Source: Chelativorans multitrophicus
GTDB taxonomy: Bacteria; Pseudomonadota; Alphaproteobacteria; Rhizobiales; Rhizobiaceae
Direction: 5' to 3'
DNA length: 64,000 bases
Assembly: GCF_011317445.1 (NCBI RefSeq)
Contig: NZ_JAAAPL010000002.1
Span: 682,001 to 746,000 of the forward strand
Below are positions 1-64,000 of the stretch, piece after piece. The notes under the pieces were generated by a model. The model was not told the DNA's origin and searched no databases. It saw only the letters and a program-made list of their open reading frames with translations. The number at the start of each line of letters is the position of its first letter. The stretch's first letter is position 1. Both the position numbers and the translations under genes were made by a program.

Positions 1-188
1 TTCTTGCCGGTGCCCATGGTCTCGCGCAATGTCTTCAACATGAAGCCATCGCCCCCAAGCGCGACAATCACATCGGCGTCCTCCGGCCTCTCCTGCCCAT
101 AAAGGGCGGAAAGCGTCGCGGCGGCCGTGGTCGCGTCTTCGGTCTCGGCCGAAACGAAGGCAAGGGCTAGCGAGGAGAGCTTGTTCAT
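1..188 (-). CDS. nadK: NAD kinase, N-terminal part (cut by window edge)
   Basis: This would be the kinase that phosphorylates NAD to NADP in the cytoplasm. About 62 codons are present, reading leftward from an ATG at 186-188, and the gene runs off the window start. The visible part holds [19 protein letters not shown] near residues 41-57, which contains the GGDG motif that defines the NAD kinase/diacylglycerol kinase fold. The short N-terminus before the motif is usual for alphaproteobacterial NadK. The tRNA-Lys lies 85 bp upstream on the same strand. Only the N-terminus is available, so the call rests on this motif and its spacing from the start. Confidence 0.8.
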
Positions 189-273
189 CCAAGTTCGCGT
201 CCCGTTCTGGGGCATGGCCCACGGGTGGTAGCACGCTCACGAGGCGGTGCAAAGCGGCTGAGAGAAGAGCTTT

Positions 274-349
274 TGGTGAGCGCGCAGGGATTCGAACCCT
301 GGACCTACTGATTAAAAGTCAGTTGCTCTACCGGCTGAGCTACGCGCTC
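274..349 (-). tRNA. tRNA-Lys (anticodon UUU)
   Basis: Read on the minus strand this folds as a complete 76-nt tRNA. The acceptor stem is GAGCGCG paired with CGCGCTC, the D arm begins GCTCAGCCGG, the anticodon stem-loop ACTGACTTTTAATCAGT carries TTT, and the T arm contains GGTTCGAATCC. The CCA end is encoded (positions 274-276). The UUU anticodon reads lysine codons AAA and AAG. No duplicated 3' end is seen nearby, so there is no sign that it serves as an integration site here. Confidence 0.96.
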
Positions 350-561
350 GCACGTGGCAGGAAATGCCGCCCGCGAATTGCGGCGGAACATAGTGGGGCC
401 TATGCGGCCGGTCAACCGGAAAAGCCGAGATGTTTATAACAATAAAAGCCCAAGGCGCGCCCTCGGGAACGGGGGCCTGCCTGCGGCGCAATGCCACGAG
501 ATGGTGATTGGAGCTTGGCCGGCCATCCCGCTATATCGTGGCGACCAAAGAGGTTGAGCGG

Positions 562-1299
562 ATGGCGATCGATATCGGCTATACGAGCGCGTTTGCGGCG
601 GGAGCGCTTTCGTTCCTGTCGCCATGCGTGCTGCCGCTCGTGCCGCCGTATCTGTGCTATATGGCGGGCGTGACGGTGGAGGATTTTCGCCGGCCGGAAG
701 GTGCCGCGGCGGCCAGATTGCCGCTTTTGGCAGCGGCACTCACCTTCGTGCTCGGATTTTCAACCGTGTTCGTCGCGCTTGGCGCCGGCGCCTCCACCAT
801 TGGAGGATTTTTGCGCGCCTGGCAACAGGAACTCGCCATTGCCGCGGGGATCGTGATCATCCTCATGGGGCTCAACTTCCTGGGAATCCTCCGGATACCG
901 CTCCTTTCGCGGGAAGCACGGCTTCACATGGAAGCAAAGCCGGCCAATATCGGCGCCGCCTATCTCATGGGGCTTGCCTTCGCCTTCGGCTGGACGCCCT
1001 GCATCGGGCCGGTGCTCGGGCCAATCCTCACGCTTGCCGGCGGAAGGGAGACCGTGGGCGAGGGGGCCTTGATGCTCGCCGTCTACTCCGCCGGGCTCGG
1101 CATTCCCTTCATCGTGGCGGCCTTGTTCTCGGATGCCTTCATGCGCTTCCTGCAACGCTTCCGCATGCATCTTGGCAGGGTAGAAAAGGCAATCGGCGGC
1201 CTCTTGGTGCTTGCGGGCGTTCTGTTCCTCACGGGCGGCATGCAGAACATGGCCTTCTGGTTGCTCGAAACTTTCCCGACGCTCGGAACGCTCGGCTGA
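562..1299 (+). CDS. ccdA: CcdA-type cytochrome c biogenesis / thiol-disulfide transmembrane protein
   Basis: This is a polytopic inner-membrane protein of the CcdA/DsbD-beta family (245 residues), which carries reducing equivalents from cytoplasmic thioredoxin to periplasmic thiol proteins and so supports cytochrome c maturation. The two family motifs with the redox cysteines are visible: [12 protein letters not shown] with Cys22 and [11 protein letters not shown] with Cys147. About six hydrophobic segments are spread along the chain, as in the family. The ATG at 562 is chosen because the cysteine motif then lies in the first membrane segment; an ATG at 508 in the same frame would add 18 residues of unlike sequence. 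It stands alone between tRNA-Lys and glmU, with no cytochrome c maturation genes beside it. Confidence 0.88.
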
Positions 1300-1369
1300 A
1301 GCCATTTTGCGCCGGGCGCGGTGGAGTGATAGAGATCGTTCCCAATTGCCGATTCAACGGATATCTCGC

Positions 1370-2734
1370 ATGACCAACCGCACCTGTCTCGCCGTCATTC
1401 TCGCCGCTGGCGAGGGAACCCGCATGAAGAGCACGCTTCCTAAGGTGCTGCACAAGATCGGCGGACTGGAAATGGTGGGCCATGTCATGAACGCCGCATC
1501 CTCCGCTGGCGCGGACGCGCTGGCGCTGGTCGTGGGCAATGGCGCGGAGCAGGTGCGCGCGTTCGCTGAAAAGCAAACCGCCGACCGTCGGGATATATTT
1601 GTCCAAGAGGAGCGGCTTGGCACCGCCCATGCGGTTCTCGCCGCGCGAGAGGCGATGTCCCGTGGCTATGACGACGTGCTCGTCGTCTTTGGCGATCATC
1701 CGCTGCTTGATCCATCGGTTCTCCTCAGCGCGCGTGAAAAGCTCGCCGAAGGCGCGGCGGTGGCCGTGCTCGGCTTCCGCCCGCCGGTTCCGACCGGCTA
1801 CGGGCGCCTGATCGAGAAGGAAGGGCGGCTCGTCGCAATCCGCGAGGAGAAGGACTGCTCCGAAGAGGAGAGGAAGATCACCTTCTGCAACAGCGGTGTG
1901 ATGGCGATTGCCGGCAAGCACGCGCTCGCCCTGATCGATCAGGTAAAGAACGAGAATGCCAAGGGCGAATATTATCTCACCGATATCGTTGAGATCGCCA
2001 ACCGCCAAGGCCTGCTCGTGGTGGCTAGCGAGGCCGGGAGGGAAAGCGCAGTTGGCATCAACAACCGCGCGGAACTTGCCGAAGCAGAAGCCGTCTGGCA
2101 GCAGAAAAGGCGGCGGGAACTCATGCTTTCAGGTGTAACCCTGATCGCGCCAGAGACGGTCTTCCTTTCCTACGATACGCAGATCGGCCCGGATACGGTG
2201 ATCGAGCCGAATGTCTGGTTCGGGCCGGGAGTCCGGATCGCGTCCGGCGCGCATATCCACGCCTTCTCGCATATCGAGGAGGCCGTGGTGGAAACCGGCG
2301 CGACGGTTGGCCCCTTTGCACGGTTGCGGCCGGGTGCGCAGGTTCAGGAAAAGGCAAAGATCGGCAATTTCTGCGAGATCAAGAACGCGCGTATCGAGCC
2401 GGGCGCCAAGGTGCCGCATCTTTCCTATATCGGCGACGCCACGGTGGGCGCGGGCGCCAATATCGGCGCGGGCACCATCACCTGCAACTACGATGGATTT
2501 CTGAAACACCATACGGAAATTGGAGCTGGGGCCTTCATCGGCACCAATTCCGCGCTGGTGGCGCCGGTCACGATCGGCGCAGGCGCCTATGTTGCCTCCG
2601 GCAGCGTGCTGACGGAAGACGTGCCAGCCGATGCGCTTGCCTTCGGGCGCGCGCGGCAGGCGACCTACGAAGGACGCGGGAAAGTGCTGCGCGATAAGCT
2701 AGCCGAAGAGAAGGCGAAAAAGTCGGGCGGTTGA
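1370..2734 (+). CDS. glmU: Bifunctional UDP-N-acetylglucosamine pyrophosphorylase / glucosamine-1-phosphate acetyltransferase
   Basis: GlmU acetylates glucosamine-1-phosphate and then joins it to UTP, giving the UDP-GlcNAc used for peptidoglycan and lipid A. The 454-residue length fits the family. The N-terminal nucleotidyltransferase signature [11 protein letters not shown] is at residues 10-20, followed by a conserved lysine in [10 protein letters not shown]. The C-terminal half is a left-handed beta-helix of hexapeptide repeats and contains [17 protein letters not shown] and NYDG of the acetyltransferase site. The ATG at 1370 places the signature directly at the N-terminus; upstream in-frame codons belong to a shadow of the preceding gene. 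glmS is not beside it in this window; the fatty acid cluster follows after about 160 bp. Confidence 0.96.
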
Positions 2735-2892
2735 GGCAGTTTTTCCTGCCTTGCAAAAGGGGTGCTCGTCTCGCGCTCGTTTCCGACGCGACTGTGGTGG
2801 ATCACGGCGTTAACTGGCAAAAGGCTTGACGTTCGTCGGCTCTTGCGCCACCACCTGCGCCCCAACAGAGCATGGAACAGGGAGAACCGCTG

Positions 2893-3834
2893 ATGACGAT
2901 CGCCTTCACCTTCCCGGGGCAGGGAAGTCAGGCCGTCGGGATGGGCCGCGACCTGGCGGAGGCATTTCCCGAGGCGCGCGACGTCTTTCAGGAAGTGGAC
3001 GAGGCGCTCGGGCAGTCGCTTTCCAAGCTGATGTGGGAAGGACCGGAGGAGGAATTGACGCTGACCGCGAATGCGCAGCCGGCGCTGATGGCGGTGTCCC
3101 TGGCGGCTATCCGCGTGATGGAAAAGGCCGGGCTCCCGCTCAAGGACAAAGTGGCGTATGTGGCCGGCCATTCGCTGGGGGAATATTCGGCGCTTGCCGC
3201 GGCAGGGACCTTTTCTCTCCTCGACACGGCGCGGCTCCTGCGCATACGCGGCAATGCCATGCAGGCCGCCGTGCCGGTGGGCGAGGGCGCGATGGCCGCC
3301 ATTATCGGCCTGGAGACGGCCGACGTGGAAGATGTTTGCCTGAAAGCCGCCAATGGGAGCGTATGCCAGATCGCCAATGACAATGGCGGCGGGCAGCTCA
3401 TCATTTCCGGCGCGAAAGCGGCGGTGGAGGAGGCCGCACGGCTTGCAGGCGAGCGGGGCGCCAAGCGCGCAATCATGCTGCCTGTTTCGGCTCCCTTCCA
3501 CTCCGCGCTGATGGAGCCCGCTGCCGTGCGCATGCGCGATGCGCTGGCCGAGGTGGAGAAGCATGCGCCTTCAGTGCCGGTCATCGCCAATGTCACCGTC
3601 AGCCCCCTGAGCGATCCTCAGGAGATCGCGGAGCGGCTGGTTGAACAGGTGACGGGACGTGTACGCTGGCGCGAGACGGTGGAATGGTTCGCTCAAAACG
3701 GCGTGGATACGTTATACGAAATCGGTTCCGGCAAGGTGTTGACGGGCTTGGCACGCCGCATCAACCGTGATCTCAACGCATTAGCAGTGAATACACCGGC
3801 AGACATCGAAGCAACGCTGAAAGCGCTTCTTTGA
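2893..3834 (+). CDS. fabD: Malonyl-CoA:ACP transacylase
   Basis: FabD moves malonyl groups from CoA to acyl carrier protein, providing the extender unit for type II fatty acid synthesis in the cytoplasm. The protein has 313 residues, normal for the family. TFPGQGSQ lies at the N-terminus, and the nucleophile Ser94 sits in GHSLGEYSA; the partner histidine is in SAPFHSALM about two thirds along. The ATG at 2893 follows a GGAG Shine-Dalgarno; the in-frame ATG at 2872 adds seven unconserved residues. It is the first gene of the fabD-fabG-acpP-fabF set, all on the plus strand. Confidence 0.96.
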   Translation: MTIAFTFPGQGSQAVGMGRDLAEAFPEARDVFQEVDEALGQSLSKLMWEGPEEELTLTANAQPALMAVSLAAIRVMEKAGLPLKDKVAYVAGHSLGEYSALAAAGTFSLLDTARLLRIRGNAMQAAVPVGEGAMAAIIGLETADVEDVCLKAANGSVCQIANDNGGGQLIISGAKAAVEEAARLAGERGAKRAIMLPVSAPFHSALMEPAAVRMRDALAEVEKHAPSVPVIANVTVSPLSDPQEIAERLVEQVTGRVRWRETVEWFAQNGVDTLYEIGSGKVLTGLARRINRDLNALAVNTPADIEATLKALL

Positions 3835-3856
3835 TTCGAGTTCAGAAAGGGACGCC

Positions 3857-4594
3857 ATGTTTGATCTCAATGGCCGCAAGGCTCTCGTCACGGGAGCAAC
3901 CGGGGGCATCGGCGAGGCGATCGCCAGGGCGCTTCACAAGCAGGGCGCGATTGTGGGCCTGCACGGGACGCGGGTGGAAAAACTCGAAGCGCTTGCAGGC
4001 GAACTTGGCGAAAGGGCAAAGATATTTGCCGCGAATCTTTCGGACCGCGATGACGTGAAGGCTTTCGCCGAGCGCGCCGAATCAGAGCTCGAAGGGATCG
4101 ACATTCTCGTCAACAATGCAGGGATCACCCGCGACGGGCTTTTCGTGCGCATGAGCGACGAGGACTGGGACGCGGTGATCGAAACCAATCTGACTGCCGC
4201 CTTCAGGCTCACCCGCGCGCTGACGCATCCCATGATGCGCCGCCGCTGGGGCCGCATCATCAACATTTCCTCCGTGGTGGGCGTGGCCGGCAATCCAGGG
4301 CAGGCGAATTATTGCGCTTCCAAGGCCGGTCTCATCGGGTTTTCCAAGTCGCTCGCCCAGGAGGTCGCCAGCCGCAACATCACGGTCAATTGCGTGGCGC
4401 CGGGTTTCATTGAGACGGCGATGACGGACAAGCTGAACGAGAAGCAGCGCGAATCCATCATGGGCGCCATTCCCATGAGGCGCATGGGCTCAGGAGAGGA
4501 GATTGCCACGGCTGTGGTCTATCTTGCCTCCGAGGAGGCGGCCTATGTTACCGGCCAGACCATTCACGTGAATGGCGGGATGCTGATGGTCTAA
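3857..4594 (+). CDS. fabG: 3-oxoacyl-[acyl-carrier-protein] reductase
   Basis: FabG is the NADPH-dependent reductase that converts 3-ketoacyl-ACP to 3-hydroxyacyl-ACP. It is a 245-residue classical short-chain dehydrogenase. The cofactor motif TGATGGIGEA is at the N-terminus, NNAG follows, and the catalytic Ser-Tyr-Lys set is visible in ISSVVG and in YCASK with Tyr152 and Lys156. The C-terminal TGQTIHVNGGMLM is typical of FabG. It starts 22 bp after fabD and is preceded by a GAAAGGGA ribosome binding site, so the two are probably co-transcribed. acpP follows after nearly 190 bp and may have its own promoter. Confidence 0.96.
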   Translation: MFDLNGRKALVTGATGGIGEAIARALHKQGAIVGLHGTRVEKLEALAGELGERAKIFAANLSDRDDVKAFAERAESELEGIDILVNNAGITRDGLFVRMSDEDWDAVIETNLTAAFRLTRALTHPMMRRRWGRIINISSVVGVAGNPGQANYCASKAGLIGFSKSLAQEVASRNITVNCVAPGFIETAMTDKLNEKQRESIMGAIPMRRMGSGEEIATAVVYLASEEAAYVTGQTIHVNGGMLMV

Positions 4595-4719
4595 GAGTGT
4601 GTGGCGGGCTTTGCCGCAGCGCAAATTCCGTGTTATGGCCGCGCCCGAGTGAGGCAGGATTCGCTGCAAGGTCGGCAAAAGAAAGCTTGGAAAGCCGCTG
4701 AACCAGCCATCTTTTCAGC

Positions 4720-4748
4720 TTGATTAGCGTGAAACCTGCCGCTAACGA
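4720..4748 (+). promoter_or_regulatory. Possible sigma-70 type promoter before acpP
   Basis: TTGATT at 4720-4725 and TAACGA at 4743-4748 are separated by 17 bases and lie about 35 bases before the acpP start codon. The -35 box matches consensus at five of six positions; the -10 box is weaker. A separate promoter would fit the high demand for acyl carrier protein relative to fabD and fabG. This is read from sequence only. Confidence 0.4.
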
Positions 4749-4781
4749 AGACCGGAAATTCATGAAGTCGAGGGTTCACAG

Positions 4782-5018
4782 ATGAGTGATACTGCAGAGC
4801 GCGTCAAGAAGATCGTTGTTGAGCATCTTGGCGTAGACGCCGACAAGGTGACCGAACAGGCCAGCTTTATCGACGATCTGGGCGCGGACAGCCTCGACAC
4901 CGTTGAACTGGTAATGGCCTTCGAGGAAGAATTCGGTGTCGAGATCCCCGACGACGCGGCCGAGACGATCCTCACAGTCGGCGACGCTGTGAAGTACATC
5001 GAAAAGGCCACAGCCTGA
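4782..5018 (+). CDS. acpP: Acyl carrier protein
   Basis: This 78-residue acidic protein carries growing acyl chains as thioesters on a 4'-phosphopantetheine arm. The attachment site is Ser37 in the motif [12 protein letters not shown], which is nearly invariant in AcpP. The start [19 protein letters not shown] and the end [11 protein letters not shown] are those of the housekeeping form and not of a specialised carrier such as AcpXL. The gene sits between fabG and fabF as in most proteobacteria, with a 44-bp gap to fabF. Confidence 0.97.
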
Positions 5019-5062
5019 GGCCCAGGCCTTCTGCGCAGCAAGGACTTGAGGCAATTCAGAAG

Positions 5063-6319
5063 ATGAGACGCGTCGTCGTCACCGGCGTAGGACTTCTTTC
5101 GCCGCTCGGGCTCGGCGCGGAGCACAGCTGGAACAAGCTGCTTGCCGGCGCGAGCGGGGCGAAGCGCATCGACACATTCGAGGTCGATGATCTGCCCTGC
5201 AAGATCGCCAATACGATCCCCCGCGAAGGCGAGGGCGGATTTGATCCCCAGGCTTTCCTGGAGCCGCGCGAGCTGCGCAAGATCGCAGACTTCGTGGCCT
5301 ACGGAATCGTGGCTGCCGATCAGGCGCTTGCCGATTCGGGCTGGCAGCCGAACACCGAGGAAGAACGCTGCGCGACCGGCGTTCTCATCGGCTCCGGGAT
5401 CGGCGGCATCGACGGGATCGCCGAGAACGCGCTGCTTATGCAGGAGCGCGGCCCGCGGCGCATCAGCCCGTTCTTCATCCCCGGCAACATCATCAATATG
5501 GTCTCCGGTCAGGTGTCGATCCGGCATGGGCTGAAAGGCCCCAATCACGCTGTCGTCACCGCCTGTTCGACCGGCGCGCACGCCATTGGCGATGCCTCGC
5601 GGCTGATCATGTTCGGTGATGCGGATGTCATGCTGGCGGGCGGCGCGGAATCGCCGGTAACGCGGCTTTCGATTGCCGGCTTTTCTGCCTGCAAGGCACT
5701 CTCCACGAGCTTCAACGATACGCCGGAGAAGGCTTCCCGGCCTTATGACCGTGACCGGGACGGATTCGTCATGGGCGAGGGGGCCGGCGTGGTGGTGCTC
5801 GAGGAACTGGAGCATGCCAAGGCGCGCGGGGCCAGGATCTATGCCGAGGTGGTCGGCTATGGCCTTTCCGGCGATGCCTATCATATCACTGCGCCGTCGG
5901 AAGACGGCGACGGAGCGTTCCGCTGCATGGCGGCGGCGGTGAAGCGCGCCGGGCTGACTCCGGCCGAGATCGACTATATCAACGCGCACGGCACCTCCAC
6001 CATGGCCGATACGATCGAGCTCAAGGCGGTGGAGCGGCTGGTCGGGAATGCCGCCAGCAGGATCTCCATGTCGTCCACCAAATCCTCGATCGGCCATCTT
6101 TTGGGCGCGGCCGGCGCGGCGGAAGCGATTTTCTCGATCCTCGCCATCCGGGACAATGTGGCCCCGCCGACGATCAATCTCGACAACCCCGAGGTCGAGA
6201 CACCGATCGACCTTGTTCCGAACGAGCCGTGCAAGCGCCAGATCGATGTGGCGCTTTCAAACTCATTCGGCTTCGGGGGCACGAATGCGTCCCTGGTCTT
6301 CCGGCGATACCAAACCTGA
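5063..6319 (+). CDS. fabF: 3-oxoacyl-[acyl-carrier-protein] synthase II
   Basis: FabF condenses malonyl-ACP with acyl-ACP, elongating fatty acids and acting in the temperature-dependent control of unsaturated chains. The 418-residue protein shows the complete thiolase-fold active site: nucleophile Cys168 in VVTACSTGAHA and the two histidines in NAHGTSTMAD and SIGHLLGAAGA. The C-terminal SNSFGFGGTNASLVF is diagnostic. The ATG start gives MRRVVVTGVGLLSPLG, the canonical FabF N-terminus. It is followed by mltG after about 100 bp, an arrangement common in alphaproteobacteria. Confidence 0.97.
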   Translation: MRRVVVTGVGLLSPLGLGAEHSWNKLLAGASGAKRIDTFEVDDLPCKIANTIPREGEGGFDPQAFLEPRELRKIADFVAYGIVAADQALADSGWQPNTEEERCATGVLIGSGIGGIDGIAENALLMQERGPRRISPFFIPGNIINMVSGQVSIRHGLKGPNHAVVTACSTGAHAIGDASRLIMFGDADVMLAGGAESPVTRLSIAGFSACKALSTSFNDTPEKASRPYDRDRDGFVMGEGAGVVVLEELEHAKARGARIYAEVVGYGLSGDAYHITAPSEDGDGAFRCMAAAVKRAGLTPAEIDYINAHGTSTMADTIELKAVERLVGNAASRISMSSTKSSIGHLLGAAGAAEAIFSILAIRDNVAPPTINLDNPEVETPIDLVPNEPCKRQIDVALSNSFGFGGTNASLVFRRYQT

Positions 6320-6421
6320 CCTTTCGGCTTAGATGCCGGAAAAATGACGCTATTCTGCTGCAAATCGTGTAGATGATTCTGCAAACGAGAACATGTTGCT
6401 CGGTAGGGAGATCCGCCTGAC

Positions 6422-7597
6422 GTGACTGACAGGAACGACCAGCCGTCGAGGACTTTCGTATTCAGTTCGGGCCGCGACGCACTTCGCCCTGAGGCTGCCA
6501 CGCCGCCGCCGCCGAAGCGTTCACGGCAGTCCCGTAACCAGTTTATCGTCTTCCTGAATTTCGTCGTCTCTTCCATCGTTTTCGTGCTGGTGGTCGCCGG
6601 CATCGCCTTTTACTTCGGCAAAAGCGCGTTCGAGGGGCCGGGACCTTCCACCACGACGCAGACCGTTTTGATCAAGCCCAATACGGGCGTGCGGGAGATC
6701 GCAAGCATTCTGGAGAGCGAAGGCCTCATCAGCGATGCGCGGATCTTCATGATCGGGCTCAGGGTCCACGGCGCCGATAGCAAGCTCAAGGCAGGCGAAT
6801 ACGAGATCAAGGCTGGCGCTTCCATGCAGGACATCATGGAGCTCCTGGAGAGCGGCAAGTCGGTTCTCTATTCGCTGACCATTCCCGAAGGGCTTACGGT
6901 GGCGCAGGTCTTCGAGCGCATCGCCAAGACCGAAGAACTTGCAGGCGAGTTGCCGGAAGAGCTGCCACCTGAAGGAAGCCTTGCCGCCGATACCCTGCGT
7001 TTCACCCGCGGGCTTTCCCGCAAAGAGGTTGTCGAACGGCTGAAAGCGCAGCAAGAGGAACTGGTGCAAAGCATTTGGCAGCGGCGATCCGAGGATCTCC
7101 CCATCGAGGATATCAACGCGTTCCTGACGCTTGCCTCGATCGTGGAGAAGGAGACCGGGCGCTCGGACGAACGCTCGCGCGTGGCCGCCGTTTTCCTCAA
7201 CAGGCTGAAGCGTGGCATGCGGCTTCAATCAGACCCCACCGTGATCTATGGTATCTTTGGCGGCCAAGGAAAGCCGGCGGAACGGCCGATCTACCGGTCC
7301 GATCTCGACAAGATGACGCCCTATAACACCTATCTGGTAAAAGGGCTGCCGCCGACGCCCATCGCCAATCCGGGGCGGGCGGCGCTGGAGGCTGTGGCCA
7401 ATCCGTCGCGGACCGAGGAACTCTACTTCGTGGCCGATGGTAATGGCGGCCATGTCTTTGCTTCCTCGCTTGACGAGCACAATGAAAACGTAGCCCGCTG
7501 GCGCAAAATCGAGCGCGAGAGAGCCGCCGCTGCAGAGAAGGCCGCATCTGAGGTGCAGCCTGCGGCAGCGGAAGGCAGCGAAGTGGGCGAAAACTGA
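6422..7597 (+). CDS. mltG: Endolytic murein transglycosylase
   Basis: MltG cuts nascent glycan strands at the inner membrane and is thought to terminate peptidoglycan chain growth. The product of 391 residues has a cytoplasmic N-terminal stretch of about 40 residues, one membrane segment around residues 41-64 (FLNFVVSSIVFVLVVAGIAF), a LysM-like region, and the YceG catalytic domain. The catalytic glutamate is Glu242 in LASIVEKETG, followed by FLNRLKRGMRLQSDPTVIYG. The start is a GTG at 6422, preceded by AGGGAG. The last 30 or so residues are Ala/Glu-rich and probably disordered. It lies between fabF and yicC. Confidence 0.93.
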   Translation: MTDRNDQPSRTFVFSSGRDALRPEAATPPPPKRSRQSRNQFIVFLNFVVSSIVFVLVVAGIAFYFGKSAFEGPGPSTTTQTVLIKPNTGVREIASILESEGLISDARIFMIGLRVHGADSKLKAGEYEIKAGASMQDIMELLESGKSVLYSLTIPEGLTVAQVFERIAKTEELAGELPEELPPEGSLAADTLRFTRGLSRKEVVERLKAQQEELVQSIWQRRSEDLPIEDINAFLTLASIVEKETGRSDERSRVAAVFLNRLKRGMRLQSDPTVIYGIFGGQGKPAERPIYRSDLDKMTPYNTYLVKGLPPTPIANPGRAALEAVANPSRTEELYFVADGNGGHVFASSLDEHNENVARWRKIERERAAAAEKAASEVQPAAAEGSEVGEN

Positions 7598-7631
7598 CGA
7601 ACGCTTTCGGGCGGAGCAGCGGGCGGCGGGA

Positions 7632-8519
7632 ATGACGATACAGAGTATGACGGGCTTTGCCCGTGCCTCCCTGGCGGATGAGATTATGTCCGTGAATTGG
7701 GAATTGCGCTCGGTGAACGGCAGAGGGCTGGAGCCGAAGCTGCGGCTGCCGACGGGACTTGAGCGCCTGGAGCAGCCGGCCAAGAGCCGCATCGCGAAGC
7801 GCTTCTCGCGCGGCAATATCCAGGCCAATCTTTTCGTCACACGCGGTGCCGCGCTGCGCCGGCCGGTGGTGGACGAGGAACTCTTGGCGGAACTCGCGCG
7901 CCTGTCACGGCACCTCGTTGAGGAATATGGGGTCGCCCCTGCGCGGGCGGATGGCCTTCTGGCTCTGCGTGGAGTGATGGATCTGCCCGACACGGTTCTG
8001 GATGAAGAGACAGGCGAGCGGCTGGACGCACTGGCGCTTTCAGCGCTCGACCAGGCGCTGGACGAACTTGACGCCGCACGGCGCGAAGAAGGATCGTCGC
8101 TCACGGTGGTGCTTCTCGACCACATCGCCGCCATAGAGGCGCTGACGCTCAAGGCGGAGGCGGACCCTTCTTGCGAGCCGGCGAGTATTCGCCAGCGCCT
8201 GCAGGAGCAGGTAAGGCTTCTGCTTGATGCGGCACCGGCGCTCGATGAGGGGCGGCTGCTTCAGGAAGCCGCCTTCCTGGCGACAAAGGCCGATATTCGC
8301 GAGGAGATCGACAGGCTGAAAACGCATGTCGCGGCCGCGCGAGCACTCATCGAGGCGGGGGGACCGGTGGGGCGCAAGCTCGATTTCCTTGCGCAGGAAT
8401 TCAACCGCGAATCGAATACACTCTGCTCCAAGTCAAACGCCTCTTCCGTCACGGCGATCGGCCTTGAATTGAAGGCTGTCGTCGATCAGTTTCGGGAGCA
8501 GGTGCAGAATTTGGAGTAG
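7632..8519 (+). CDS. yicC: YicC family endoribonuclease
   Basis: This is a 295-residue YicC family protein. The family signature is the N-terminal SMTGFARA, followed by [18 protein letters not shown], and the C-terminal end has [20 protein letters not shown], also strongly conserved. Members have been shown to be endoribonucleases in E. coli, where YicC promotes decay of the small RNA RyhB; whether this applies here is inference. The gene overlaps nothing and is separated from gmk by two bases, so translational coupling is likely. The linkage yicC-gmk is widespread in proteobacteria. Confidence 0.93.
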
Positions 8520-8521
8520 CA

Positions 8522-9178
<657 letters not shown>

Positions 9179-9234
9179 GATTGCTGGATCTTCCTGTTCG
9201 CCTCTCTTCCTCGATCGCTGGTGACGGGTTCAGG

Positions 9235-9279
9235 TTCAGGCATGGATCCTCGGGTCAAGCCCGAGGATCCATGCCTGAA
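9235..9279. repeat. Perfect 20-bp-arm palindrome (REP-like element), possible bidirectional terminator
   Basis: Arms at 9235-9254 and 9260-9279 are exact inverted copies around a five-base centre TCAAG. The arm sequence is TTCAGGCATGGATCCTCGGG. It lies between the convergent stop codons of gmk and rsmA, so in RNA it would form a very stable hairpin on either strand. There is no thymine run after the stem on either side, so if it ends transcription it does not do so as a classical intrinsic terminator. The same core occurs twice near 19.4 kb. Confidence 0.85.
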
Positions 9280-9354
9280 TGCTGAAGAAGGTCGGGCGAT
9301 AAATTTTCAGAGCTACCCACGGGCTGGACTTTTCGCCATAGGCCGCGCTGCACT

Positions 9355-10182
9355 TCATATCTCCCGTGCCAGCCGCACGAATTCCTCCACCGAGAGGGTC
9401 TCGGCGCGGCGGGTACCATCGATGCCCGCTTTTTCCAGCAGTGCTTCACCGCCGACGGATAGAAGGCTCTGGCGCAGCATTTTTCGCCGCTGCCCGAAGG
9501 CGGCTTCGGTCGTACGCGCCAGCCGGCCAACCTCGACGGTCAGGGGATCTGCCCGCGGGACGATCTTGACGACGGAAGAAATTACTTTGGGAGGTGGTGT
9601 GAAGGCCTGCGGCGGCACATCAAAGGCGATCCTGGCTTCGGTCCGCCAGCCAGCCAGAACCCCGAGACGCCCATAGTGACTGCTTCCGGGCTTCGCGACG
9701 ATCCGCTCGGCGACTTCCCGCTGGAACATGAGCGTCATCGATTCGTAGAAGGGCGGCCAAGTCTGCGGTGTCAGCCAGCGGATAAGAAGCTCGGTTCCGA
9801 TATTGTAGGGAAGATTGGCGACGATTTTTACGTCGCCTGAATTTCCCGCGAGCGCGGCGAAATCCGCTTTCATGGCGTCGCCGGCGACGATCTCAAGGCG
9901 ACCGGGATAATGCGCGGCGATCTCCTCAAGGGCCGCGATGCATCTCTCGTCGCGCTCGATCGCCACAACGCGCCTTGCTCCTTCCATCAGGAGCGCACGC
10001 GTGAGGCCACCTGGGCCGGGGCCCACCTCCAGCACGGTGGCATTGTCCAGCCCGCCGGCGGTGCGGGCGATGCGGCGCGTGAGGTTGAGGTCGAGAAGAA
10101 AATTCTGGCCCAAGGCCTTTCTGGCGAAAAGACCATGCCGCTCGATGACATCCCGCAGCGGCGGCAGACCGTCCATGCTCAT
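9355..10182 (-). CDS. rsmA: 16S rRNA (adenine(1518)-N(6)/adenine(1519)-N(6))-dimethyltransferase
   Basis: RsmA (KsgA) dimethylates two adjacent adenines in the 3' terminal helix of 16S rRNA late in small-subunit assembly. The 275-residue protein shows [20 protein letters not shown], the S-adenosylmethionine motif [15 protein letters not shown], the acidic loop VAIERDERC, and the catalytic motif IV NLPYNIG. The C-terminal helical region with [12 protein letters not shown] is typical. Its ATG overlaps the stop of pdxA by four bases (ATGA), so it is translationally coupled. It is the last gene of the lptF-to-rsmA minus-strand run. Confidence 0.96.
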
Positions 10183-11192
10183 GCGTTGTGCTTCGCAGTG
10201 TTGTCGGCGAGGAGGCGCGCAAGGCGGATTGCCGCGATCAGGCTATCGGGCTTCGCGACACCCCGGCCCGCAATGTCGAAGGCGGTGCCGTGATCCGGCG
10301 AGGTGCGGATGAAAGGCAGCCCCAGCGTGACATTCACGGTCTCGTCAAAGCCGATGGTCTTCACCGGAATCAGCGCCTGATCATGATACATGCAGAGCGC
10401 TGCATCGTAAGTTCGCCGCGCGGCGGCGTGGAACATCGTATCTGCCGGCAATGGTCCGAATGCATCGATACCCTTCGCACGCAAGGCTTCGATGGCCGGC
10501 GCTATGATGTCGGCATCTTCCCGCCCCATGGAGCCACCTTCGCCCGCATGAGGGTTGAGTCCGGAAACGGCCAGGCGCGGGGCGCGAACGGCAAAACGCT
10601 CCGCCAGGTTCCGCGCGACAATCTCGCCCGTTTTTTCAATCAGATCGGCTGTCAGGCTCGCGGGGACATCTGCGAGGGGTTGATGCACCGTTATCGGGAC
10701 GGTCCGCAGTTCCGGTCCTGCGAGCATCATCACAGGCCTGGATTTTTCGCCCGTGATCTTCTCGGCCAGGTAGCCCAAGAACTCCGTATGGCCCGGGAAC
10801 CCGAAACCTGCATCATAGAGGGGCTTCTTGGCGATTGGGCAGGTTACGACGCCCGCAGCACGGCCCGATAGCGTATCTTCGACCGCGCGGCTGATTGCCT
10901 CGATCACACCCGCCGCATTGGCGGCGAGGGGATGCCCCGGCAGGTCATCGAGACTGTTTTCAAGCGGCACGACGGGGAGGGCACGACCAAAATGCGCCGC
11001 CGCGGTTTCCGGCTCGGCCTCCACGATGGAAATATCAAGCTTCAGCAGGCGGATGCGGGCGGAAAGGAGCGCTGGGTCGCCCAGCACGTAAAAGGGCGCC
11101 AACTCTTTCTCGTTCCGCTTAAGCCAAGCCTGGAGGAGGATTTCCGGGCCGATCCCCGAAGGATCACCAATGGTCAGCGCGAGTGAGGACAT
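10179..11192 (-). CDS. pdxA: 4-hydroxythreonine-4-phosphate dehydrogenase
   Basis: PdxA oxidises 4-phosphohydroxy-L-threonine in the DXP-dependent route to pyridoxal phosphate. The 337-residue product has the N-terminal signature [13 protein letters not shown] and the divalent-metal histidines in [16 protein letters not shown] and [11 protein letters not shown]. The C-terminal [15 protein letters not shown] is also a family hallmark. It sits between surA and rsmA, the same order as in E. coli. The gap to surA is about 50 bp, and rsmA overlaps its 3' end by four bases. Confidence 0.95.
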
Positions 11193-11242
11193 GGGAAAAT
11201 CACGCTGACCTTGTTAAGCGGCATGATTGATGCGTGCCTGTC

Positions 11243-12181
11243 TCAGCGGCGGACTATTCGAGCCTTCTTACGCAGCTCCGCCATATACTCCTTCGCGGCA
11301 TCTTCGAAGGACCCGTCCCCTGCTTGCTGGCTCTGGAAGACCATGCGGGCAACGTGATCGTCCGAAACTTCGCGCGCGCTGCAGATGCCGATGAATTCGA
11401 CGCCGCGCTCCGTCTCGCGTATCGGCGTGGCATTGCCTGGCCGCGTATTGGAAATCTGATCCTTCCACTCCGGCGGGAGTTCCGGGGCCAAGACCCGACC
11501 CATATCACGCACCGTGACGTCGATCAGACCCTTGGCGAACTGAACCGTATTCGCGCAGCCGTTGAAGCGGTCGCGCATCGCCTGGGCCTCTCGCTTGCGC
11601 TTGGCCAAAAGCTGCCCGCGCTGCGCGGCTGGCACAACGAAGATGACCTGCTGCAGCATGTATTCGGTCGCTGTCGGCTTCTGCCCGCCCTGCTGCAGCA
11701 TCTTTTGAACCACATCCTGCTCGGAAAGGATGGTGCCGGAGCGGGAGCGGCTCTGCATTACGCGGCCCCAGCCGATCTGTGTGCGAATGAATTCCTTGAA
11801 ATGTTCCTTCCCGACGCCAGCCTGACCCAGAATTTGGTCGAGCTGAGCCACGGTCATGTTGTTGGATCCCGCGAAATTCCGGTAGGACTCATCGACCATT
11901 GCCTGAGTGATATTCACACCGGAGCGCGCCATCTCTTGCTGGCGCAGCGTCTGATCGATCATCTCCTCCGCCGCGAGCTCGTTGACGTTGCCCTTGCGCT
12001 GCATAAGCCTGAGCAGCGCTGCCCGGCGCTCGATATCAAAGCTCGTGATCGGCCGGTCGTTAACGACGTAGCGGATTTCCGTGGCATCAACAGGGAGAAT
12101 GGTGGCCGCGCCTATGCCAAGCGCGAGCACCGCCGCCAGCGCAACCATTGCTGTGGATCGGCATATGCTCCGCACAGACAT
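11243..12181 (-). CDS. surA: SurA-family periplasmic chaperone / peptidylprolyl isomerase
   Basis: SurA escorts outer-membrane beta-barrel proteins across the periplasm. The 312-residue product begins with a signal peptide (RSTAMVALAAVLALGIGAAT region, about residues 8-28). It is followed by the SurA N-terminal chaperone region, with VNDRPITSFDIERRAALLRL and the partner helix RQQEMARSGVNITQAMVDES. The C-terminal third resembles a single, quite divergent parvulin domain; E. coli SurA is about 430 residues with two parvulin domains, so this is the shorter alphaproteobacterial type. The location directly after lptD and before pdxA supports the assignment, since LptD is a SurA client in E. coli. 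Confidence 0.88.
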   Translation of the reverse strand: MSVRSICRSTAMVALAAVLALGIGAATILPVDATEIRYVVNDRPITSFDIERRAALLRLMQRKGNVNELAAEEMIDQTLRQQEMARSGVNITQAMVDESYRNFAGSNNMTVAQLDQILGQAGVGKEHFKEFIRTQIGWGRVMQSRSRSGTILSEQDVVQKMLQQGGQKPTATEYMLQQVIFVVPAAQRGQLLAKRKREAQAMRDRFNGCANTVQFAKGLIDVTVRDMGRVLAPELPPEWKDQISNTRPGNATPIRETERGVEFIGICSAREVSDDHVARMVFQSQQAGDGSFEDAAKEYMAELRKKARIVRR

Positions 12182-12272
12182 GTTCCATTCTCCTTCACAT
12201 CATATGAAATTCAGCAATCGTGAATTTAGCATCGCTTTCTTGATAGGCGAAACTATGACGCTGTCACAATGC

Positions 12273-14633
12273 CTATTGCTGAACGAAAGCGTTCGAGGAA
12301 CTGCCGAAATCACCCAAAGTGCGCAATGAAATATTGAAGCCAAAGCTGTTTTCGCGTTCGCCGCTACTGATATTGCGCTCTTGCGAGAATGTCATCAGAT
12401 AGGTGAAGCATTCGTCGTCATAGGCGAAGCCGAAGGAATTTTTCACGAGCGTGCTGCTCTCAAGATCGTAGGTTCCCGATGCGAAGCCACGCCAGTTCTC
12501 ATGGAAGCGAATCGAGGTCGAGGCGGTTACTTCCCGCCGGTCTTCCGCAAAACCGTAGCCCGGCTGCGCATCGATAAAGGCGTATTGCACACCCGCCGTA
12601 ACCGCGCCCACCGTGCCGGCTGCACGCACATCCGCGCGCCTCAGCTCAAAGCTCCGCTCGTCCAGCCTGGCGCCGGTCGAGAAGGAAATCCCGTTCGGCA
12701 ACGTTACTCCGATCAATCCCACATAGTCGGAAACGTCCGTCTCGAGACCGGAATAGGCGCCGACATTTACAAGGTCGGGTGATGCGTAGGGATTATCCCC
12801 CGCCAAATGATAGGATTGGCCGAAAAGGCCATGCGCGGTCCAGCCGTTACCGAAGCTCCCCGAGTAGCGGAAGCCGACATTCGCGCGCGTACCACCCTCC
12901 ATGCGATCATAGCCGGAAAATTTGTCGCGCTCGAAAAGCGTTGTAGCGTCGAAGACGAGCGACTGCGCATCCTCATTGGGGATGCCGAGCCTATCGCGAT
13001 AGGGCTCATCCGGCCGTGCGAAGAGCTGCACCATCGGTTCGATGATGTGCGCCGAACCGGCCGCCGCAAATAGAATGGGCCAACGCGCCTCTATGCCCGC
13101 CGTCGCCATAGAGCGGTAATAGGCAGACTGGATATCGGCTTCGGCGCCGGCGCCATTTGCGAAACTTTGGATCCTTTCGGCAGCATCCTGCGAATAATCC
13201 GTGAAAATCGAATCGCCGCGCGCGTGCAGGATCGGGGTAAGGACGAGGCCAGCGCTGGTGATGAAGGAACGCCGCCACTCCGCCTCTGTGGTCAGGCGGC
13301 CGGAATTGCCTTGAAGACCCTGCAGCTTCCTGGTCCCATCGCTCATTGTGTACATGCCCTCTTCGCGGTGGAGCGCCTGGGCATTCACATCAAAGGTGAG
13401 TTCTCCGCCCGCAACCTCCCGGTCGGGCGTATAGGTGTAATCGAGATTGGGCAGGACGAGCGGCTGCGAGTCGTTGCGGCCATTCACCGAGTTTTCCTGC
13501 ACCTGGAACCGGTAGCCCCTGAGATCGAAATAGTTCCGGTCGTTGAGGCCCGTAAGGTAGACTTCGTCACGGTGCACCGACGACGAATAGCCCTCAATTT
13601 CGTAAGTCTTGGCGAAGTTCTTGTCCGACTGGACCATCACGTTCCAGCCGGCGGACCAGCGGGAATTAATCCGGAAATCGCCCTTGGAGGCGATCATGCC
13701 GCGATCGGTCTGACGTGAGTCGACCTCGTTCGGCGCCCATTCCTCCGGCCGCTGCTGGTCGATGCCGGCCACGCGCAGATTGTATTCGCCATTATTGAAT
13801 CTCTGCCGCCACTCGGCTTCGCCCAGAAAGCCCTGCTTGGTGTAGCCTGTGACCGAGGCGGTGAGATCGAAGGTGGGGGAAAGCGCGAAATAGTAGGGAA
13901 CCTTAAGGCCATAGCCGAGCTCGCTGCCGCCCTGCACGCTCGGCATCAGGAAACCGGACTTCCGCTTCACCGTCGGATCGGCCACTTCCAGGAATGGAAG
14001 ATAAGCGATCGGCAGGCCGAAGAACTCGAAACGCGCATTCTCGAAACGCACGGTCTTCGCCTGGCCGTTCCAGATGATTTTCTGCGCCTTGATCTGCCAG
14101 AGCGGTGGCCGATTCGGGTTTTCCTCGCAGGGTTCGCAGGCGGTGTAGACGCCTTTGTTAAAAGTGGTCAGCCTGCCGCCTTCGCGCACGGCGCTCTCGG
14201 CGCCGAAATAAGTCCTGTCGACCGTTTCGACCCTCAATGCCCGGACGAAGCCTTCGCCCAAATCGTCCGTCAGGTCGACCTCTTCGGCATGGAAGCGATT
14301 GCCGTCCTGGTCGATGATCTCGACATTGCCGCTGCCAATGACACGCGAGGTGCTGCGGTCATAGGTGACGCGCTGCGCCACAACGCGATAGCCGCCATAC
14401 TCGATCTGTACCCCGCCCACGGCGGTGATGGTATTGTTGTCGTTGTCATAGACCAGGGTGTCGGCCGCGAGCAGCATCTGCGCGTCCTGAGGCAGGTCGC
14501 CTTGGTCGATGCCGGCCACCTGAGCGGCGGCAGCAGCGGCGAACGCCAGCAGTGCGACGGCCGCAACACCTGTCTTGAAGCGCAGACGCGTCAAATGAGC
14601 GACCGCGCGGCTCTTTCTCACCGCAGCCGCCAT
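12273..14633 (-). CDS. lptD: LPS-assembly protein LptD
   Basis: LptD is the outer-membrane beta-barrel that, with LptE, places lipopolysaccharide in the outer leaflet. The 786-residue product has a hydrophobic signal segment near residues 20-38 (VAAVALLAFAAAAAAQVAG), then an OstA-like beta-jellyroll region with YDNDNNTITAVGGVQIEYGG, and a long C-terminal barrel rich in alternating aromatic residues. Cysteines in YTACEPCEENPN lie between the two domains; the disulfide pattern differs from the E. coli one. The stop codon of lptG overlaps its start by one base. No lptE is visible in the window. Confidence 0.92.
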   Translation of the reverse strand: MAAAVRKSRAVAHLTRLRFKTGVAAVALLAFAAAAAAQVAGIDQGDLPQDAQMLLAADTLVYDNDNNTITAVGGVQIEYGGYRVVAQRVTYDRSTSRVIGSGNVEIIDQDGNRFHAEEVDLTDDLGEGFVRALRVETVDRTYFGAESAVREGGRLTTFNKGVYTACEPCEENPNRPPLWQIKAQKIIWNGQAKTVRFENARFEFFGLPIAYLPFLEVADPTVKRKSGFLMPSVQGGSELGYGLKVPYYFALSPTFDLTASVTGYTKQGFLGEAEWRQRFNNGEYNLRVAGIDQQRPEEWAPNEVDSRQTDRGMIASKGDFRINSRWSAGWNVMVQSDKNFAKTYEIEGYSSSVHRDEVYLTGLNDRNYFDLRGYRFQVQENSVNGRNDSQPLVLPNLDYTYTPDREVAGGELTFDVNAQALHREEGMYTMSDGTRKLQGLQGNSGRLTTEAEWRRSFITSAGLVLTPILHARGDSIFTDYSQDAAERIQSFANGAGAEADIQSAYYRSMATAGIEARWPILFAAAGSAHIIEPMVQLFARPDEPYRDRLGIPNEDAQSLVFDATTLFERDKFSGYDRMEGGTRANVGFRYSGSFGNGWTAHGLFGQSYHLAGDNPYASPDLVNVGAYSGLETDVSDYVGLIGVTLPNGISFSTGARLDERSFELRRADVRAAGTVGAVTAGVQYAFIDAQPGYGFAEDRREVTASTSIRFHENWRGFASGTYDLESSTLVKNSFGFAYDDECFTYLMTFSQERNISSGERENSFGFNISLRTLGDFGSSSNAFVQQ

Positions 14634-15712
14634 TAACCGTCCTCTCGGAATAAAAGGAAAGTAACCCCGAAAAACATTGCCACCATAACCGGAGTCCAGG
14701 CCGCAATAGGAGGCGGCACGAATCCGGCGTCACCAAACGCCCTCACCAATACGGAACTCACATAAAGCAGAAACCCCGCCACGACGCCACCCAGAATCAC
14801 AGTTGCGGACTGTCCCATCCTCGTAAATCTCATCGACACGGTGGCCGCGATCAGCGTCATGGCCACAAGCAGCGGCGGCAGCGTGATCAGTGAATGGAGC
14901 TGCATGGCGAAGGCATTGGCGCGCAACCCGAAGGAATGTGCGGTTTCGATCATGCCGGGGAGGGCGAAGATGGAAACCGCATCGGGATCGGTGAGTTCCT
15001 GGCCCACGAATTCCGGCTTCAGATTCGTGGGCACCCGGGCGGTTGCTATTTTTTCGGGTGCGTTGCCGCCTTGCCGCCGCACCACGTCGACAAGTTCCCA
15101 ATAGCCATCGCGCAGGAAAGCGCTTGCCGCATCAAGGCGCTCGGCGATTCGATCATCGCCGATGATGAAGAACACCGGCCGCACGAGTTCCGTCCCGCCG
15201 GCCAGCGCCGCGTCGGCGCCGATAATCGTCTCTCCTTGATCTGTGCGCTGCTTGATCCAGCGTTCTTTCGCGTTGTTGGATGTATCCGCGCCGCGCACCG
15301 TTGCCTCCAGCATCTGGGCGCTCGCAAAGGCGCGCGCGGCGATGGGATTCAGCACCAGTACCGTCAGAAGCCCGAAGACGAAGGCGCCGAATGCGATCGG
15401 GGTCAGAAACTGCCAGGCCGAGATGCCGGCGGCGCGCGCGATCACAAGCTCGTATTTGCGGTTGAGGCTGATAAGCGTCGCGATTGCGGCAACAAGGCCG
15501 ATAAAAGGCACTGCCTGCTGCATGATGATGGGAAGCTGCAGCGCGGCCAGGCCCAGCGCCCAGCTTGTGGTGAAGCCCTCAAGATCTCCCGCGCGGCCGG
15601 TAATCTCCGTGAAGGTCACGATATAGACGAGGGCTGCGACGCCAATGAAATTCCATGCCGTGATCACGGCATAGCGACGGAAAAAATATCTGCCGAGAGT
15701 GGGGCCGATCAT
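14633..15712 (-). CDS. lptG: LPS export ABC transporter permease LptG
   Basis: LptG pairs with LptF and the LptB ATPase to extract lipopolysaccharide from the inner membrane and pass it to the periplasmic bridge. The 359-residue YjgP/YjgQ family protein starts with GRYFFRRYAVITAWNF and has three hydrophobic segments in the first 110 residues, a large periplasmic domain, and three more near the C-terminus (LPPLLVAMTLIAATVS, VILGGVVAGFLLYVSSVLV and the final segment). Its start overlaps lptF by four bases and its stop overlaps lptD by one, so lptF-lptG-lptD are tightly coupled. It is called lptG because it is the second permease and precedes lptD. Confidence 0.92.
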   Translation of the reverse strand: MIGPTLGRYFFRRYAVITAWNFIGVAALVYIVTFTEITGRAGDLEGFTTSWALGLAALQLPIIMQQAVPFIGLVAAIATLISLNRKYELVIARAAGISAWQFLTPIAFGAFVFGLLTVLVLNPIAARAFASAQMLEATVRGADTSNNAKERWIKQRTDQGETIIGADAALAGGTELVRPVFFIIGDDRIAERLDAASAFLRDGYWELVDVVRRQGGNAPEKIATARVPTNLKPEFVGQELTDPDAVSIFALPGMIETAHSFGLRANAFAMQLHSLITLPPLLVAMTLIAATVSMRFTRMGQSATVILGGVVAGFLLYVSSVLVRAFGDAGFVPPPIAAWTPVMVAMFFGVTFLLFREDG

Positions 15713-16890
15713 GCGCGCTTTCCAGCAACCGGCCGCAGCCGATTCATCGTATCGGTTACCTTCTGGCCCATGGAGACGAGCTGCTCAATCCAGCTCGTGG
15801 GCAGTTCCATCACCCGGTTCGTCGCGATGAACCAGCAGCAGAGCAGGATCGTGCCCAAGGGCGCAGCATAGAGCAGATAGGTATAAGCTGGCACTGTCTC
15901 GGCCTCATTGCTCGCATAAAAGCCTGCCCAGCGGACAAGGAGTCCGATCGTCAGCGTCGTGACCATCGGGTGAAGCCGTGTTTCGCGGAACGAGCGTGCA
16001 TCCCCCGCCACGGCGATGCCGATCAACGCGAAAACGATGGGGTAAAGCCATTCGGAAAAACGCGTGTGCAGCTCCGCCCGGAAGCTCTGGGGATTCTTGG
16101 CAAAAAATTTGTCGTTCGGATCGGGCTCGAGAAGCTCGCTGAGATAGCGGTCCTTCGGAAAGAGCGTGGGCACGCCCTCGCCATTGGTGAATTGCGACAG
16201 ATCGAATGCGTAGGAATCGAACCGGATGACCGACACGTCACCATTCGCCACCTGCCGTTGCACCTCGCCTTCGAGCAGGACGAGAATGTTGCCGCCATCG
16301 CGTTTGACGGTCGCACCGCGCTCCGCCCGATAGGCGAGTTTCAGGTTCGGATCGCGGGAATCAATCACGAAAATCCCGCCAAGCTCGCCGTTCGGCAACC
16401 GCTCGGAGATCTGTACGAAGATTCCGTCCACCACTTTCCTGAACGAGCCTTCCCGAAGCACGGTGGTGATCAGGTCCGCATTGGCGTTTGCAAGGATGGT
16501 CCGCATCTTCTGGCGCGAATAGGGCTCCAGAGTGTTGTTTATGGCGAAGGCGGCGATGCTCGCGATGATGGCGATGATGAGTATCGGCCATATGATTGTC
16601 GATCGCGGGCTGCCTGCCGCGCTGATGACGACCAGTTCCGAATCGGCGTTCATGGTCGCAAGCGTCTGCGCGACGGCGATGCCGATGACGAAAGGCATGA
16701 TGACCGGAACCACGGATGGAAGCGTGAGGAACGCCACCGTGAAGAAGGTTGCCGCCGACTGGCCGCTGGAGGTAACCAGATCGAGCCGGTTCAGCACCTG
16801 TGTCGTCCAGACGATGACGAGCAGCCAAGCAAGCGACGCGGCGAAAATCGCCAATGTGCGTCGGAGAATGTAGCGCTCAATCACCTTCAT
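15709..16890 (-). CDS. lptF: LPS export ABC transporter permease LptF
   Basis: This is the partner permease of LptG, 393 residues, same YjgP/YjgQ family. The ATG at 16890 yields MKVIERYILRRTLAIF, the usual LptF N-terminus; forty additional in-frame codons upstream are unlike the family and are left out. Membrane segments are visible around residues 12-34, 55-80 and 100-122, followed by the periplasmic beta-jellyroll, and three near the end, including YPIVFALIGIAVAGDA. It is the first gene of the minus-strand unit, divergent from pepA. Confidence 0.92.
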   Translation of the reverse strand: MKVIERYILRRTLAIFAASLAWLLVIVWTTQVLNRLDLVTSSGQSAATFFTVAFLTLPSVVPVIMPFVIGIAVAQTLATMNADSELVVISAAGSPRSTIIWPILIIAIIASIAAFAINNTLEPYSRQKMRTILANANADLITTVLREGSFRKVVDGIFVQISERLPNGELGGIFVIDSRDPNLKLAYRAERGATVKRDGGNILVLLEGEVQRQVANGDVSVIRFDSYAFDLSQFTNGEGVPTLFPKDRYLSELLEPDPNDKFFAKNPQSFRAELHTRFSEWLYPIVFALIGIAVAGDARSFRETRLHPMVTTLTIGLLVRWAGFYASNEAETVPAYTYLLYAAPLGTILLCCWFIATNRVMELPTSWIEQLVSMGQKVTDTMNRLRPVAGKRA

Positions 16891-17185
16891 CGGCCGACAT
16901 GAAACCTTATGTTTGGGCCACAATAGGGCGTCTTGGAAATGTCCTGTGCCGAGAAGCACACCGATTCGCTCCACCGCGAAACCGCAGCCGGCAATCGTCC
17001 CCGATAGCAATGTGAGGCCGGCAGGCCTAAAGAACCGGAAAAGAACGCAGTAAATGAAAACTTACCCGCAACCCTAAGCCCCAAATTCCTTTACACAGGT
17101 TTGGATATTCCTTCCACCCCTTGTCAAACGATTCAAAAGCGCCAAGATCGCGCCACCCTCCGTTTTTCACGCCACAGGATACCCA
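16891..17185. other. Divergent intergenic region between lptF and pepA
   Basis: This 295-bp gap must carry the promoters for the leftward lpt unit and for rightward pepA. I see no confident pair of -35 and -10 boxes on either strand. The part nearest pepA is poorer in G and C than the flanking genes. No open frame with convincing start and codon usage was found. Confidence 0.5.
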
Positions 17186-18673
17186 ATGACCGAGAAACCG
17201 ACGATCGCCTTCGCCAAATTTGCCGCGCCCAAAAAAGGCAGCGTTATCCTGCTTGTGCCGGAGGGCGGGAATCTCGGCCAGGCCGCAACGGCAGCGGACC
17301 CGGCCGGCGTGATGCCTAAGGTTTTCGCGGCCGCCGAGTTCAAGGGCAAGCTGGCGGCCACGGTCGAGGCGCTGGCACCACAGGGAACGGCCTATGATCG
17401 GGTAGCCGTGATCGGAACAGGCAATCCAAGCGCGCTTACGGAACAATCCTGGCTTCAGATCGGCGGCGCGGCGGCCGCCGCGGCAAAGAACGCGGGAGAG
17501 GTGACCGTGATAGCGGACGTGGCGGGATTGGAGCTCTCCGCGCGCGAGGCGGCCAATATCGGGCTCGGCATTCTCCTTCGCTCCTATGTCTTCGACAAAT
17601 ACAAGACCCGCAGGGATGAAAACGGCATCAAGGCAAGGGACAAGAAATTCACCATCCAGTGCGCCGATCCCAATGCGGCAAAGAAGGCCTTTGCGGAAGC
17701 ATCTGCCCTGGGGGACGGCGTCTATCTTGCCAGGGACCTCGTCAATGAGCCGGCCAATGTGCTGGGTCCGGTGGAGTTCGCCGCTCAGGCCAAGGCATTG
17801 GAGTCGCTCGGCGTGAAGGTCGACGTCCTGACTGAAAGGGAGATGAAGAAGCTCGGCATGGGCGCGCTCCTGGGCGTCGCGCAAGGCTCGGTTCGCCCGC
17901 CGCGACTCGTCGTCATGCAGTGGAACGGCGGCAAGCCGAAGCAGAAGCCGGTGGCTTTTGTGGGCAAAGGAGTCGTGTTCGATACCGGCGGCATTTCCAT
18001 CAAGCCCGCCGCCAGCATGGAAGACATGAAGGGCGATATGGCGGGGGCGGCGGCCGTCGTTGGCCTCATGCACGCGCTGGCCGCCCGCAAGGCAAAAACC
18101 AACGCGGTGGGAATCATCGGACTCGTCGAGAACATGCCGGACGGCAATGCCCAGCGGCCGGGCGATATCGTCACCTCCATGTCCGGCCAGACGATCGAGA
18201 TCATCAATACGGATGCGGAAGGCCGGCTCGTGCTTGCCGATGCTCTCTGGTACTGCAAGGAGCAGTTCAAGCCGCAGTTTATGGTGAACCTCGCCACGCT
18301 GACGGGAGCCATCATCGTCGCGCTCGGGAACAGCCATGCCGGCCTCTTCTCCAATGACGACACGCTATCAGAAAGGCTCACCGCGGCCGGACAGGCGACT
18401 GGCGAGAAGGTGTGGCGCATGCCTCTGGGCAGCGAGTACGACAAGCTGATCGACACCAAAAACGCCGACATGAAGAATACCGGCGGACGCCAGGCCGGCT
18501 CGATCACCGCCGCACAATTCCTGAAGCGTTTCGTGGACGATACGCCCTGGGCGCATCTGGACGTGGCAGGCACGGCGATGGGGTCGCCGTCATCGGAGAT
18601 CAACCAGTCCTGGGCGTCGGGCTTCGGCGTGCGGCTTCTGGATCGCCTCGTGGCGGATCACTACGAGGGTTAG
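17186..18673 (+). CDS. pepA: Leucyl aminopeptidase (M17 family)
   Basis: PepA is a two-metal cytosolic aminopeptidase that removes N-terminal residues from peptides; in E. coli it also binds DNA. The 495-residue protein contains the M17 signature [14 protein letters not shown] and the other active-site block [20 protein letters not shown] with the catalytic lysine and metal aspartates. The C-terminal end [20 protein letters not shown] is conserved. It is divergent from lptF and followed by holC, an order known from many proteobacteria. A short 8-bp-type repeat begins directly after its stop codon. Confidence 0.96.
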
Positions 18674-18674
18674 G

Positions 18675-18694
18675 CCCAGTAGGGCAGTAGGGGG
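18675..18694. repeat. Degenerate 8-bp tandem repeat, copy 1
   Basis: The sequence CAGTAGGGCAGTAGGGG immediately after the pepA stop codon is two copies of CAGTAGGG. Related copies lie at 18779-18795, 19284-19300 and 19531-19567, so holC is bracketed by them, and further degenerate copies occur between gloA and pccB. Confidence 0.75.
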
Positions 18695-18778
18695 CGTATT
18701 CATTACCTTGAGATTTGGTCGCCTTGCCTGAACATTACCGTCTTACCAGCGATCAAACATATTGAGCTGGTAAAAGCA

Positions 18779-18795
18779 TGCCCCTACTGCCCTAC
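18779..18795. repeat. Degenerate 8-bp tandem repeat, copy 2 (inverted)
   Basis: TGCCCCTACTGCCCTAC is the complement of GTAGGGCAGTAGGGGCA, thus the same 8-bp unit in the opposite direction. It lies 28 bases before the chosen holC start codon and could overlap its promoter or leader. Confidence 0.7.
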
Positions 18796-18822
18796 GTCAT
18801 CAATTTGCAGGCAGCGCGCGCC

Positions 18823-19296
18823 ATGGAAGTTCTCTTCTATCACCTGACCGAATCAACGCTGGAAGAAGCGTTGCCTCCGCTCGTGGAAAAAAGCCTCGAG
18901 CGGGGCTGGCGCGTGGGGATCCAGACGGCGAGCGAGGAGCGGCGTGACGCGCTCGACGCCTGCCTATGGACCTTCCGGGACGACAGCTTCGTGCCGCATG
19001 CGACAGATCGCGAGCCGCATGCAGCGGAGCAGCCGGTGATTCTCACCACCGCGCCGGCCAACCCCAACGGGGCCTCAATCCGCTTTCTTGTCGAGGGCGC
19101 GGAGCCTGGATCTCTCGACGGATATCAGCGCGCCGTTTTCCTTTTCGATGGGCACGACACCAGTCAGCTCGACGCCGCGCGGGCGCATTGGAAGGCGATG
19201 AAGGCCGCAGGCCATGATGTTACCTACTGGCAGCAGGGCCCTGACCGTCGCTGGCAAAGGAAGCGTGAGCGGGGGGAATCGGCAATAAGGCAGTAG
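18823..19296 (+). CDS. holC: DNA polymerase III subunit chi
   Basis: HolC links the clamp loader to single-stranded DNA-binding protein at the replication fork. The 157-residue product shows the typical start MEVLFYHLTESTLEEALPPL and the nucleotide-binding-like core with WTFRDDSFVPHA and VILTT, ending in KAAGHDVTYWQQ. The ATG at 18823 is used because the family begins with this sequence; an in-frame ATG at 18778 lies inside a repeat. The gene follows pepA, as in many proteobacteria. The stop codon TAG at 19294-19296 lies inside a copy of the CAGTAGGG repeat, so the last few codons derive from that repeat. Confidence 0.92.
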   Translation: MEVLFYHLTESTLEEALPPLVEKSLERGWRVGIQTASEERRDALDACLWTFRDDSFVPHATDREPHAAEQPVILTTAPANPNGASIRFLVEGAEPGSLDGYQRAVFLFDGHDTSQLDAARAHWKAMKAAGHDVTYWQQGPDRRWQRKRERGESAIRQ

Positions 19297-19300
19297 GGCC
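19284..19300. repeat. Degenerate 8-bp tandem repeat, copy 3, overlapping holC stop
   Basis: AATAAGGCAGTAGGGCC fits the AATAAGGG/CAGTAGGG unit. The TAG inside it ends holC. This suggests that the repeat spread into or extended the 3' end of the gene. Confidence 0.65.
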
Positions 19301-19325
19301 CTTAAACATCCGGGGGGGGGAGACG

Positions 19326-19460
19326 TTCAGGCATGGATCCTCGGATCAAGCCCGAAGATGACGAGGAGGGAGGATTTCCGCCAATCATCTACGCTGGCGA
19401 CTGGCGGGAATGCCATTGCATTCGTCATCCTCGGGCTTGATCCGAGGATCCATGCCTGAA
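19326..19460. repeat. Composite inverted repeat related to the 9.2-kb palindrome
   Basis: The left arm at about 19326-19363 starts TTCAGGCATGGATCCTCGGA and continues through ATCAAGCCCGAAGATGACGA. The right arm at about 19423-19460 is its inverse with one mismatch. The arms enclose about 58 bases of unrelated sequence. The arm contains the same core as the palindrome at 9235-9279. The arrangement looks like a small non-coding mobile repeat or a pair of REP units. It lies between holC and the convergent ABC-F gene. No open frame is contained in it. Confidence 0.8.
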
Positions 19461-19530
19461 CATCAACGCGCCACGGCGGTCAAGAACAGGTGAAGTAGAG
19501 CTCGTTCCGAGTTACGGTTGAGATGTCTCA

Positions 19531-19567
19531 ACCTACTGCCCTACTGCTTAATTCCTTACTGCCCAAT
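19531..19567. repeat. Degenerate 8-bp tandem repeat, copy 4
   Basis: The complement of this stretch has the pattern GGGCAGTAAGGAATTAAGCAGTAGGGCAGTAGG, about four imperfect copies of the AGTAGGGC unit. It ends one base before the stop codon of the ABC-F gene on the minus strand. Confidence 0.7.
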
Positions 19568-21445
19568 CTACTCAGCCACCCCTTCCTCATATTCCGTCGA
19601 AAGCTCCAGCCACTTCTCCTCCTGGCGCGCGAGCGCTTGCGCCAGGTCCGCGCGCTCCTTGCCGAGCGTGGAGATCTTTCCCGGGTCGCGGGCATAAAGG
19701 CCGGGATCGGCCATTTGGGCCTCGATTGCTTCGATGCGCTTGCGTGTACGCTCGATCAGCCCTTCCGTGGCCTTGATTTCCTTGGCGAGCGGTTCGAGTG
19801 CGGCGCGACGTTTCGCAGCTTCCCTCCGGCGGTCGGCCTTCGACGCCTTGTCGGCTTCGCGCCGCTCGCGGTTGCGGCTTCCTCCACCGGTCGTCAGCGC
19901 GCGATAATCTTCCATGTCGCCGTCGTAAGGCTGCACGGTTCCGTGGTTCACGAGCCACAGCCGGTCGGCGCAGGCCTCGATAAGGTGCCGGTCGTGGCTG
20001 ATGAGGATCACAGCCCCCTCGAACTCGTTCAACGCTTCCACCAATGCCTCGCGGCTGTCGATGTCGAGGTGGTTGGTCGGCTCGTCGAGGATGAAGAGGT
20101 GAGGCGCCTCGAAGGAGGCAAGCCCCATGAGCAGCCGCGCCTTTTCGCCGCCCGAAAGCTCCTTGGCCGGCGTATCCATCTTCTCCGTCGAAAGGCCGAA
20201 CTGGGCCACACGCGCGCGCACCTTCGCTTCGGGCGCATCCGGCATAAGCCGGCGCACATGCTGGTGCGCGTTCTCCTCCGGCCTCAGGTCATCAAGCTGG
20301 TGCTGCGCAAAAATCGAGACCTTCAGGCCCGGCGCGAGCGTCATCGTTCCGCTTTCAAGCTTGAGCCTGCCGGCGATCAGCTTGGCAAAGGTGGACTTGC
20401 CGTTGCCGTTCGACCCCAGAAGAGCGATGCGGTCGTCATTGTCGATGCGCAGCGTCAGGTTCTTCAGGATTGGCCGGCCGGGTTCATAGCCCACCGCGCC
20501 GCTATCGATCGCGACGATGGGAGAGGCGACTGTCTTTACCGGATTAGGGAACCGGAACGGCCTGACATTCTCGTTCACCGTGGCCGCGATGGGCTTCATC
20601 CGCTCCAACGCTTTCAGGCGCGATTGCGCCTGCCGCGCTTTGGACGCCTTGGCCCGGAAGCGCTCCACAAAGGCTTCCATATGCTTCTTCTGCGCTTCCT
20701 GCTTGGTGCGCATCTTTTCCTGCAATTCGGCCTTTTCGGCATATTGCCGGGCGAACTGGTCATAACCGCCGCGCCAGAAGGTGAGCTTCTTCCCCTCCAG
20801 ATGCACGATGTTGTTGACCGCATGGTTCAGGAGGTCGCGGTCGTGGCTGATGAGCAGCACCGTGTAGGGATATTTCGCCAGGTAGCCTTCCAGCCAGAGC
20901 GTGCCTTCGAGGTCGAGATAGTTGGTGGGCTCGTCGAGAAGCAGGAGATCGGGCTCGGCGAAGAGCACCGCCGCGAGCGCCACACGCATACGCCAGCCGC
21001 CGGAAAAGGAGGAGGCTGGGCGCTTCTGTGCTGCCGGACCGAAGCCAAGGCCGGCTAGGATCGCCGCGGCGCGTGCCTCCGCGGAATGGGCGTCAATATC
21101 GGCAAGCCGGGTTTGAATCTCGGCGATGCGGTGCGGGTCCTCGGCCGTCTCTGCCTCCCGCATCAGCCGGTCGCGCTCGGTATCGGCCTTGAGCACTATG
21201 TCGATCAGCGGCTCCTCGGTGCCGGGGGCCTCCTGTGCCACCTGGCCGATGCGCGTGCCCTTCGGCAGGCTGATCGAGCCCGTTTCCGGCGAAAGCTCGC
21301 CCGTGATGGCGCGGAAAAGCGTCGTCTTGCCGGTGCCGTTTCGGCCGACAAGGCCGGCTTTCGTGCCGGCGGGCAGCGTCAAGGAGGCCTGCTCGATGAG
21401 GAGCCGGCCTGCAACGCGGAGCGAGAGATCATTGATGTTCAGCAT
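19568..21445 (-). CDS. ABC-F family ATP-binding protein (YheS/Uup type)
   Basis: This is a soluble protein of 625 residues with two ATP-binding cassettes and no membrane domain, the ABC-F plan of ribosome-associated factors. Walker A motifs are GLVGRNGTGKTT near residue 36 and ALLGSNGNGKST near residue 345. The signatures are SFSGGWRMRVALA and ELSGGEKARLLMG, with Walker B in LLLDEPTNYLDLE and FILDEPTNHLDID. Between the cassettes is the charged helical linker ending in ERMKPIAATVNENVRPF. The C-terminus is a charged coiled coil rich in Arg, Lys and Glu. The N-terminus is closest in pattern to E. coli YheS, but I cannot separate the subfamilies without alignment. Confidence 0.88.
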   Translation of the reverse strand: MLNINDLSLRVAGRLLIEQASLTLPAGTKAGLVGRNGTGKTTLFRAITGELSPETGSISLPKGTRIGQVAQEAPGTEEPLIDIVLKADTERDRLMREAETAEDPHRIAEIQTRLADIDAHSAEARAAAILAGLGFGPAAQKRPASSFSGGWRMRVALAAVLFAEPDLLLLDEPTNYLDLEGTLWLEGYLAKYPYTVLLISHDRDLLNHAVNNIVHLEGKKLTFWRGGYDQFARQYAEKAELQEKMRTKQEAQKKHMEAFVERFRAKASKARQAQSRLKALERMKPIAATVNENVRPFRFPNPVKTVASPIVAIDSGAVGYEPGRPILKNLTLRIDNDDRIALLGSNGNGKSTFAKLIAGRLKLESGTMTLAPGLKVSIFAQHQLDDLRPEENAHQHVRRLMPDAPEAKVRARVAQFGLSTEKMDTPAKELSGGEKARLLMGLASFEAPHLFILDEPTNHLDIDSREALVEALNEFEGAVILISHDRHLIEACADRLWLVNHGTVQPYDGDMEDYRALTTGGGSRNRERREADKASKADRRREAAKRRAALEPLAKEIKATEGLIERTRKRIEAIEAQMADPGLYARDPGKISTLGKERADLAQALARQEEKWLELSTEYEEGVAE

Positions 21446-21523
21446 AGCCGCGCGGTTTTGGCCGAGGCCGCCTGCGCTTGCAAGCCCGTTCAGCGATTTT
21501 CCGGAGCGCTGATCTCGGCCCGG

Positions 21524-22081
21524 CTATCCCTTGGCGCAATTCAGGACGAACTCACAGCGCTCGTCCACGGAAAGGCGGGGGATGCAGACCAGCCTGTAAC
21601 CAAGTTCAAGATATATCGCTCGCATGGCCTCATAGGTACGTTCAGCTTCGTCGAGGGTTTGCTTTCGCTCCGAATCCGTCGAGAAGATTTCCGGCCATGG
21701 CGGGAGGATGAACACAGTCTCGCTATAGCGAAAGCTCTCCGTTGCGCGACGCAGGTGTAGCGGGACCGGAAGGCTGGAAAGGCGCAGGTAGCCGACCGTG
21801 TCGGGAATCCCGCGGTCGAAGAATGTGAACTTCGACGGGTCCGCCGATTCGAAGGAACGCAGGTCCCATGCGAGCATCAGCTCGGCAAAAAGCGCGGGAT
21901 CTTGATCGGGAAGGGCGGGACCGCCGATCGCCCGCTGCGCTCGGATGATCGACCGGCCGGCCTCTGGCGCGATCGCAAAACCATCTTTTGAAAGGCGTTC
22001 CAGCAGGGTGGTCTTGCCCGCGCCTGGGCCCCCGGTGACGACGAAAAAATTGCGGCGGTGCTGCGGCACTGCGGTTGGCAT
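21524..22081 (-). CDS. AAA family ATPase (P-loop kinase-like, AAA_28 type)
   Basis: This is a P-loop NTPase of 185 residues with the Walker A motif FVVTGGPGAGKTTLL near the N-terminus and the Walker-B-like FFDRGIPDTVGYL in the middle. The family (AAA_28) resembles nucleotide and small-molecule kinases; the substrate of this protein is unknown. The ATG at 22081 has GGGAG seven bases before it; a TTG 54 bases further upstream is possible but weaker. The C-terminal part VDERCEFVLNCAKG is unremarkable. It lies between the ABC-F gene and the tmRNA gene on the same strand. Confidence 0.75.
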   Translation of the reverse strand: MPTAVPQHRRNFFVVTGGPGAGKTTLLERLSKDGFAIAPEAGRSIIRAQRAIGGPALPDQDPALFAELMLAWDLRSFESADPSKFTFFDRGIPDTVGYLRLSSLPVPLHLRRATESFRYSETVFILPPWPEIFSTDSERKQTLDEAERTYEAMRAIYLELGYRLVCIPRLSVDERCEFVLNCAKG

Positions 22082-22171
22082 GAAAAGGCTCCCATTGGAA
22101 ATAGGCGCAGACGCAGAAGCGGCGTCTTGCAGCAAAGATTGGAATGTCGGGGATAAGAAGGGGAGAGAAGT

Positions 22172-22499
22172 GGAGGCTTCTGTTGCCAGGTGCCTCCGAA
22201 CCCCGCTCAGGCCTGCGACGGCCTGAGACTTGAATTGAAGCTATCGCGCTGCATTAAGCAGCGAGACGTGCTTCCGCATAGTTGTCGTTGGCAACTATAA
22301 GGTTCGGTCCGATAACGGTGGTACCATGCCGAGCGAAAGTCCGATCTTTACACCCTCGTCGATCCTATTTCGCCCCCATCAGAAGCCGCCCTTCGCATCG
22401 CATGGGCCGGCGGTTTCTGGTGGAGGCGCCGGGTACCGCCCCCGGGTCCGAATGGCTTATTGCATCGTCCGTTTATCGCCATAGTCGGCCGAAACCGAC
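22172..22499 (-). ncRNA. ssrA: Transfer-messenger RNA, two-piece circularly permuted form
   Basis: On the minus strand a small open frame at 22254-22292 encodes ANDNYAEARLAA followed by TAA, the proteolysis tag known from rhizobia. The coding piece begins at 22377 with GGGGGCGAAATAGGATCGAC, matching the 5' end of tmRNAs. Upstream of it in the gene lies the acceptor piece, whose 3' end CGCCTCC plus ACCA is at 22418-22428. GGGGGCG pairs with CGCCTCC, so the two pieces form the tRNA-like acceptor stem across the permutation. The roughly 40 bases between 22378 and 22417 would be removed. The coding piece ends near the hairpin at 22172-22197. Exact mature ends are inferred. The RNA rescues stalled ribosomes with SmpB. 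Confidence 0.93.
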
Positions 22500-22505
22500 A
22501 GACCC

Positions 22506-22534
22506 AATATAGGCATGAGATCCGGCCGATGAAA
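22506..22534 (-). promoter_or_regulatory. Likely ssrA promoter
   Basis: On the minus strand TTTCAT (22529-22534) and TATATT (22506-22511) are 17 bases apart, and initiation would fall near 22499, at the start of the acceptor piece. The -10 box is a near-consensus match; the -35 box is weak. Confidence 0.5.
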
Positions 22535-22663
22535 GGGGGGGCGGCCGTCTTACAGCGCCATTTTTCGTTGACTTCTCGATACCTTGCACCGAAGGTCAGC
22601 CTGCGGGGGCGCCCGGGGGACGGGTGCTGGTCGGGCGGGTAGCACGGAGAGGAAGGATTTCTC

Positions 22664-22975
22664 ATGTCTAACTATCTTGCGGACGTACAGAAATATGATG
22701 CCAGCGCCGATGCAGCGGCGGTGGACAAAATCGTCAAGCATCTCGGTATTGCGCTGCGCAGCCGGGACGCTTCTCTGGTTTCTTGCAGCGACCCTGAAGA
22801 GCTTGCCCGTGTGCGTGAAAAGTGGTGCGTGAAATCGCTCGGCGAGACAGATGCGGCGCGCTGCGATTCGGTCATCGAGAAGGTCTGTGAAACGATGTCG
22901 GCCGACCACTCTAAAAGCCGCGTGACCTTTTATTACCTCGTCGCGAAACATCTAGGCAAACTATCTTCGCTTTAA
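22664..22975 (+). CDS. DUF2853 family protein
   Basis: This is a small protein of 103 residues of the DUF2853 family. It starts MSNYLADVQKYDASADAAAV and ends in FYYLVAKHLGKLSSL. The middle has the three cysteines of VSCSDPEELARVREKWCVKS and ARCDSVIEKVCE. There is no signal peptide or membrane segment, so it is probably cytoplasmic and mostly helical. The function of the family is unknown. A GGAGAGGAAGG ribosome binding site precedes the ATG. It stands alone between ssrA, which runs the other way, and thyA. Confidence 0.8.
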   Translation: MSNYLADVQKYDASADAAAVDKIVKHLGIALRSRDASLVSCSDPEELARVREKWCVKSLGETDAARCDSVIEKVCETMSADHSKSRVTFYYLVAKHLGKLSSL

Positions 22976-23014
22976 AGCCGGTACTCCACCGGCGGGCATT
23001 TTTCCGCTCGCCGG
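22975..23014 (+). terminator. Possible terminator after the DUF2853 gene
   Basis: CCGGCGGGC and GCTCGCCGG (about 22989-23014) can pair with one mismatch around a loop that contains a run of five T residues, and a smaller stem GCCGGT/ACCGGC just before it ends in GGGCATTTTT. Either stem could stop transcription between this gene and thyA. The form is not classical. Confidence 0.4.
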
Positions 23015-23058
23015 TTCGGCTTATGCTGCTCCGCTAAAGACCTCCGATTCGGTTCCCC

Positions 23059-23853
23059 ATGCGCCAATATCTCGATCTGCTTGCCCATGTGCTCGAAAAC
23101 GGCATCGACCGCGAAGACCGGACTGGCACCGGCACGCGCGGCGTCTTCGGGTATCAGATGCGCTTCGACCTTTCGGACGGGTTTCCGGTGCTGACCACGA
23201 AAAAGCTGCATCTCCGGTCGATCATCTATGAGCTTTTATGGTTCCTGAAGGGCGATACCAATATCCGCTACCTTCAGGAGAACGGTGTGACGATATGGGA
23301 CGAGTGGGCCGATGAGAACGGCGACCTCGGGCCAGTTTATGGCGCGCAGTGGCGATCCTGGCCCGCGCCGGACGGGCGGCATATCGACCAGATTGCGAAT
23401 CTTCTCAATGGATTGAGGGAAAATCCTTATTCGCGGCGTCACATCGTGACGGCCTGGAACCCGGCTGAGATCGACGGGATGGCCTTGCCGCCCTGCCATT
23501 GCCTTTTCCAATTCCATGTGGCCGAGGGGCGTCTCTCATGCCAGCTCTACCAGCGCTCGGCGGACATCTTCCTTGGCGTGCCCTTCAACATCGCCTCCTA
23601 TGCGCTGCTTACCATGATGATCGCGCAGGTTACCGGCCTGAAGCCGGGCGACTTCGTTCACACGCTTGGCGATGCGCATCTTTACAAGAACCACTTCGAC
23701 CAGGCGCGCGAGCAGCTGACGCGCACGCCGAAGCCGCTGCCGACGATGTGGATCAACCCGGAGGTGGATGATCTCTTCGCCTTTGGCTACGAGGATTTTC
23801 GTTTGGAGGGCTATGTGGCCGATCCGACGATCCGCGCGCCCATCGCCGTATAG
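23059..23853 (+). CDS. thyA: Thymidylate synthase
   Basis: ThyA methylates dUMP to dTMP, using methylenetetrahydrofolate as carbon donor and reductant. The product has 264 residues, the usual short form. The nucleophile Cys146 is in [12 protein letters not shown], and the dUMP-binding [19 protein letters not shown] is intact. The N-terminus [26 protein letters not shown] is canonical. folA follows 22 bp later, coupling dTMP synthesis to the regeneration of tetrahydrofolate, which this reaction consumes. The two are probably an operon. Confidence 0.97.
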
Positions 23854-23875
23854 GCCAACAGATTGCGAGCGTCGA

Positions 23876-24379
23876 ATGAAGCTTTCTCTCGTCGTGGCTG
23901 TCGCCAATAACGGCGTCATCGGCCACCAAGGTGATTTGCCGTGGCGGTTGTCCACAGATCTGAAGCGCTTCAAAGCCGTGACCATGGGCAAGCCCATAAT
24001 CATGGGGCGAAAGACCTGGCAGAGCATAGGGAAGCCGCTCCCGGGACGCCAGAATATCGTGATTAGCCGCAATCCCGCTTTCACGGCGGAAGGGGCGTAT
24101 GCCGCCGGTTCGCTTGACGAGGCGATCGCGCTGGCCGGCCGGCAGGACGGTATCGAGGAGATCTGCGTCATCGGAGGCGCAGAAATTTACCGGCAGGCGC
24201 TTTCTCGCGCCGATATCCTCCATGTTACTCATGTCGAGGCCGACGTGGAGGGCGATGCCGTTTTTCCCGAAATCGATCCGCAGGTTTGGCGGCCCGTTCA
24301 TAGCGAAAGCGTGCCCGCCGGCGAAAAGGATGTTTACCCAACGCGCTATGTGATTTACGAGCGGCGGCAGGCGGTCTGA
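23876..24379 (+). CDS. folA: Dihydrofolate reductase
   Basis: Dihydrofolate reductase regenerates tetrahydrofolate with NADPH, needed after each thymidylate synthase turnover. The 167-residue protein starts MKLSLVVAVANNGVIGHQGDLPWRL, which contains the substrate-binding loop, and has the cofactor motifs MGRKTWQSIGKPLPGRQN and CVIGGAEIYRQAL. The ATG at 23876 is fixed by this canonical N-terminus; longer in-frame frames reach back into thyA. It is placed directly after thyA and about 140 bp before hflK. Confidence 0.96.
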   Translation: MKLSLVVAVANNGVIGHQGDLPWRLSTDLKRFKAVTMGKPIIMGRKTWQSIGKPLPGRQNIVISRNPAFTAEGAYAAGSLDEAIALAGRQDGIEEICVIGGAEIYRQALSRADILHVTHVEADVEGDAVFPEIDPQVWRPVHSESVPAGEKDVYPTRYVIYERRQAV

Positions 24380-24433
24380 TGCGGATTTGGGAAGCGGCGG
24401 CATGAAATGGCCGCACGACATTGAGCGGCTGCG

Positions 24434-24462
24434 TTGAAAGCCTGCTTCCCGACACCTATAAA
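24434..24462 (+). promoter_or_regulatory. Sigma-70 type promoter for hflK-hflC
   Basis: TTGAAA at 24434-24439 and TATAAA at 24457-24462 have a 17-base spacer, giving five of six matches to consensus in both boxes. Transcription would start near 24469, about 50 bases before the hflK start codon. This is the best-looking promoter in the window. Confidence 0.65.
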
Positions 24463-24519
24463 TGGCCGAACGGCAATGTCGCGGCTTGCAGGGCCGCCGG
24501 CACAGGAAAAGGAACAATA

Positions 24520-25650
24520 ATGCCCTGGAACAATCAAGGTGGCGGTGGCCCTTGGGGTGGAGGAAATGGCGGGGGACCTTGGGACCAGGGACCCCGTGGA
24601 CCAAGCGGCCCTCAATCTTCGCCTCCGGATCTGGAGGAGATCATCCGGCGCGGTCAGGACAAGCTGCGTCGCGCACTACCCGGCGGGGGCGGGCGCAGCC
24701 CGGCCATGGTAGCCCTGATAGCGCTGGTGCTTGTTGGACTCTGGCTCTTCAAGTCCATCTACACCGTGCAGCCGGATGAAATTGCCGTCGAGCTGCGCTT
24801 CGGAAAACCCAAGGCTGAATTGTCCGAGCCCGGCCTGCATTTTCATTGGTGGCCGGTCGAAACCGTCGATACGGTTTCCATTGCCGAGCGGCTGGTCGAT
24901 ATCGGCGAGATCCGCAGCGGCGCTTCCTCAGGCCTGATGCTTTCCGGCGACCAGAATATCGTCGATGTGAAATTCTCCGTTGCTTACCAAGTGGACGATC
25001 CGATCGCCTATCTCTTCCGTGTCGACGATCCCGACGGGATGGTTCGGCAGGTGGCCGAAAGCGCCATGCGCGAAGTGGTAGGCCGCCGTCCGGCCCAGGA
25101 TATTTTCCGCGATGACCGCCAGGGCATCGCCCTGGATGTGCAGAACATCATTCAGCAGACGCTCAATGATTACGGCACCGGTGTTCGCGTCAACGCCCTT
25201 TCGATCGAGGATGTCGCTCCCCCGCGCGAGGTGGCCGATGCCTTCGACGAGGTGCAGCGCGCCGAACAGGATGAAGATCGCTTCGTGGAGGAATCGAACC
25301 AGTACGCGAACCAGCAGCTTGGCCAGTCCCGCGGCGAAGCGGCGCAAATTCGGGAAGAGGCCGCGGCCTACAAGAACCGGGTTGTGCTGGAGGCGGAAGG
25401 TGAGGCGCAGCGCTTTCTTTCCGTCTACGAGGAATACGCTAAGGCGCCTGATGTGACTCGGATGCGCCTCTATCTGGAAACGATGGAGAACGTGTTGCGC
25501 GGCTCCAATAAAGTGCTCGTTGAACCGGGCTCGGGACAGAGCGTTCTGCCATATCTCCCGCTGCCCGAACTTAGGCGAACCGCGCCGCAGGCGTCCACCA
25601 CACAAAATTCAAACCAGCCTGGCGTTCAGGCGCAAGGGGGGAATAACTGA
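24520..25650 (+). CDS. hflK: FtsH protease activity modulator HflK
   Basis: HflK and HflC form a large SPFH-domain cage around the FtsH protease in the inner membrane and modulate degradation of membrane proteins. The 376-residue product begins with a glycine-rich cytoplasmic tail (MPWNNQGGGGPWGGGNG), a single membrane segment around residues 65-83 (MVALIALVLVGLWLFKS), then the SPFH domain (YTVQPDEIAVELRFGKP) and a coiled coil with repeated Glu/Ala/Gln. The ATG at 24520 follows AGGAAAAGGA. The TGA stop overlaps the ATG of hflC by one base. Confidence 0.94.
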   Translation: MPWNNQGGGGPWGGGNGGGPWDQGPRGPSGPQSSPPDLEEIIRRGQDKLRRALPGGGGRSPAMVALIALVLVGLWLFKSIYTVQPDEIAVELRFGKPKAELSEPGLHFHWWPVETVDTVSIAERLVDIGEIRSGASSGLMLSGDQNIVDVKFSVAYQVDDPIAYLFRVDDPDGMVRQVAESAMREVVGRRPAQDIFRDDRQGIALDVQNIIQQTLNDYGTGVRVNALSIEDVAPPREVADAFDEVQRAEQDEDRFVEESNQYANQQLGQSRGEAAQIREEAAAYKNRVVLEAEGEAQRFLSVYEEYAKAPDVTRMRLYLETMENVLRGSNKVLVEPGSGQSVLPYLPLPELRRTAPQASTTQNSNQPGVQAQGGNN

Positions 25651-26636
25651 TGCAGAACCGTCTTCCCTTCATCGCCGTTCTTGCAGCGCTGGTGCTGTTC
25701 CTGCTCTATTCCTCCGTGTTCGTGGTGAACGAACGGCAGCAGGCGATCGTCCTGCGCTTCGGCGAGATCGTGCGGGTCGAGCGCCAGCCCGGCCTTTATT
25801 TCAAGCTGCCCTTCGCCTTCGCCGGGGCTGATAATGTACAGGTGATCGAAGACCGCATCCTGCGCTTCGACCTCGACGATATCCGGGTTCAGGTATCCGG
25901 CGGCAAGTTCTACGAGGTGGATGCTTTTGTCGCCTATTCGATCAATGATCCGATGCGTTTCCGGCAGGCCGTTTCCGGCAGCATTCAGCTCGCTGAACAG
26001 CGTCTGCGCACCCGTCTCGATGCGGCGCTTCGGCGCGTTTATGGTCTGCGTGGCTTCGAGGCGGCGCTCTCGGAAGAGCGTGGCTCCATGATGCGCGAGG
26101 TCGCCGATCAGCTTCGCCCGGATGCGGCGTCGCTCGGGGTCGAGATCAGGGACGTCCGCATTCGCCGCACGGATTTGACCGCTGAGGTTTCGCAGCAGAC
26201 CTATGACCGCATGAAGGCGGAGCGCCTGGCCGAGGCTGAGCGCCTGCGCGCGCGGGGTCGTGAGGCGGCGGCGAGAATTCGCGCCCGCGCCGACCGTGAA
26301 GTGGTGGAGATTCTTGCTGCCGCACAGCGAGAGGCGGAGATCCTGCGTGGTGAAGGTGAAGGGCAACGCAACGCCATCTTTGCCGAGGCGTTTCAACGCG
26401 ATCCCGGCTTCTTCGAGTTTTACCGCTCGATGGCGGCCTATCGCGAAGCGCTCGATCCTTCAGGAACGACCATGCTTCTTTCGCCGGATTCCGATTTCTT
26501 CCGCTTCTTCGGTTCTCCGAGTGGAAGAAACGGCGCCGGAGGCGAGCAAGATGCCGGCGGACCGTTGACCGGTGCGATCCCACCGGCCCAGGGGCAGGAA
26601 CCTGCCCCCCGCTCTGCGCCAGCACCGGCGCAATAG
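25650..26636 (+). CDS. hflC: Protease modulator HflC
   Basis: This is the partner of HflK in the FtsH holoenzyme, 328 residues. One N-terminal membrane anchor (PFIAVLAALVLFLLYSSVFVV) is followed by an SPFH domain that starts VNERQQAIVLRFGEIVR, and a coiled coil with AERLRARGREAAARIRARADRE. The C-terminal 50 residues are Pro, Ala and Gly rich and probably disordered. It is translationally coupled to hflK through the TGATG overlap. A small DUF2065 gene and a DegP-type protease follow, making a membrane and envelope quality-control group. Confidence 0.94.
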   Translation: MQNRLPFIAVLAALVLFLLYSSVFVVNERQQAIVLRFGEIVRVERQPGLYFKLPFAFAGADNVQVIEDRILRFDLDDIRVQVSGGKFYEVDAFVAYSINDPMRFRQAVSGSIQLAEQRLRTRLDAALRRVYGLRGFEAALSEERGSMMREVADQLRPDAASLGVEIRDVRIRRTDLTAEVSQQTYDRMKAERLAEAERLRARGREAAARIRARADREVVEILAAAQREAEILRGEGEGQRNAIFAEAFQRDPGFFEFYRSMAAYREALDPSGTTMLLSPDSDFFRFFGSPSGRNGAGGEQDAGGPLTGAIPPAQGQEPAPRSAPAPAQ

Positions 26637-26683
26637 GCAGAGCCGCGTTTGATGCGTCGTGCGTTTCCGGGGGGGCGGGTGCG

Positions 26684-26869
26684 GTGACTGACTTCATAGC
26701 CGCGCTCGGGCTCGTCCTTGTCTTTGAAGGACTGCTCTATGGTGCCTTGCCGCGGCTGGCCAAGCGCATGGCCGCGGACGTAATCGAAATGCCGGAAGGA
26801 GTAATGCGCGCAATTGGGCTTGCCGTGATGGCGGGCGGGGTCTTCGTCGTCTGGCTCGTGCGCGGATGA
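26684..26869 (+). CDS. DUF2065 family small membrane protein
   Basis: This is a 61-residue protein with two predicted membrane segments, residues 3-21 (DFIAALGLVLVFEGLLYGA) and about 42-58 (AIGLAVMAGGVFVVWLV), joined by a short basic and acidic stretch with RLAKRMA and MPEGVMR. This is the DUF2065 (YjeT-like) pattern; YjeT is also found near hflK-hflC in E. coli, which supports the call. The start is a GTG at 26684 with GGGGGGGCGGG upstream. Its role is unknown. Confidence 0.82.
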   Translation: MTDFIAALGLVLVFEGLLYGALPRLAKRMAADVIEMPEGVMRAIGLAVMAGGVFVVWLVRG

Positions 26870-27032
26870 CTTCTTCGCTGGCGCGACGGCGGTGCAAGGT
26901 TATATAAACTAGGAAGCTGTGAGGGAATTGGACTGGGGCCGTGCCGCAGCGCAAATCCCGAGCAGGCTGTAGCCGCAAACGCGCCGCATTCGGGCTTGAA
27001 CATGCATGCATCTGGCCATCGGAGACTTGCCT

Positions 27033-28715
27033 ATGCCCCGTGAACTCTCTCGAGCCGCCTGCAGGATCCTGGTGACCGCCGCCCTGCCGGTTGCCGTCGC
27101 GGCGATGCCCGCGATCGGGTTTGCGCAAACTGGCAACGGCAACACGGTTATAGAGCCAAGCCAGCAGCAGGCGCCGACTCAACAGCAGCCGGAAGGCGCT
27201 CCCGAGCAGCCCGCCCAGCCTGAAGGCAGCCCCGAACAGCTGCCTGCGCCCGGCGGGGACACGGAGCTTCTGCCGGTGCCGGATACCGGCACACAGGGAA
27301 TGCGCGCGCCGCAAACCGGCATTCGTCCGCAGCACGGGCCCGACTCCGTCGCCGATCTGGCTGAAAACCTGCTAAAGGCCGTCGTCAACATCTCGACCTC
27401 CCAGAATGGCGGCTCGCGACGCGGACGCGTTCCTATGCCACGGTTGCCGGAAGGCTCGCCCTTTGAGGAGTATTTCGGCGAATTCTTCGACGGTGAAGGA
27501 GGCCAGCCACGTACCCCAGGACCTGGCGCTTCGCTGGGGTCTGGCTTTGTGATTGATGGCGAGGAAGGGATCATTGTCACCAACAATCACGTTATCGTGG
27601 ATGCCGACGAAATCACTGTAAATTTCTCGGACGGCTCCGCGCGGAAGGCTGAGCTTGTGGGCGTCGACACGAAGACGGACCTTGCGGTCCTCAAGATCGA
27701 CCCTGAGGGCGCGGCGTTGTCGGAGGTTCATTTCGGCGATTCCGAGACGATGAGAATCGGCGACTGGGTGATGGCGATCGGCAATCCGTTCGGGTTTGGG
27801 GGGTCCGTGACCGTCGGAATCATCTCGGCGCGCAACCGGCAGATCGGGTCGGGCCCCTATGACGACTACATCCAAACCGACGCGGCCATTAACCGCGGCA
27901 ATTCCGGCGGGCCACTCTTTAACATGGCGGGAGAGGTAATCGGTATCAACACCGCCATCATTTCCCCTTCGGGCGGCTCCATCGGCATCGGCTTTGCCAT
28001 CCCCTCGAACCTGGCGCTCAACGTCGTCGGCCAGCTTCGGGAATTCGGCGAGACGCGGCGTGGCTGGCTGGGCGTGCGCATTCAGCCCGTCACGGATGAG
28101 ATTGCCGAAAGTCTGGGCCTAGATGAGGCGGCGGGCGTTCTGGTGAGCGGGATCGAGAAGGGTGGACCGGCCGACAATGGCCTCTTGCAGGCGGGCGATA
28201 TCATTGTCGGCTTCAATGGCACCAAGGTCGCGGATGACCGCCAACTGCGCCGGTTGGTGGCGGAAAGCGGAGTCGGCAAAGAGATCGATCTCGAGATCCT
28301 CCGTAAGGGGGAGCGGGAAACCGTTAAAGTGACGCTGGGACGCCTGGAAGAGGAAAGCCAGCCGGCATCCGATACACAGGGCGAGGACACCGAGGAGGAG
28401 GGCTCACCCCTCGCTTCAGCCCAACTGTTGGGAATGACGATCAAGGAGTTGGACGAGGAAGGCCGCAGTCAGTTCAACTTGCCGGAAGACGTAACGGGCG
28501 TGCTTGTCGCGGAAGTGGAAGCAAATTCCGCCGCCGCCGAGCAGGGCATTCAACCCGGTGACGTGATCGTGGAAATAGCACTCCAGTCGGTATCTTCGCC
28601 TCAGGATGTGCTCGACGAGGTGGAAGCGCTGAAGCAGCAGGGACGCAAGAACGCCCTCCTCATGCTCTCTTCAAAATCGGGCGAGCTGCGTTTCGTTACG
28701 CTAAGGATGAACTGA
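27033..28715 (+). CDS. degP: Do family periplasmic serine endoprotease (DegP/MucD-like)
   Basis: DegP-type proteases degrade or refold misfolded periplasmic proteins. The 560-residue product has a signal peptide ending near VAAMPAIGFA, a Pro/Gln-rich linker of about 80 residues, a trypsin-like domain, and two PDZ domains. The catalytic triad is visible: His in TNNHVIVDADEI, Asp in VDTKTDLAVLKID, Ser in INRGNSGGPLFNM. The ATG at 27033 has GGAG about nine bases upstream; an in-frame ATG at 27006 would add nine residues before the signal peptide. It ends by overlapping the convergent GNAT gene by 15 bp. Confidence 0.93.
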   Translation: MPRELSRAACRILVTAALPVAVAAMPAIGFAQTGNGNTVIEPSQQQAPTQQQPEGAPEQPAQPEGSPEQLPAPGGDTELLPVPDTGTQGMRAPQTGIRPQHGPDSVADLAENLLKAVVNISTSQNGGSRRGRVPMPRLPEGSPFEEYFGEFFDGEGGQPRTPGPGASLGSGFVIDGEEGIIVTNNHVIVDADEITVNFSDGSARKAELVGVDTKTDLAVLKIDPEGAALSEVHFGDSETMRIGDWVMAIGNPFGFGGSVTVGIISARNRQIGSGPYDDYIQTDAAINRGNSGGPLFNMAGEVIGINTAIISPSGGSIGIGFAIPSNLALNVVGQLREFGETRRGWLGVRIQPVTDEIAESLGLDEAAGVLVSGIEKGGPADNGLLQAGDIIVGFNGTKVADDRQLRRLVAESGVGKEIDLEILRKGERETVKVTLGRLEEESQPASDTQGEDTEEEGSPLASAQLLGMTIKELDEEGRSQFNLPEDVTGVLVAEVEANSAAAEQGIQPGDVIVEIALQSVSSPQDVLDEVEALKQQGRKNALLMLSSKSGELRFVTLRMN

Positions 28716-29267
28716 ACGCCGCCAGTCTGCGGAGGCGATTCGGTAAAGGACGTGACGCTTGAGCCACGGATGGGTGTCGGGCACGCCGGGGTGATCGAAG
28801 TCCCCGCCAACGATCTCGCGCATGCCGATGCGCCTCATGACGGCGATGGAACGCGCGTTGTTCCATACGGCGAAGGAAACGATCTCCTCAAGATGGAGCG
28901 TTTCGAAGCCGAAGCTCAGCCAGGCGCAGGCGGCTTCCGTCGCATAGGATTTGCCCCAGAATTCCGGCGCAAGCCGCCAGCCGATCTCCACCGTTCCGTC
29001 CGGCAGCGAGGGAATGCCGACGGCAGGACGCAGCCCGATAAAGCCGATGCACGCACCGTCCGACTTCAGTTCCGCGGCGGCAAAGCCATATCCGAGCCGG
29101 GAGATCTCATCCCGCAACCGGTCGAAGAGGGCGTCGGATGCCGCGCGGTCGCGTCTGAACGGAAAGAACTCCATCACCTTTTCATCGCAATTGATGCGAT
29201 GAAAAAGGCCGCGGTCGCGCTCCTCCCAATTGCGCAGGATGAGACGGTCGGTGGTGATCGGGTTCAT
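28701..29267 (-). CDS. GNAT family N-acetyltransferase
   Basis: This is a 188-residue acetyltransferase of the RimJ/RimL-like GNAT group. ITTDRLILRNWEERDRGLF at the start and the acetyl-CoA-binding region EIGWRLAPEFWGKSYATEAACAWL are typical, as is NARSIAVMRRIGM near the end. The substrate cannot be told from sequence. It overlaps the 3' end of serB by four bases on the same strand and the 3' end of degP by 15 bases on the opposite strand. Confidence 0.85.
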   Translation of the reverse strand: MNPITTDRLILRNWEERDRGLFHRINCDEKVMEFFPFRRDRAASDALFDRLRDEISRLGYGFAAAELKSDGACIGFIGLRPAVGIPSLPDGTVEIGWRLAPEFWGKSYATEAACAWLSFGFETLHLEEIVSFAVWNNARSIAVMRRIGMREIVGGDFDHPGVPDTHPWLKRHVLYRIASADWRRSVHP

Positions 29268-30151
29268 CGCGCAAAATCGTTGCGGCTATATCCCTGGAGA
29301 TAGAGAAGCGCGGTAAGATCGCCATGGTCGATGCGGATATGCACCTCGGCTGCGACGGCGGGTTTCGCGTGGATTGCCACGCCGGTCCCCGCAAGCCTCA
29401 GCATATCGAGATCGTTGGCGCCGTCGCCCACAGCCATCACCTCGCTTAAATCCAGTTCGAGGCGGGCGGCAATCTCCAGGAGGGCAGCAGCCTTCGCCTG
29501 TCTGCCCAGGATCGGTTCCACCACCGTTCCCGCCAGTTTGCCGCTTTGAATGACAAGCTGGTTGGCCCGGTGCTCGTGGAAGCCGAGCAGAGCCGCGATC
29601 CGGCCGGTGAAAATGTCGAAACCGCCTGAAACGAGCGCCGTATAAGCACCGGCATTGCGCATGGTGGCGATCAGTTCGCGACCGCCTGCGGCCAGTGTTA
29701 TCCGGCCGGTGATCACCTGCTCGATGACTTCCAGCTGAAGGCCTTCAAGAAGCGCCACGCGCTCGCGCAGGGCCGGCTCGAATGCGATTTCCCCGTTCAT
29801 CGCGCGCGCTGTGATGGCCGCCACATGATCCTTGATGCCTATTTCGTCGGCCAGCTCATCGATGCATTCCTGATCGATCATGGTGGAATCCATGTCGGCG
29901 ATGAGCATTTTCTTGCGGCGAGCCTGAGATGGCTGTACCGCGACATCCACTGGGGTGCCGGCCACGGCCTCGCGCAGGATTGCTTCTGCTTCTTCCTGTC
30001 TGGCGTCGTCGGGAAGCATTAGATCGCAGGCGATGGATTCATCCAGCCATCTGACTTCGCTTGCACCGACAGCGCGGCTCGCCATATTCGCCAGGGGCAG
30101 GCTCACGGCTGGTGACCGCGGGTTGGAGATGAGCGTTGCGACGAGGGCCAT
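29264..30151 (-). CDS. serB: Phosphoserine phosphatase
   Basis: SerB removes phosphate from phosphoserine, the last step of serine synthesis. The 295-residue HAD-superfamily enzyme has motif I in [20 protein letters not shown], motif II in [12 protein letters not shown], and motif IV in [14 protein letters not shown]. An N-terminal region of about 90 residues corresponds to the ACT-like domain of the longer SerB type. The ATG (complement of 30149-30151) shares bases with the ATG of the divergent miaA gene. GNAT follows with a four-base overlap. Confidence 0.93.
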
Positions 30152-31058
30152 GAAAGAATCCGCCGAAAGTGGAAAACCGATGTTGAAAGGCGCCACCCTG
30201 ATAGCCGGGCCTACGGCCAGCGGCAAGTCGGCGCTGGCGCTTCAAATGGCGCGGGAAAGAGATGGCGTCATCGTGAACGCGGACTCGATGCAGGTTTACT
30301 CAGTATTGCATCTCCTGACCGCGCGGCCCGGCCCGGAGGAACTCGCCATGGCGCCGCACCGGCTCTATGGTCACGTTCCTCCAAGCAAGCCTTATTCCAC
30401 CGGCCGCTGGATCAGCGATGTGAGAGAGCTTATCGAGGCGGAAGCGCTCGCAAGGAGGGCGGTTATCTTTGTGGGCGGCACCGGGCTTTATTTTCGAGCG
30501 CTGACCGAGGGGCTGTCGCCGATGCCGGAGATACCCGAGGCGGTGCGAATACGCTGGCGCAAGCGGCTGGCGGAAGAAGGAGGAGAGGCGCTGCATCGGC
30601 TGCTGGGCGAAGCAGATCCCCTTGCCGCCAGCCGTATTCGCCCTTCCGATAGCCAGCGCATCGTGCGTGCTCTGGAAGTGGTGGAAGCCTCCGGCCGGCC
30701 GATCAGCTATTGGCAAGGGCAGGCTTCACATCCGCTGGTTGATATGACCTCCTGCCGAAAGATCGTTCTGATGCCTGACAGGAACACGCTTGCGAGCAGG
30801 ATCGAAAAGCGTTTCGATCAGATGCTGCGGCACGGCGCCGTGGAAGAGGTGAAACAGCTGCTTGCGCTTGATCTGCCCCCTTCCATGCCGGCGATGAAGG
30901 CGATCGGCGTACGCGAGATTTCAGCGGTATTGGCAGGTGAAATCAGCCTAGATGAGGCCGGTTCACGCGCCATCGCGGCGACCAGGCAATACGCGAAGCG
31001 GCAAATAACGTGGTTTCGTCATCAACTCGGGCCGGATTGGGAGCATATGCCCGTTTGA
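30150..31058 (+). CDS. miaA: tRNA dimethylallyltransferase
   Basis: MiaA attaches a dimethylallyl group to adenine 37 of tRNAs that read codons starting with U. The 302-residue product has the P-loop [15 protein letters not shown], the NADSMQVY motif, [16 protein letters not shown], and the conserved [15 protein letters not shown]. The ATG at 30150 is chosen as the first in frame; the ATG at 30180 ([11 protein letters not shown]) would give 292 residues and clear the overlap with serB, and cannot be excluded. It is divergent from serB. Confidence 0.94.
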
Positions 31059-31184
31059 GATTGGCAGCCGGGTATCTCTCTGGTGGAAAAATTATGGAAA
31101 GCCACAATCTTCAGTTTTCAATTAATTTCATATAAGCCCTCTCTGTGCCAACAACTTACAGATGTATTTTGCGTGGGTGGGGGC

Positions 31185-31964
31185 ATGCGTTTCCATAAGG
31201 CAGAATCCGCATTTTTTGTTTTCATCGGTCTGGTTCTCTCGGCCGGCGTCACGCTGGCTGGCGCCTATGGCGTCATGAGCACCAGTACCCACGCGGCGCT
31301 TGCGAAAGAAATCGACGAGTTTGCCTGGCTTTTGCTCGCGACGGGCATATTGCTCGGCGCGGCAATCATTTTCGGCCTATTCTTCATTTATCCGATCATT
31401 CGGACCCAGGTGAAGGTGGAAGGCAAGCTTCGAGCCATGACCGAGACGTTGAGCGCGTGGTCGGAATCGCTGGAATACGCCGCCTTCACGGACAGTCTCA
31501 CCGGAACGTATAATCGCCGGTACTTCGATGATGCCCTGGCCGAATATTTGCTGGAGTTCGGCCGCATCCATAAGCCTGTGGGGCTGATCATCCTCGATCT
31601 CGACCACTTCAAGCAGGTTAACGACGCCTATGGTCATGATATCGGCGACGAGGTTTTGCGCCGGGTCGCCCGCTGTCTGCAAGAGCTGACGCGCCATGAT
31701 GACGTGGTGGCGCGTCTCGGAGGAGAGGAGTTCGCAATCCTCGCGCCGAATATGGACGAGCAGGGGCTGGCGAAACTGGGAGAGCGCGCTCGCCAGGCCA
31801 TATCGGCGCTGGCCGTGAATGCGGGCAATATCCGGCTTCGAATCTCAACCAGCGTGGGCCTGGCAGTGTGGGACGGGAACGAAAGTGTGGAGGAATTTTA
31901 TCGCCGCGCTGACCGCATGCTCTATCAGGCGAAACGCATGGGAAGGAATCGCGTTTGCGCCTGA
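31185..31964 (+). CDS. GGDEF domain diguanylate cyclase, membrane-anchored
   Basis: This protein probably makes cyclic di-GMP. Its 259 residues begin with two membrane segments, about residues 8-31 (FVFIGLVLSAGVTLAGAYGV) and 45-68 (WLLLATGILLGAAIIFGLFF). The C-terminal GGDEF domain has DSLTGTYNRRYF, DLDHFKQVNDAYGHDIGDEVL and the active loop RLGGEEFA. An RxxD product-inhibition site, RHDD, lies exactly five residues before GGEEF. The start at 31185 follows GGTGGGGG; an ATG at 31083 adds 34 unconserved residues. There is no sensory domain other than the short loop between the membrane segments. Confidence 0.9.
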   Translation: MRFHKAESAFFVFIGLVLSAGVTLAGAYGVMSTSTHAALAKEIDEFAWLLLATGILLGAAIIFGLFFIYPIIRTQVKVEGKLRAMTETLSAWSESLEYAAFTDSLTGTYNRRYFDDALAEYLLEFGRIHKPVGLIILDLDHFKQVNDAYGHDIGDEVLRRVARCLQELTRHDDVVARLGGEEFAILAPNMDEQGLAKLGERARQAISALAVNAGNIRLRISTSVGLAVWDGNESVEEFYRRADRMLYQAKRMGRNRVCA

Positions 31965-31990
31965 GGAGCCTCGGATCTCGCCATCGCTGA

Positions 31991-32812
31991 CTAGCGCTGG
32001 TTTCTTTCGTCCTCCACCAGATCGTCAAGGAGGCGGCTCATTTCCTCCTCGATCGAGGTTTCCTGGCGTTGGGGCACTGGTTCGGTCGTGGGCGCCTGTT
32101 GTCGCGGCGCGTCCGAAGCGGGCCGGATCTCTTCAAGAAATGCGGTATCGATCTCGTTTTCACGCGTGAGCGCCGGGGGACCGTCCTCACGCAACCCGCC
32201 GGTGGGTCCGGTGGGCGGGGTTTGTAATTGGTCCGGGCGCGCCGCGGGCGCTTCCGTGGGGCGGGGGCGTTGCTCGACCGGCAGAGGAGGAGGAGCAATC
32301 GGCGCTTCCCGGCGCTGCTGCTGTTGAGGTGCGGCGGCAGGTTCGCTGCGTGGAGAAGGAGATTCCGGGCGTGGAGCAAGATTCCGGACTGGAGAGGGCT
32401 GGCTCCTCTGCGCTTCCGTCGGGCGCGGCGGCACCGGCGAGGTGGGCGAAAGCGAAGGAGCAGGCCGCGCCTGCTGCGGTTCGCGCCGCTGCTGTTGCGC
32501 GGCCGCTGCAGCGGTATATGGGCGGATGTTCTGCTCCACCACAATGTCTGTCGGACCGCCAATCAAAATGAGATGCTCGATCTCGTCGCGGCGCACGAGC
32601 ACCAGGCGCCGTCGCTCGTCGACAGCGGCCGCATCGATCACGGCAAGCCGCGGCACGCGATGACGTCCCCCCAATACGAAGGTTCCGGCGCCGCGGTTAC
32701 GAATGATACGGATGACGATCAGCAGAATGACGAGGAGGACAAGTGCCGCAATCGTCCAAATCGCCGCTGTGGCAAATCCTCCACTCATCATACCGCCGAG
32801 CGACTCATTCAT
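31991..32812 (-). CDS. FliO/MopB-like membrane protein with long proline-rich tail
   Basis: This is a 273-residue protein with one N-terminal membrane segment (residues about 14-35, AAIWTIAALVLLVILLIVIRI). It is followed by a region of about 60 residues resembling the FliO/MopB domain: FVLGGRHRVPRLAVIDAAAV, RRLVLVRRDEIEHLILIGGP and TDIVVEQNI. The remaining 170 residues are Pro, Ala, Arg and Gln rich and probably disordered. FliO helps assemble the flagellar export gate, but no flagellar gene is nearby, so the function is open. The ATG at 32812 is chosen because the membrane segment then begins shortly after it. It converges with the diguanylate cyclase gene and is divergent from cckA. Confidence 0.7.
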   Translation of the reverse strand: MNESLGGMMSGGFATAAIWTIAALVLLVILLIVIRIIRNRGAGTFVLGGRHRVPRLAVIDAAAVDERRRLVLVRRDEIEHLILIGGPTDIVVEQNIRPYTAAAAAQQQRREPQQARPAPSLSPTSPVPPRPTEAQRSQPSPVRNLAPRPESPSPRSEPAAAPQQQQRREAPIAPPPLPVEQRPRPTEAPAARPDQLQTPPTGPTGGLREDGPPALTRENEIDTAFLEEIRPASDAPRQQAPTTEPVPQRQETSIEEEMSRLLDDLVEDERNQR

Positions 32813-32998
32813 CAAATTTCCAGTCTCCGTTGATCCTAAAGGATCTATAACTAGGCGCTGATACGGGATGCGGCAACCCGGAATCGCCCATTCCACGGGG
32901 ATTGACGGCCTGAAGCGCCCAGCCACCTTGCGCCGTCACACGGCACTGATATATGCGGATGCAAGGATGGGGCCGCGTAAACCGGCGCGAGGGAAGGG

Positions 32999-35599
32999 AT
33001 GGCCAAACAAAATGGCACAGAAGCGGAGACGGCTCCCATCATCGACCAGGGGATAAGGCCGGGCATTCTGACACGGCTGATCGTCTTTATCGTCGTGCTG
33101 ACCGGCTCCGCGCTGGTGATCGGCCTATTCCAGGATCGCCTGGGCGACAGCTTCCTGCTTGGCGTGCTCGGCGTGCTCGCCATGATCGGCGTCGGCTATC
33201 TCTTTGCCAGCGCGATCGGGCTCATTCAAATGGCGCGCCGCTCGTCCGGGGACGAGCTTTCCCGGTCCTTTGTCGATTCCATGCCCGAGGGCCTGCTGGT
33301 GGCCGACACCAAAGGGCGAATCCTCTATGCCAACAGCGCCTATGCGCAGCTTACCGGCGCGGGCTCGGCGACCGACGTCAAGGCGATTGAAGCACTGCTG
33401 TCGGACAACACGGAAGCCGCCCCTACGCTCGAAAGGCTGGCGGCGGGCCTGCGTGACGGAAAGGCCGGAGACGGCGAGTTCCGGCTTTCGCGGCCGATCC
33501 GGCCAGGAGCCGAGCCCGGCGCGCGCTGGTATCGCGTCTGGGCGCGCATCTTCAAGGTGCCTGGCCACCGCATGCCGCTTTCAGCGTGGCAGATCACCGA
33601 CATTTCCAGTGAGCGCGCGGAACAGGAGCGCTTCTTCCTCGACCTGCAGAAAGCAATCGACCACCTCGACCAGGCGCCGGCAGGCTTTTTCGCCGCCGAT
33701 GCCGACGGGCGCATCACCTATCTCAACGCGACGCTGGCGGAGTGGCTGGGAGTGGATCTTGCCAATTTCGTTCCGGGCCAGATTTCGTTGGCGCAGATCG
33801 TAGCGGGCGACGGGATGGCGCTTGTCCAGGCGGTGAAGGCCGAACAGGGCGAATGGCGCAGCGCCGTCATCGACCTCGACCTTGCCACGATGCGCGGAGA
33901 GGTTCTGCCGGTGCGGTTCCTGCATCGGGTCAGCGGTTTGCGCGACAGCTCGCCCGGTCCAACCCGCACGATCGTGCTCAATCGCACTCTGGGCGAGGAT
34001 TCGTCGGCGGATCTGCGTGCGTCCGAGGTGCGGTTCACGCGCTTCTTCAATTCGACTCCCATGGCGATCGCCAGTGTCGACCAGGAGGGGCGCATCCTGC
34101 GCACGAACGCGCCGTTCCTGTCGCTCTTCTCGACCGTCGTCGATCGCGATGCGGTCGATCGGCGCATCCGGCTCGACATGGTTATGCATAAACGCGACCG
34201 CGAGGCTTTCGCGCTTGCGCTCGAAAAGGCGAAACAGCGTCAGGCGGATATCTCGCCCATCGACACGGTGCTTCCGGACAATGAGGAGCGTCATCTGCGC
34301 TTCTACGTGAATGCCGTGGCAGATCCCGGAGGGGAGGCGGCCGAAGAGGCCGCCATTGTCTACGCGGTCGAAACCACCGAGCAGAAGGCGCTTGAGGCGC
34401 AGATGGCGCAAAGCCAGAAAATGCAGGCGGTGGGTCAGCTTGCAGGCGGGATTGCACACGACTTCAACAATGTGCTGACCGCCATCATCATGGCTTCCGA
34501 CCTTTTGTTGACGAACCACCGGCCGTCAGACCCGTCTTTCCCGGACATCATGAACATCAAGCAGAATGCCAATCGCGCGGCCTCGCTGGTGCGCCAGCTT
34601 CTGGCTTTCTCGCGGCGGCAGACATTGAGGCCCGAGGTGCTGAACCTCACGGATGTTTTGGCTGACATCCGGATGCTGCTTTCGCGGCTCGTCGGCAACG
34701 ATGTTTCGCTGTCGGTCGAGCATGGGCAGGATCTTTGGCCGGTAAAGGCTGATATCGGCCAGTTCGAACAGGTGATCGTAAACCTGGCCGTGAACGCGCG
34801 CGATGCAATGCCCGAGGGCGGACAGCTGAAGATCCGCACAAGGAACGTAACGGCCGAGGATTGCGCAAAGTACCCCTATCGGGAACTTCAGCCGGCCGAT
34901 TATGTGGTGGTGGAGGTGGAGGATACGGGCACCGGCATTGCGCCTGATGTGCAGAAGAAGATTTTCGAGCCGTTTTTCACCACGAAGGAGGTCGGCAAGG
35001 GCACGGGCCTCGGCTTGTCGATGGTTTACGGGATAGTTAAGCAGACCGGCGGCTTCATCTACTGCGATTCGGAGGTCGGGAAGGGGACCACATTCCGTAT
35101 CTTCCTGCCGCGCCACCTGCAGATTGAGACGGAAGCGAGCCAGGAAAGGGCAGGCGCGACCGCCAAGGCAAACGGCGCCACCGAACCGGCACAGAAGGCA
35201 AAGCAGGAAAGCCGCGATCTCTCCGGCTCAGCGCGGGTGCTTCTGGTCGAGGACGAAGATGCCGTCAGGATGGGCAGCGTGCGCGCACTCACCTCGCGCG
35301 GCTATGAGGTCCACGAAGCCAGTTCCGGAACGGAGGCTCTGGAGATTTTCCATACGCTCGAGGGCAAGGTGGACATCGTCGTTTCAGATGTGGTGATGCC
35401 GGAGATGGACGGACCGACGCTGCTGCGCGAGTTGCGCAAGGTCCAGCCTGGAATCAAATTCATTTTTGTCTCGGGCTATGCTGAAGATGCGTTCGCCAAG
35501 AACCTGCCCGAGGACGCCATTTTCGGGTTCCTTCCGAAGCCGTTCTCCCTCAAGCAGTTGGCGACTACTGTTAAAGAGATGCTTGAGCAGGACGCGTAG
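32999..35599 (+). CDS. cckA: Cell cycle hybrid sensor histidine kinase CckA
   Basis: CckA is the bifunctional kinase and phosphatase that feeds the ChpT-CtrA-CpdR phosphorelay controlling the alphaproteobacterial cell cycle. The 866-residue protein has two membrane segments (residues about 25-45 and 52-78), PAS regions ([20 protein letters not shown] and [20 protein letters not shown] among them), a histidine kinase core with phospho-acceptor His487 in [14 protein letters not shown], ATPase boxes [17 protein letters not shown] and GLGLSMVYG, and a receiver domain with Asp797 in [13 protein letters not shown]. The ATG follows GAGGGAAGGG. It converges with pncB. Confidence 0.95.
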
Positions 35600-35608
35600 G
35601 CGTTATCC

Positions 35609-36913
35609 CTACACCTCTACCGGCTGGTGCACGCGGTTGCGGCTGCCGAAAACGCGCAGATAACGCTGGATCTCCTCAGGCCTGCCGGTTGCCTTTTCCG
35701 GATTGTCGGAGAGCTTCACGGCGGGACGGCCGTTGGCACTGCTTACCTTGCAAACAAGCGATATCGCTTTCAGCCTGTCGATCTTTTCGGGGGCGCAGCC
35801 GTCGAAGTCGTTTGTAAGATTGGTTCCCCAGCCGAAGCTCAGGCGGGAACGGCCCTTGAAGTGCCGATATGTCTGCTCGATTGTATCGACGTCGAGGGCG
35901 TCGGAAAAGATCAGCAGCTTTTCCCGCGGGTCCCGGCCATGTTGCTCCCACCAGGAGATGATGCGCTCGCCGCCTTCGATGGGGGGCGCGCTATCGGGGC
36001 GGAAGCCGGTCCAATCCGCGACCCATCCCGGTGCGTCCTCAAGGAACGATTCGGTTCCGAACGTATCCGGCAGCACGATCAAGAGATTGCCGCCGTAATA
36101 GCTCTGCCAATCCTTGAGGACCTGATAGGGCGAGGCTTTCAGTTCCTCGTCGGAGCTGCTTAGCGCCGCAAGAACCATCGGAAGCTCGTGGGCATTCGTT
36201 CCCAGCGCTTCCAGGTCCGTATCCATGGCCAGCAGCACATTGGACGTGCCGGTGAAGGATTCGCCGATTCCTTCCTTCAAGGCCTCCACGCACCAGCGTT
36301 GCCATAAAAAGGAATGGCGGCGTCGCGTTCCGAAGTCGGAGATGCGAATGTCCGGGTACTTCTTCAGGCGTTCGACCTTTTCCCAGACCTTCGCCTTGGC
36401 GCGAGCGTAGAGCACGTCCAGGGCAAAGCGGCCAAGGGTGCGCATGGCCGCGCGTGAGCGCAATTCGTTGATTATGGCCAGAGCCGGAATTTCCCACATG
36501 GTGGTTTCCATCCAGCGGCCGTAAAAGTGAAGTTCAAACTGACCGTCGCGTCGCCTCAGCTCATATTCAGGCAGTTGGAAATCGGCGAGCCAAGCGAGGA
36601 ACTCGGGGCTGAAGATCTGCTTGCGACCGTAGAAGGAATTGCCGGCGAGCCAGATCATCTCCTTTTTTGAAAAGCGGATCGTGCGGGCGTGGTCTAGCTG
36701 CGCACGCAACTCGGCCTCGTCTATTTCGTCGGCAAGGCGGACGCGATGGTTCCGGTTGGTCAGCGAAAAAGTGGCGTCCACATCCTGGTAGAGGCCCCAA
36801 ATCATTTGGAGCATCAGAAGCTTGTAAAAATCCGTGTCGAGCAAGCTGCGGCAGATGGGATCAAGCTTCCAGGTGTGATTGTAAACCCGGCGTGCGATAT
36901 CGGTAACGGTCAT
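35609..36913 (-). CDS. pncB: Nicotinate phosphoribosyltransferase
   Basis: PncB joins nicotinic acid to phosphoribosyl pyrophosphate, the entry step for NAD salvage. The 434-residue product shows [20 protein letters not shown] near the N-terminus and the core motifs [35 protein letters not shown] and [13 protein letters not shown]. The ATG at 36913 gives the usual length; an in-frame ATG at 37000 adds 29 unconserved residues. It is a single minus-strand gene, converging with cckA (stop codons nine bases apart). NAD kinase starts this window as well, but it is far away, and I infer no operon. Confidence 0.93.
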
Positions 36914-37154
36914 GACGCCCTTCGCGCTTGGCCAATTCCGGACCGGCAGGAGCAGATCCTGACGTCCATATTGAGCGCAACCCACACCTCCATGGCGCAA
37001 ATGTCAATCTGGAGGAACGCGGACCGAGACGGAACAATCCAATGCTGGCTGGCGTTCCTTGCCGGCATAGGCTGCCCGAATGGTCGTTCGAACTCCTAAA
37101 AAATTGTGACCGTACCGGGCGAGATTTAACCCGGGGCGATTTTGAGGACCGATC

Positions 37155-37490
37155 ATGGACGGCTTGATTTCAATCCTGCCAACAACCGGCCTAGCGGCCA
37201 GCCTGCTATTTTGCCTTTCGGTGTTGCCATCCGCTGGCCTTGCGCATGAAGCGAAATCGGGATGGGTCTACCCATATGCCTGTTGTTCCGACAATGATTG
37301 CCGTGAAGTGCCGGCCAGTCTCGTTTCCGAGCGTCCGGAAGGCTATGTCATAAAGCTCACGGGTGAGGTGGTCGCTTACTCGGACAAGCGCGTGCGGCAA
37401 TCCCCGGACGGTGTTTATCACTGGTGCTCGATCGCAGGCGCCGACACAACGCGCACCATCTGCCTCTTCGTGCCTCCCAGATCGTTCTAA
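37155..37490 (+). CDS. Small secreted protein, conserved cysteines, unknown function
   Basis: I do not recognise a named family. The 111-residue product has a signal peptide (LAASLLFCLSVLPSAGLAHE, probable cleavage after AGLA near residue 29), so the mature part of about 80 residues should be periplasmic or secreted. It has four cysteines after cleavage, in YPYACCSDNDCREVP and HWCSIAG, plus one in RTICLF. The WCS and TICLF ends resemble hypothetical proteins common in rhizobia. The ATG at 37155 is preceded by TTGAGGACC. It has no obvious partner, being divergent from pncB. Confidence 0.65.
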   Translation: MDGLISILPTTGLAASLLFCLSVLPSAGLAHEAKSGWVYPYACCSDNDCREVPASLVSERPEGYVIKLTGEVVAYSDKRVRQSPDGVYHWCSIAGADTTRTICLFVPPRSF

Positions 37491-37532
37491 GCGCGCACGG
37501 AAATCCGGGAGTACCTGGAGGCTCGTCTTGCG

Positions 37533-37808
37533 TCAGGCACCGTCACGCGGGTCTTCCGATCCGTTGGAGGAAGAGTCGCGTGCCCTTGATCTGGTGGCCT
37601 TAGCCCCGTCGATGACTCCGAAATCCTGAGACTTTGCTCCTGTGGCAACCCGAAGAAAGCCACCGGACGCAAGACCCCGCCTCAACAGTTCACGGACTGC
37701 GGCGGCCCGGCTCGGCATGCGATTCTCAAATCGAAAGTCCTCAAGCGCCTTCAGTTCCTCGGCGCTCAGCATGATCTGCAGACGTTCTGGTCGCTCGAGC
37801 GCAGCCAC
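37533..37808 (-). CDS. Ribbon-helix-helix (CopG-like) putative regulator
   Basis: This is a small basic protein of 91 residues. Its first 50 residues, RLQIMLSAEELKALEDF and then MPSRAAAVRELLRRGLA, fit a ribbon-helix-helix DNA-binding domain: a short strand followed by two helices, of which the second contains the conserved Ala-Val-Arg-Glu-Leu. The rest is a hydrophilic tail rich in Ser, Arg and Asp. Proteins of this type are repressors, often antitoxins, that bind operators as dimers. No toxin gene adjoins it, so its target is unknown. The upstream region (37809-38078) has a direct repeat of GGATTC. Confidence 0.7.
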   Translation of the reverse strand: MAALERPERLQIMLSAEELKALEDFRFENRMPSRAAAVRELLRRGLASGGFLRVATGAKSQDFGVIDGAKATRSRARDSSSNGSEDPRDGA

Positions 37809-38078
37809 CTATAGCCTCCTAACTTTGCTCACTGCGTCGTCTGTGGATTCAGGATTCGTCGTCACTTTTCAAGGTAAATGGTACAGCCAAAAAATTAGTC
37901 AAGTATGGCGAATGAGTAAGTGGCTAGCTTGGGTGCGGCAATGCAGGACAAGCAATGGTAGACTTCTACTAACTATTTGAAGGAACAGGGAAATTCGATT
38001 GCTTATGCAATAGTATGCGGCTATTATCTTCCTTTATCGCGGCTTTCTATCGGCCGCGAGCGGAGCCAGGAGGCCCCC
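37809..38078. other. AT-richer intergenic region between the RHH gene and the 87-residue gene
   Basis: The stretch from about 37860 to 38035 is poorer in G and C than the rest of the window and holds no convincing gene. A direct repeat GGATTC at 37845-37850 and 37852-37857, with GTCGTC on both sides, could be an operator of the ribbon-helix-helix protein. It must also contain the promoter for the small gene at 38079. Confidence 0.45.
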
Positions 38079-38342
38079 ATGCCCCGATTGTCCATAAAGC
38101 TCCTACAGGAATTGCACGCTGCGGTTCGTCGGGCTCTTGAACGTGATCGCCTGCTGAATGTGCCGGCGATTGCCTGGCAGATGAAGGCGCTGTTTCCCAA
38201 CGAAAATATCAGCATCGCTGAACTGGAGGCGGAGGTGATGGCCGCCGGGATGGCGATGGACGCGGCGATGTTGTTTGAACGGCCCGAATCCTATCCGGCG
38301 CACCCTCCACTGCGCGACCCCGAGGGGACGACCCTGCATTGA
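38079..38342 (+). CDS. Hypothetical protein, 87 residues
   Basis: I do not recognise this protein. It is mostly helical (LLQELHAAVRRALERDRLL, then IAWQMKALFPNENISIAELEAEVM), with a proline-rich end (ESYPAHPPLRDPEG). There is no signal peptide or membrane segment. The ATG at 38079 has AGGAGG eight bases upstream, so it is translated from a strong site. Its stop lies three bases from the convergent pccB stop. The low G+C upstream region shared with the ribbon-helix-helix gene suggests an acquired small module. Confidence 0.6.
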   Translation: MPRLSIKLLQELHAAVRRALERDRLLNVPAIAWQMKALFPNENISIAELEAEVMAAGMAMDAAMLFERPESYPAHPPLRDPEGTTLH

Positions 38343-38345
38343 TGC

Positions 38346-39878
<1,533 letters not shown>

Positions 39879-39898
39879 GTGCCCTCCCTCAGACAGAG

Positions 39899-39983
39899 CA
39901 GGCAGCAGCAGGGCAGTGGGGGAACTTGCTCGGTTTCCTATTCGAGGCCCTGCTGCATGCTGCCTTACTCCCTTATTCCCTTG
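39899..39983. repeat. Degenerate 8-bp repeats between gloA and pccB
   Basis: On the minus strand this reads AAGGGAATAAGGGAGTAAGG at one end (39964-39983), which is three imperfect 8-bp units, and the plus strand has GCAGCAGCAGGGCAGTGGGG at the other end (39903-39922). They resemble the CAGTAGGG units around holC but differ in several bases. They fill most of the gap between the gloA stop and the pccB start. Confidence 0.55.
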
Positions 39984-39986
39984 ATG

Positions 39987-40427
39987 CTACCACGCCCCCG
40001 TGTTCGGCATAGAGGCCCACGGCTCGGCCTTGGGCTTGGCTTCGCCCTTCTGCAGAATCTCGATGGAGATGCCGTCGGGTGAACGGATGAATGCCATGTT
40101 GCCGTCACGGGGAGGACGGTTAATGGTGATGCCTGCGTCCATAAGGTGCTGGCAAAATGCGTAAATGTCGTCCACCTCATAGGCCAGATGGCCGAAATTG
40201 CGGCCGCCTTGATAATCTTCCGGATCCCAGTTGTAGGTCAATTCCACGAGCGGCGCCTTGTGGCGCTCGGCTGCTTCGACGTCCTCTGGAGCGGCGAGAA
40301 AGATCAGCGTAAAGCGCCCTGCCTCATTCTCAATGCGCCGCACCTCCTTCATGCCGAGCTTGTTGCAATAAAAATCCAGCGATTCACCGATATCGCGTAC
40401 GCGGACCATCGTGTGCAGGTAACGCAT
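39987..40427 (-). CDS. gloA: Lactoylglutathione lyase (glyoxalase I)
   Basis: Glyoxalase I converts the methylglyoxal-glutathione hemithioacetal to lactoylglutathione. The 146-residue product starts [20 protein letters not shown] and carries the four metal ligands expected: His5 in LHTMVRV, Glu in LVELTYN, His in FGHLAYEV and Glu in SIEIL. The [10 protein letters not shown] insert is typical of bacterial GloA. The ATG at 40427 follows AAGGAGAG. It lies upstream of pccB; a link between methylglyoxal removal and propionate metabolism is not known to me and may be accidental. Confidence 0.93.
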
Positions 40428-40649
40428 GGGCTCTCCTTTTCTTCTTCCGGTTCGATAGCAAGATAGAGCGCTGGCGCATGAAGCGCCAATGGGCAATTCC
40501 CCGTTCCCACTTATGCCGGAATTATGCCGAACGCACAGTATTTCCGGGTGCTGTTGAAAATCCCGAGCGGGCCTTGCTAAGTCGTGAGAGGGGGATGCAA
40601 TCTTGATGAGGACAGAATCAATCCACCGGACTTGGGAAGGCAAGACGAA

Positions 40650-41243
40650 ATGGAGGATAAATCCTCGACCGATCGAGGGCTTGCAGAGAACGAAGCCCGG
40701 GGGGCGGGCAATAGTGAAAATGTGTCCGATGCAATCGAGGTTGCCGGCGCAATAAAATGGTTCGATGTGGCCAAAGGATTTGGCTTCATCCTTCCCGACA
40801 TCGCCGAGTTCGGCGACGTTCTCCTGCATGTGTCCTGTCTTCGGCGTGACGGATTCCAAACCGCGTTGAGCGGCGCCCGCGTCGTCTGCCTGGCCAAACG
40901 GGGCGACAAGGGGATGCAAGCCTTCAGGGTCGTCTCGATGGATATGTCAACCGCGGTTCATCCCGCGGAGGATCAGGCGCCGCGCACGCGCATCACCGTG
41001 GCCCCGGAAAGCGGGCTGGAAAGGGCGCTGGTAAAATGGTTCAACCGGACAAAGGGCTTCGGCTTCCTCACGCGCGGGGAAGGGACGGAGGATATCTTTG
41101 TGCATATGGAGACGCTGCGCCGGTTCGGCGTGACGGAGCTAAGACCTGGGCAGGTCGTGCTGGTGCGGTTCGGGCGAGGCGATAAGGGCCTTATGGCTGC
41201 CGAAATTCATCCTGATATTGGCACTTTGCCGGTTTCCCACTGA
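40650..41243 (+). CDS. Tandem cold-shock domain protein
   Basis: This is a 197-residue protein with two cold-shock (OB-fold) nucleic-acid-binding domains. The first is [17 protein letters not shown] with LLHVSCL, the second [17 protein letters not shown] with [10 protein letters not shown]. Each has the RNP1-like KGFGF motif and a degenerate RNP2. An acidic, flexible start of about 40 residues and a linker of about 25 residues join them. Such doublets are common in rhizobia and probably act as RNA chaperones; conditions for expression cannot be told. The ATG at 40650 has GGAAGG upstream; an in-frame GTG at 40584 would add 22 residues. Confidence 0.88.
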
Positions 41244-41279
41244 CGTCCCGGGCAGGCGAAGCGCCCAGAGGAAAACCCG

Positions 41280-41762
41280 ATGCGTCTCTTCCTGCTGATC
41301 CTGCTCCTTTTTCCCTTAGGCCTGACTTTCAGTTCGAACGCCCGGGCGGAGCAACCGATGCTGCTGCAAGTGCATCCGGCTCCGCTCGTGGCTGAAACGG
41401 CCAGCGGTGAGAAAAGCTTTTCGATCGAAGTGGCGGATGACAATTCCGAACGCCAGCGGGGGCTTATGTTCCGCGAAACCATGAAGGATGATCGGGGCAT
41501 GCTCTTCGTCTTCCCGGTGAGCAGGCAGCATGGGTTTTGGATGCAGAATACCCCCATGCCGCTCGACCTTCTGTTCATCGGGGAAGACGGAAAAGTGAAA
41601 GCCATAGAGCAGGGGGTGCCGTTCTCGACGGACAGTATTTCGCCCCCGGTCCAGGCGCGGTTCGTGCTTGAACTCAAGGCCGGAACGGCGGAAAAAACGG
41701 GTATCGCCGTAGGCGATCGTCTCCATCATCCGCTCATCGACGCGGTGGCTGGTGAAAGCTAG
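41280..41762 (+). CDS. DUF192 family protein, secreted
   Basis: This is a 160-residue protein of the DUF192 (COG1430) family. It begins with a signal peptide (LFLLILLLFPLGLTFSSNARA, about residues 3-23) and shows the family core RQRGLMFRETMKDDRGMLFVF, MQNTPMPLDLLFI and the C-terminal AVGDRLHH. Members are small periplasmic or exported proteins of unknown biochemical role. It follows the cold-shock gene by 36 bp. The next gene starts about 20 bp after its end, so they may share a transcript. Confidence 0.85.
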   Translation: MRLFLLILLLFPLGLTFSSNARAEQPMLLQVHPAPLVAETASGEKSFSIEVADDNSERQRGLMFRETMKDDRGMLFVFPVSRQHGFWMQNTPMPLDLLFIGEDGKVKAIEQGVPFSTDSISPPVQARFVLELKAGTAEKTGIAVGDRLHHPLIDAVAGES

Positions 41763-41784
41763 GCAGCAGGCGGTAACGGGGCAG

Positions 41785-42540
41785 ATGCAGTTTTTCAGTC
41801 ACGACGGTTTCGAACTCGCCTTCATCGACGAAGGCGAGGGTGACCCGATCCTTCTAATCCATGGCTTTGCCTCCACCCATTTCGTGAATTGGGTGGCGCC
41901 TGGCTGGGTGAAAACCTTGAGGGATGCGGGCTACCGCGTCATTGCGCTCGATAATCGCGGGCATGGCCGCTCGACCAAGAGCCACGTCCGGCAGGACTAT
42001 ACGCCGGATAAAATGGCGGACGATGCGGCGGCGCTTCTCGATCATCTGGGGATCGAGCGCGCGCATGTCATGGGTTATTCCATGGGCGCGCGCATCGCTG
42101 CCTTCCTCGCGCTGGCCCATCCGAATCGCGTGGCGACGCTGATCCTTGGAGGGCTCGGCTTTGGCATGGTGGAAGGCGTGGGTGAGTGGGACATCATCGC
42201 AGATGCACTGCTTGCTCAAGATCCAGAGAGCATCACCCACGCGCGCGGCCGGATGTTCCGCAACTTCGCGGACCAGACGAAAAGCGACAGGCAGGCGCTT
42301 GCGGCCTGCATCTCCACGTCACGGACCTTGCTTGGCGCGCATGAAGTGGCGCGGATCCGGCAGCCGGTATTGGTGGCGGTGGGTACAAGGGATGACATAG
42401 CGGGAAGACCCGAATCTCTCGCGGCCATGTTGCCGCAGGGCGAGGCATTCTCGATCGTCGATCGCGATCACATGCTTGCGGTGGGAGACAAGACCTTTAA
42501 GGCGCGGGCGCTCAAATTCCTGGCCTCACACCCGCTTTGA
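41785..42540 (+). CDS. Alpha/beta hydrolase
   Basis: This is a 251-residue alpha/beta hydrolase. The oxyanion hole region ILLIHGFAST, the nucleophile elbow GYSMGARIA with the serine, an aspartate in VAVGTRDDIAG, and the base histidine in VDRDHML complete the catalytic set. There is no signal peptide, so it is cytoplasmic. The substrate is not predictable. The ATG at 41785 gives MQFFSHDGFELAFIDEG, a natural start; a GTG at 41752 overlapping the DUF192 gene is the alternative. Confidence 0.85.
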   Translation: MQFFSHDGFELAFIDEGEGDPILLIHGFASTHFVNWVAPGWVKTLRDAGYRVIALDNRGHGRSTKSHVRQDYTPDKMADDAAALLDHLGIERAHVMGYSMGARIAAFLALAHPNRVATLILGGLGFGMVEGVGEWDIIADALLAQDPESITHARGRMFRNFADQTKSDRQALAACISTSRTLLGAHEVARIRQPVLVAVGTRDDIAGRPESLAAMLPQGEAFSIVDRDHMLAVGDKTFKARALKFLASHPL

Positions 42541-42621
42541 GAGGCGCAATTTGACAACATGCTGTTGTCGAAGCATCAGGCGCGAAGCTGCCCTCCAATG
42601 GTTGGGTGTCGGAGAAGATTC

Positions 42622-43410
42622 ATGATGAACAATGTTCAGCAAAAGCGCACTCAAGGTGTCGACGACCTGATGGCGCGGCCGGGGCTGGGCTATCGCATCG
42701 GCCAGGCAATCGTGGACTGGGCCGAACGGTTGAACCTAAAATATGCGGTGACCGGCAGTCCGCCGGTCTATGATAACGAAACCTTCCCATGGGCGGCGGA
42801 GATCGAACGTGAGTGGACGCTGATCCGGGCCGAGCTCGACCGGGTTCTCGTGCGCAAGGACGAACTGCCCGGCTTCCATGAGATCGTGTCGGAAGTGCGC
42901 TCCATCTCAACGGATCGTAACTGGAAGTCTTTCGTATTCTGCGGCTATGGCTCGGTCTCAGAAGATGCCGTCAGCACATGTCCGGAAACATGGCGCATCC
43001 TGCAAAGGATCCCGGGTCTGAAGGCGGCCATGTTTTCCATCTTTGAGCCCGGCAAGCACCTGAAGCCCCACCGCGGGCCATATAATGGCGTTCTGCGGCT
43101 GCATCTCGGCCTCAAGGTACCCGCCGAGCGGGACAAGGTGGCGATTCGTGTCGCCGACCAGGTCTGCCACTGGAAGGAGGGCAAGGTCCTGATCTTCGAC
43201 GATGCGTATGAGCATGAAGCCTGGAACCATTCCAGCGAAACACGCGTGGTGCTGTTCGTCGATTTCGTGAAGCCAACGCGCTTCCCGGCAAGCCTGGTGA
43301 ACTGGCTTCTCCTGAATCTTGCCCCTTTCACGCCGTTCGTGCGGGAAGGGTACAAGGCACAGAAGCGCTGGGAGAAGCTGTTCTTCGCCGGTGGTAATCT
43401 GCCGCGATGA
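42622..43410 (+). CDS. Aspartyl/asparaginyl beta-hydroxylase family protein
   Basis: This is a 262-residue non-heme iron, 2-oxoglutarate-dependent hydroxylase. The signature is visible in KPHRGPYNGVLRLHLGL, whose first histidine should bind iron, and in FDDAYEHEAWNHSSETRVVLF, with the second iron histidine and the arginine for 2-oxoglutarate. A hydrophobic C-terminal part (LVNWLLLNLAPFTPFV) may associate with the membrane. The family includes LpxO, which hydroxylates lipid A acyl chains, and protein hydroxylases; I cannot choose between them. The ATG at 42622 or 42625 follows GGAGAAG. Confidence 0.83.
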   Translation: MMNNVQQKRTQGVDDLMARPGLGYRIGQAIVDWAERLNLKYAVTGSPPVYDNETFPWAAEIEREWTLIRAELDRVLVRKDELPGFHEIVSEVRSISTDRNWKSFVFCGYGSVSEDAVSTCPETWRILQRIPGLKAAMFSIFEPGKHLKPHRGPYNGVLRLHLGLKVPAERDKVAIRVADQVCHWKEGKVLIFDDAYEHEAWNHSSETRVVLFVDFVKPTRFPASLVNWLLLNLAPFTPFVREGYKAQKRWEKLFFAGGNLPR

Positions 43411-43559
43411 TTTAACGGCCCAAGGCTGAGGAGATATTCTCAATCGCGCCAATCGTGCGGGGTGCACTTCCATTTGATGGAAAGGCGGGATTTTGGGATT
43501 TAATATTCCCGCATGGTACCCTAGATAGGGCTGACGCGCTGCCGGAAATGGAGTTTACG

Positions 43560-44378
43560 ATGACGGCCAGACAAGCGGTTCGTTCGAATGCGCCGCAACA
43601 GATCGACCCGATTTGGTCCGAGATCCGGGCCGAGGCACGGACTGCGGTCGAGAATGACGCATTGCTCGCAGCTTTCCTTTATTCCACGATCCTCAATCAG
43701 GCGACCCTTGAAGACGCCGTCATTCATCGGATTTCGCAGCGGCTCGATCATGCGGATCTCAGCGCGGATCTTCTCCAGCAGACGTTCCTTGCCATGTGGG
43801 AAGATCAGCCGGACTGGAGCAGCATTCTGCGAGTCGACATTCAGGCCTATTACGATCGGGATCCGGCCTGCGACCGGTTTTTGATGCCGGTGCTCTATTT
43901 CAAGGGATTCCACGCCATTCAGACACATCGTCTGGCCCATTGGCTTTGGGGCAAGGGCCGCAAGGATTTCGCGCTTTACCTGCAAAGCCGCTCCTCCGCC
44001 GTGTTCCAGACGGACATTAACCCCGCAGCGACAATCGGGCGCGGGATCTTCCTCGACCATGCCACGGGCCTCGTCGTCGGCGAGACAGCCGTCATAGAAG
44101 ACGATGTATCAATCCTCCAGGACGTAACGCTGGGCGGAACCGGCAAGGAAACGGGCGACCGTCATCCGAAGATCCGTCACGGAGTGCTGATTGGCGCCGG
44201 CGCCAAAATCCTCGGAAATATCGAGATCGGCCACTGCACGAAGGTCGCCGCCGGATCTGTCGTCGTCAAGCCCGTGCCGCCCAACAAGACGGTGGCGGGC
44301 GTCCCCGCACGTATCATCGGAGAGGCTGGCTGCAACGAGCCGTCACGCGCTATGGATCAGCTTCTGCTTGAGGAATAG
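43560..44378 (+). CDS. cysE: Serine O-acetyltransferase
   Basis: CysE acetylates serine, the first committed step of cysteine synthesis. The 272-residue product has a helical N-terminal domain (WSEIRAEARTAVENDALLAA) and a C-terminal left-handed beta-helix with FLDHATGLVVGETAVIEDD, ILQDVTLGGTGKETGDRHP and IGAGAKILGNIEIG. These include the catalytic His and Asp of the family. The start at 43560 (MTARQAV) follows GGAG by eight bases; an in-frame ATG at 43548 gives four extra residues. cysK is not visible nearby. Confidence 0.95.
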   Translation: MTARQAVRSNAPQQIDPIWSEIRAEARTAVENDALLAAFLYSTILNQATLEDAVIHRISQRLDHADLSADLLQQTFLAMWEDQPDWSSILRVDIQAYYDRDPACDRFLMPVLYFKGFHAIQTHRLAHWLWGKGRKDFALYLQSRSSAVFQTDINPAATIGRGIFLDHATGLVVGETAVIEDDVSILQDVTLGGTGKETGDRHPKIRHGVLIGAGAKILGNIEIGHCTKVAAGSVVVKPVPPNKTVAGVPARIIGEAGCNEPSRAMDQLLLEE

Positions 44379-44471
44379 CAGCTTTTTGGTGCGGCCGGAG
44401 GTGGCGGGGTTTACAGCCGCGCCGCGCCCATGTCAGAAGCGGGCATCACAGCCCAAACGCGGAGAAGTTTG

Positions 44472-44681
44472 TTGAAGCCGGAAGAAATCAGGAAGCTCGA
44501 CGCCTATTTCAAGCGCACCTTCCAAAACCCCGCCCTGCAGGTGAAGGCGCGGCCGCGCAAGGAGGATTCGTGCGAACTCTATGTCGGCGATGAGTTCCTC
44601 GGCATCATCTTCAAGGATGAGGAGGAGGGAGAGCTCTCCTACAACTTCTCCATGGCCATCCTCGACGTGGATCTCGATTAG
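44472..44681 (+). CDS. DUF3126 family protein
   Basis: This is a short protein of 69 residues, KPEEIRKLDAYFKRTFQNP to YNFSMAILDVDLD, which fits the DUF3126 family found almost only in alphaproteobacteria. It is probably a compact alpha/beta protein with no known role. The start is a TTG at 44472, chosen because GGAGAAG lies five bases upstream and the protein then begins as in the family; an in-frame ATG at 44430 would add 14 residues. It lies between cysE and the gamma carbonic anhydrase gene. Confidence 0.82.
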   Translation: MKPEEIRKLDAYFKRTFQNPALQVKARPRKEDSCELYVGDEFLGIIFKDEEEGELSYNFSMAILDVDLD

Positions 44682-44727
44682 TCTTGTGAGCTGATATTTC
44701 CGCCCCAGGCGGTGCGAGAAAAAGCGG

Positions 44728-45261
44728 ATGCCGATTTATTCGCTCGACGGTCATGTTCCTCAATTTGCAGATGATGCAACAGGTTGGGTCGCGCCCGATG
44801 CGACCCTGATCGGGGAAGTGATCATTGGGCGGAATGTCGGCATCTGGTTCGGAGCCGTGCTGCGCGGCGACAATGAGCCCATCACGATCGGCGACGACTC
44901 CAATGTGCAAGAACACACGGTGATGCACACGGATAGGGGTTTTCCGCTTACCGTCGGGCGTGGATGCACGATCGGGCACCGGGCGATTTTGCACGGCTGC
45001 ACGATCGGCGACCACTCGCTGATCGGCATGGGAGCGACCGTGCTCAACGGCGCACGGATCGGCAGTGAATGCCTGGTTGGCGCAGGCGCGCTCATCACCG
45101 AAGGCAAGGTTTTCCCGGATCGATCCCTGATCGTCGGCGCACCGGCAAAAGCGATCCGCGTGCTGGACGACAAAGCCGCAGCTCAGCTGCGCGCCTCGGC
45201 CGCTTCATACGTCGAAAACGCCGAGCGTTTTCGGCGCGGCCTCAAGCTCGTCACCCCTTAA
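44728..45261 (+). CDS. Gamma carbonic anhydrase family protein
   Basis: This is a 177-residue left-handed beta-helix protein. Hexapeptide repeats run from VAPDATLIGEVIIGRN to VGAGALITEG, and the three zinc histidine positions are seen in VQEHTVMHT and CTIGHRAILHGC. The pattern GDNEPITIGDDSNVQEHTV belongs to the YrdA/PaaY/CaiE-like branch of gamma carbonic anhydrases; activity on CO2 is not certain for this branch. The ATG at 44728 gives MPIYSLDGHVPQFAD, a natural start. It follows DUF3126 by 46 bp. Confidence 0.87.
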   Translation: MPIYSLDGHVPQFADDATGWVAPDATLIGEVIIGRNVGIWFGAVLRGDNEPITIGDDSNVQEHTVMHTDRGFPLTVGRGCTIGHRAILHGCTIGDHSLIGMGATVLNGARIGSECLVGAGALITEGKVFPDRSLIVGAPAKAIRVLDDKAAAQLRASAASYVENAERFRRGLKLVTP

Positions 45262-45338
45262 CTGCTGAAACTTCTTCATCCCGGCAGTCTGCCGAGAAAC
45301 GCAGTTTGCGTTGCTCGCGCGGGAGTGAACTTTTTGCC

Positions 45339-45383
45339 CTCCGCAAAAAAGCGGAGCCGGCCCCAGGGGAGGGGGCCGGCTCC
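45339..45383 (-). terminator. Intrinsic terminator after the BTLCP peptidase gene
   Basis: A perfect 12-bp stem, GGAGCCGGCCCC at 45353-45364 and its complement at 45372-45383, is followed on the minus strand by CGCTTTTTTG. This is the classical hairpin plus U-run form, about 58 bases after the stop codon of the cysteine peptidase. The T-run itself lies in a second small hairpin CTCCGC/GCGGAG. Confidence 0.8.
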
Positions 45384-45440
45384 TAACCCGGTCGATGGGG
45401 ACGGGGAGGTGGGGACTCGACCGGGTTTCCCGGAAGCTCG

Positions 45441-46049
45441 TCAGCGGGAGGTTGAGATGCTGCCGACAGCGGTTGCGCGGCCGTCGGAGATGGAAACCCA
45501 GCGTGAGGCATCGCGCGCCGATTGGCGCTTGAGGAATTGGTATTCGGTTTCGGACCAGCGCAGGATCCGCGGCTCCATGTTGTCGAGGATGAAATCACCC
45601 ATGCTGGTGTTGACCGTGAGAACGGCGTGACCGTCGCCATTCGGCTGGCGGACGACCGTAACGAGCAGGTCGGACGCTGGTATACCCGCCTTGATCAAAA
45701 GCCGGCGCTTCTCGAGAACATAGTCCTCGCAATCGCCGTATATGTCGGGATAAGACCAGAACTCTTCCACGCCCCACAGATCTTTATCGGTGCTTGGCAT
45801 CACCGATGTGTTGACGGTGTTGTTGATCTCGACCAGCAGCGCCCAGAGGTCGCGGGTCAATTCGACCGGCGTCGGGTTTGCATTTTGCTGGCGGCACTCC
45901 GCTGGCGCGCGGCGGCAGAACTCATAATGGCCGACCGGTTGGGAAGTAATCTCCCCTGTGGGCATGAAGTCACCGGCCGAGTGAGCCACCGTTGCCAAAG
46001 AAACAAACAATAACCCCGCGAAAAGCGGCAAACCTTTTTCTAATTGCAT
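45441..46049 (-). CDS. BTLCP family transglutaminase-like cysteine peptidase (LapG-like)
   Basis: This is a periplasmic cysteine peptidase of the bacterial transglutaminase-like family, 202 residues. A signal peptide covers about residues 1-25 (LPLFAGLLFVSLATVAHSA). The catalytic triad is seen as Cys in YGDCEDYVLEKRRLL, His in GDGHAVLTVNT and Asp in FILDN. LapG, a member, cleaves surface adhesins under control of c-di-GMP in pseudomonads; here that role is inference, supported only by the PilZ gene next door. Two cysteines in YEFCRRAPAECRQQ may form a disulfide. It has its own terminator and an AT-rich upstream region. Confidence 0.85.
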   Translation of the reverse strand: MQLEKGLPLFAGLLFVSLATVAHSAGDFMPTGEITSQPVGHYEFCRRAPAECRQQNANPTPVELTRDLWALLVEINNTVNTSVMPSTDKDLWGVEEFWSYPDIYGDCEDYVLEKRRLLIKAGIPASDLLVTVVRQPNGDGHAVLTVNTSMGDFILDNMEPRILRWSETEYQFLKRQSARDASRWVSISDGRATAVGSISTSR

Positions 46050-46316
46050 GATCCGTCTCCCCGTTATGGAGACACCATGGCAGACGCGAATTTATGCAGG
46101 GCAAAAAGAGGAGGTAGAAATAAGACTATATTTTAAACTACTTTGAAATGGATATGTATATAGGAGTTAACGCCAAGGTTGCTAAATGTTAATCATAACA
46201 AAATCTGAAAGAGCGCCTGAAGCAGTCTAAAGGCCGGAAATACTGGGAACGCGGTAATTTTCCAGCGCACGCAGCGTTAGCCGGCTCTGCAATCGATGAA
46301 TGTGGGGCGTTCAGCG
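46050..46316. other. AT-rich region upstream of the BTLCP peptidase gene
   Basis: This region of 267 bp lies between the PilZ gene and the BTLCP gene, both on the minus strand. The stretch from about 46120 to 46210 is clearly AT-rich (for example AAGACTATATTTTAAACTAC) and probably contains the peptidase promoter. I cannot single out a convincing pair of boxes. No gene is seen. Confidence 0.5.
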
Positions 46317-46919
46317 TTACGCGAATTGCGCGAGCAGCGTAGCCGGCTCCTGGATCAAAGAAAATTCCAGGGCAAAGCCATTTTCGAAATGGCGGGTGAC
46401 GCGACCGCGCAAATTCGCAAGGAAAACCTGGGTGCCGATCGCCGGTCTAGGTGCGGTTTCAATCGCGGCGCCGGAAGCGGAGAGATCGACGATGCGGCAG
46501 GGATGCTCGTACCCATCGGGCGTTCGTATCGTGCTCATCGGGTTTGCTGGTGTAACCCGCTCGTAGCGCCGATCTTCCGGTAGATCGAGATCATGCCGGT
46601 TGGCGAGCCAAGTCAGTTGTGACGCCAGCTTGTCGCGCTTCCTCTGCGAGGCCTTGATCGTCATCTCAAAGCCATCTTCGAAGATGCGCGCAAGATAGCC
46701 TTCAACGCGACCGATATGGTCGAGATATGCGACGATCCGTTCGCCGACCTGCCCTGCTTGCGCTGCCTTAAGCGCGACGCTACCGGGCGACATATCGACG
46801 ACGCGGCAGGAATGCTCCGAGCGGTCCGGGAGCATATAGCGGCCATATATGCTGATCTTGACGCGCTGAAAGCGGCGCCTTTCGGTGCGCAGGGCTGTCT
46901 GGTTCGCTTCAACGACCAT
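46317..46919 (-). CDS. Double PilZ domain protein
   Basis: This is a 200-residue cytoplasmic protein with two PilZ-like domains, which typically bind c-di-GMP. Domain 1 has ERRRFQRVKISIYGRY and then CRVVDMSPGSVALKAA; domain 2 has DRRYERVTPANPMSTI and CRIVDLSASGAAIETA. Both have an RxxxR motif and a D-x-S-x-x-G-like motif, so both may bind the ligand. The ATG at 46919 (MVVEANQTALRTERRRFQ) precedes domain 1 closely; longer in-frame starts overlap the PAS gene upstream. It is downstream of the PAS_5 gene and upstream of the BTLCP gene, all on the minus strand. Confidence 0.82.
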   Translation of the reverse strand: MVVEANQTALRTERRRFQRVKISIYGRYMLPDRSEHSCRVVDMSPGSVALKAAQAGQVGERIVAYLDHIGRVEGYLARIFEDGFEMTIKASQRKRDKLASQLTWLANRHDLDLPEDRRYERVTPANPMSTIRTPDGYEHPCRIVDLSASGAAIETAPRPAIGTQVFLANLRGRVTRHFENGFALEFSLIQEPATLLAQFA

Positions 46920-47001
46920 GGTCACTCGCTTTTCCGTCGACCAATACCTAGTCGACGAAACGGCCAATCCTAGCAATGTTTGGTTAAAATCGGGTAAGCC
47001 G

Positions 47002-47613
47002 CTAGCGGCGGCGGCCCCCATCGAAAACCAGCAGATGGCGTATGCGGCGGGCATTGCCGCCAAAGGCATCCGCCAAAGACTCGCTGTCCGGCAGGAGCGA
47101 GGGAACGGTAACCGGCCTGCGGCTTGTAAGCAGGAGGGGCTCACGGTCCGGATTGATGAGCCGGAAGCTTTCAAGACGATTTTCGAGAATTGGATCAGCG
47201 CCAAGCCAGAATGGTTTGTGGATCGGCTGCAGCGTACCCAATGCGCGGGGATGGCTATCACCATCGATTGGCAGAATCAGGAGCTCAAAGCCGTTCCGAC
47301 GCCCTTCGTCGGCCACCCCCTCGAACGTGATATAGAGAACCGATTTATCAGCTATGAAGCGACGCATGATTCGCGCGATTGCCTGCTGATCATCATCCGC
47401 CCAAAGCGATGTGAAGGAACTTCCTTTCAGCTCCCGGCCATAGGTGGCGCACATGCGCGTGCCGGCCAGGCGGAACAGGACTGTTCCGCGTGCATTGCGT
47501 TCCAGGATAAAGGTGTCCGGCAAGAGGGCCTTTATCTCGCCTGGAGCGATTTCGGTCCTCAGAGGCGCCGGTCTGCCCGCCCGCAACCTGTTCCAATATT
47601 GGAACAAGTCCAT
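47002..47613 (-). CDS. PAS_5 domain protein
   Basis: This is a soluble protein of 203 residues with a PAS-like domain of the PAS_5 family, known mainly in alphaproteobacteria. It starts MDLFQYWNRLRAGRPAPLRT, and the core holds FILERNARGTVLFRLAGTRM, CATYGRELKGSSFTSLW and FELLILPIDGDS. Such proteins lack an output domain and are regulatory or sensory by inference. The ATG at 47613 has AGGATGGA upstream; an ATG at 47631 is the alternative. It precedes the double PilZ gene by about 80 bp on the same strand. Confidence 0.75.
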   Translation of the reverse strand: MDLFQYWNRLRAGRPAPLRTEIAPGEIKALLPDTFILERNARGTVLFRLAGTRMCATYGRELKGSSFTSLWADDDQQAIARIMRRFIADKSVLYITFEGVADEGRRNGFELLILPIDGDSHPRALGTLQPIHKPFWLGADPILENRLESFRLINPDREPLLLTSRRPVTVPSLLPDSESLADAFGGNARRIRHLLVFDGGRRR

Positions 47614-47631
47614 TGATCCATCCTGAAACAT

Positions 47632-48000
47632 ACTAAGCCGTCCCGTTTTGAGATTTTGTTATTGTCCCAGAGGTGAACAGAAGCGGCCCCCTGCACACCT
47701 CAATGCAGAACAAGCAGGTTGCGTGCCAGCCTTGACCGCCGTTCTTCACGGGAACGGAAGATGATGGTTTATGAGGAGTAAATACCTTGAATTTTAACTT
47801 CTTTTTCCGTTCTGACTGCGAACGCCCAAGTGCTCCGGCACCGGCGGTTTCGGGCGGCCGGCGACGGCCCTGGCACGGCCCTTGCTTCTCCTAAAGGAGG
47901 GACAGGGGACTCGGCCGGGGCAGCCGTCCAGCGCAAATGCTGGGCGGCTTCTGTTTTTCCGCTATGTCTGGTAGGCACGCAGAAACAGCCGATCAGGGAC
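47632..48000. other. Gene-free region before the rhomboid gene, GC-rich half with hairpins
   Basis: This gap of 369 bp holds no convincing gene. The left half (47632-47800) is the divergent promoter region of the PAS gene. The right half from about 47820 is rich in G and C and can fold strongly, including CTCC-TAAA-GGAG near 47891, and ends in an intrinsic terminator at 47923-47958. It is a candidate for a small RNA or a regulated leader of the rhomboid gene. Confidence 0.45.
47923..47958 (+). terminator. Intrinsic terminator upstream of the rhomboid gene
   Basis: GCCGTCCAGC at 47923-47932 pairs with GCTGGGCGGC at 47939-47948 (one G-T pair), and TTCTGTTTTTCC follows. This is a classical terminator on the plus strand, but no coding gene ends upstream on that strand. 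It lies 43 bases before the rhomboid start codon. Confidence 0.7.
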
Positions 48001-48732
48001 ATGACCGAAACCGCCGCCGAAGAAAAAGCCGAACCCAAGGAAGAACAGCGACGCCGCGAGCCGGTATTCAATCTCGCCGGCGTTGTGATCGCCATCATTG
48101 TTCTTTGCACGGGCATTCATCTGCTACGGGTCTATGTGCTCAGCCCTGGCGCCGACGACCGGCTACTCTTGCATTTCGCGTTTCTTCCCATTCGCTACAA
48201 CGGCGATTACCCCATAGATTTCTATGCTCTCGTCAGTCCGATAACCTATTCTTTCCTGCATGGCAGTTTCGCGCATCTCGCCGTCAATATGATCGCGCTC
48301 GCAGCCTTCGGCTCTCCGCTGGCGAACAGGATCGGAGCTGTGCGCTTCCTGTTGTTCTGGTTTGCGGCAACGCTGGCGGCTGCCCTTCTTCACCTCCTCT
48401 TCTATCCAAGTGATGCTTCGCCGCTTGTCGGTGCGTCCGGCGCCATCTCCGGGATGTGGGGAGCTGCGGCCCGTTTTGACTTCCGGGTGGATCGCACGGC
48501 CGAGAAGCCTGGCTTTTTCGGGCCGGTTCTGCCGCTTTCGGCTGTCGTGCGCTCGCGCATGGCGCTCGTGTTCATCGGGGCGTGGTTCGTCACCAACATT
48601 GCCGTGGGGGTGACTTCGGGCACCAATGGCGAGCCGGAGATCGCCTGGATCGCCCATATTGGCGGCTTTCTTTTCGGCCTATTTGCCATCCGCTTCTTCG
48701 ACAGGCACCCGCCGATGAAGCACCCTGCCTGA
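48001..48732 (+). CDS. Rhomboid family intramembrane serine protease
   Basis: Rhomboids cut membrane proteins within the bilayer. The 243-residue product has a charged cytoplasmic start, a membrane segment near residues 24-45, and five further segments. The catalytic serine is in VGASGAISGMWGA and the histidine in IAWIAHIGGFLFG, and the oxyanion-side HGSFAHLAVNMIAL is also intact. The substrate is unknown. The ATG at 48001 is chosen because the acidic stretch TETAAEEKAEPKEEQRRREP then precedes the first membrane segment; the frame stays open upstream to 47830 but through repetitive GC-rich sequence. Confidence 0.87.
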   Translation: MTETAAEEKAEPKEEQRRREPVFNLAGVVIAIIVLCTGIHLLRVYVLSPGADDRLLLHFAFLPIRYNGDYPIDFYALVSPITYSFLHGSFAHLAVNMIALAAFGSPLANRIGAVRFLLFWFAATLAAALLHLLFYPSDASPLVGASGAISGMWGAAARFDFRVDRTAEKPGFFGPVLPLSAVVRSRMALVFIGAWFVTNIAVGVTSGTNGEPEIAWIAHIGGFLFGLFAIRFFDRHPPMKHPA

Positions 48733-48815
48733 GGGCGTTCACTTGCAAAGCCGGACTATTGGGAGCAACATCTGTTCATGGGGACGTTACGGGCGGTTGG
48801 CTAGGAGGAGATCGC

Positions 48816-49247
48816 ATGACGGTCAAAGCCATACTGGATACCAAAGGGCGCGATGTGGTGACGATCGCGTCGGAGAAGACATTGAGGGAGGCGGTCGAAC
48901 TTTTGACAGAGCGGCGCATCGGCGCCGTGGTGGTGATGGATGGCGCAGGGCGCATCGGCGGCATCCTTTCCGAACGCGATATCGTTCGGGCGCTCGCGCG
49001 TGAGGGCGCTGCGGCCCTCGATATGGCAACTTCAGCTTTTATGACGGCCAAGGTGAAGACGTGCCGCGAAAGCCACACCGTGAACGAGGTCATGCAGATC
49101 ATGACGCAGAGCCGCTTTCGCCACCTACCGGTCTAGGAAAGCGGACAGTTGGTCGGCATCGTCTCGATCGGTGACGTCGTGAAGCGGCGAATCGAGGAAG
49201 TGGAACGCGAGGCGGAGGAGATCCGTACCTATATAGCGACGGCGTGA
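48816..49247 (+). pseudogene. CBS domain protein, interrupted by an in-frame amber codon
   Basis: The frame starts with an ATG at 48816 after a good AGGAGGAG site and encodes a pair of CBS domains (VVTIASEKTLREAVELLTER and CRESHTVNEVMQIMTQSRFRH). At codon 107 (49134-49136) a TAG follows RFRHLPV. The same frame continues for 36 codons, ESGQLVGIVSIGDVVKRRIE and EVEREAEEIRTYIATA, then a normal TGA. The second part is what the family shows at this place, so the TAG replaces a sense codon, probably CAG, AAG or GAG. The truncated product lacks the end of the second CBS domain. It may be a real nonsense mutation, a sequencing error, or a suppressed codon. Confidence 0.85.
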
Positions 49248-49285
49248 AGAGAGGCCGCCGACCTGACGGCAGCCTCGGTTTGTCT

Positions 49286-49543
49286 TCAACGATTGTCGGT
49301 TTGCGAACGGACGAGCTGTAGGCCCCGCCGCGTGATACGGTAAGGACCACCGTTCGTCGAAGCGATCGCACCTTTGCGTTTGACCTTGCGAAAGAGGGCG
49401 AGGTCCAAGCCAGGCAAATGCCACCCATCGCGGGTGACACAGGAAATTTCGGCGATGCGGCCGTCCTCGTCCTTTTCAACCTGGATGCACCCGCCTTGAG
49501 CCAAAATATGAAGAATGCGCTGTTCCGCGCGTGAGATGTCCAT
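49286..49543 (-). CDS. YjhX family toxin-like protein
   Basis: This is an 85-residue protein with the pattern of the YjhX family: MDISRAEQRILHILAQGG, ISCVTRDGWHLPGLDLALF and NGGPYRITRRGLQLVRSQ, ending in DNR. YjhX in E. coli is named as a toxin, but little is known and no partner antitoxin is visible here. The start at 49543 follows AGGA by six bases, and this gives the family N-terminus. The upstream leader (49544-49680) holds an 8-codon reading frame and several hairpins. It converges with the broken CBS gene. Confidence 0.8.
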   Translation of the reverse strand: MDISRAEQRILHILAQGGCIQVEKDEDGRIAEISCVTRDGWHLPGLDLALFRKVKRKGAIASTNGGPYRITRRGLQLVRSQTDNR

Positions 49544-49562
49544 TTCTGATCCTGGAAACCTG

Positions 49563-49678
49563 TGGCGCACACGCGCCAAAACACGTCGCCGCGCAGCCTG
49601 AAAGGCAGCGCGGGGCTCAGGTTCAGCCCTGGCCCGAAGGGGCGCAGGGCCTCAGCAGGTTTCCAGTCTGGTAGACAT
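49563..49678 (-). promoter_or_regulatory. Structured leader with hairpins before the YjhX-like gene, attenuator-like
   Basis: On the minus strand the leader begins with the short reading frame at 49652-49678 and then forms several stems. Stem 1 lies at 49626-49650 (GCCCTG/CAGGGC with an inner GCCC/GGGC). Stem 2 lies at 49613-49629 (AGCCC/GGGCT) and shares four to five bases with stem 1, so the two cannot coexist. Stem 3 lies at 49589-49613 (CCGCGC/GCGCGG with an inner GCC/GGC). Stem 4 lies at 49563-49578 (TGGCGC/GCGCCA). No uridine run follows stem 3, so it is more likely translational or Rho-type control than a classical terminator. Regulation itself is inference. Confidence 0.5.
49652..49678 (-). 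CDS. Putative 8-residue leader peptide upstream of the YjhX-like gene
   Basis: The frame MSTRLETC followed by TGA lies on the minus strand, with GGAG at a spacing of five bases (49684-49687), so a ribosome should start here. It ends directly before stem 1 of the leader structure. The peptide has arginine (AGA), threonine and a final cysteine codon, but no run of a single amino acid, so the sensed signal is not obvious. It is much shorter than a normal gene; the support is the strong start signal and its place before the hairpins. Confidence 0.45.
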   Translation of the reverse strand: MSTRLETC

Positions 49679-49837
49679 CAAAACTCCATCTGCGGGCAGC
49701 GCTCATAGCGCGATTTAGCGGCTTGCGAAAGCCTTGAGCCTTGTCAGGCTGCCGCGATTGTTTTAGCGAACACGGCTGTAGTTACGTCGTAGCGAAACCC
49801 GCTACATGTTTCTCCCAGAATCCGACTGCATGGACCC

Positions 49838-51337
49838 ATGACAATCATCGATACGCGCACGCCCGATCCAAAGCGGCTCATTCCCGGCGCCACCGGAGAC
49901 TGGGAAGTGATCATCGGCATGGAAATCCATGCCCAGGTGACGTCTCGCGCGAAGCTCTTTTCCGGCGCCTCTACTGAGTTCGGCGCCGAGCCAAACGCCA
50001 ATGTTTCGCTGGTGGACGCGGCCATGCCCGGCATGCTCCCCGTCATCAACGAGGAATGCGTGAAGCAGGCGATCCGCACCGGGCTTGGGCTGAAGGCGCA
50101 GATCAATCATCGCTCCGTTTTCGACCGGAAGAACTATTTTTATCCGGACCTGCCGCAGGGCTATCAGATCTCGCAATACAAGCAGCCGATCGTGGGTGAG
50201 GGGATCGTAATCGTCTCCGTCGGCCCGGCCAAGGACGGCAGCTTTGAGGAGATCCAGGTCGGCATCGAGCGCCTGCATCTGGAGCAGGATGCGGGCAAGT
50301 CGCTGCACGACCAGCACCCGACCATGTCCTATGTGGACCTGAACCGCTCCGGCGTGGCGCTGATGGAGATCGTGTCCAAGCCGGACATGCGCTCCGCCGA
50401 TGAGGCGAAGGCCTTTCTCACCAAGCTGCGCAGCATCCTGCGGTATCTGGGGACCTGCGACGGCAATATGGACGAAGGCTCCATGCGTGCGGACGTGAAC
50501 GTGTCGGTGCGCCGGCCGGGCGAGCCCTTCGGCACGCGTTGCGAGATCAAGAACGTAAATTCGATCCGCTTTGTCGGCCAGGCGATCGAATCGGAGGCGC
50601 GGCGGCAGATCGCCATTCTCGAGGACGGCGGCGCGATTGACCAGGAGACGCGGCTTTTCGATCCCGGCAAAGGCGAAACGCGTTCGATGCGCTCGAAGGA
50701 AGAGGCGCACGATTACCGCTACTTCCCCGACCCGGACCTTGTGCCGCTCGTTTTCGACCAGGCCTATGTGGATGCACTTGCCGCCGAGCTGCCGGAGCTT
50801 CCGGACGAGAAGAAGGCGCGCTTCATGGCGAGTTTCGGCCTGTCCGAATACGATGCTTCTGTACTCGTCGCGGAGAGGGCGACCGCCGCGTATTTCGAGA
50901 AGGTCGCGGCCGGCCGCGACGGCAAAGCGGCGGCGAACTGGGTGATCAACGATCTTTTAGGTGCCTTGAACAGGACAGGAAAAGATATTGAAGATACACC
51001 GGTTTCTCCCGATCATCTTGGCACGATCATCGACCTGATCAAGGACGGCACGATCTCTGGAAAGATCGCCAAGGACCTGTTCGAGATCGTCTGGAACGAG
51101 GGCGGCGACCCGGTAAGGATAGTGGAGGAGCGGGGCCTGAAACAGGTGACCGACACCGGTGCCATTGAGAAGGCGGTGGACGAGGTAATTGCTGCCAATC
51201 CGGACAAGGTGGAACAGGCGAAGGCTAAGCCAACGCTCGCTGGCTGGTTTGTCGGCCAGGTGATGAAGGCGACCGGCGGCAAGGCCAACCCGCAGGCCGT
51301 CAACGCGCTGGTGAATCAAAAACTAGGGATCGAATGA
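49838..51337 (+). CDS. gatB: Aspartyl/glutamyl-tRNA(Asn/Gln) amidotransferase subunit B
   Basis: GatB, with GatA and GatC, converts misacylated Glu-tRNA(Gln) or Asp-tRNA(Asn) to the correct form. The 499-residue product has the N-terminal kinase-like domain with [40 protein letters not shown] and [20 protein letters not shown], and a helical tail and YqeY-like domain ending in [13 protein letters not shown]. The ATG at 49838 gives the usual leader with [20 protein letters not shown]. gatA and gatC are not in this window. It is divergent from the YjhX-like gene. Confidence 0.96.
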
Positions 51338-51447
51338 CAGGAGCGGGGCGCACGCGTAAAGGCCAAAGCGCGTGAGGCCCTTGCGTTCGGGCCGCCGCGC
51401 CGCCATAAGCAGCGCAAAAGGTCTGTCACTGCCGCACGAGGAATGCC

Positions 51448-51846
51448 ATGAAACAGTTCCTGCTCCAGTTCTTCACCTGGTGGAACGGCCAGACTTTGGG
51501 CACGCGCTTCCATACCTGGCGCAAGGGTGAGCGTGTGGGTGAGGACGAATTCGGTAACGTCTACTACCAGGGCGGCACCGATTCGGAGGGCCGCACCCGC
51601 CGCTGGGTGATCTACAACGGATATGCGGAAGCATCCGCGGTGCCGCCGGGCTGGCATGGCTGGCTGCATCATAAAGTGGACACGCCGCCCACGCAGGAAG
51701 ACTTCAAGCCCTATGAATGGCAGAAGCCGCATCTGCCCAACCTTACAGGTACACCCGCGGCCTATCGTCCGCGCGGTTCGGTGCTCACCAATGAGGGGCG
51801 CCCGCGCGTGACCGGTGATTACGATGCGTGGACGCCGGGTGGCTGA
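51448..51846 (+). CDS. NADH:ubiquinone oxidoreductase NDUFA12 (B17.2) family subunit
   Basis: This is a 132-residue homologue of the mitochondrial complex I accessory subunit NDUFA12 (B17.2), present in alphaproteobacteria. The family signature is VGEDEFGNVYYQG followed by RRWVIYNGYAEASAVPPGWHGWLHH. The N-terminal KQFLLQFFTWWNGQTLGTRF is amphipathic rather than a clear membrane segment. It should bind the matrix-side (cytoplasmic) arm of respiratory complex I. The nuo operon is not in the window. The following DUF2155 gene is a frequent neighbour. Confidence 0.92.
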   Translation: MKQFLLQFFTWWNGQTLGTRFHTWRKGERVGEDEFGNVYYQGGTDSEGRTRRWVIYNGYAEASAVPPGWHGWLHHKVDTPPTQEDFKPYEWQKPHLPNLTGTPAAYRPRGSVLTNEGRPRVTGDYDAWTPGG

Positions 51847-51918
51847 GCAAATTTATCGCCACATTTGCACAATAACCCGGAGTGTGATCGATCAATCCGG
51901 GCAAGGGACGGGAAGCAC

Positions 51919-52344
51919 ATGAGGGGAGCAAAAAGCATCTCTCGGGATGCGGTGAGAACCGCCGCAGCGGCGATGGCCGCGGTCTTCCTGGCTTTTCCGG
52001 CTCATGCAGAGCGAATCAAGAACCCGGTCGCGGAATTCAGCGGGATCGACAAGATCACCGGCCGCATCACCAATTTCGACGTCTATATGGACGAGACTGT
52101 GCAGTTCGGCGCGCTACAGGTCACGCCGCGCGTTTGCTACAGTTCGCCGGAAACGGAAGAGCCGAAGACGGACGCTTTCGTCGAGGTGAACGAAATCACG
52201 CTTGACCGGCAGATCCGGCGCATCTTTACCGGCTGGATGTTTGCCGAAAGTCCGGGTGTCAACGCGATCGAGCATGCGGTGTACGACGTGTGGCTGAAGA
52301 GCTGCAAGCAGAACTCCGACGTGCCGCCGCCGGCGACGAACTAG
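51919..52344 (+). CDS. DUF2155 domain secreted protein
   Basis: This is a 141-residue protein with a signal peptide (RTAAAAMAAVFLAFPAHAER, cleavage near residue 30) and the DUF2155 core: AEFSGIDKITGRITNFDVYM, TVQFGALQVTPRVCYSSP and IFTGWMFAESPGVNAIEHAV. A CYSS and a KSCK cysteine could form a disulfide. The family is alphaproteobacterial and periplasmic, of unknown role. The start at 51919 follows GGGACGGG. It comes shortly after the NDUFA12 gene and converges with aat. Confidence 0.87.
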   Translation: MRGAKSISRDAVRTAAAAMAAVFLAFPAHAERIKNPVAEFSGIDKITGRITNFDVYMDETVQFGALQVTPRVCYSSPETEEPKTDAFVEVNEITLDRQIRRIFTGWMFAESPGVNAIEHAVYDVWLKSCKQNSDVPPPATN

Positions 52345-52356
52345 CTCCTTTTCCCT

Positions 52357-52968
52357 TCAGAATTTCGCCGTTTCTTCCAGCGCTTCGGCGAGCATCTGTT
52401 CGTAGCGCCTGCGTGGGACGTCGATCGCCCCGAAGCGCCTCAGGTGATCGGTGGTGAATTGGGTGTCCAGCAAAAGAAAGCCGCCGGCCTTCAATCGCTC
52501 GACCAGATGCACCAGGCAGATCTTGGACGCATTGGGTTCGCGCGAGAACATGCTTTCGCCGAAGAAGGCGCGCCCAAGCGACACGCCATAAAGGCCTCCG
52601 ACCAGCTTGCCTTCGCGCCAGGCCTCTACGGTGTGGCAATGGCCGCGCTTGAAGAGTTCCGTGTAAGCCACGCGAATCGGCTCGTTGATCCAGGTTTCGG
52701 CGCGTTCCGCCGACGGTTCGGCGCAAGCGTCGATGACGCCGGTGAAATCCGTATCATAGCGGACCTCGTAAGGCTGCCGGCGCAGGAGCTTCCTGAGGCT
52801 TTTGGGAACATGGAACTTATCGAGAGGGATAATGCCCCGCATTTCCGGACGGACCCAAAAGACCTCGGGATCGTCCGCGTGTTCGGCCATCGGAAAGACG
52901 CCGGTCGCATAGGCGCGCAGAAGCAAATCCGGAGGGATATGGAAACCGGGGGCGAGGGGGCGCGTCAT
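52357..52968 (-). CDS. aat: Leucyl/phenylalanyl-tRNA--protein transferase
   Basis: This enzyme adds Leu or Phe from tRNA to proteins with an N-terminal basic residue, marking them for degradation through the N-end rule. The 203-residue product has [58 protein letters not shown] and [16 protein letters not shown], which cover the GNAT-like core. The C-terminus is shorter than in E. coli Aat (234 residues), as is usual in rhizobia. It lies 15 bp downstream of accC on the same strand. Confidence 0.94.
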
Positions 52969-52983
52969 AACGGCGCCTGAAGA

Positions 52984-54327
52984 TTATTCATTGGCTGCGA
53001 GATGGTTCTCCAGCCAATGGATGTCATAATCGCCGTTTGCCACATCAACATTGCCCACAAGCTCACGAAAGAGCGGCAATGTTGAATTGATGCCGTCCAC
53101 GACGAATTCGTCAAGGGCACGGCGAAGGCGCATCATGCATTCTACGCGGTTGCGGCCATGAACAATGAGTTTGCCAATGAGGCTGTCGTAATAAGGAGGA
53201 ATGCGATAGCCGGAATAGACCCCCGAATCGACCCGCACGCCAAGGCCGCCCGGCGTATGAAAATGGGTGATCGTGCCGGGCGAGGGGACGAAAGTGCGTG
53301 GGTCCTCCGCGTTGATCCGGCATTCAATGGCATGACCATGAAACCGCACTTCTTCCTGACGGACGGAAAGGCCAGCGCCCGATGCTACCCGGATCTGCTC
53401 ATGCACCAGGTCGATCCCGGTGATCGCCTCCGTCACCGGATGCTCCACCTGAAGACGCGTGTTCATCTCGATGAAGTAGAATTCGCCGTTCTCATAGAGG
53501 AATTCTATGGTCCCCGCGCCGGAATAGCCGAGCTCGGCCATCGCATTTGCGACCGTCTCGCCGATTTTCATGCGCTGTTCCACGTTGAGCGCGGGCGAGT
53601 TTGCCTCCTCCCATACCTTCTGGTGGCGGCGCTGCAGGGAGCAATCGCGCTCGCCGAGATGGACAGCATTGTGGGCGCCGTCCCCCACCACCTGAACCTC
53701 GATGTGGCGCGGCTTTTCCAGATATTTTTCGATATAGACGGCGTCGTCGCCAAAAGCTGCGCCGGCCTCGGTGCGAGCAGTCGCAAGCGCCTCCGCCAGC
53801 CCGGCTTCGTTGCGGGCAACCTTCATCCCGCGCCCTCCGCCGCCGGCCGAAGCCTTGATGAGCACGGGATAGCCAACTTCGGCGGCGATTCGCTTCGCCT
53901 CGCGCTCGTCGCGCACCGCGCCTTCCGATCCCGGCACGACAGGAATGCCCAATCGCTTGGCCGTACGCTTGGCTTCGATCTTGTCGCCCATAGTACGGAT
54001 ATGTTCGGCCGAGGGGCCGATGAAGGTCACGTTGTGCGCGGCCAGGATTTCGGCAAATTTCGCGTTTTCGGAGAGAAAACCGTAGCCCGGGTGAACCGCA
54101 TCCGCCCCGGTGATCTCGCACGCGGCAAGAATCTGATGAATATTAAGATAGCTTTCGCGTGAGGCGGGAGGACCGATACAAACGCTTTCGTCCGCAAGGC
54201 GGACATGCATGGCATCCGCATCAGCCGTGGAATGGACCGCCACGGTCTGAATTCCCAATTCCTTACAGGCGCGCAGCACCCGGAGCGCGATCTCGCCGCG
54301 ATTGGCGATGAGGATCTTCTGGAACAT
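52984..54327 (-). CDS. accC: Acetyl-CoA carboxylase biotin carboxylase subunit
   Basis: AccC carboxylates biotin on AccB at the expense of ATP, the first half of acetyl-CoA carboxylation for fatty acid synthesis. The 447-residue ATP-grasp enzyme begins [20 protein letters not shown] and contains the glycine-rich loop [37 protein letters not shown], the [20 protein letters not shown] active site and the C-terminal region with ECRINAEDP. It starts 11 bp after accB, the standard accB-accC pair. Confidence 0.97.
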
Positions 54328-54338
54328 CAGGGATCCCG

Positions 54339-54806
54339 CTACTCGATCACGACCAGAGGCTCGCCATATTCGACCGGCTGTCCATCTTCAACCAAGATGG
54401 ACTTGACCACGCCGGCGCGGGGCGAGGGGATCTGGTTCATCGTCTTCATGGCTTCGATGATCAACAGGGTCTGGCCCTTCTCCACCGCCTGGCCCACTTC
54501 GATAAAGGGTTGTGAGCCGGGCGCGGCGGCGCGATAGGCGGTACCAACCATGGGCGACGGTATTGCGTTCTTGGCATCCTCGAGGGCCGGCGACGGCGCC
54601 TGCTCTTGCGCGGCGGCCGCAGGCATGGTCTGAGCCTGGCCGGAGGTGAAAGCGGGTACCGTGGTCTGGATCACGGAAGACTGCCGCGCAACGCGAATGC
54701 GCATCCCATTGTCTTCCACCTCGATTTCCGTAAGGCGCGTCTCGTCGAGAATGTTCGCCAATTCGCGAATGAGCTGCTGATCCACACCGTTCTTCTTCAT
54801 CGACAT
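54339..54806 (-). CDS. accB: Acetyl-CoA carboxylase biotin carboxyl carrier protein
   Basis: AccB carries biotin between the AccC and AccA/AccD reactions. The 155-residue product has an N-terminal region ([20 protein letters not shown]), an Ala/Pro/Gln-rich flexible linker, and a C-terminal biotinyl domain with the biotin-accepting lysine in [12 protein letters not shown]. The thumb region [20 protein letters not shown] is also present. aroQ ends 26 bp before its start and accC begins 11 bp after its end, all on the minus strand. Confidence 0.97.
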
Positions 54807-54832
54807 CTTATCCCCTTGGCCTCAGCGACCAA

Positions 54833-55270
54833 TTATAACCTTGCCGCCAGTGCCTGAAGCGCCAGCGTATATCCGATCGGTCCGAGACCGCAGATCATCC
54901 CCGCCACGACCGGAGCCGTCATCGTTCTGTGCCGGAACGGCTCGCGCGCGTGAATATTCGATAGATGCACCTCGATCACCGGTAGCGGGCTCACCGCCCT
55001 GATCGCATCGTGGAGCGCAATCGACGTATGCCCGTATGCTCCGGGATTGAGGACGATGCCGGCGCCGCGCTCGCCAGCTTCATGAATCCAATCGATCAGC
55101 ATGCCTTCGTGGTTGGACTGGCGGAATTCGACCTCCAAGCCAAGACCTGCTGCAGCGGCGCGGCAGTCCGCCTCGATATCGGCCAGGGTCTTGCCGCCAT
55201 AGATTCCGGGCTCACGCTTGCCGAGCGTGTTCAGGTTCGGTCCGTTGAGAACGTATACCGTTTTCGCCAT
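54833..55270 (-). CDS. aroQ: Type II 3-dehydroquinate dehydratase
   Basis: AroQ dehydrates 3-dehydroquinate to 3-dehydroshikimate in the shikimate pathway. The 145-residue product has the signature [19 protein letters not shown] with the active-site tyrosine, the flexible arginine loop, [17 protein letters not shown], and the histidine in [17 protein letters not shown]. This is the short dodecameric type II form. The order aroQ-accB-accC is common in proteobacteria, and here aat follows. Confidence 0.96.
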
Positions 55271-55390
55271 TATCTAGTCCCGAGGCATTCCGCTGGCCCT
55301 CTATAATCGGCTTCGGCGGCTGCGGAAAGAGCGCAAATACGCTATTCCCCCGTTCCAGGCAGGGACAAAGAGGCGGAAATGCGGCAAGCT

Positions 55391-56149
55391 CTACTGCCGC
55401 GCCGCCGCAATCTTTTCGGTCAGGTGGTCAGCACCGAGCGCGCCATAGACCACCTCGTTGCCCAGGACATAGGAGGGAGTGCCGCTGATTTGCAGCTGGC
55501 TTGCGAGCTGATAGGTCTCCGAGAAGCTTGCCTCGATTGCCGGATCCTTCATCGCCTCGCGCAGGGCAGCTTCGTCCGCTCCCAATTCCAAGGCTATCCG
55601 AATTGCAGTCTCCTCGTTTGCGCGTCCTTGCCCACCCAGGAGACGGCGGTGAAATTCGCCGTATTTTTCCGGCTCAAGCTTTTGAAAAGCCTTGGAAACA
55701 ACATGGGCTGCGTGAGAATCAGGACCGAGGATCGGAAACTCTTTCAGCACAAAGCGCAGGTTCTTGTCCTTGGCAACCAGCGCTTCCATATCGCTGAGCG
55801 CCCGTTTGCAATAACCGCAGTTGTAGTCGAAAAACTCAACGATGGTTACATCGCCATCGGGATTGCCGACAAAGCCGTCGCTTGCCTGATGGAAGAGCTT
55901 GTCCGCCGAATTGGCGATTGCCTGCTGACTTGCCGCGGCCTGTTCCGCCTTCATCTTCGCTTCTAAGGCGGATTGGACCTCCAGAAGAATCTCGGGATTG
56001 GCAAGAAGGTATTCTCGTACGATTCCTTCGACCTGCGGGCGGGTAAGGGCAGGCTGGCCGGTCGACTGCTCCTGCGCATGAGGCTGATTCGTTCCGGCGG
56101 CGGCGATCAGGACCGAAGCAAGTGATGCGGCGAAAAGCGAGTTCTTCAT
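55391..56149 (-). CDS. DsbA family periplasmic thiol-disulfide oxidoreductase
   Basis: This is a 252-residue periplasmic protein with a signal peptide (SLFAASLASVLIAAAG region), a helical N-terminal part (VREYLLANPEILLEVQSALE), and a thioredoxin-like domain. The active site is CGYC in FFDYNCGYCKRALSDM, and the cis-proline is in ISGTPSYVLGN. This is the DsbA/Com1-like group often attached to the membrane protein quality-control set; it may oxidise or isomerise disulfides. The ATG at 56149 yields MKNSLFAASLASVL. It lies 75 bp after the M48 protease gene on the same strand. Confidence 0.88.
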   Translation of the reverse strand: MKNSLFAASLASVLIAAAGTNQPHAQEQSTGQPALTRPQVEGIVREYLLANPEILLEVQSALEAKMKAEQAAASQQAIANSADKLFHQASDGFVGNPDGDVTIVEFFDYNCGYCKRALSDMEALVAKDKNLRFVLKEFPILGPDSHAAHVVSKAFQKLEPEKYGEFHRRLLGGQGRANEETAIRIALELGADEAALREAMKDPAIEASFSETYQLASQLQISGTPSYVLGNEVVYGALGADHLTEKIAAARQ

Positions 56150-56224
56150 AATCTTCCCTTGATTGGCCTGGATAGCCCTATCTGTTGCGGCGGCGACCCA
56201 AACCTGGGCGTCGCGCAAAGAATA

Positions 56225-57667
56225 TCACTTCCTGCCTGTTTCACGAAATTCGATGATATCCTGGGCCCGCACCCATTCCGGCGAGCCGCGCTTCAACTTC
56301 ATCTGAGCGCGCGCCGCCATGACTTTGGCATCGCGATAGGCGCCGGCATGGAAGTAGCCTTCGGCGGTGGCGAGTTCCGCCGACCCGATATCTCCAAGCT
56401 GCCCGTATGCCTGGGCGAGAAAACGGTAGCCGTTGACATATTCGGGCTCACTCGTCAGGCCGGCTTTCAGCTCCGACGCCGCGCGGCGCACGAGGTCCGG
56501 CTGGCCGGTTGCAAGCAGTGCCTGGCCGTGACCCACCTGCAGGAGACCGGATGGCGGGGCAAGCCTGACTGCAGTCGCATAGGCCTCAGCGGCCTCACGC
56601 GGCCGATTGACCTTGATCAGGATTTCGCCGCGCAGCTCGTGAAAATATGGGTTGTTGGGCTGGGCGGAAATGAGCTGGTCCACCTTGGCAAGAGCAGAAC
56701 GCGGATTGCCATGAAGATAGCTGTTGATCGCATCCGCATAAAGGATCGGCAAGCCTCCGGGGTTCTTCCTGAAAACGCGTGCAATGGCGTTTTGCCCCGC
56801 CGTATAGGAGGCAATCTTGGCGCGCGCCAGTTCATGGCGGAGCTGCAGGGCCGGTGCATCGACCCGGTCGTAGAAGCGGCTCTGCTTCACGAGCACTTCA
56901 AGATTGGCGATACGGTCGCGCGGCATGGGGTGGCTGGTCTGGTAGGGATCCACATTGACACCGGCGAGCGCCAGATCACCCGCCATGCGTTGGAAGGTGA
57001 TGAGCATGCCGCGGCCGGACTGGCCGGTGCGCTCCAGATACTCGATCGCCGAACGGTCGGCCGTGATCTCTTCCGTGCGCTGATAGGCAAGCAGGCTTCG
57101 CCGCGCCGCCTCGGAACCGCCCATGGCCAATCCCATGCCCGCCTGGGCAAGATCGCCCTGATTGCTTGCCGCTGCCGCCACCCCGGCGCCGATCCCGAGC
57201 AGAGTGGCCACAATCGCCATGGTTTGGGCGCGCGCGAGCTGTTCGCGCAGCCTATGTTGATGGCCGCCGGCGAGGTGGGCCACCTCGTGAGCGATCACGC
57301 CGATAATCTCATTGGGCGTTTCCGCTGTAAGCAGCGCGCCCGTATGGATGAAGATGCGCCTTCCGGCCACGAAAGCGTTGAAACGATGGTCGTTGACCAG
57401 CACGATTTCGATGCCGGACTGACTGAGACCCGCTGCCTGAAGGATTGGCTTGGCGTAATCGGCTATCAACGCCTCGATCTCGGCGTCCCGCACGATCGGT
57501 ACACTGCGCTGCGCCGCGGCCGGCGACGCGCTTGCAAACATGGACGCCACGGTCAGGATTACGGTCAGTATTCGAAATATGAGCACAGCAGCAAATCGGG
57601 TTAAATTTACCGTCGTCCGTACGGATATGTCATTATCATGGCAATGAGAAGGCGGCGCGAACTGCAT
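56225..57667 (-). CDS. M48 family metalloprotease with TPR-like C-terminal region (BepA-like)
   Basis: This is a 480-residue periplasmic or outer-membrane-associated zinc metalloprotease. A hydrophobic signal segment (AAVLIFRILTVILTVASMFA) precedes the protease domain, whose zinc motif is HEVAHLAGGH; the third ligand glutamate is in EITADRSAIEYLERTG. The second half has TPR-like repeats (NNPYFHELRGEILIKVNRPR and KAGLTSEPEYVNGYRFLAQA). BepA in E. coli clears stalled LptD and BAM substrates, and a similar role is plausible here. The start is uncertain: an ATG at 57700 is also in frame, and either leaves about 25 residues before the signal segment. Confidence 0.88.
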   Translation of the reverse strand: MQFAPPSHCHDNDISVRTTVNLTRFAAVLIFRILTVILTVASMFASASPAAAQRSVPIVRDAEIEALIADYAKPILQAAGLSQSGIEIVLVNDHRFNAFVAGRRIFIHTGALLTAETPNEIIGVIAHEVAHLAGGHQHRLREQLARAQTMAIVATLLGIGAGVAAAASNQGDLAQAGMGLAMGGSEAARRSLLAYQRTEEITADRSAIEYLERTGQSGRGMLITFQRMAGDLALAGVNVDPYQTSHPMPRDRIANLEVLVKQSRFYDRVDAPALQLRHELARAKIASYTAGQNAIARVFRKNPGGLPILYADAINSYLHGNPRSALAKVDQLISAQPNNPYFHELRGEILIKVNRPREAAEAYATAVRLAPPSGLLQVGHGQALLATGQPDLVRRAASELKAGLTSEPEYVNGYRFLAQAYGQLGDIGSAELATAEGYFHAGAYRDAKVMAARAQMKLKRGSPEWVRAQDIIEFRETGRK

Positions 57668-57834
57668 CACGCAAGGCTTTCGTAACGCCAGGTTCCTCAA
57701 AAAATGCCTGGCCCCCTCGCATCGGCTTGAGAAAAAACGGATTTTTGGAAGGCACTTTGCGCGGATTCTATTATTTGCTGCATCCTTGTGTGCCGTCCTA
57801 AGGAGCGTGGGGCGCTGTGGACATTTTCAAGGAG

Positions 57835-57861
57835 AATAGCCGGGCAGGGTGCCCGGCTATT
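57835..57861. terminator. Strong hairpin downstream of rne
   Basis: AATAGCCGGGCA and its complement TGCCCGGCTATT form a perfect 12-bp stem with loop GGG, 16 bases beyond the rne stop codon. There is no long T-run on the minus-strand side, so it may stop RNA polymerase weakly or only protect the 3' end. It also lies before the M48 gene. Confidence 0.6.
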
Positions 57862-57877
57862 TCGTTGCTACCTCGTC

Positions 57878-60484
57878 CTAAAAGAAGCTCTTGCGCTGCC
57901 ACCACCCGGTCTTTCGCGCCGGTGCTTCACCGCTTTCCCCGGTAGATGTAACGACGGGTTTTGGCTTTTCCGAAGTGTTGGCAGCGGTTCGCCTTGATGG
58001 CTTGGACGGCTTGTCTTCGGGCTTGTCCTCGACCAGAGCTTCGACCGTTGGGGCGGCTGGCGCGGGTTCTTCGTCCTGCGCCACCGGGGCTGGCTGCGCG
58101 ATCTCGTCGGCAGCCGCATCCTTTTTCGCGCGGGTCTTTCGGCGCGGTTTCTTGGCTGGTTTCTCTTCCACCACCACTTCTTCGGCGGAAACCTCCGCAA
58201 CAGGCTCTGCCTCCGCCGCTGCCGCTTCGCTCGTCGCCGCTGCCGCTTCGCTCGACACGGCTTCGCTCGCCGCCTCTGCCTGAATTTCGCCCGCCGGTTC
58301 CTCTGACTGCGCCGTTACCGCATCTTCCGGTGCGGCTTCCTCGTCCCGGCGATTGCGCTTGCCGCCGCGCTTTCCGCGGTGGCGCTTCTTGCGAGGTCCA
58401 CCGTCGCCAGCCTCGACGTCTGCCGCCTCCGCTTCCGTTTCGGCGGCGGTGAGATCGGCCTCGCCCGTCTCGGCTGCCGGCTCCGAGATTTCCTCTGTTA
58501 CCGCGGAATGCGGCGCAGCTTGCTCGGCGGCACGGTCCTTTCCTCCACGCCGACGGCGGCGGCGGCGCCGCTTGCGGCCAGGACCGCCCGGCTCCTCGGC
58601 TGCCGTCTGCTTCTCCTCCAGTTCCTCCGTCTCTTCGACGTAGGTTTCCTCCTCCGCTTCATCCTCGACTTCCGGCACGGCCTGGACGACCGCTCTCGAC
58701 GCCGGAACGCGGGTGGAGGGCTGGCCTTTTACAATGGCGTAGTGCTGGGTTCCCAACTCCTCGTCCGTCTCGATCGTGATCTCCACGCCAAACCGCGACT
58801 CCATCTCGACGAGCGTCGCGCGCTTGTGATTGAGAAGGTAGAGAGCCGTCGAAGTGGGGGTGCGCACGGTGATATCGTGGCGTCCATCCTTCAACAGATA
58901 TTCCTCGATGGCGCGCACCACGAGCAGCGCAACAGACGAATCGGAACGCACATGGCCGGTGCCGCCGCAATGGGGGCAGGGCTGCATTGTGCTTTCCAGA
59001 ACGCTTGAACGGATGCGCTGGCGCGACATCTCCAGCAGGCCGAAATGCGAGATGCGCCCCACCTGGATCCGGGCGCGGTCGCTCTTCAGACATTCTTTCA
59101 GACGCTTTTCGACCGCGCGGTTGTTGCGGTTCTCCTCCATGTCGATGAAGTCGATGACGATCAGTCCCGCAAGATCGCGCAGGCGAAGCTGTCTCGATAT
59201 CTCTTCCGCCGCCTCCAGATTGGTCTGGAGGGCGGTGTCCTCGATGGAATGCTCCTTTGTCGAGCGGCCGGAGTTTACGTCGATGGCGACAAGGGCTTCA
59301 GTCTGGTTGATGATGATATAGCCGCCTGACTTTAGCGTCACCTGCGGCTGCAGCATCTTATCCAACTGAGCTTCGATGCCGTTGCGCGCGAAAATCGGCA
59401 CGCTGTCGCGGTATGGCTGCACAGCTTTCGCATGGCTCGGCATCAGCATGCGCATGAAATCCTTGGCCTCGCGATAGCCGTCTTCACCGGCCACCAGGAT
59501 TTCGTCGATATCCTTGTTGTAGAGATCGCGCACCGCGCGCTTGATGAGGCTGCCTTCCTCATAAACGAGGGCAGGGGCTATGGATTCGAGCGTCAAAGTG
59601 CGCACCCGCTCCCAAAGCCGCATCAGATATTCGTAGTCGCGCTTGATTTCAGCCTTGGTGCGATTGGCACCGGCCGTGCGAAGGATTACCCCCATGCCTT
59701 CCGGTACATCGAGGCCCTTGACCACCTCTTTGAGCCGCTTGCGGTCCTGGAGATTCGTGATCTTGCGCGAGATGCCGCCGCCGCGCGCGGTATTCGGCAT
59801 CAGCACGGAATACCGTCCGGCGAGCGACAGATAGGTGGTGAGAGCCGCGCCCTTGCTGCCGCGTTCTTCCTTAACCACCTGCACCAGCATGATTTGCCGG
59901 CGCTTGATCACTTCCTGGATCTTATAGTTGCGACGCACGGGGCGCCGGCGATTCTGCGCTTCATCAAGCGCGTCCTCGGCGCCAACCGTATCGACCTCAT
60001 CCGATCCGTTCGCTTCATCCGAGCCGTTGCCATCGGCAGCAAGCGGCTCGGAGACGGTATCGTCCCTGACAGCTTCCGGCTGCGCCACATCCTTGCCTTC
60101 GGACACAACCTCGTCGGTCTTAGCATCACGACGACGACGCTTGCGGCCGCGCCCGGCCTGCGCCTCGCCTTCCTCCGCTTCGTCGGCCGCGCGGGCTTCC
60201 TCGGCTTCGGCTTCCAGAAGCGCCTGCCGATCGGCAACGGGAATCTGGTAATAATCAGGATGAATTTCGCTGAAGGCGAGGAAGCCGTGGCGGTTTCCTC
60301 CGTATTCAACAAAGGCAGCCTGCAGGGAAGGCTCTACGCGTGTCACCCGCGCAAGGTAGATGTTTCCTCTGAGTTGCTTCTTATCTTGTGATTCGAAATC
60401 GAACTCTTCGATACGGTTACCGCGCAGGACAACAACGCGGGTTTCCTCCGGGTGGGAGGCGTCTATCAGCATCTTGTTTGGCAT
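57878..60484 (-). CDS. rne: Ribonuclease E
   Basis: RNase E starts mRNA decay and processes rRNA and tRNA as the core of the degradosome. The 868-residue product begins MPNKMLIDASHPEETRVVVL. Its S1 domain is split by an acidic and basic insertion of about 100 residues (around 85-190, with EAEEARAADEAEEGEAQAG), a trait of alphaproteobacterial RNase E. The catalytic aspartates are in VAIDVNSGRSTKE and LIVIDFIDMEENRN, and the zinc-link cysteines in PCPHCGGTGHV. The C-terminal 270 residues are Glu, Ala and Arg rich (RKRRRRRRRRGGK) and probably disordered. The ATG at 60484 follows GGGGAGAA; a TTG at 60505 is rejected. Confidence 0.95.
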   Translation of the reverse strand: MPNKMLIDASHPEETRVVVLRGNRIEEFDFESQDKKQLRGNIYLARVTRVEPSLQAAFVEYGGNRHGFLAFSEIHPDYYQIPVADRQALLEAEAEEARAADEAEEGEAQAGRGRKRRRRDAKTDEVVSEGKDVAQPEAVRDDTVSEPLAADGNGSDEANGSDEVDTVGAEDALDEAQNRRRPVRRNYKIQEVIKRRQIMLVQVVKEERGSKGAALTTYLSLAGRYSVLMPNTARGGGISRKITNLQDRKRLKEVVKGLDVPEGMGVILRTAGANRTKAEIKRDYEYLMRLWERVRTLTLESIAPALVYEEGSLIKRAVRDLYNKDIDEILVAGEDGYREAKDFMRMLMPSHAKAVQPYRDSVPIFARNGIEAQLDKMLQPQVTLKSGGYIIINQTEALVAIDVNSGRSTKEHSIEDTALQTNLEAAEEISRQLRLRDLAGLIVIDFIDMEENRNNRAVEKRLKECLKSDRARIQVGRISHFGLLEMSRQRIRSSVLESTMQPCPHCGGTGHVRSDSSVALLVVRAIEEYLLKDGRHDITVRTPTSTALYLLNHKRATLVEMESRFGVEITIETDEELGTQHYAIVKGQPSTRVPASRAVVQAVPEVEDEAEEETYVEETEELEEKQTAAEEPGGPGRKRRRRRRRRGGKDRAAEQAAPHSAVTEEISEPAAETGEADLTAAETEAEAADVEAGDGGPRKKRHRGKRGGKRNRRDEEAAPEDAVTAQSEEPAGEIQAEAASEAVSSEAAAATSEAAAAEAEPVAEVSAEEVVVEEKPAKKPRRKTRAKKDAAADEIAQPAPVAQDEEPAPAAPTVEALVEDKPEDKPSKPSRRTAANTSEKPKPVVTSTGESGEAPARKTGWWQRKSFF

Positions 60485-60923
60485 AAAATCTTTTCTCCCC
60501 GGCAAGAATCCAGTGCCGGATGGAAGCGTTCCGCTTCTCTTCCTGGCTCTTCTGGATTCTCATGCCGGACAATCTGAAGCCTGCCGGTCGGGGTCTTGAT
60601 GCAGAAGAATGCCGGGCCGCCGCTATACCGCTGCGGATTTTTCCGGGGCAACTCCTCACTGCGCTTAACGCCATAGCATCGCCTGGCAGGACCGTTTCAA
60701 CCATAGCCCGGATCAACGGGCCGCCTTTTGCTCGTTTGAGCCGGCGCGGGGAACTTCCCGGCCGTTTTCCTCGCTTAAGGGTTTCGGCCAAGCCGCAAAC
60801 ACCTTGAAGAAATCCTCTGAGCCATCATCCGCGCCGGCATCAAGTTCCGGAAACTCGCCCGCCAAATCCGTACCTTACCAGGTTCGAGGTCCCGCCGATG
60901 GGCGCTACAATGGTTCAAAACTG

Positions 60924-60952
60924 CTTTTATGATTTGACACCGTCCATGGCAA
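60924..60952 (-). promoter_or_regulatory. Likely rne promoter
   Basis: On the minus strand TTGCCA (60947-60952) and TAAAAG (60924-60929) are 17 bases apart. The -35 box fits consensus in five positions and the -10 box in four. Transcription would begin near 60917, about 430 bases before the rne start codon. It overlaps the putative amiC promoter on the other strand. Confidence 0.45.
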
Positions 60953-60962
60953 CCCTGAAATC
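60934..60962 (+). promoter_or_regulatory. Likely amiC promoter
   Basis: TTGACA (60934-60939) matches the -35 consensus exactly and is followed after 17 bases by GAAATC (60957-60962), a weak -10 box. Transcription would start near 60969, about 100 bases before the amiC start. It faces away from the rne promoter, with which it shares about 19 bases. Confidence 0.45.
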
Positions 60963-61065
60963 ATCGCCCGGTCCGATCGCGCAGAACGGAACCTGGTTGC
61001 CTTGAAGCGGCCCAAAGCTTCGTTTAACGGCGCGTAACGGTTGCCAAATCGAAGTGGGGACTTAC

Positions 61066-62325
61066 GTGGCGGAACGGCCGACTCCAAAAGCCATGCGGGC
61101 GCATCGCGCGAGGCGAGAAACACGGCACGGACCGCATGCTTCCGGCCCTTTTCTTCTCTTGCTTTTCCTTCTGACGGCCTTCTGGGGGCCACCAGCATTC
61201 GCCCAAGCGGTTCAACCGCTTGTCGCCTATGATCATACGATGGCCGGTGATGCGAACCGTGTGCGGATCGTACTCAACTTCGACCGGAAACCGGAAGTCA
61301 ACTGGTTTCTCCTGCGCGCGCCGCACCGGCTGGTGGTGGATTTTCCCGAAACGGATTTCGGCATCGAGGAGAAGGAGACCGAGCCCCGGGGGCTGATCTC
61401 ACGCGTTCGCTATGGCCGGATGGCGCCTGGCCATTCGCGGATGATCTACACCATGCCGGGCCCATTCAAGGTCGAGGAGGTCTCGGTGCTGAAAAACGAG
61501 ACCTCGCCGGGTTACCGGATGATCGCCGATATCGTTTCAGCTTCGGAGAGCGATTTCGAATCGGCAATGCGCGAGCGCCTTGCCGCTGCGCCAGATGCAG
61601 GAACTGCAAAGGAAGTGGTGAAGCAAAAGCCGACGGATGACCGCTTCATGATAGCGATCGATCCCGGCCACGGCGGAATCGACGGGGGAGCGCGCGGCGT
61701 GAGCGGCACCTTCGAAAAGACGATTACCCTTACTTTTGCTCAGGAACTCAAGAAGAGCCTCGAGGCAACCGGCAAATACAATGTCGTGCTTACGAGAAAC
61801 GAAGACGTTTTCCTGCGGCTCGACGAGCGGGTGCGAATTGCGCGCGAGAACGAGGCCGACCTTCTCATTTCCATCCATGCCGATGCGATTTCAATGCGCG
61901 ATTTCCGCGGCGCCACGGTTTATACCTTGTCGGATCGGGCCTCCGACGCGGAGGCGGCGGCAACGGCTGCACGGGAAAACCTCTCCGACGAGCTCGCGGG
62001 CTTGACGGCAGAGGAGGAGCAGGACCATGTCGCCGACATTCTATTCGACCTCATTCGCCGGGAGACGCACGCCTTCTCCATCCATTTTGCCCGCACCTTG
62101 CTCGACAGCCTCGGCGAGACGGTGCACCTGGTCGGCAATCCCCTGCGTTCAGCAGGTTTTCTCGTTCTCAAGGCGCCGGATGTGCCCTCCGTTCTCGTTG
62201 AGCTCGGCTATCTGTCAAATCCGGAAGACGAGAAACAGATGAAGGACCCGGCCTGGCGCGCGAAGGCAGTCGATTCGATCCTTCGGGCGATCAACATATT
62301 CGCTGCCGCGAGGGCGGGTGGATAA
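61066..62325 (+). CDS. amiC: N-acetylmuramoyl-L-alanine amidase with AMIN domain
   Basis: AmiC-type amidases cut the peptide from the glycan at division and help cells separate. The 419-residue product has a signal segment (FLLLLFLLTAFWGPPAFAQ, around residues 28-46), an AMIN domain of about 100 residues (VRIVLNFDRKPEVNWFLL) that targets peptidoglycan, and an amidase_3 domain. The zinc ligands are His in IAIDPGHGGIDGGARG, Glu in FEKTITL, and His in LLISIHADAI, with catalytic Glu in SVLVELGYLSNPED. The GTG at 61066 follows GGGGA; GTG at 61054 or ATG at 61093 are alternatives. A class A PBP gene follows, a frequent neighbour. Confidence 0.93.
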   Translation: MAERPTPKAMRAHRARRETRHGPHASGPFLLLLFLLTAFWGPPAFAQAVQPLVAYDHTMAGDANRVRIVLNFDRKPEVNWFLLRAPHRLVVDFPETDFGIEEKETEPRGLISRVRYGRMAPGHSRMIYTMPGPFKVEEVSVLKNETSPGYRMIADIVSASESDFESAMRERLAAAPDAGTAKEVVKQKPTDDRFMIAIDPGHGGIDGGARGVSGTFEKTITLTFAQELKKSLEATGKYNVVLTRNEDVFLRLDERVRIARENEADLLISIHADAISMRDFRGATVYTLSDRASDAEAAATAARENLSDELAGLTAEEEQDHVADILFDLIRRETHAFSIHFARTLLDSLGETVHLVGNPLRSAGFLVLKAPDVPSVLVELGYLSNPEDEKQMKDPAWRAKAVDSILRAINIFAAARAGG

Positions 62326-62519
62326 GCCGATCCGTTGCAATCTCACAACGCTCTCGCTTCTTTTTGCGTTGGCAAACGATAAAGGCTGGCGGGCTGCCTA
62401 ATTTTGCTCACAAGACGCAGGCAGGTGATGCGCATCGTCGTGATTTCACCTCCGGGCGATTATAGTGCTATCATTGCCGCGGGAGGAGTAGCCGGGCTAC
62501 CGGTCACACTGGAGCGAGC

Positions 62520-64000
62520 ATGTTACGTCTCTTAGGATATTTTTTCGGCATCGGCATTGTCTTTGCGCTGATTGCTGCTGCAGGTGTGGCACTCTATGTC
62601 GGAGATCTGTCGAAAGACCTGCCTGATTACGAAGTGCTGGCAAAGTATGAACCGCCGGTGATGACCCGCGTTCATGCGTCCGACGGTTCGCTGATGGCGG
62701 AATTCGCCCGCGAGCGGCGCCTTTACCTTCCGATCAAGGCCATTCCGGACCGTGTAAAGGCCGCATTTCTTTCGGCTGAGGACAAGAGCTTCTATTCCCA
62801 CCCTGGCGTTGATCCGGCGGGTCTGGTCAGCGCTGTGTTCACCAATCTGCAGAATATCGGTACCGGGCGCAGGCCGGTCGGTGCATCCACGATCACGCAG
62901 CAGGTGGCAAAGAATTTCCTGCTGAGCTCTGACCAGACGATCGAGCGGAAGATTAAGGAGATGATTCTCGCCTTCCGTATCGAGCAAGCCTACTCCAAGG
63001 ATCGCATCCTGGAGCTTTATTTGAATGAGATCTTCTTCGGTCTTGGCGCATACGGAATCGCCGGCGCGGCATTGGCCTATTACGACAAGCCTGTTTCAGA
63101 ACTCAGCATAGCGGAAGCCGCATACCTCGCCTCGCTGCCCAAAGGGCCTTCGAACTACCATCCTTTCCGTCATACCGATCGCGCCCTCGAGCGCCGCAAT
63201 TGGGTAATCGATCGGATGCACGCGAACGGCTACATCACCGCCAAGGAAGCCGCGGAGGCGAAGGCCACCGGCCTCGACGTGAAGCCGCGCGAACGTGGCA
63301 ATTATCTCGCCGGCTCTGAATATTTCACCGAGGAAGTCCGGCGTGAGCTTATCGCGCGCTATGGAGAGGACGCCCTTTATGATGGCGGCCTCTATGTACG
63401 CACTACGCTCGATCCAAAGCTGCAGCTTCTCGCTGAGAAAGCCTTGCGCCACGGCCTGATGAAGTACGATACCCTGCGGGGCTACCGCGGGCCGGTGAAG
63501 CATATCGATATCTCCGGCGATTGGGGCGAACCGCTGGCCGAAGTGCCCGGTCTGCGTGACGTATCCGAGTGGGCTTTGGCCGTTGTCCTTGAAGCTTCCG
63601 GCAACGATGTGAAGATCGGGATACAGCCCAAGCGCGAGATCTCCGGCGAGCTGTCGAAGGAGCGGGAAACCGGAACAATCGACACTGGCGATATCGGCTG
63701 GGTGCTCCGTCACGTGGTCGATGGGAAGCTCCTCAAGGCAAAGTCGCTGGAAGACGTGTTCGAGCCGGGCGATGTGATCTATGTCGAGCGCAAAAGCGAG
63801 GGACAGGATACGTGGCTGGTTCGGCAGGTGCCGGCAATCGGCGGCGCGCTGGTTGCCATGGATCCGCACACCGGCCGCGTGCTTGCAATGGCGGGAGGCT
63901 TCTCTTACGCGGCCTCCGAGTTCAACCGCGCCACGCAGGCCTACCGCCAGCCCGGCTCCTCCTTCAAGCCCATCATATATGCCGCGGCACTCGACAACGG
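62520..64000 (+). CDS. mrcA: Penicillin-binding protein 1A, N-terminal part (cut by window edge)
   Basis: This is a class A bifunctional PBP: a glycosyltransferase that polymerises lipid II and a transpeptidase that cross-links it, anchored in the inner membrane. About 493 codons are visible from the ATG at 62520. The membrane anchor is at residues 6-28 (GYFFGIGIVFALIAAAGVAL). The glycosyltransferase domain shows the motif AAFLSAEDKSFYSHPGVDP with the catalytic glutamate, GASTITQQVAKNF, and ELYLNEIFFGLGAYGI. An intervening OB-like region follows, then the transpeptidase start with GGALVAMDPHTGRVLAM and the SxxK motif in QPGSSFKPIIYA, whose serine codon lies near 63960. The rest lies beyond the window. 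Confidence 0.94.
   Translation, partial: MLRLLGYFFGIGIVFALIAAAGVALYVGDLSKDLPDYEVLAKYEPPVMTRVHASDGSLMAEFARERRLYLPIKAIPDRVKAAFLSAEDKSFYSHPGVDPAGLVSAVFTNLQNIGTGRRPVGASTITQQVAKNFLLSSDQTIERKIKEMILAFRIEQAYSKDRILELYLNEIFFGLGAYGIAGAALAYYDKPVSELSIAEAAYLASLPKGPSNYHPFRHTDRALERRNWVIDRMHANGYITAKEAAEAKATGLDVKPRERGNYLAGSEYFTEEVRRELIARYGEDALYDGGLYVRTTLDPKLQLLAEKALRHGLMKYDTLRGYRGPVKHIDISGDWGEPLAEVPGLRDVSEWALAVVLEASGNDVKIGIQPKREISGELSKERETGTIDTGDIGWVLRHVVDGKLLKAKSLEDVFEPGDVIYVERKSEGQDTWLVRQVPAIGGALVAMDPHTGRVLAMAGGFSYAASEFNRATQAYRQPGSSFKPIIYAAALDN

What the first reader, a model, noticed from the sequence alone, without database searches (positions are those of the whole stretch)
49544..49687. Attenuator-like leader with an 8-codon upstream frame before a YjhX-type gene
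The leader of the YjhX-like gene holds a short frame (MSTRLETC, stop) with an almost ideal Shine-Dalgarno GGAG at five bases, followed immediately by four stems. Stems 1 and 2 share bases and so exclude each other. This is the arrangement of classical attenuators, where the ribosome on the leader peptide chooses the structure. No known leader peptide of this sequence is familiar to me. The target is a toxin-like gene, so it could be a way to keep it silent or to make it respond to a translation signal.
Basis: partly seen in the sequence, partly recalled or inferred. Interest (0 to 1): 0.72.

Follow-up and report, generated by a model that had tools for sequence, protein, structure and literature searches.

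The report
Leader peptide switch for bacterial toxin
A tiny eight-codon reading frame ahead of a topoisomerase-inhibitor gene is base-paired to that gene's start site, so a ribosome that stalls on it should switch the gene on; it looks like a divergent relative of a switch described in E. coli in 2025 and recurs before this gene in many alphaproteobacteria.

Summary
On the minus strand an 8-codon frame (MSTRLETC, ATG 49678, stop to 49652) with GGAG five bases away starts 135 nt before a yjhX gene (49543-49286; PF09857, E 1e-38). YjhX is TopAI, a topoisomerase I inhibitor in E. coli. A 2025 paper (PMC12121999) proposes that E. [quoted passage not shown] antibiotics stalling ribosomes on toiL release topAI. 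The window leader has the same layout. An exactly 8-codon frame occurs in 120 of 159 yjhX loci (shuffles: mean 1.2, maximum 4). Compensatory changes exceed shuffles, though the uORF:start-site helix P1 is the least well kept. Own uORF:start-site pairs bind better on average than swapped ones. In silico, a ribosome on the uORF lowers the cost of opening the yjhX start by about 5 kcal/mol on average; shuffling the uORF removes this. No Rfam family matches. It differs from toiL in peptide, in lacking a neighbouring yjhQ antitoxin and in sitting beside gatB. Translation attenuation is the best reading; transcription attenuation is not supported. The inducing signal is inferred.

The parts
49286..49543 (-). 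yjhX / topAI-like gene, 85 aa
   Evidence: PF09857 E 1.2e-38; 46% identical to E. coli TopAI
49652..49678 (-). toiL-like uORF, MSTRLETC plus TGA
   Evidence: 8-codon uORF in 120 of 159 yjhX loci; MSxxxETC in all 10 full-length yjhX loci of the genus
49684..49687 (-). uORF Shine-Dalgarno GGAG, 5 nt from ATG
   Evidence: nearly invariant columns in the 23-leader alignment
49550..49553 (-). yjhX Shine-Dalgarno AGGA, 6 nt from ATG; its first two bases lie in P1
   Evidence: by eye
49656..49666 (-). P1 5' strand CTGGAAACCTG, inside the uORF
   Evidence: MFE; cognate duplex -27.8 kcal/mol, better than with all but 4 of the 95 foreign start sites
49552..49562 (-). P1 3' strand CAGGTTTCCAG, reaching into the yjhX SD
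49673..49679 (-). P0 5' strand, uORF start codon region, pairs with 49541-49535
   Evidence: P0 cells 90-100% paired in 65 leaders, but only one of its six pairs has double changes, so it is weakly tested
49535..49541 (-). P0 3' strand: last base of the yjhX start codon and the next codons
49626..49650 (-). P2 hairpin, just after the uORF stop
   Evidence: double changes
49589..49613 (-). P3 hairpin
   Evidence: double changes
49563..49578 (-). P4 hairpin
   Evidence: double changes
49618..49624 (-). GAACCTG, possible competitor of the uORF for 49562-49556 (P1b)
   Evidence: by eye; a helix at this place (GAAAACC/GGTTTTCC) is kept in relatives
49702..49729 (-). weak promoter-like pair TTCGCA-16-TATGAG, putative
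   Evidence: 8 of 12 matches; not found by the stricter scan

Best explanation
It is a toiL-like translation attenuator of an alphaproteobacterial topAI (yjhX) gene. When ribosomes pass the 8-codon uORF freely, its RNA is free most of the time and pairs with the yjhX start site (P1 and P0, closing P2-P4 into a multibranch fold), so yjhX is barely translated. When a ribosome stalls on the uORF (antibiotic, slow initiation or slow termination), it covers the 5' strand; the released 3' strand refolds, in the window perhaps with 49624-49618, and yjhX is translated. Shown here, by sequence and computation only: anatomy, conservation, covariation, better-than-swapped pairing, computed release by a ribosome on the uORF. 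Inferred: that the uORF is translated, that the yjhX protein is made on stalling, which stress acts, and that Rho ends untranslated transcripts as proposed for E. coli.
For: 8-codon uORF in 120 of 159 yjhX loci against at most 4 in 100 shuffled sets; 7-9 codons in 134 of 155 after dropping 4 loci with broken genes. uORF with own start site -21.4 kcal/mol on average, permuted -17.93 (sd 0.34), none of 10000 permutations as low (minimum -19.32). Ribosome blocks at P-sites 0 to +24 of the uORF lower the start-site opening cost by 4.3-5.1 kcal/mol on average; P-sites at -18 or further upstream, or from +36 on, by 1.3 or less (60 of 96 leaders); the best gain lies inside the uORF in 47 of 60. Shuffling only the uORF drops the opening cost from 10.36 to 5.57 and the gain from 4.85 to 0.07; 89 of 96 leaders, p 2e-16. 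Covariation: 316 double-changed cells in 65 leaders against 84.3 (sd 9.2) shuffled, 0 of 500. All 65 locus matches (12 of them the training leaders) and all 5 genome matches of the model abut yjhX. E. coli gives MLENVIIR at -139 by the same search, as the paper describes, and its uORF binds its own start site better than any of 95 others.
Against: No expression data. In the window, per-base accessibility is mixed: the yjhX SD is unpaired 0.50 when free and 0.39, 0.28, 0.93 with a ribosome on codon 1, 5, 8; only the joint opening energy falls at every position tested inside the uORF. For E. coli toiL itself, the known case, the computed gain is small and not confined to the uORF (2.1-2.7 inside, 2.3 at +36 and +72, 3.0 at -6). 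In 13 of 60 leaders a block outside the uORF does as well or better. P1 is the least well-kept helix (72.5% of cells paired in 65 leaders, against 88-100% for the others). The own start site was the best of all for only 4 of 96 uORFs (median rank 18). 31 of 96 leaders were not matched by the model at E 0.01. On the 12-leader alignment one measure (further pair types) was reached by 26 of 500 shuffles.
Confidence: 0.8

Rival explanations
1. Classical transcription attenuation: the ribosome on the leader chooses between a terminator and an antiterminator.
For: Alternative pairing exists (49624-49618 against the uORF for 49562-49556), and S. meliloti has a tetracycline-responsive uORF attenuator of another gene (PMC12218461; abstract and section 6 read).
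Against: No terminator-like site on this strand in 49200-49900; the pairing ends in the yjhX SD and first codons.
Confidence: 0.07
2. Translational coupling: the uORF feeds or opens yjhX by ordinary passage of ribosomes or by reinitiation across the compact fold, not by stalling.
For: P0 and P1 bring the uORF next to the yjhX start; several relatives have no clear SD before yjhX (by eye).
Against: The toiL authors presume that toiL is efficiently translated in the repressed state (PMC12121999); 108 nt separate the uORF stop from the yjhX start, far for reinitiation (general knowledge).
Confidence: 0.1
3. The structured DNA belongs to gatB on the other strand, or is chance GC-rich folding, and the small frame is incidental.
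For: The plus strand folds even better against shuffles (z -4.95); gatB lies divergently in 86 of 159 loci.
Against: Of the 73 loci without a gatB hit there, 61 have a 7-9 codon uORF, 51 of them exactly 8; uORF length and place are kept; G-U cells outnumber A-C cells 182 to 81 on the yjhX strand (the alignment was made on that strand, which leans the same way).
Confidence: 0.03

Closest known systems
toiL uORF of topAI-yjhQP, Escherichia coli (PMC12121999)
   Same: Same controlled gene family, 8 codons, 135 against 139 nt before the gene, uORF pairs with the start site, hairpin(s) between.
   Different: Peptide MSTRLETC, not MLENVIIR; no yjhQ or yjhP found beside the gene; beside gatB; no functional data.
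Translation attenuators of the ermC/ermB kind
   Same: Stalled ribosome on a short uORF frees the start site of the next gene (comparison drawn in PMC12121999, passage).
   Different: Different gene; no resistance role known.
sORF26-duf1127 attenuator, Sinorhizobium meliloti (PMC12218461)
   Same: Alphaproteobacterial uORF that monitors translation, tetracycline-responsive (abstract).
   Different: 29-aa uORF, transcription termination between uORF and gene, C-rich codons; a search of the main text for toxin, topoisomerase, gatB, YjhX and toiL found none.

Membership tests
toiL-topAI leader | Downstream gene is topAI/yjhX | tested here: met
   PF09857 E 1.2e-38
toiL-topAI leader | 8-codon uORF about 139 nt upstream with SD | tested here: met
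   8 codons, -135, GGAG
[quoted passage not shown]
   Computed only:
toiL-topAI leader | First seven residues of ToiL conserved | tested here: not met
   MSTRLETC against MLENVIIR shares only Met1; 19 of 77 distinct 8-codon uORF sequences have Glu3, as E. coli has
toiL-topAI leader | topAI-yjhQP operon | tested here: not met
   No YjhQ-like hit directly downstream in the window's locus; 16 of 159 loci have one, none of the 86 gatB-linked (tblastn with two queries, E 1e-3)
toiL-topAI leader | Induction by ribosome-targeting antibiotics through the uORF | not testable with these tools
   Needs a reporter
toiL-topAI leader | Rho-dependent termination inside the untranslated gene | not tested
   Inferred from E. 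coli only
Transcription attenuator | Terminator hairpin with U run between uORF and gene | tested here: not met
   None on this strand (simple consensus scan)
Any Rfam family | Match at gathering score | tested here: not met
   None in the leader or in the loci of 15 relatives
Type II toxin-antitoxin TopAI-YjhQ | Antitoxin gene beside the toxin | tested here: not met
   unlinked YjhQ-like matches at 31-36% identity exist elsewhere in the genome

The most novel reading that the evidence does not exclude
The leaders without Glu3, common in alphaproteobacteria, are a second sensor class: Ser/Thr-rich 8-codon uORFs tuned to other ribosome inhibitors than E. coli toiL, notably chloramphenicol-like drugs that stall after Ala, Ser or Thr, and they control an antitoxin-less TopAI that serves not as a toxin but as a brake on topoisomerase I, tying DNA supercoiling to translation stress beside gatB.
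Probability: 0.25. Interest if true: 0.72.

Novelty: new variant of a known kind. Interest (0 to 1): 0.55.

Why it matters
It turns a single E. coli regulator, published in 2025, into an RNA element that recurs before yjhX across alphaproteobacteria, with a constant 8-codon frame, covarying stems and a replaced peptide. The 73 distinct 8-codon peptides found here (77 distinct nucleotide sequences) are a natural panel for asking which residues decide which antibiotic stalls the ribosome. It also suggests that many of these bacteria answer translation stress by inhibiting topoisomerase I without a linked antitoxin, which questions the label toxin for these genes.

Tried and rejected
Known RNA family: rejected, no Rfam match at gathering score; the four weak matches (best E 0.22) lie on the other strand and far below their cut-offs. 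gatB leader on the plus strand: rejected, see rivals. Terminator: none on this strand. Amino-acid-specific attenuator (Cys or Arg): judged unlikely, since the last residue varies (R 61, C 10, L 4, A 1, F 1 of 77); Arg is however common and encoded by several codon types. The first MAFFT alignment of 23 leaders was too poor for P1 (16 pairs predicted, P0, part of P2 and of P3); a narrower 12-leader alignment with a structure that I set by hand from one leader's fold was used instead. Those 12 leaders built R1, so 53 of its 65 matches are independent of it, and its alignment leans towards the structure. The genome search with R1 used strict filters and found 5 of 199 genomes, fewer than carry yjhX (51 of 249), so it speaks for specificity, not frequency. 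One search aligned loci before they were oriented and was not used for conclusions.

Rows dropped: of L001-L173, before, 2 loci with partial gene matches (L172, L173), 2 with too little upstream DNA (L081, L140) and 10 duplicates; after, 4 loci whose yjhX frame is broken (L106, L119, L125, L138; they had contributed four of the eleven 7-codon frames). Loci are unevenly sampled (many Mesorhizobium). 96 less redundant leaders served, the first 60 of them.

Amino-acid coherence: identity exceeded column-shuffled codons at 6 of 7 positions (at most 27 of 2000 shuffles as high); codon 7 did not (105 of 2000). Relatedness was not controlled, so I lean little on it. Promoter-like pairs, mostly ending near -23 of the uORF: at least 9 of 12 matches in 14 of 96 leaders against 1% of base shuffles; the window's own is weaker (8 of 12).

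Literature: searches for YjhX, UPF0386, toiL with uORF, topAI with leader, S. meliloti uORF terms, alphaproteobacteria leader terms, S. meliloti small proteome and 'YjhX family toxin'. In the listings I saw no paper on an alphaproteobacterial yjhX leader; most listed papers were not opened, and subscription papers and supplements were not searched. The eLife figure supplements, which may show more species, were not seen.

Full report
What is there. The minus strand of the window carries an 85-aa gene, 49543-49286, that matches PF09857 (YjhX_toxin) over all 85 positions at E 1.2e-38. Its 5' leader holds GGAG, five bases, and the frame MSTRLETC-stop (49678-49652), starting 135 nt before the gene. 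The leader folds better than any of 200 shuffles (z -3.75). The uORF's CTGGAAACCTG (49666-49656) is an exact 11-base complement of CAGGTTTCCAG (49562-49552), which runs into the yjhX Shine-Dalgarno AGGA (49553-49550); the uORF start region (49679-49673) also pairs with the first codons of yjhX (49541-49535). Three hairpins lie between (P2 49650-49626, P3 49613-49589, P4 49578-49563). A second stretch, GAACCTG (49624-49618), can pair with the same 3' strand and so competes with the uORF (by eye).

What the gene is. E. coli YjhX is TopAI, an inhibitor of topoisomerase I paired with the antitoxin YjhQ (PMC4666372: abstract, section list and passages seen). The window protein is 46% identical to it in the alignment.

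The decisive comparison. Baniulyte and Wade (PMC12121999; abstract, passages, sections 10 and 22 and the first part of the Discussion seen) found that E. coli topAI is controlled by toiL, an eight-codon uORF starting 139 nt upstream. [quoted passage not shown] In the E. coli DNA I read the same element: MLENVIIR at -139.

Conservation. The leader DNA is recognisable in 6 of 61 genomes, the window's own included, all in one genus; three of the other five are named Chelativorans (loci L070, L071 and L073 duplicate L004, L003 and L006). yjhX itself occurs in 11 of 16 genus genomes. All 10 full-length copies have an 8-codon uORF of the form MSxxxETC; the eleventh copy (G005) is frame-broken. yjhX was found in 60 of 151 family, 51 of 249 order and 32 of 349 phylum genomes (the draws overlap). 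Over 159 distinct loci from these searches, from the named scan and from plasmid and E. coli records, 120 have an ATG uORF of exactly eight codons with an SD-like motif at -185 to -95; 100 dinucleotide-shuffled sets gave a mean of 1.17 and a maximum of 4. Other lengths are rare (seven codons 11, nine codons 9, others 7). After dropping four loci with broken genes, 134 of 155 have 7-9 codons; several of the other 21 have an 8- or 9-codon frame with a weak SD or a GTG start, some have none that I could see.

Structure and coevolution. On 12 leaders the proposed structure has 89.4% of cells paired and 26 double-changed cells, against 8.0 (sd 2.3) when shuffled; further pair types were reached by 26 of 500 shuffles. 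A covariance model from them matched 65 of 96 loci, always at the yjhX start. On these, 316 double-changed cells against 84.3 (sd 9.2), covariation score 0.320 against 0.125, no shuffle of 500 as high; sliding the partners by 1-3 columns gives at most 65 such cells. P2, P3, P4 and P1b have double changes at most of their pairs; P0 at one of six. P1, the helix of regulatory interest, has them at 4 of 8 pairs and is the least well kept (72.5% of cells paired); its register seems to slide between clades. An alignment-free test supports it: in 96 leaders the uORF binds its own start site at -21.4 kcal/mol, against -17.93 (sd 0.34) for random partners in 10000 permutations, minimum -19.32; but the own partner was the single best for only 4 of 96. 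The model found 5 of 199 order genomes, each once, each directly before yjhX, so no scattering before unrelated genes was seen.

Mechanism in silico. I blocked a ribosome-sized stretch at successive places and computed the cost of opening the yjhX start (-15 to +3). Over 60 leaders, P-sites 0 to +24 of the uORF lower the cost by 4.3-5.1 kcal/mol on average; those at -18 or further upstream, or from +36 on, by 1.3 or less; the flanks at -12, -6 and +30 are intermediate (2.9-3.7). The best gain lies inside the uORF in 47 of 60. For the window the cost is 15.4 and falls by 7.6-10.7 for P-sites 0 to +24. For E. coli toiL the gain is small and not confined to the uORF (2.1-2.7 inside, 2.3 at +36 and +72), so this computation is a poor predictor for the one case with experiments. 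Shuffling the uORF alone (four shuffles per leader) lowers the mean cost from 10.36 to 5.57 and abolishes the effect (4.85 to 0.07); 89 of 96 leaders go this way, p 2e-16. Single-base accessibility in the window is not clean: the SD is unpaired 0.50 when free and 0.39, 0.28, 0.93 with the ribosome on codons 1, 5 and 8.

How it differs from toiL. Among 77 distinct 8-codon uORF sequences (73 distinct peptides), 19 have Glu3, 12 of them of the form MLE(I/L/N)V, E. coli included; 58 lack Glu3 and are as a class Ser/Thr-rich, with Ser+Thr at 42% of codons 2-8 against 9% in 48 long stop-free stretches of the window; 41 of the 58 have three or more Ala/Ser/Thr. Ser codons (UCN) may partly serve pairing with GGA near the yjhX start, and many of the 58 are related. 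The paper suggests that E. coli toiL's lack of chloramphenicol response comes from its lack of Ala, Ser and Thr codons, and that tylosin stalls at Val5, lost on change to Leu; the window has Leu5, Ser2, Thr3 and Thr7. YjhQ-like genes lie directly downstream in 16 of 159 loci, in none of the 86 where gatB lies divergently beside yjhX, as here. Distant YjhQ-like acetyltransferases exist elsewhere in the genome, so an unlinked antitoxin is not excluded.

Verdict. Unproven: expression, the inducing stress, and the function of YjhX in these bacteria.

Noticed in passing
window 48816-49248, + strand: A CBS-domain-like gene (name from memory, no domain search) convergent with yjhX seems to carry an in-frame TAG at about 49134, with the same frame reading on after it (by eye).
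   Followed up: no
L016, L034, L117 upstream of yjhX: These leaders lack a clear uORF SD but have a TTGAC(G/C)-17-TA box (9 of 12 matches) ending 6-7 nt before the uORF ATG, suggesting a leaderless uORF.
   Followed up: partly
L106, L119, L125, L138 and L190 (G005): yjhX copies with a broken frame near the 5' end, suggesting that the gene is lost in some lineages.
   Followed up: partly
window 22169-22538, - strand: Alphaproteobacterial (permuted) tmRNA gene, Rfam RF01849, E 1.3e-87.
   Followed up: no
L039 2501-3237: Agrobacterium plasmid copy: uORF MFTIAGNR, yjhX and a GNAT acetyltransferase gene 11 nt after it, so a linked pair also exists in Rhizobiaceae.
   Followed up: partly
86 of 159 yjhX loci: yjhX lies divergently beside gatB, a gene of glutaminyl/asparaginyl-tRNA formation (function from general knowledge), a possible link to translation.
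   Followed up: partly
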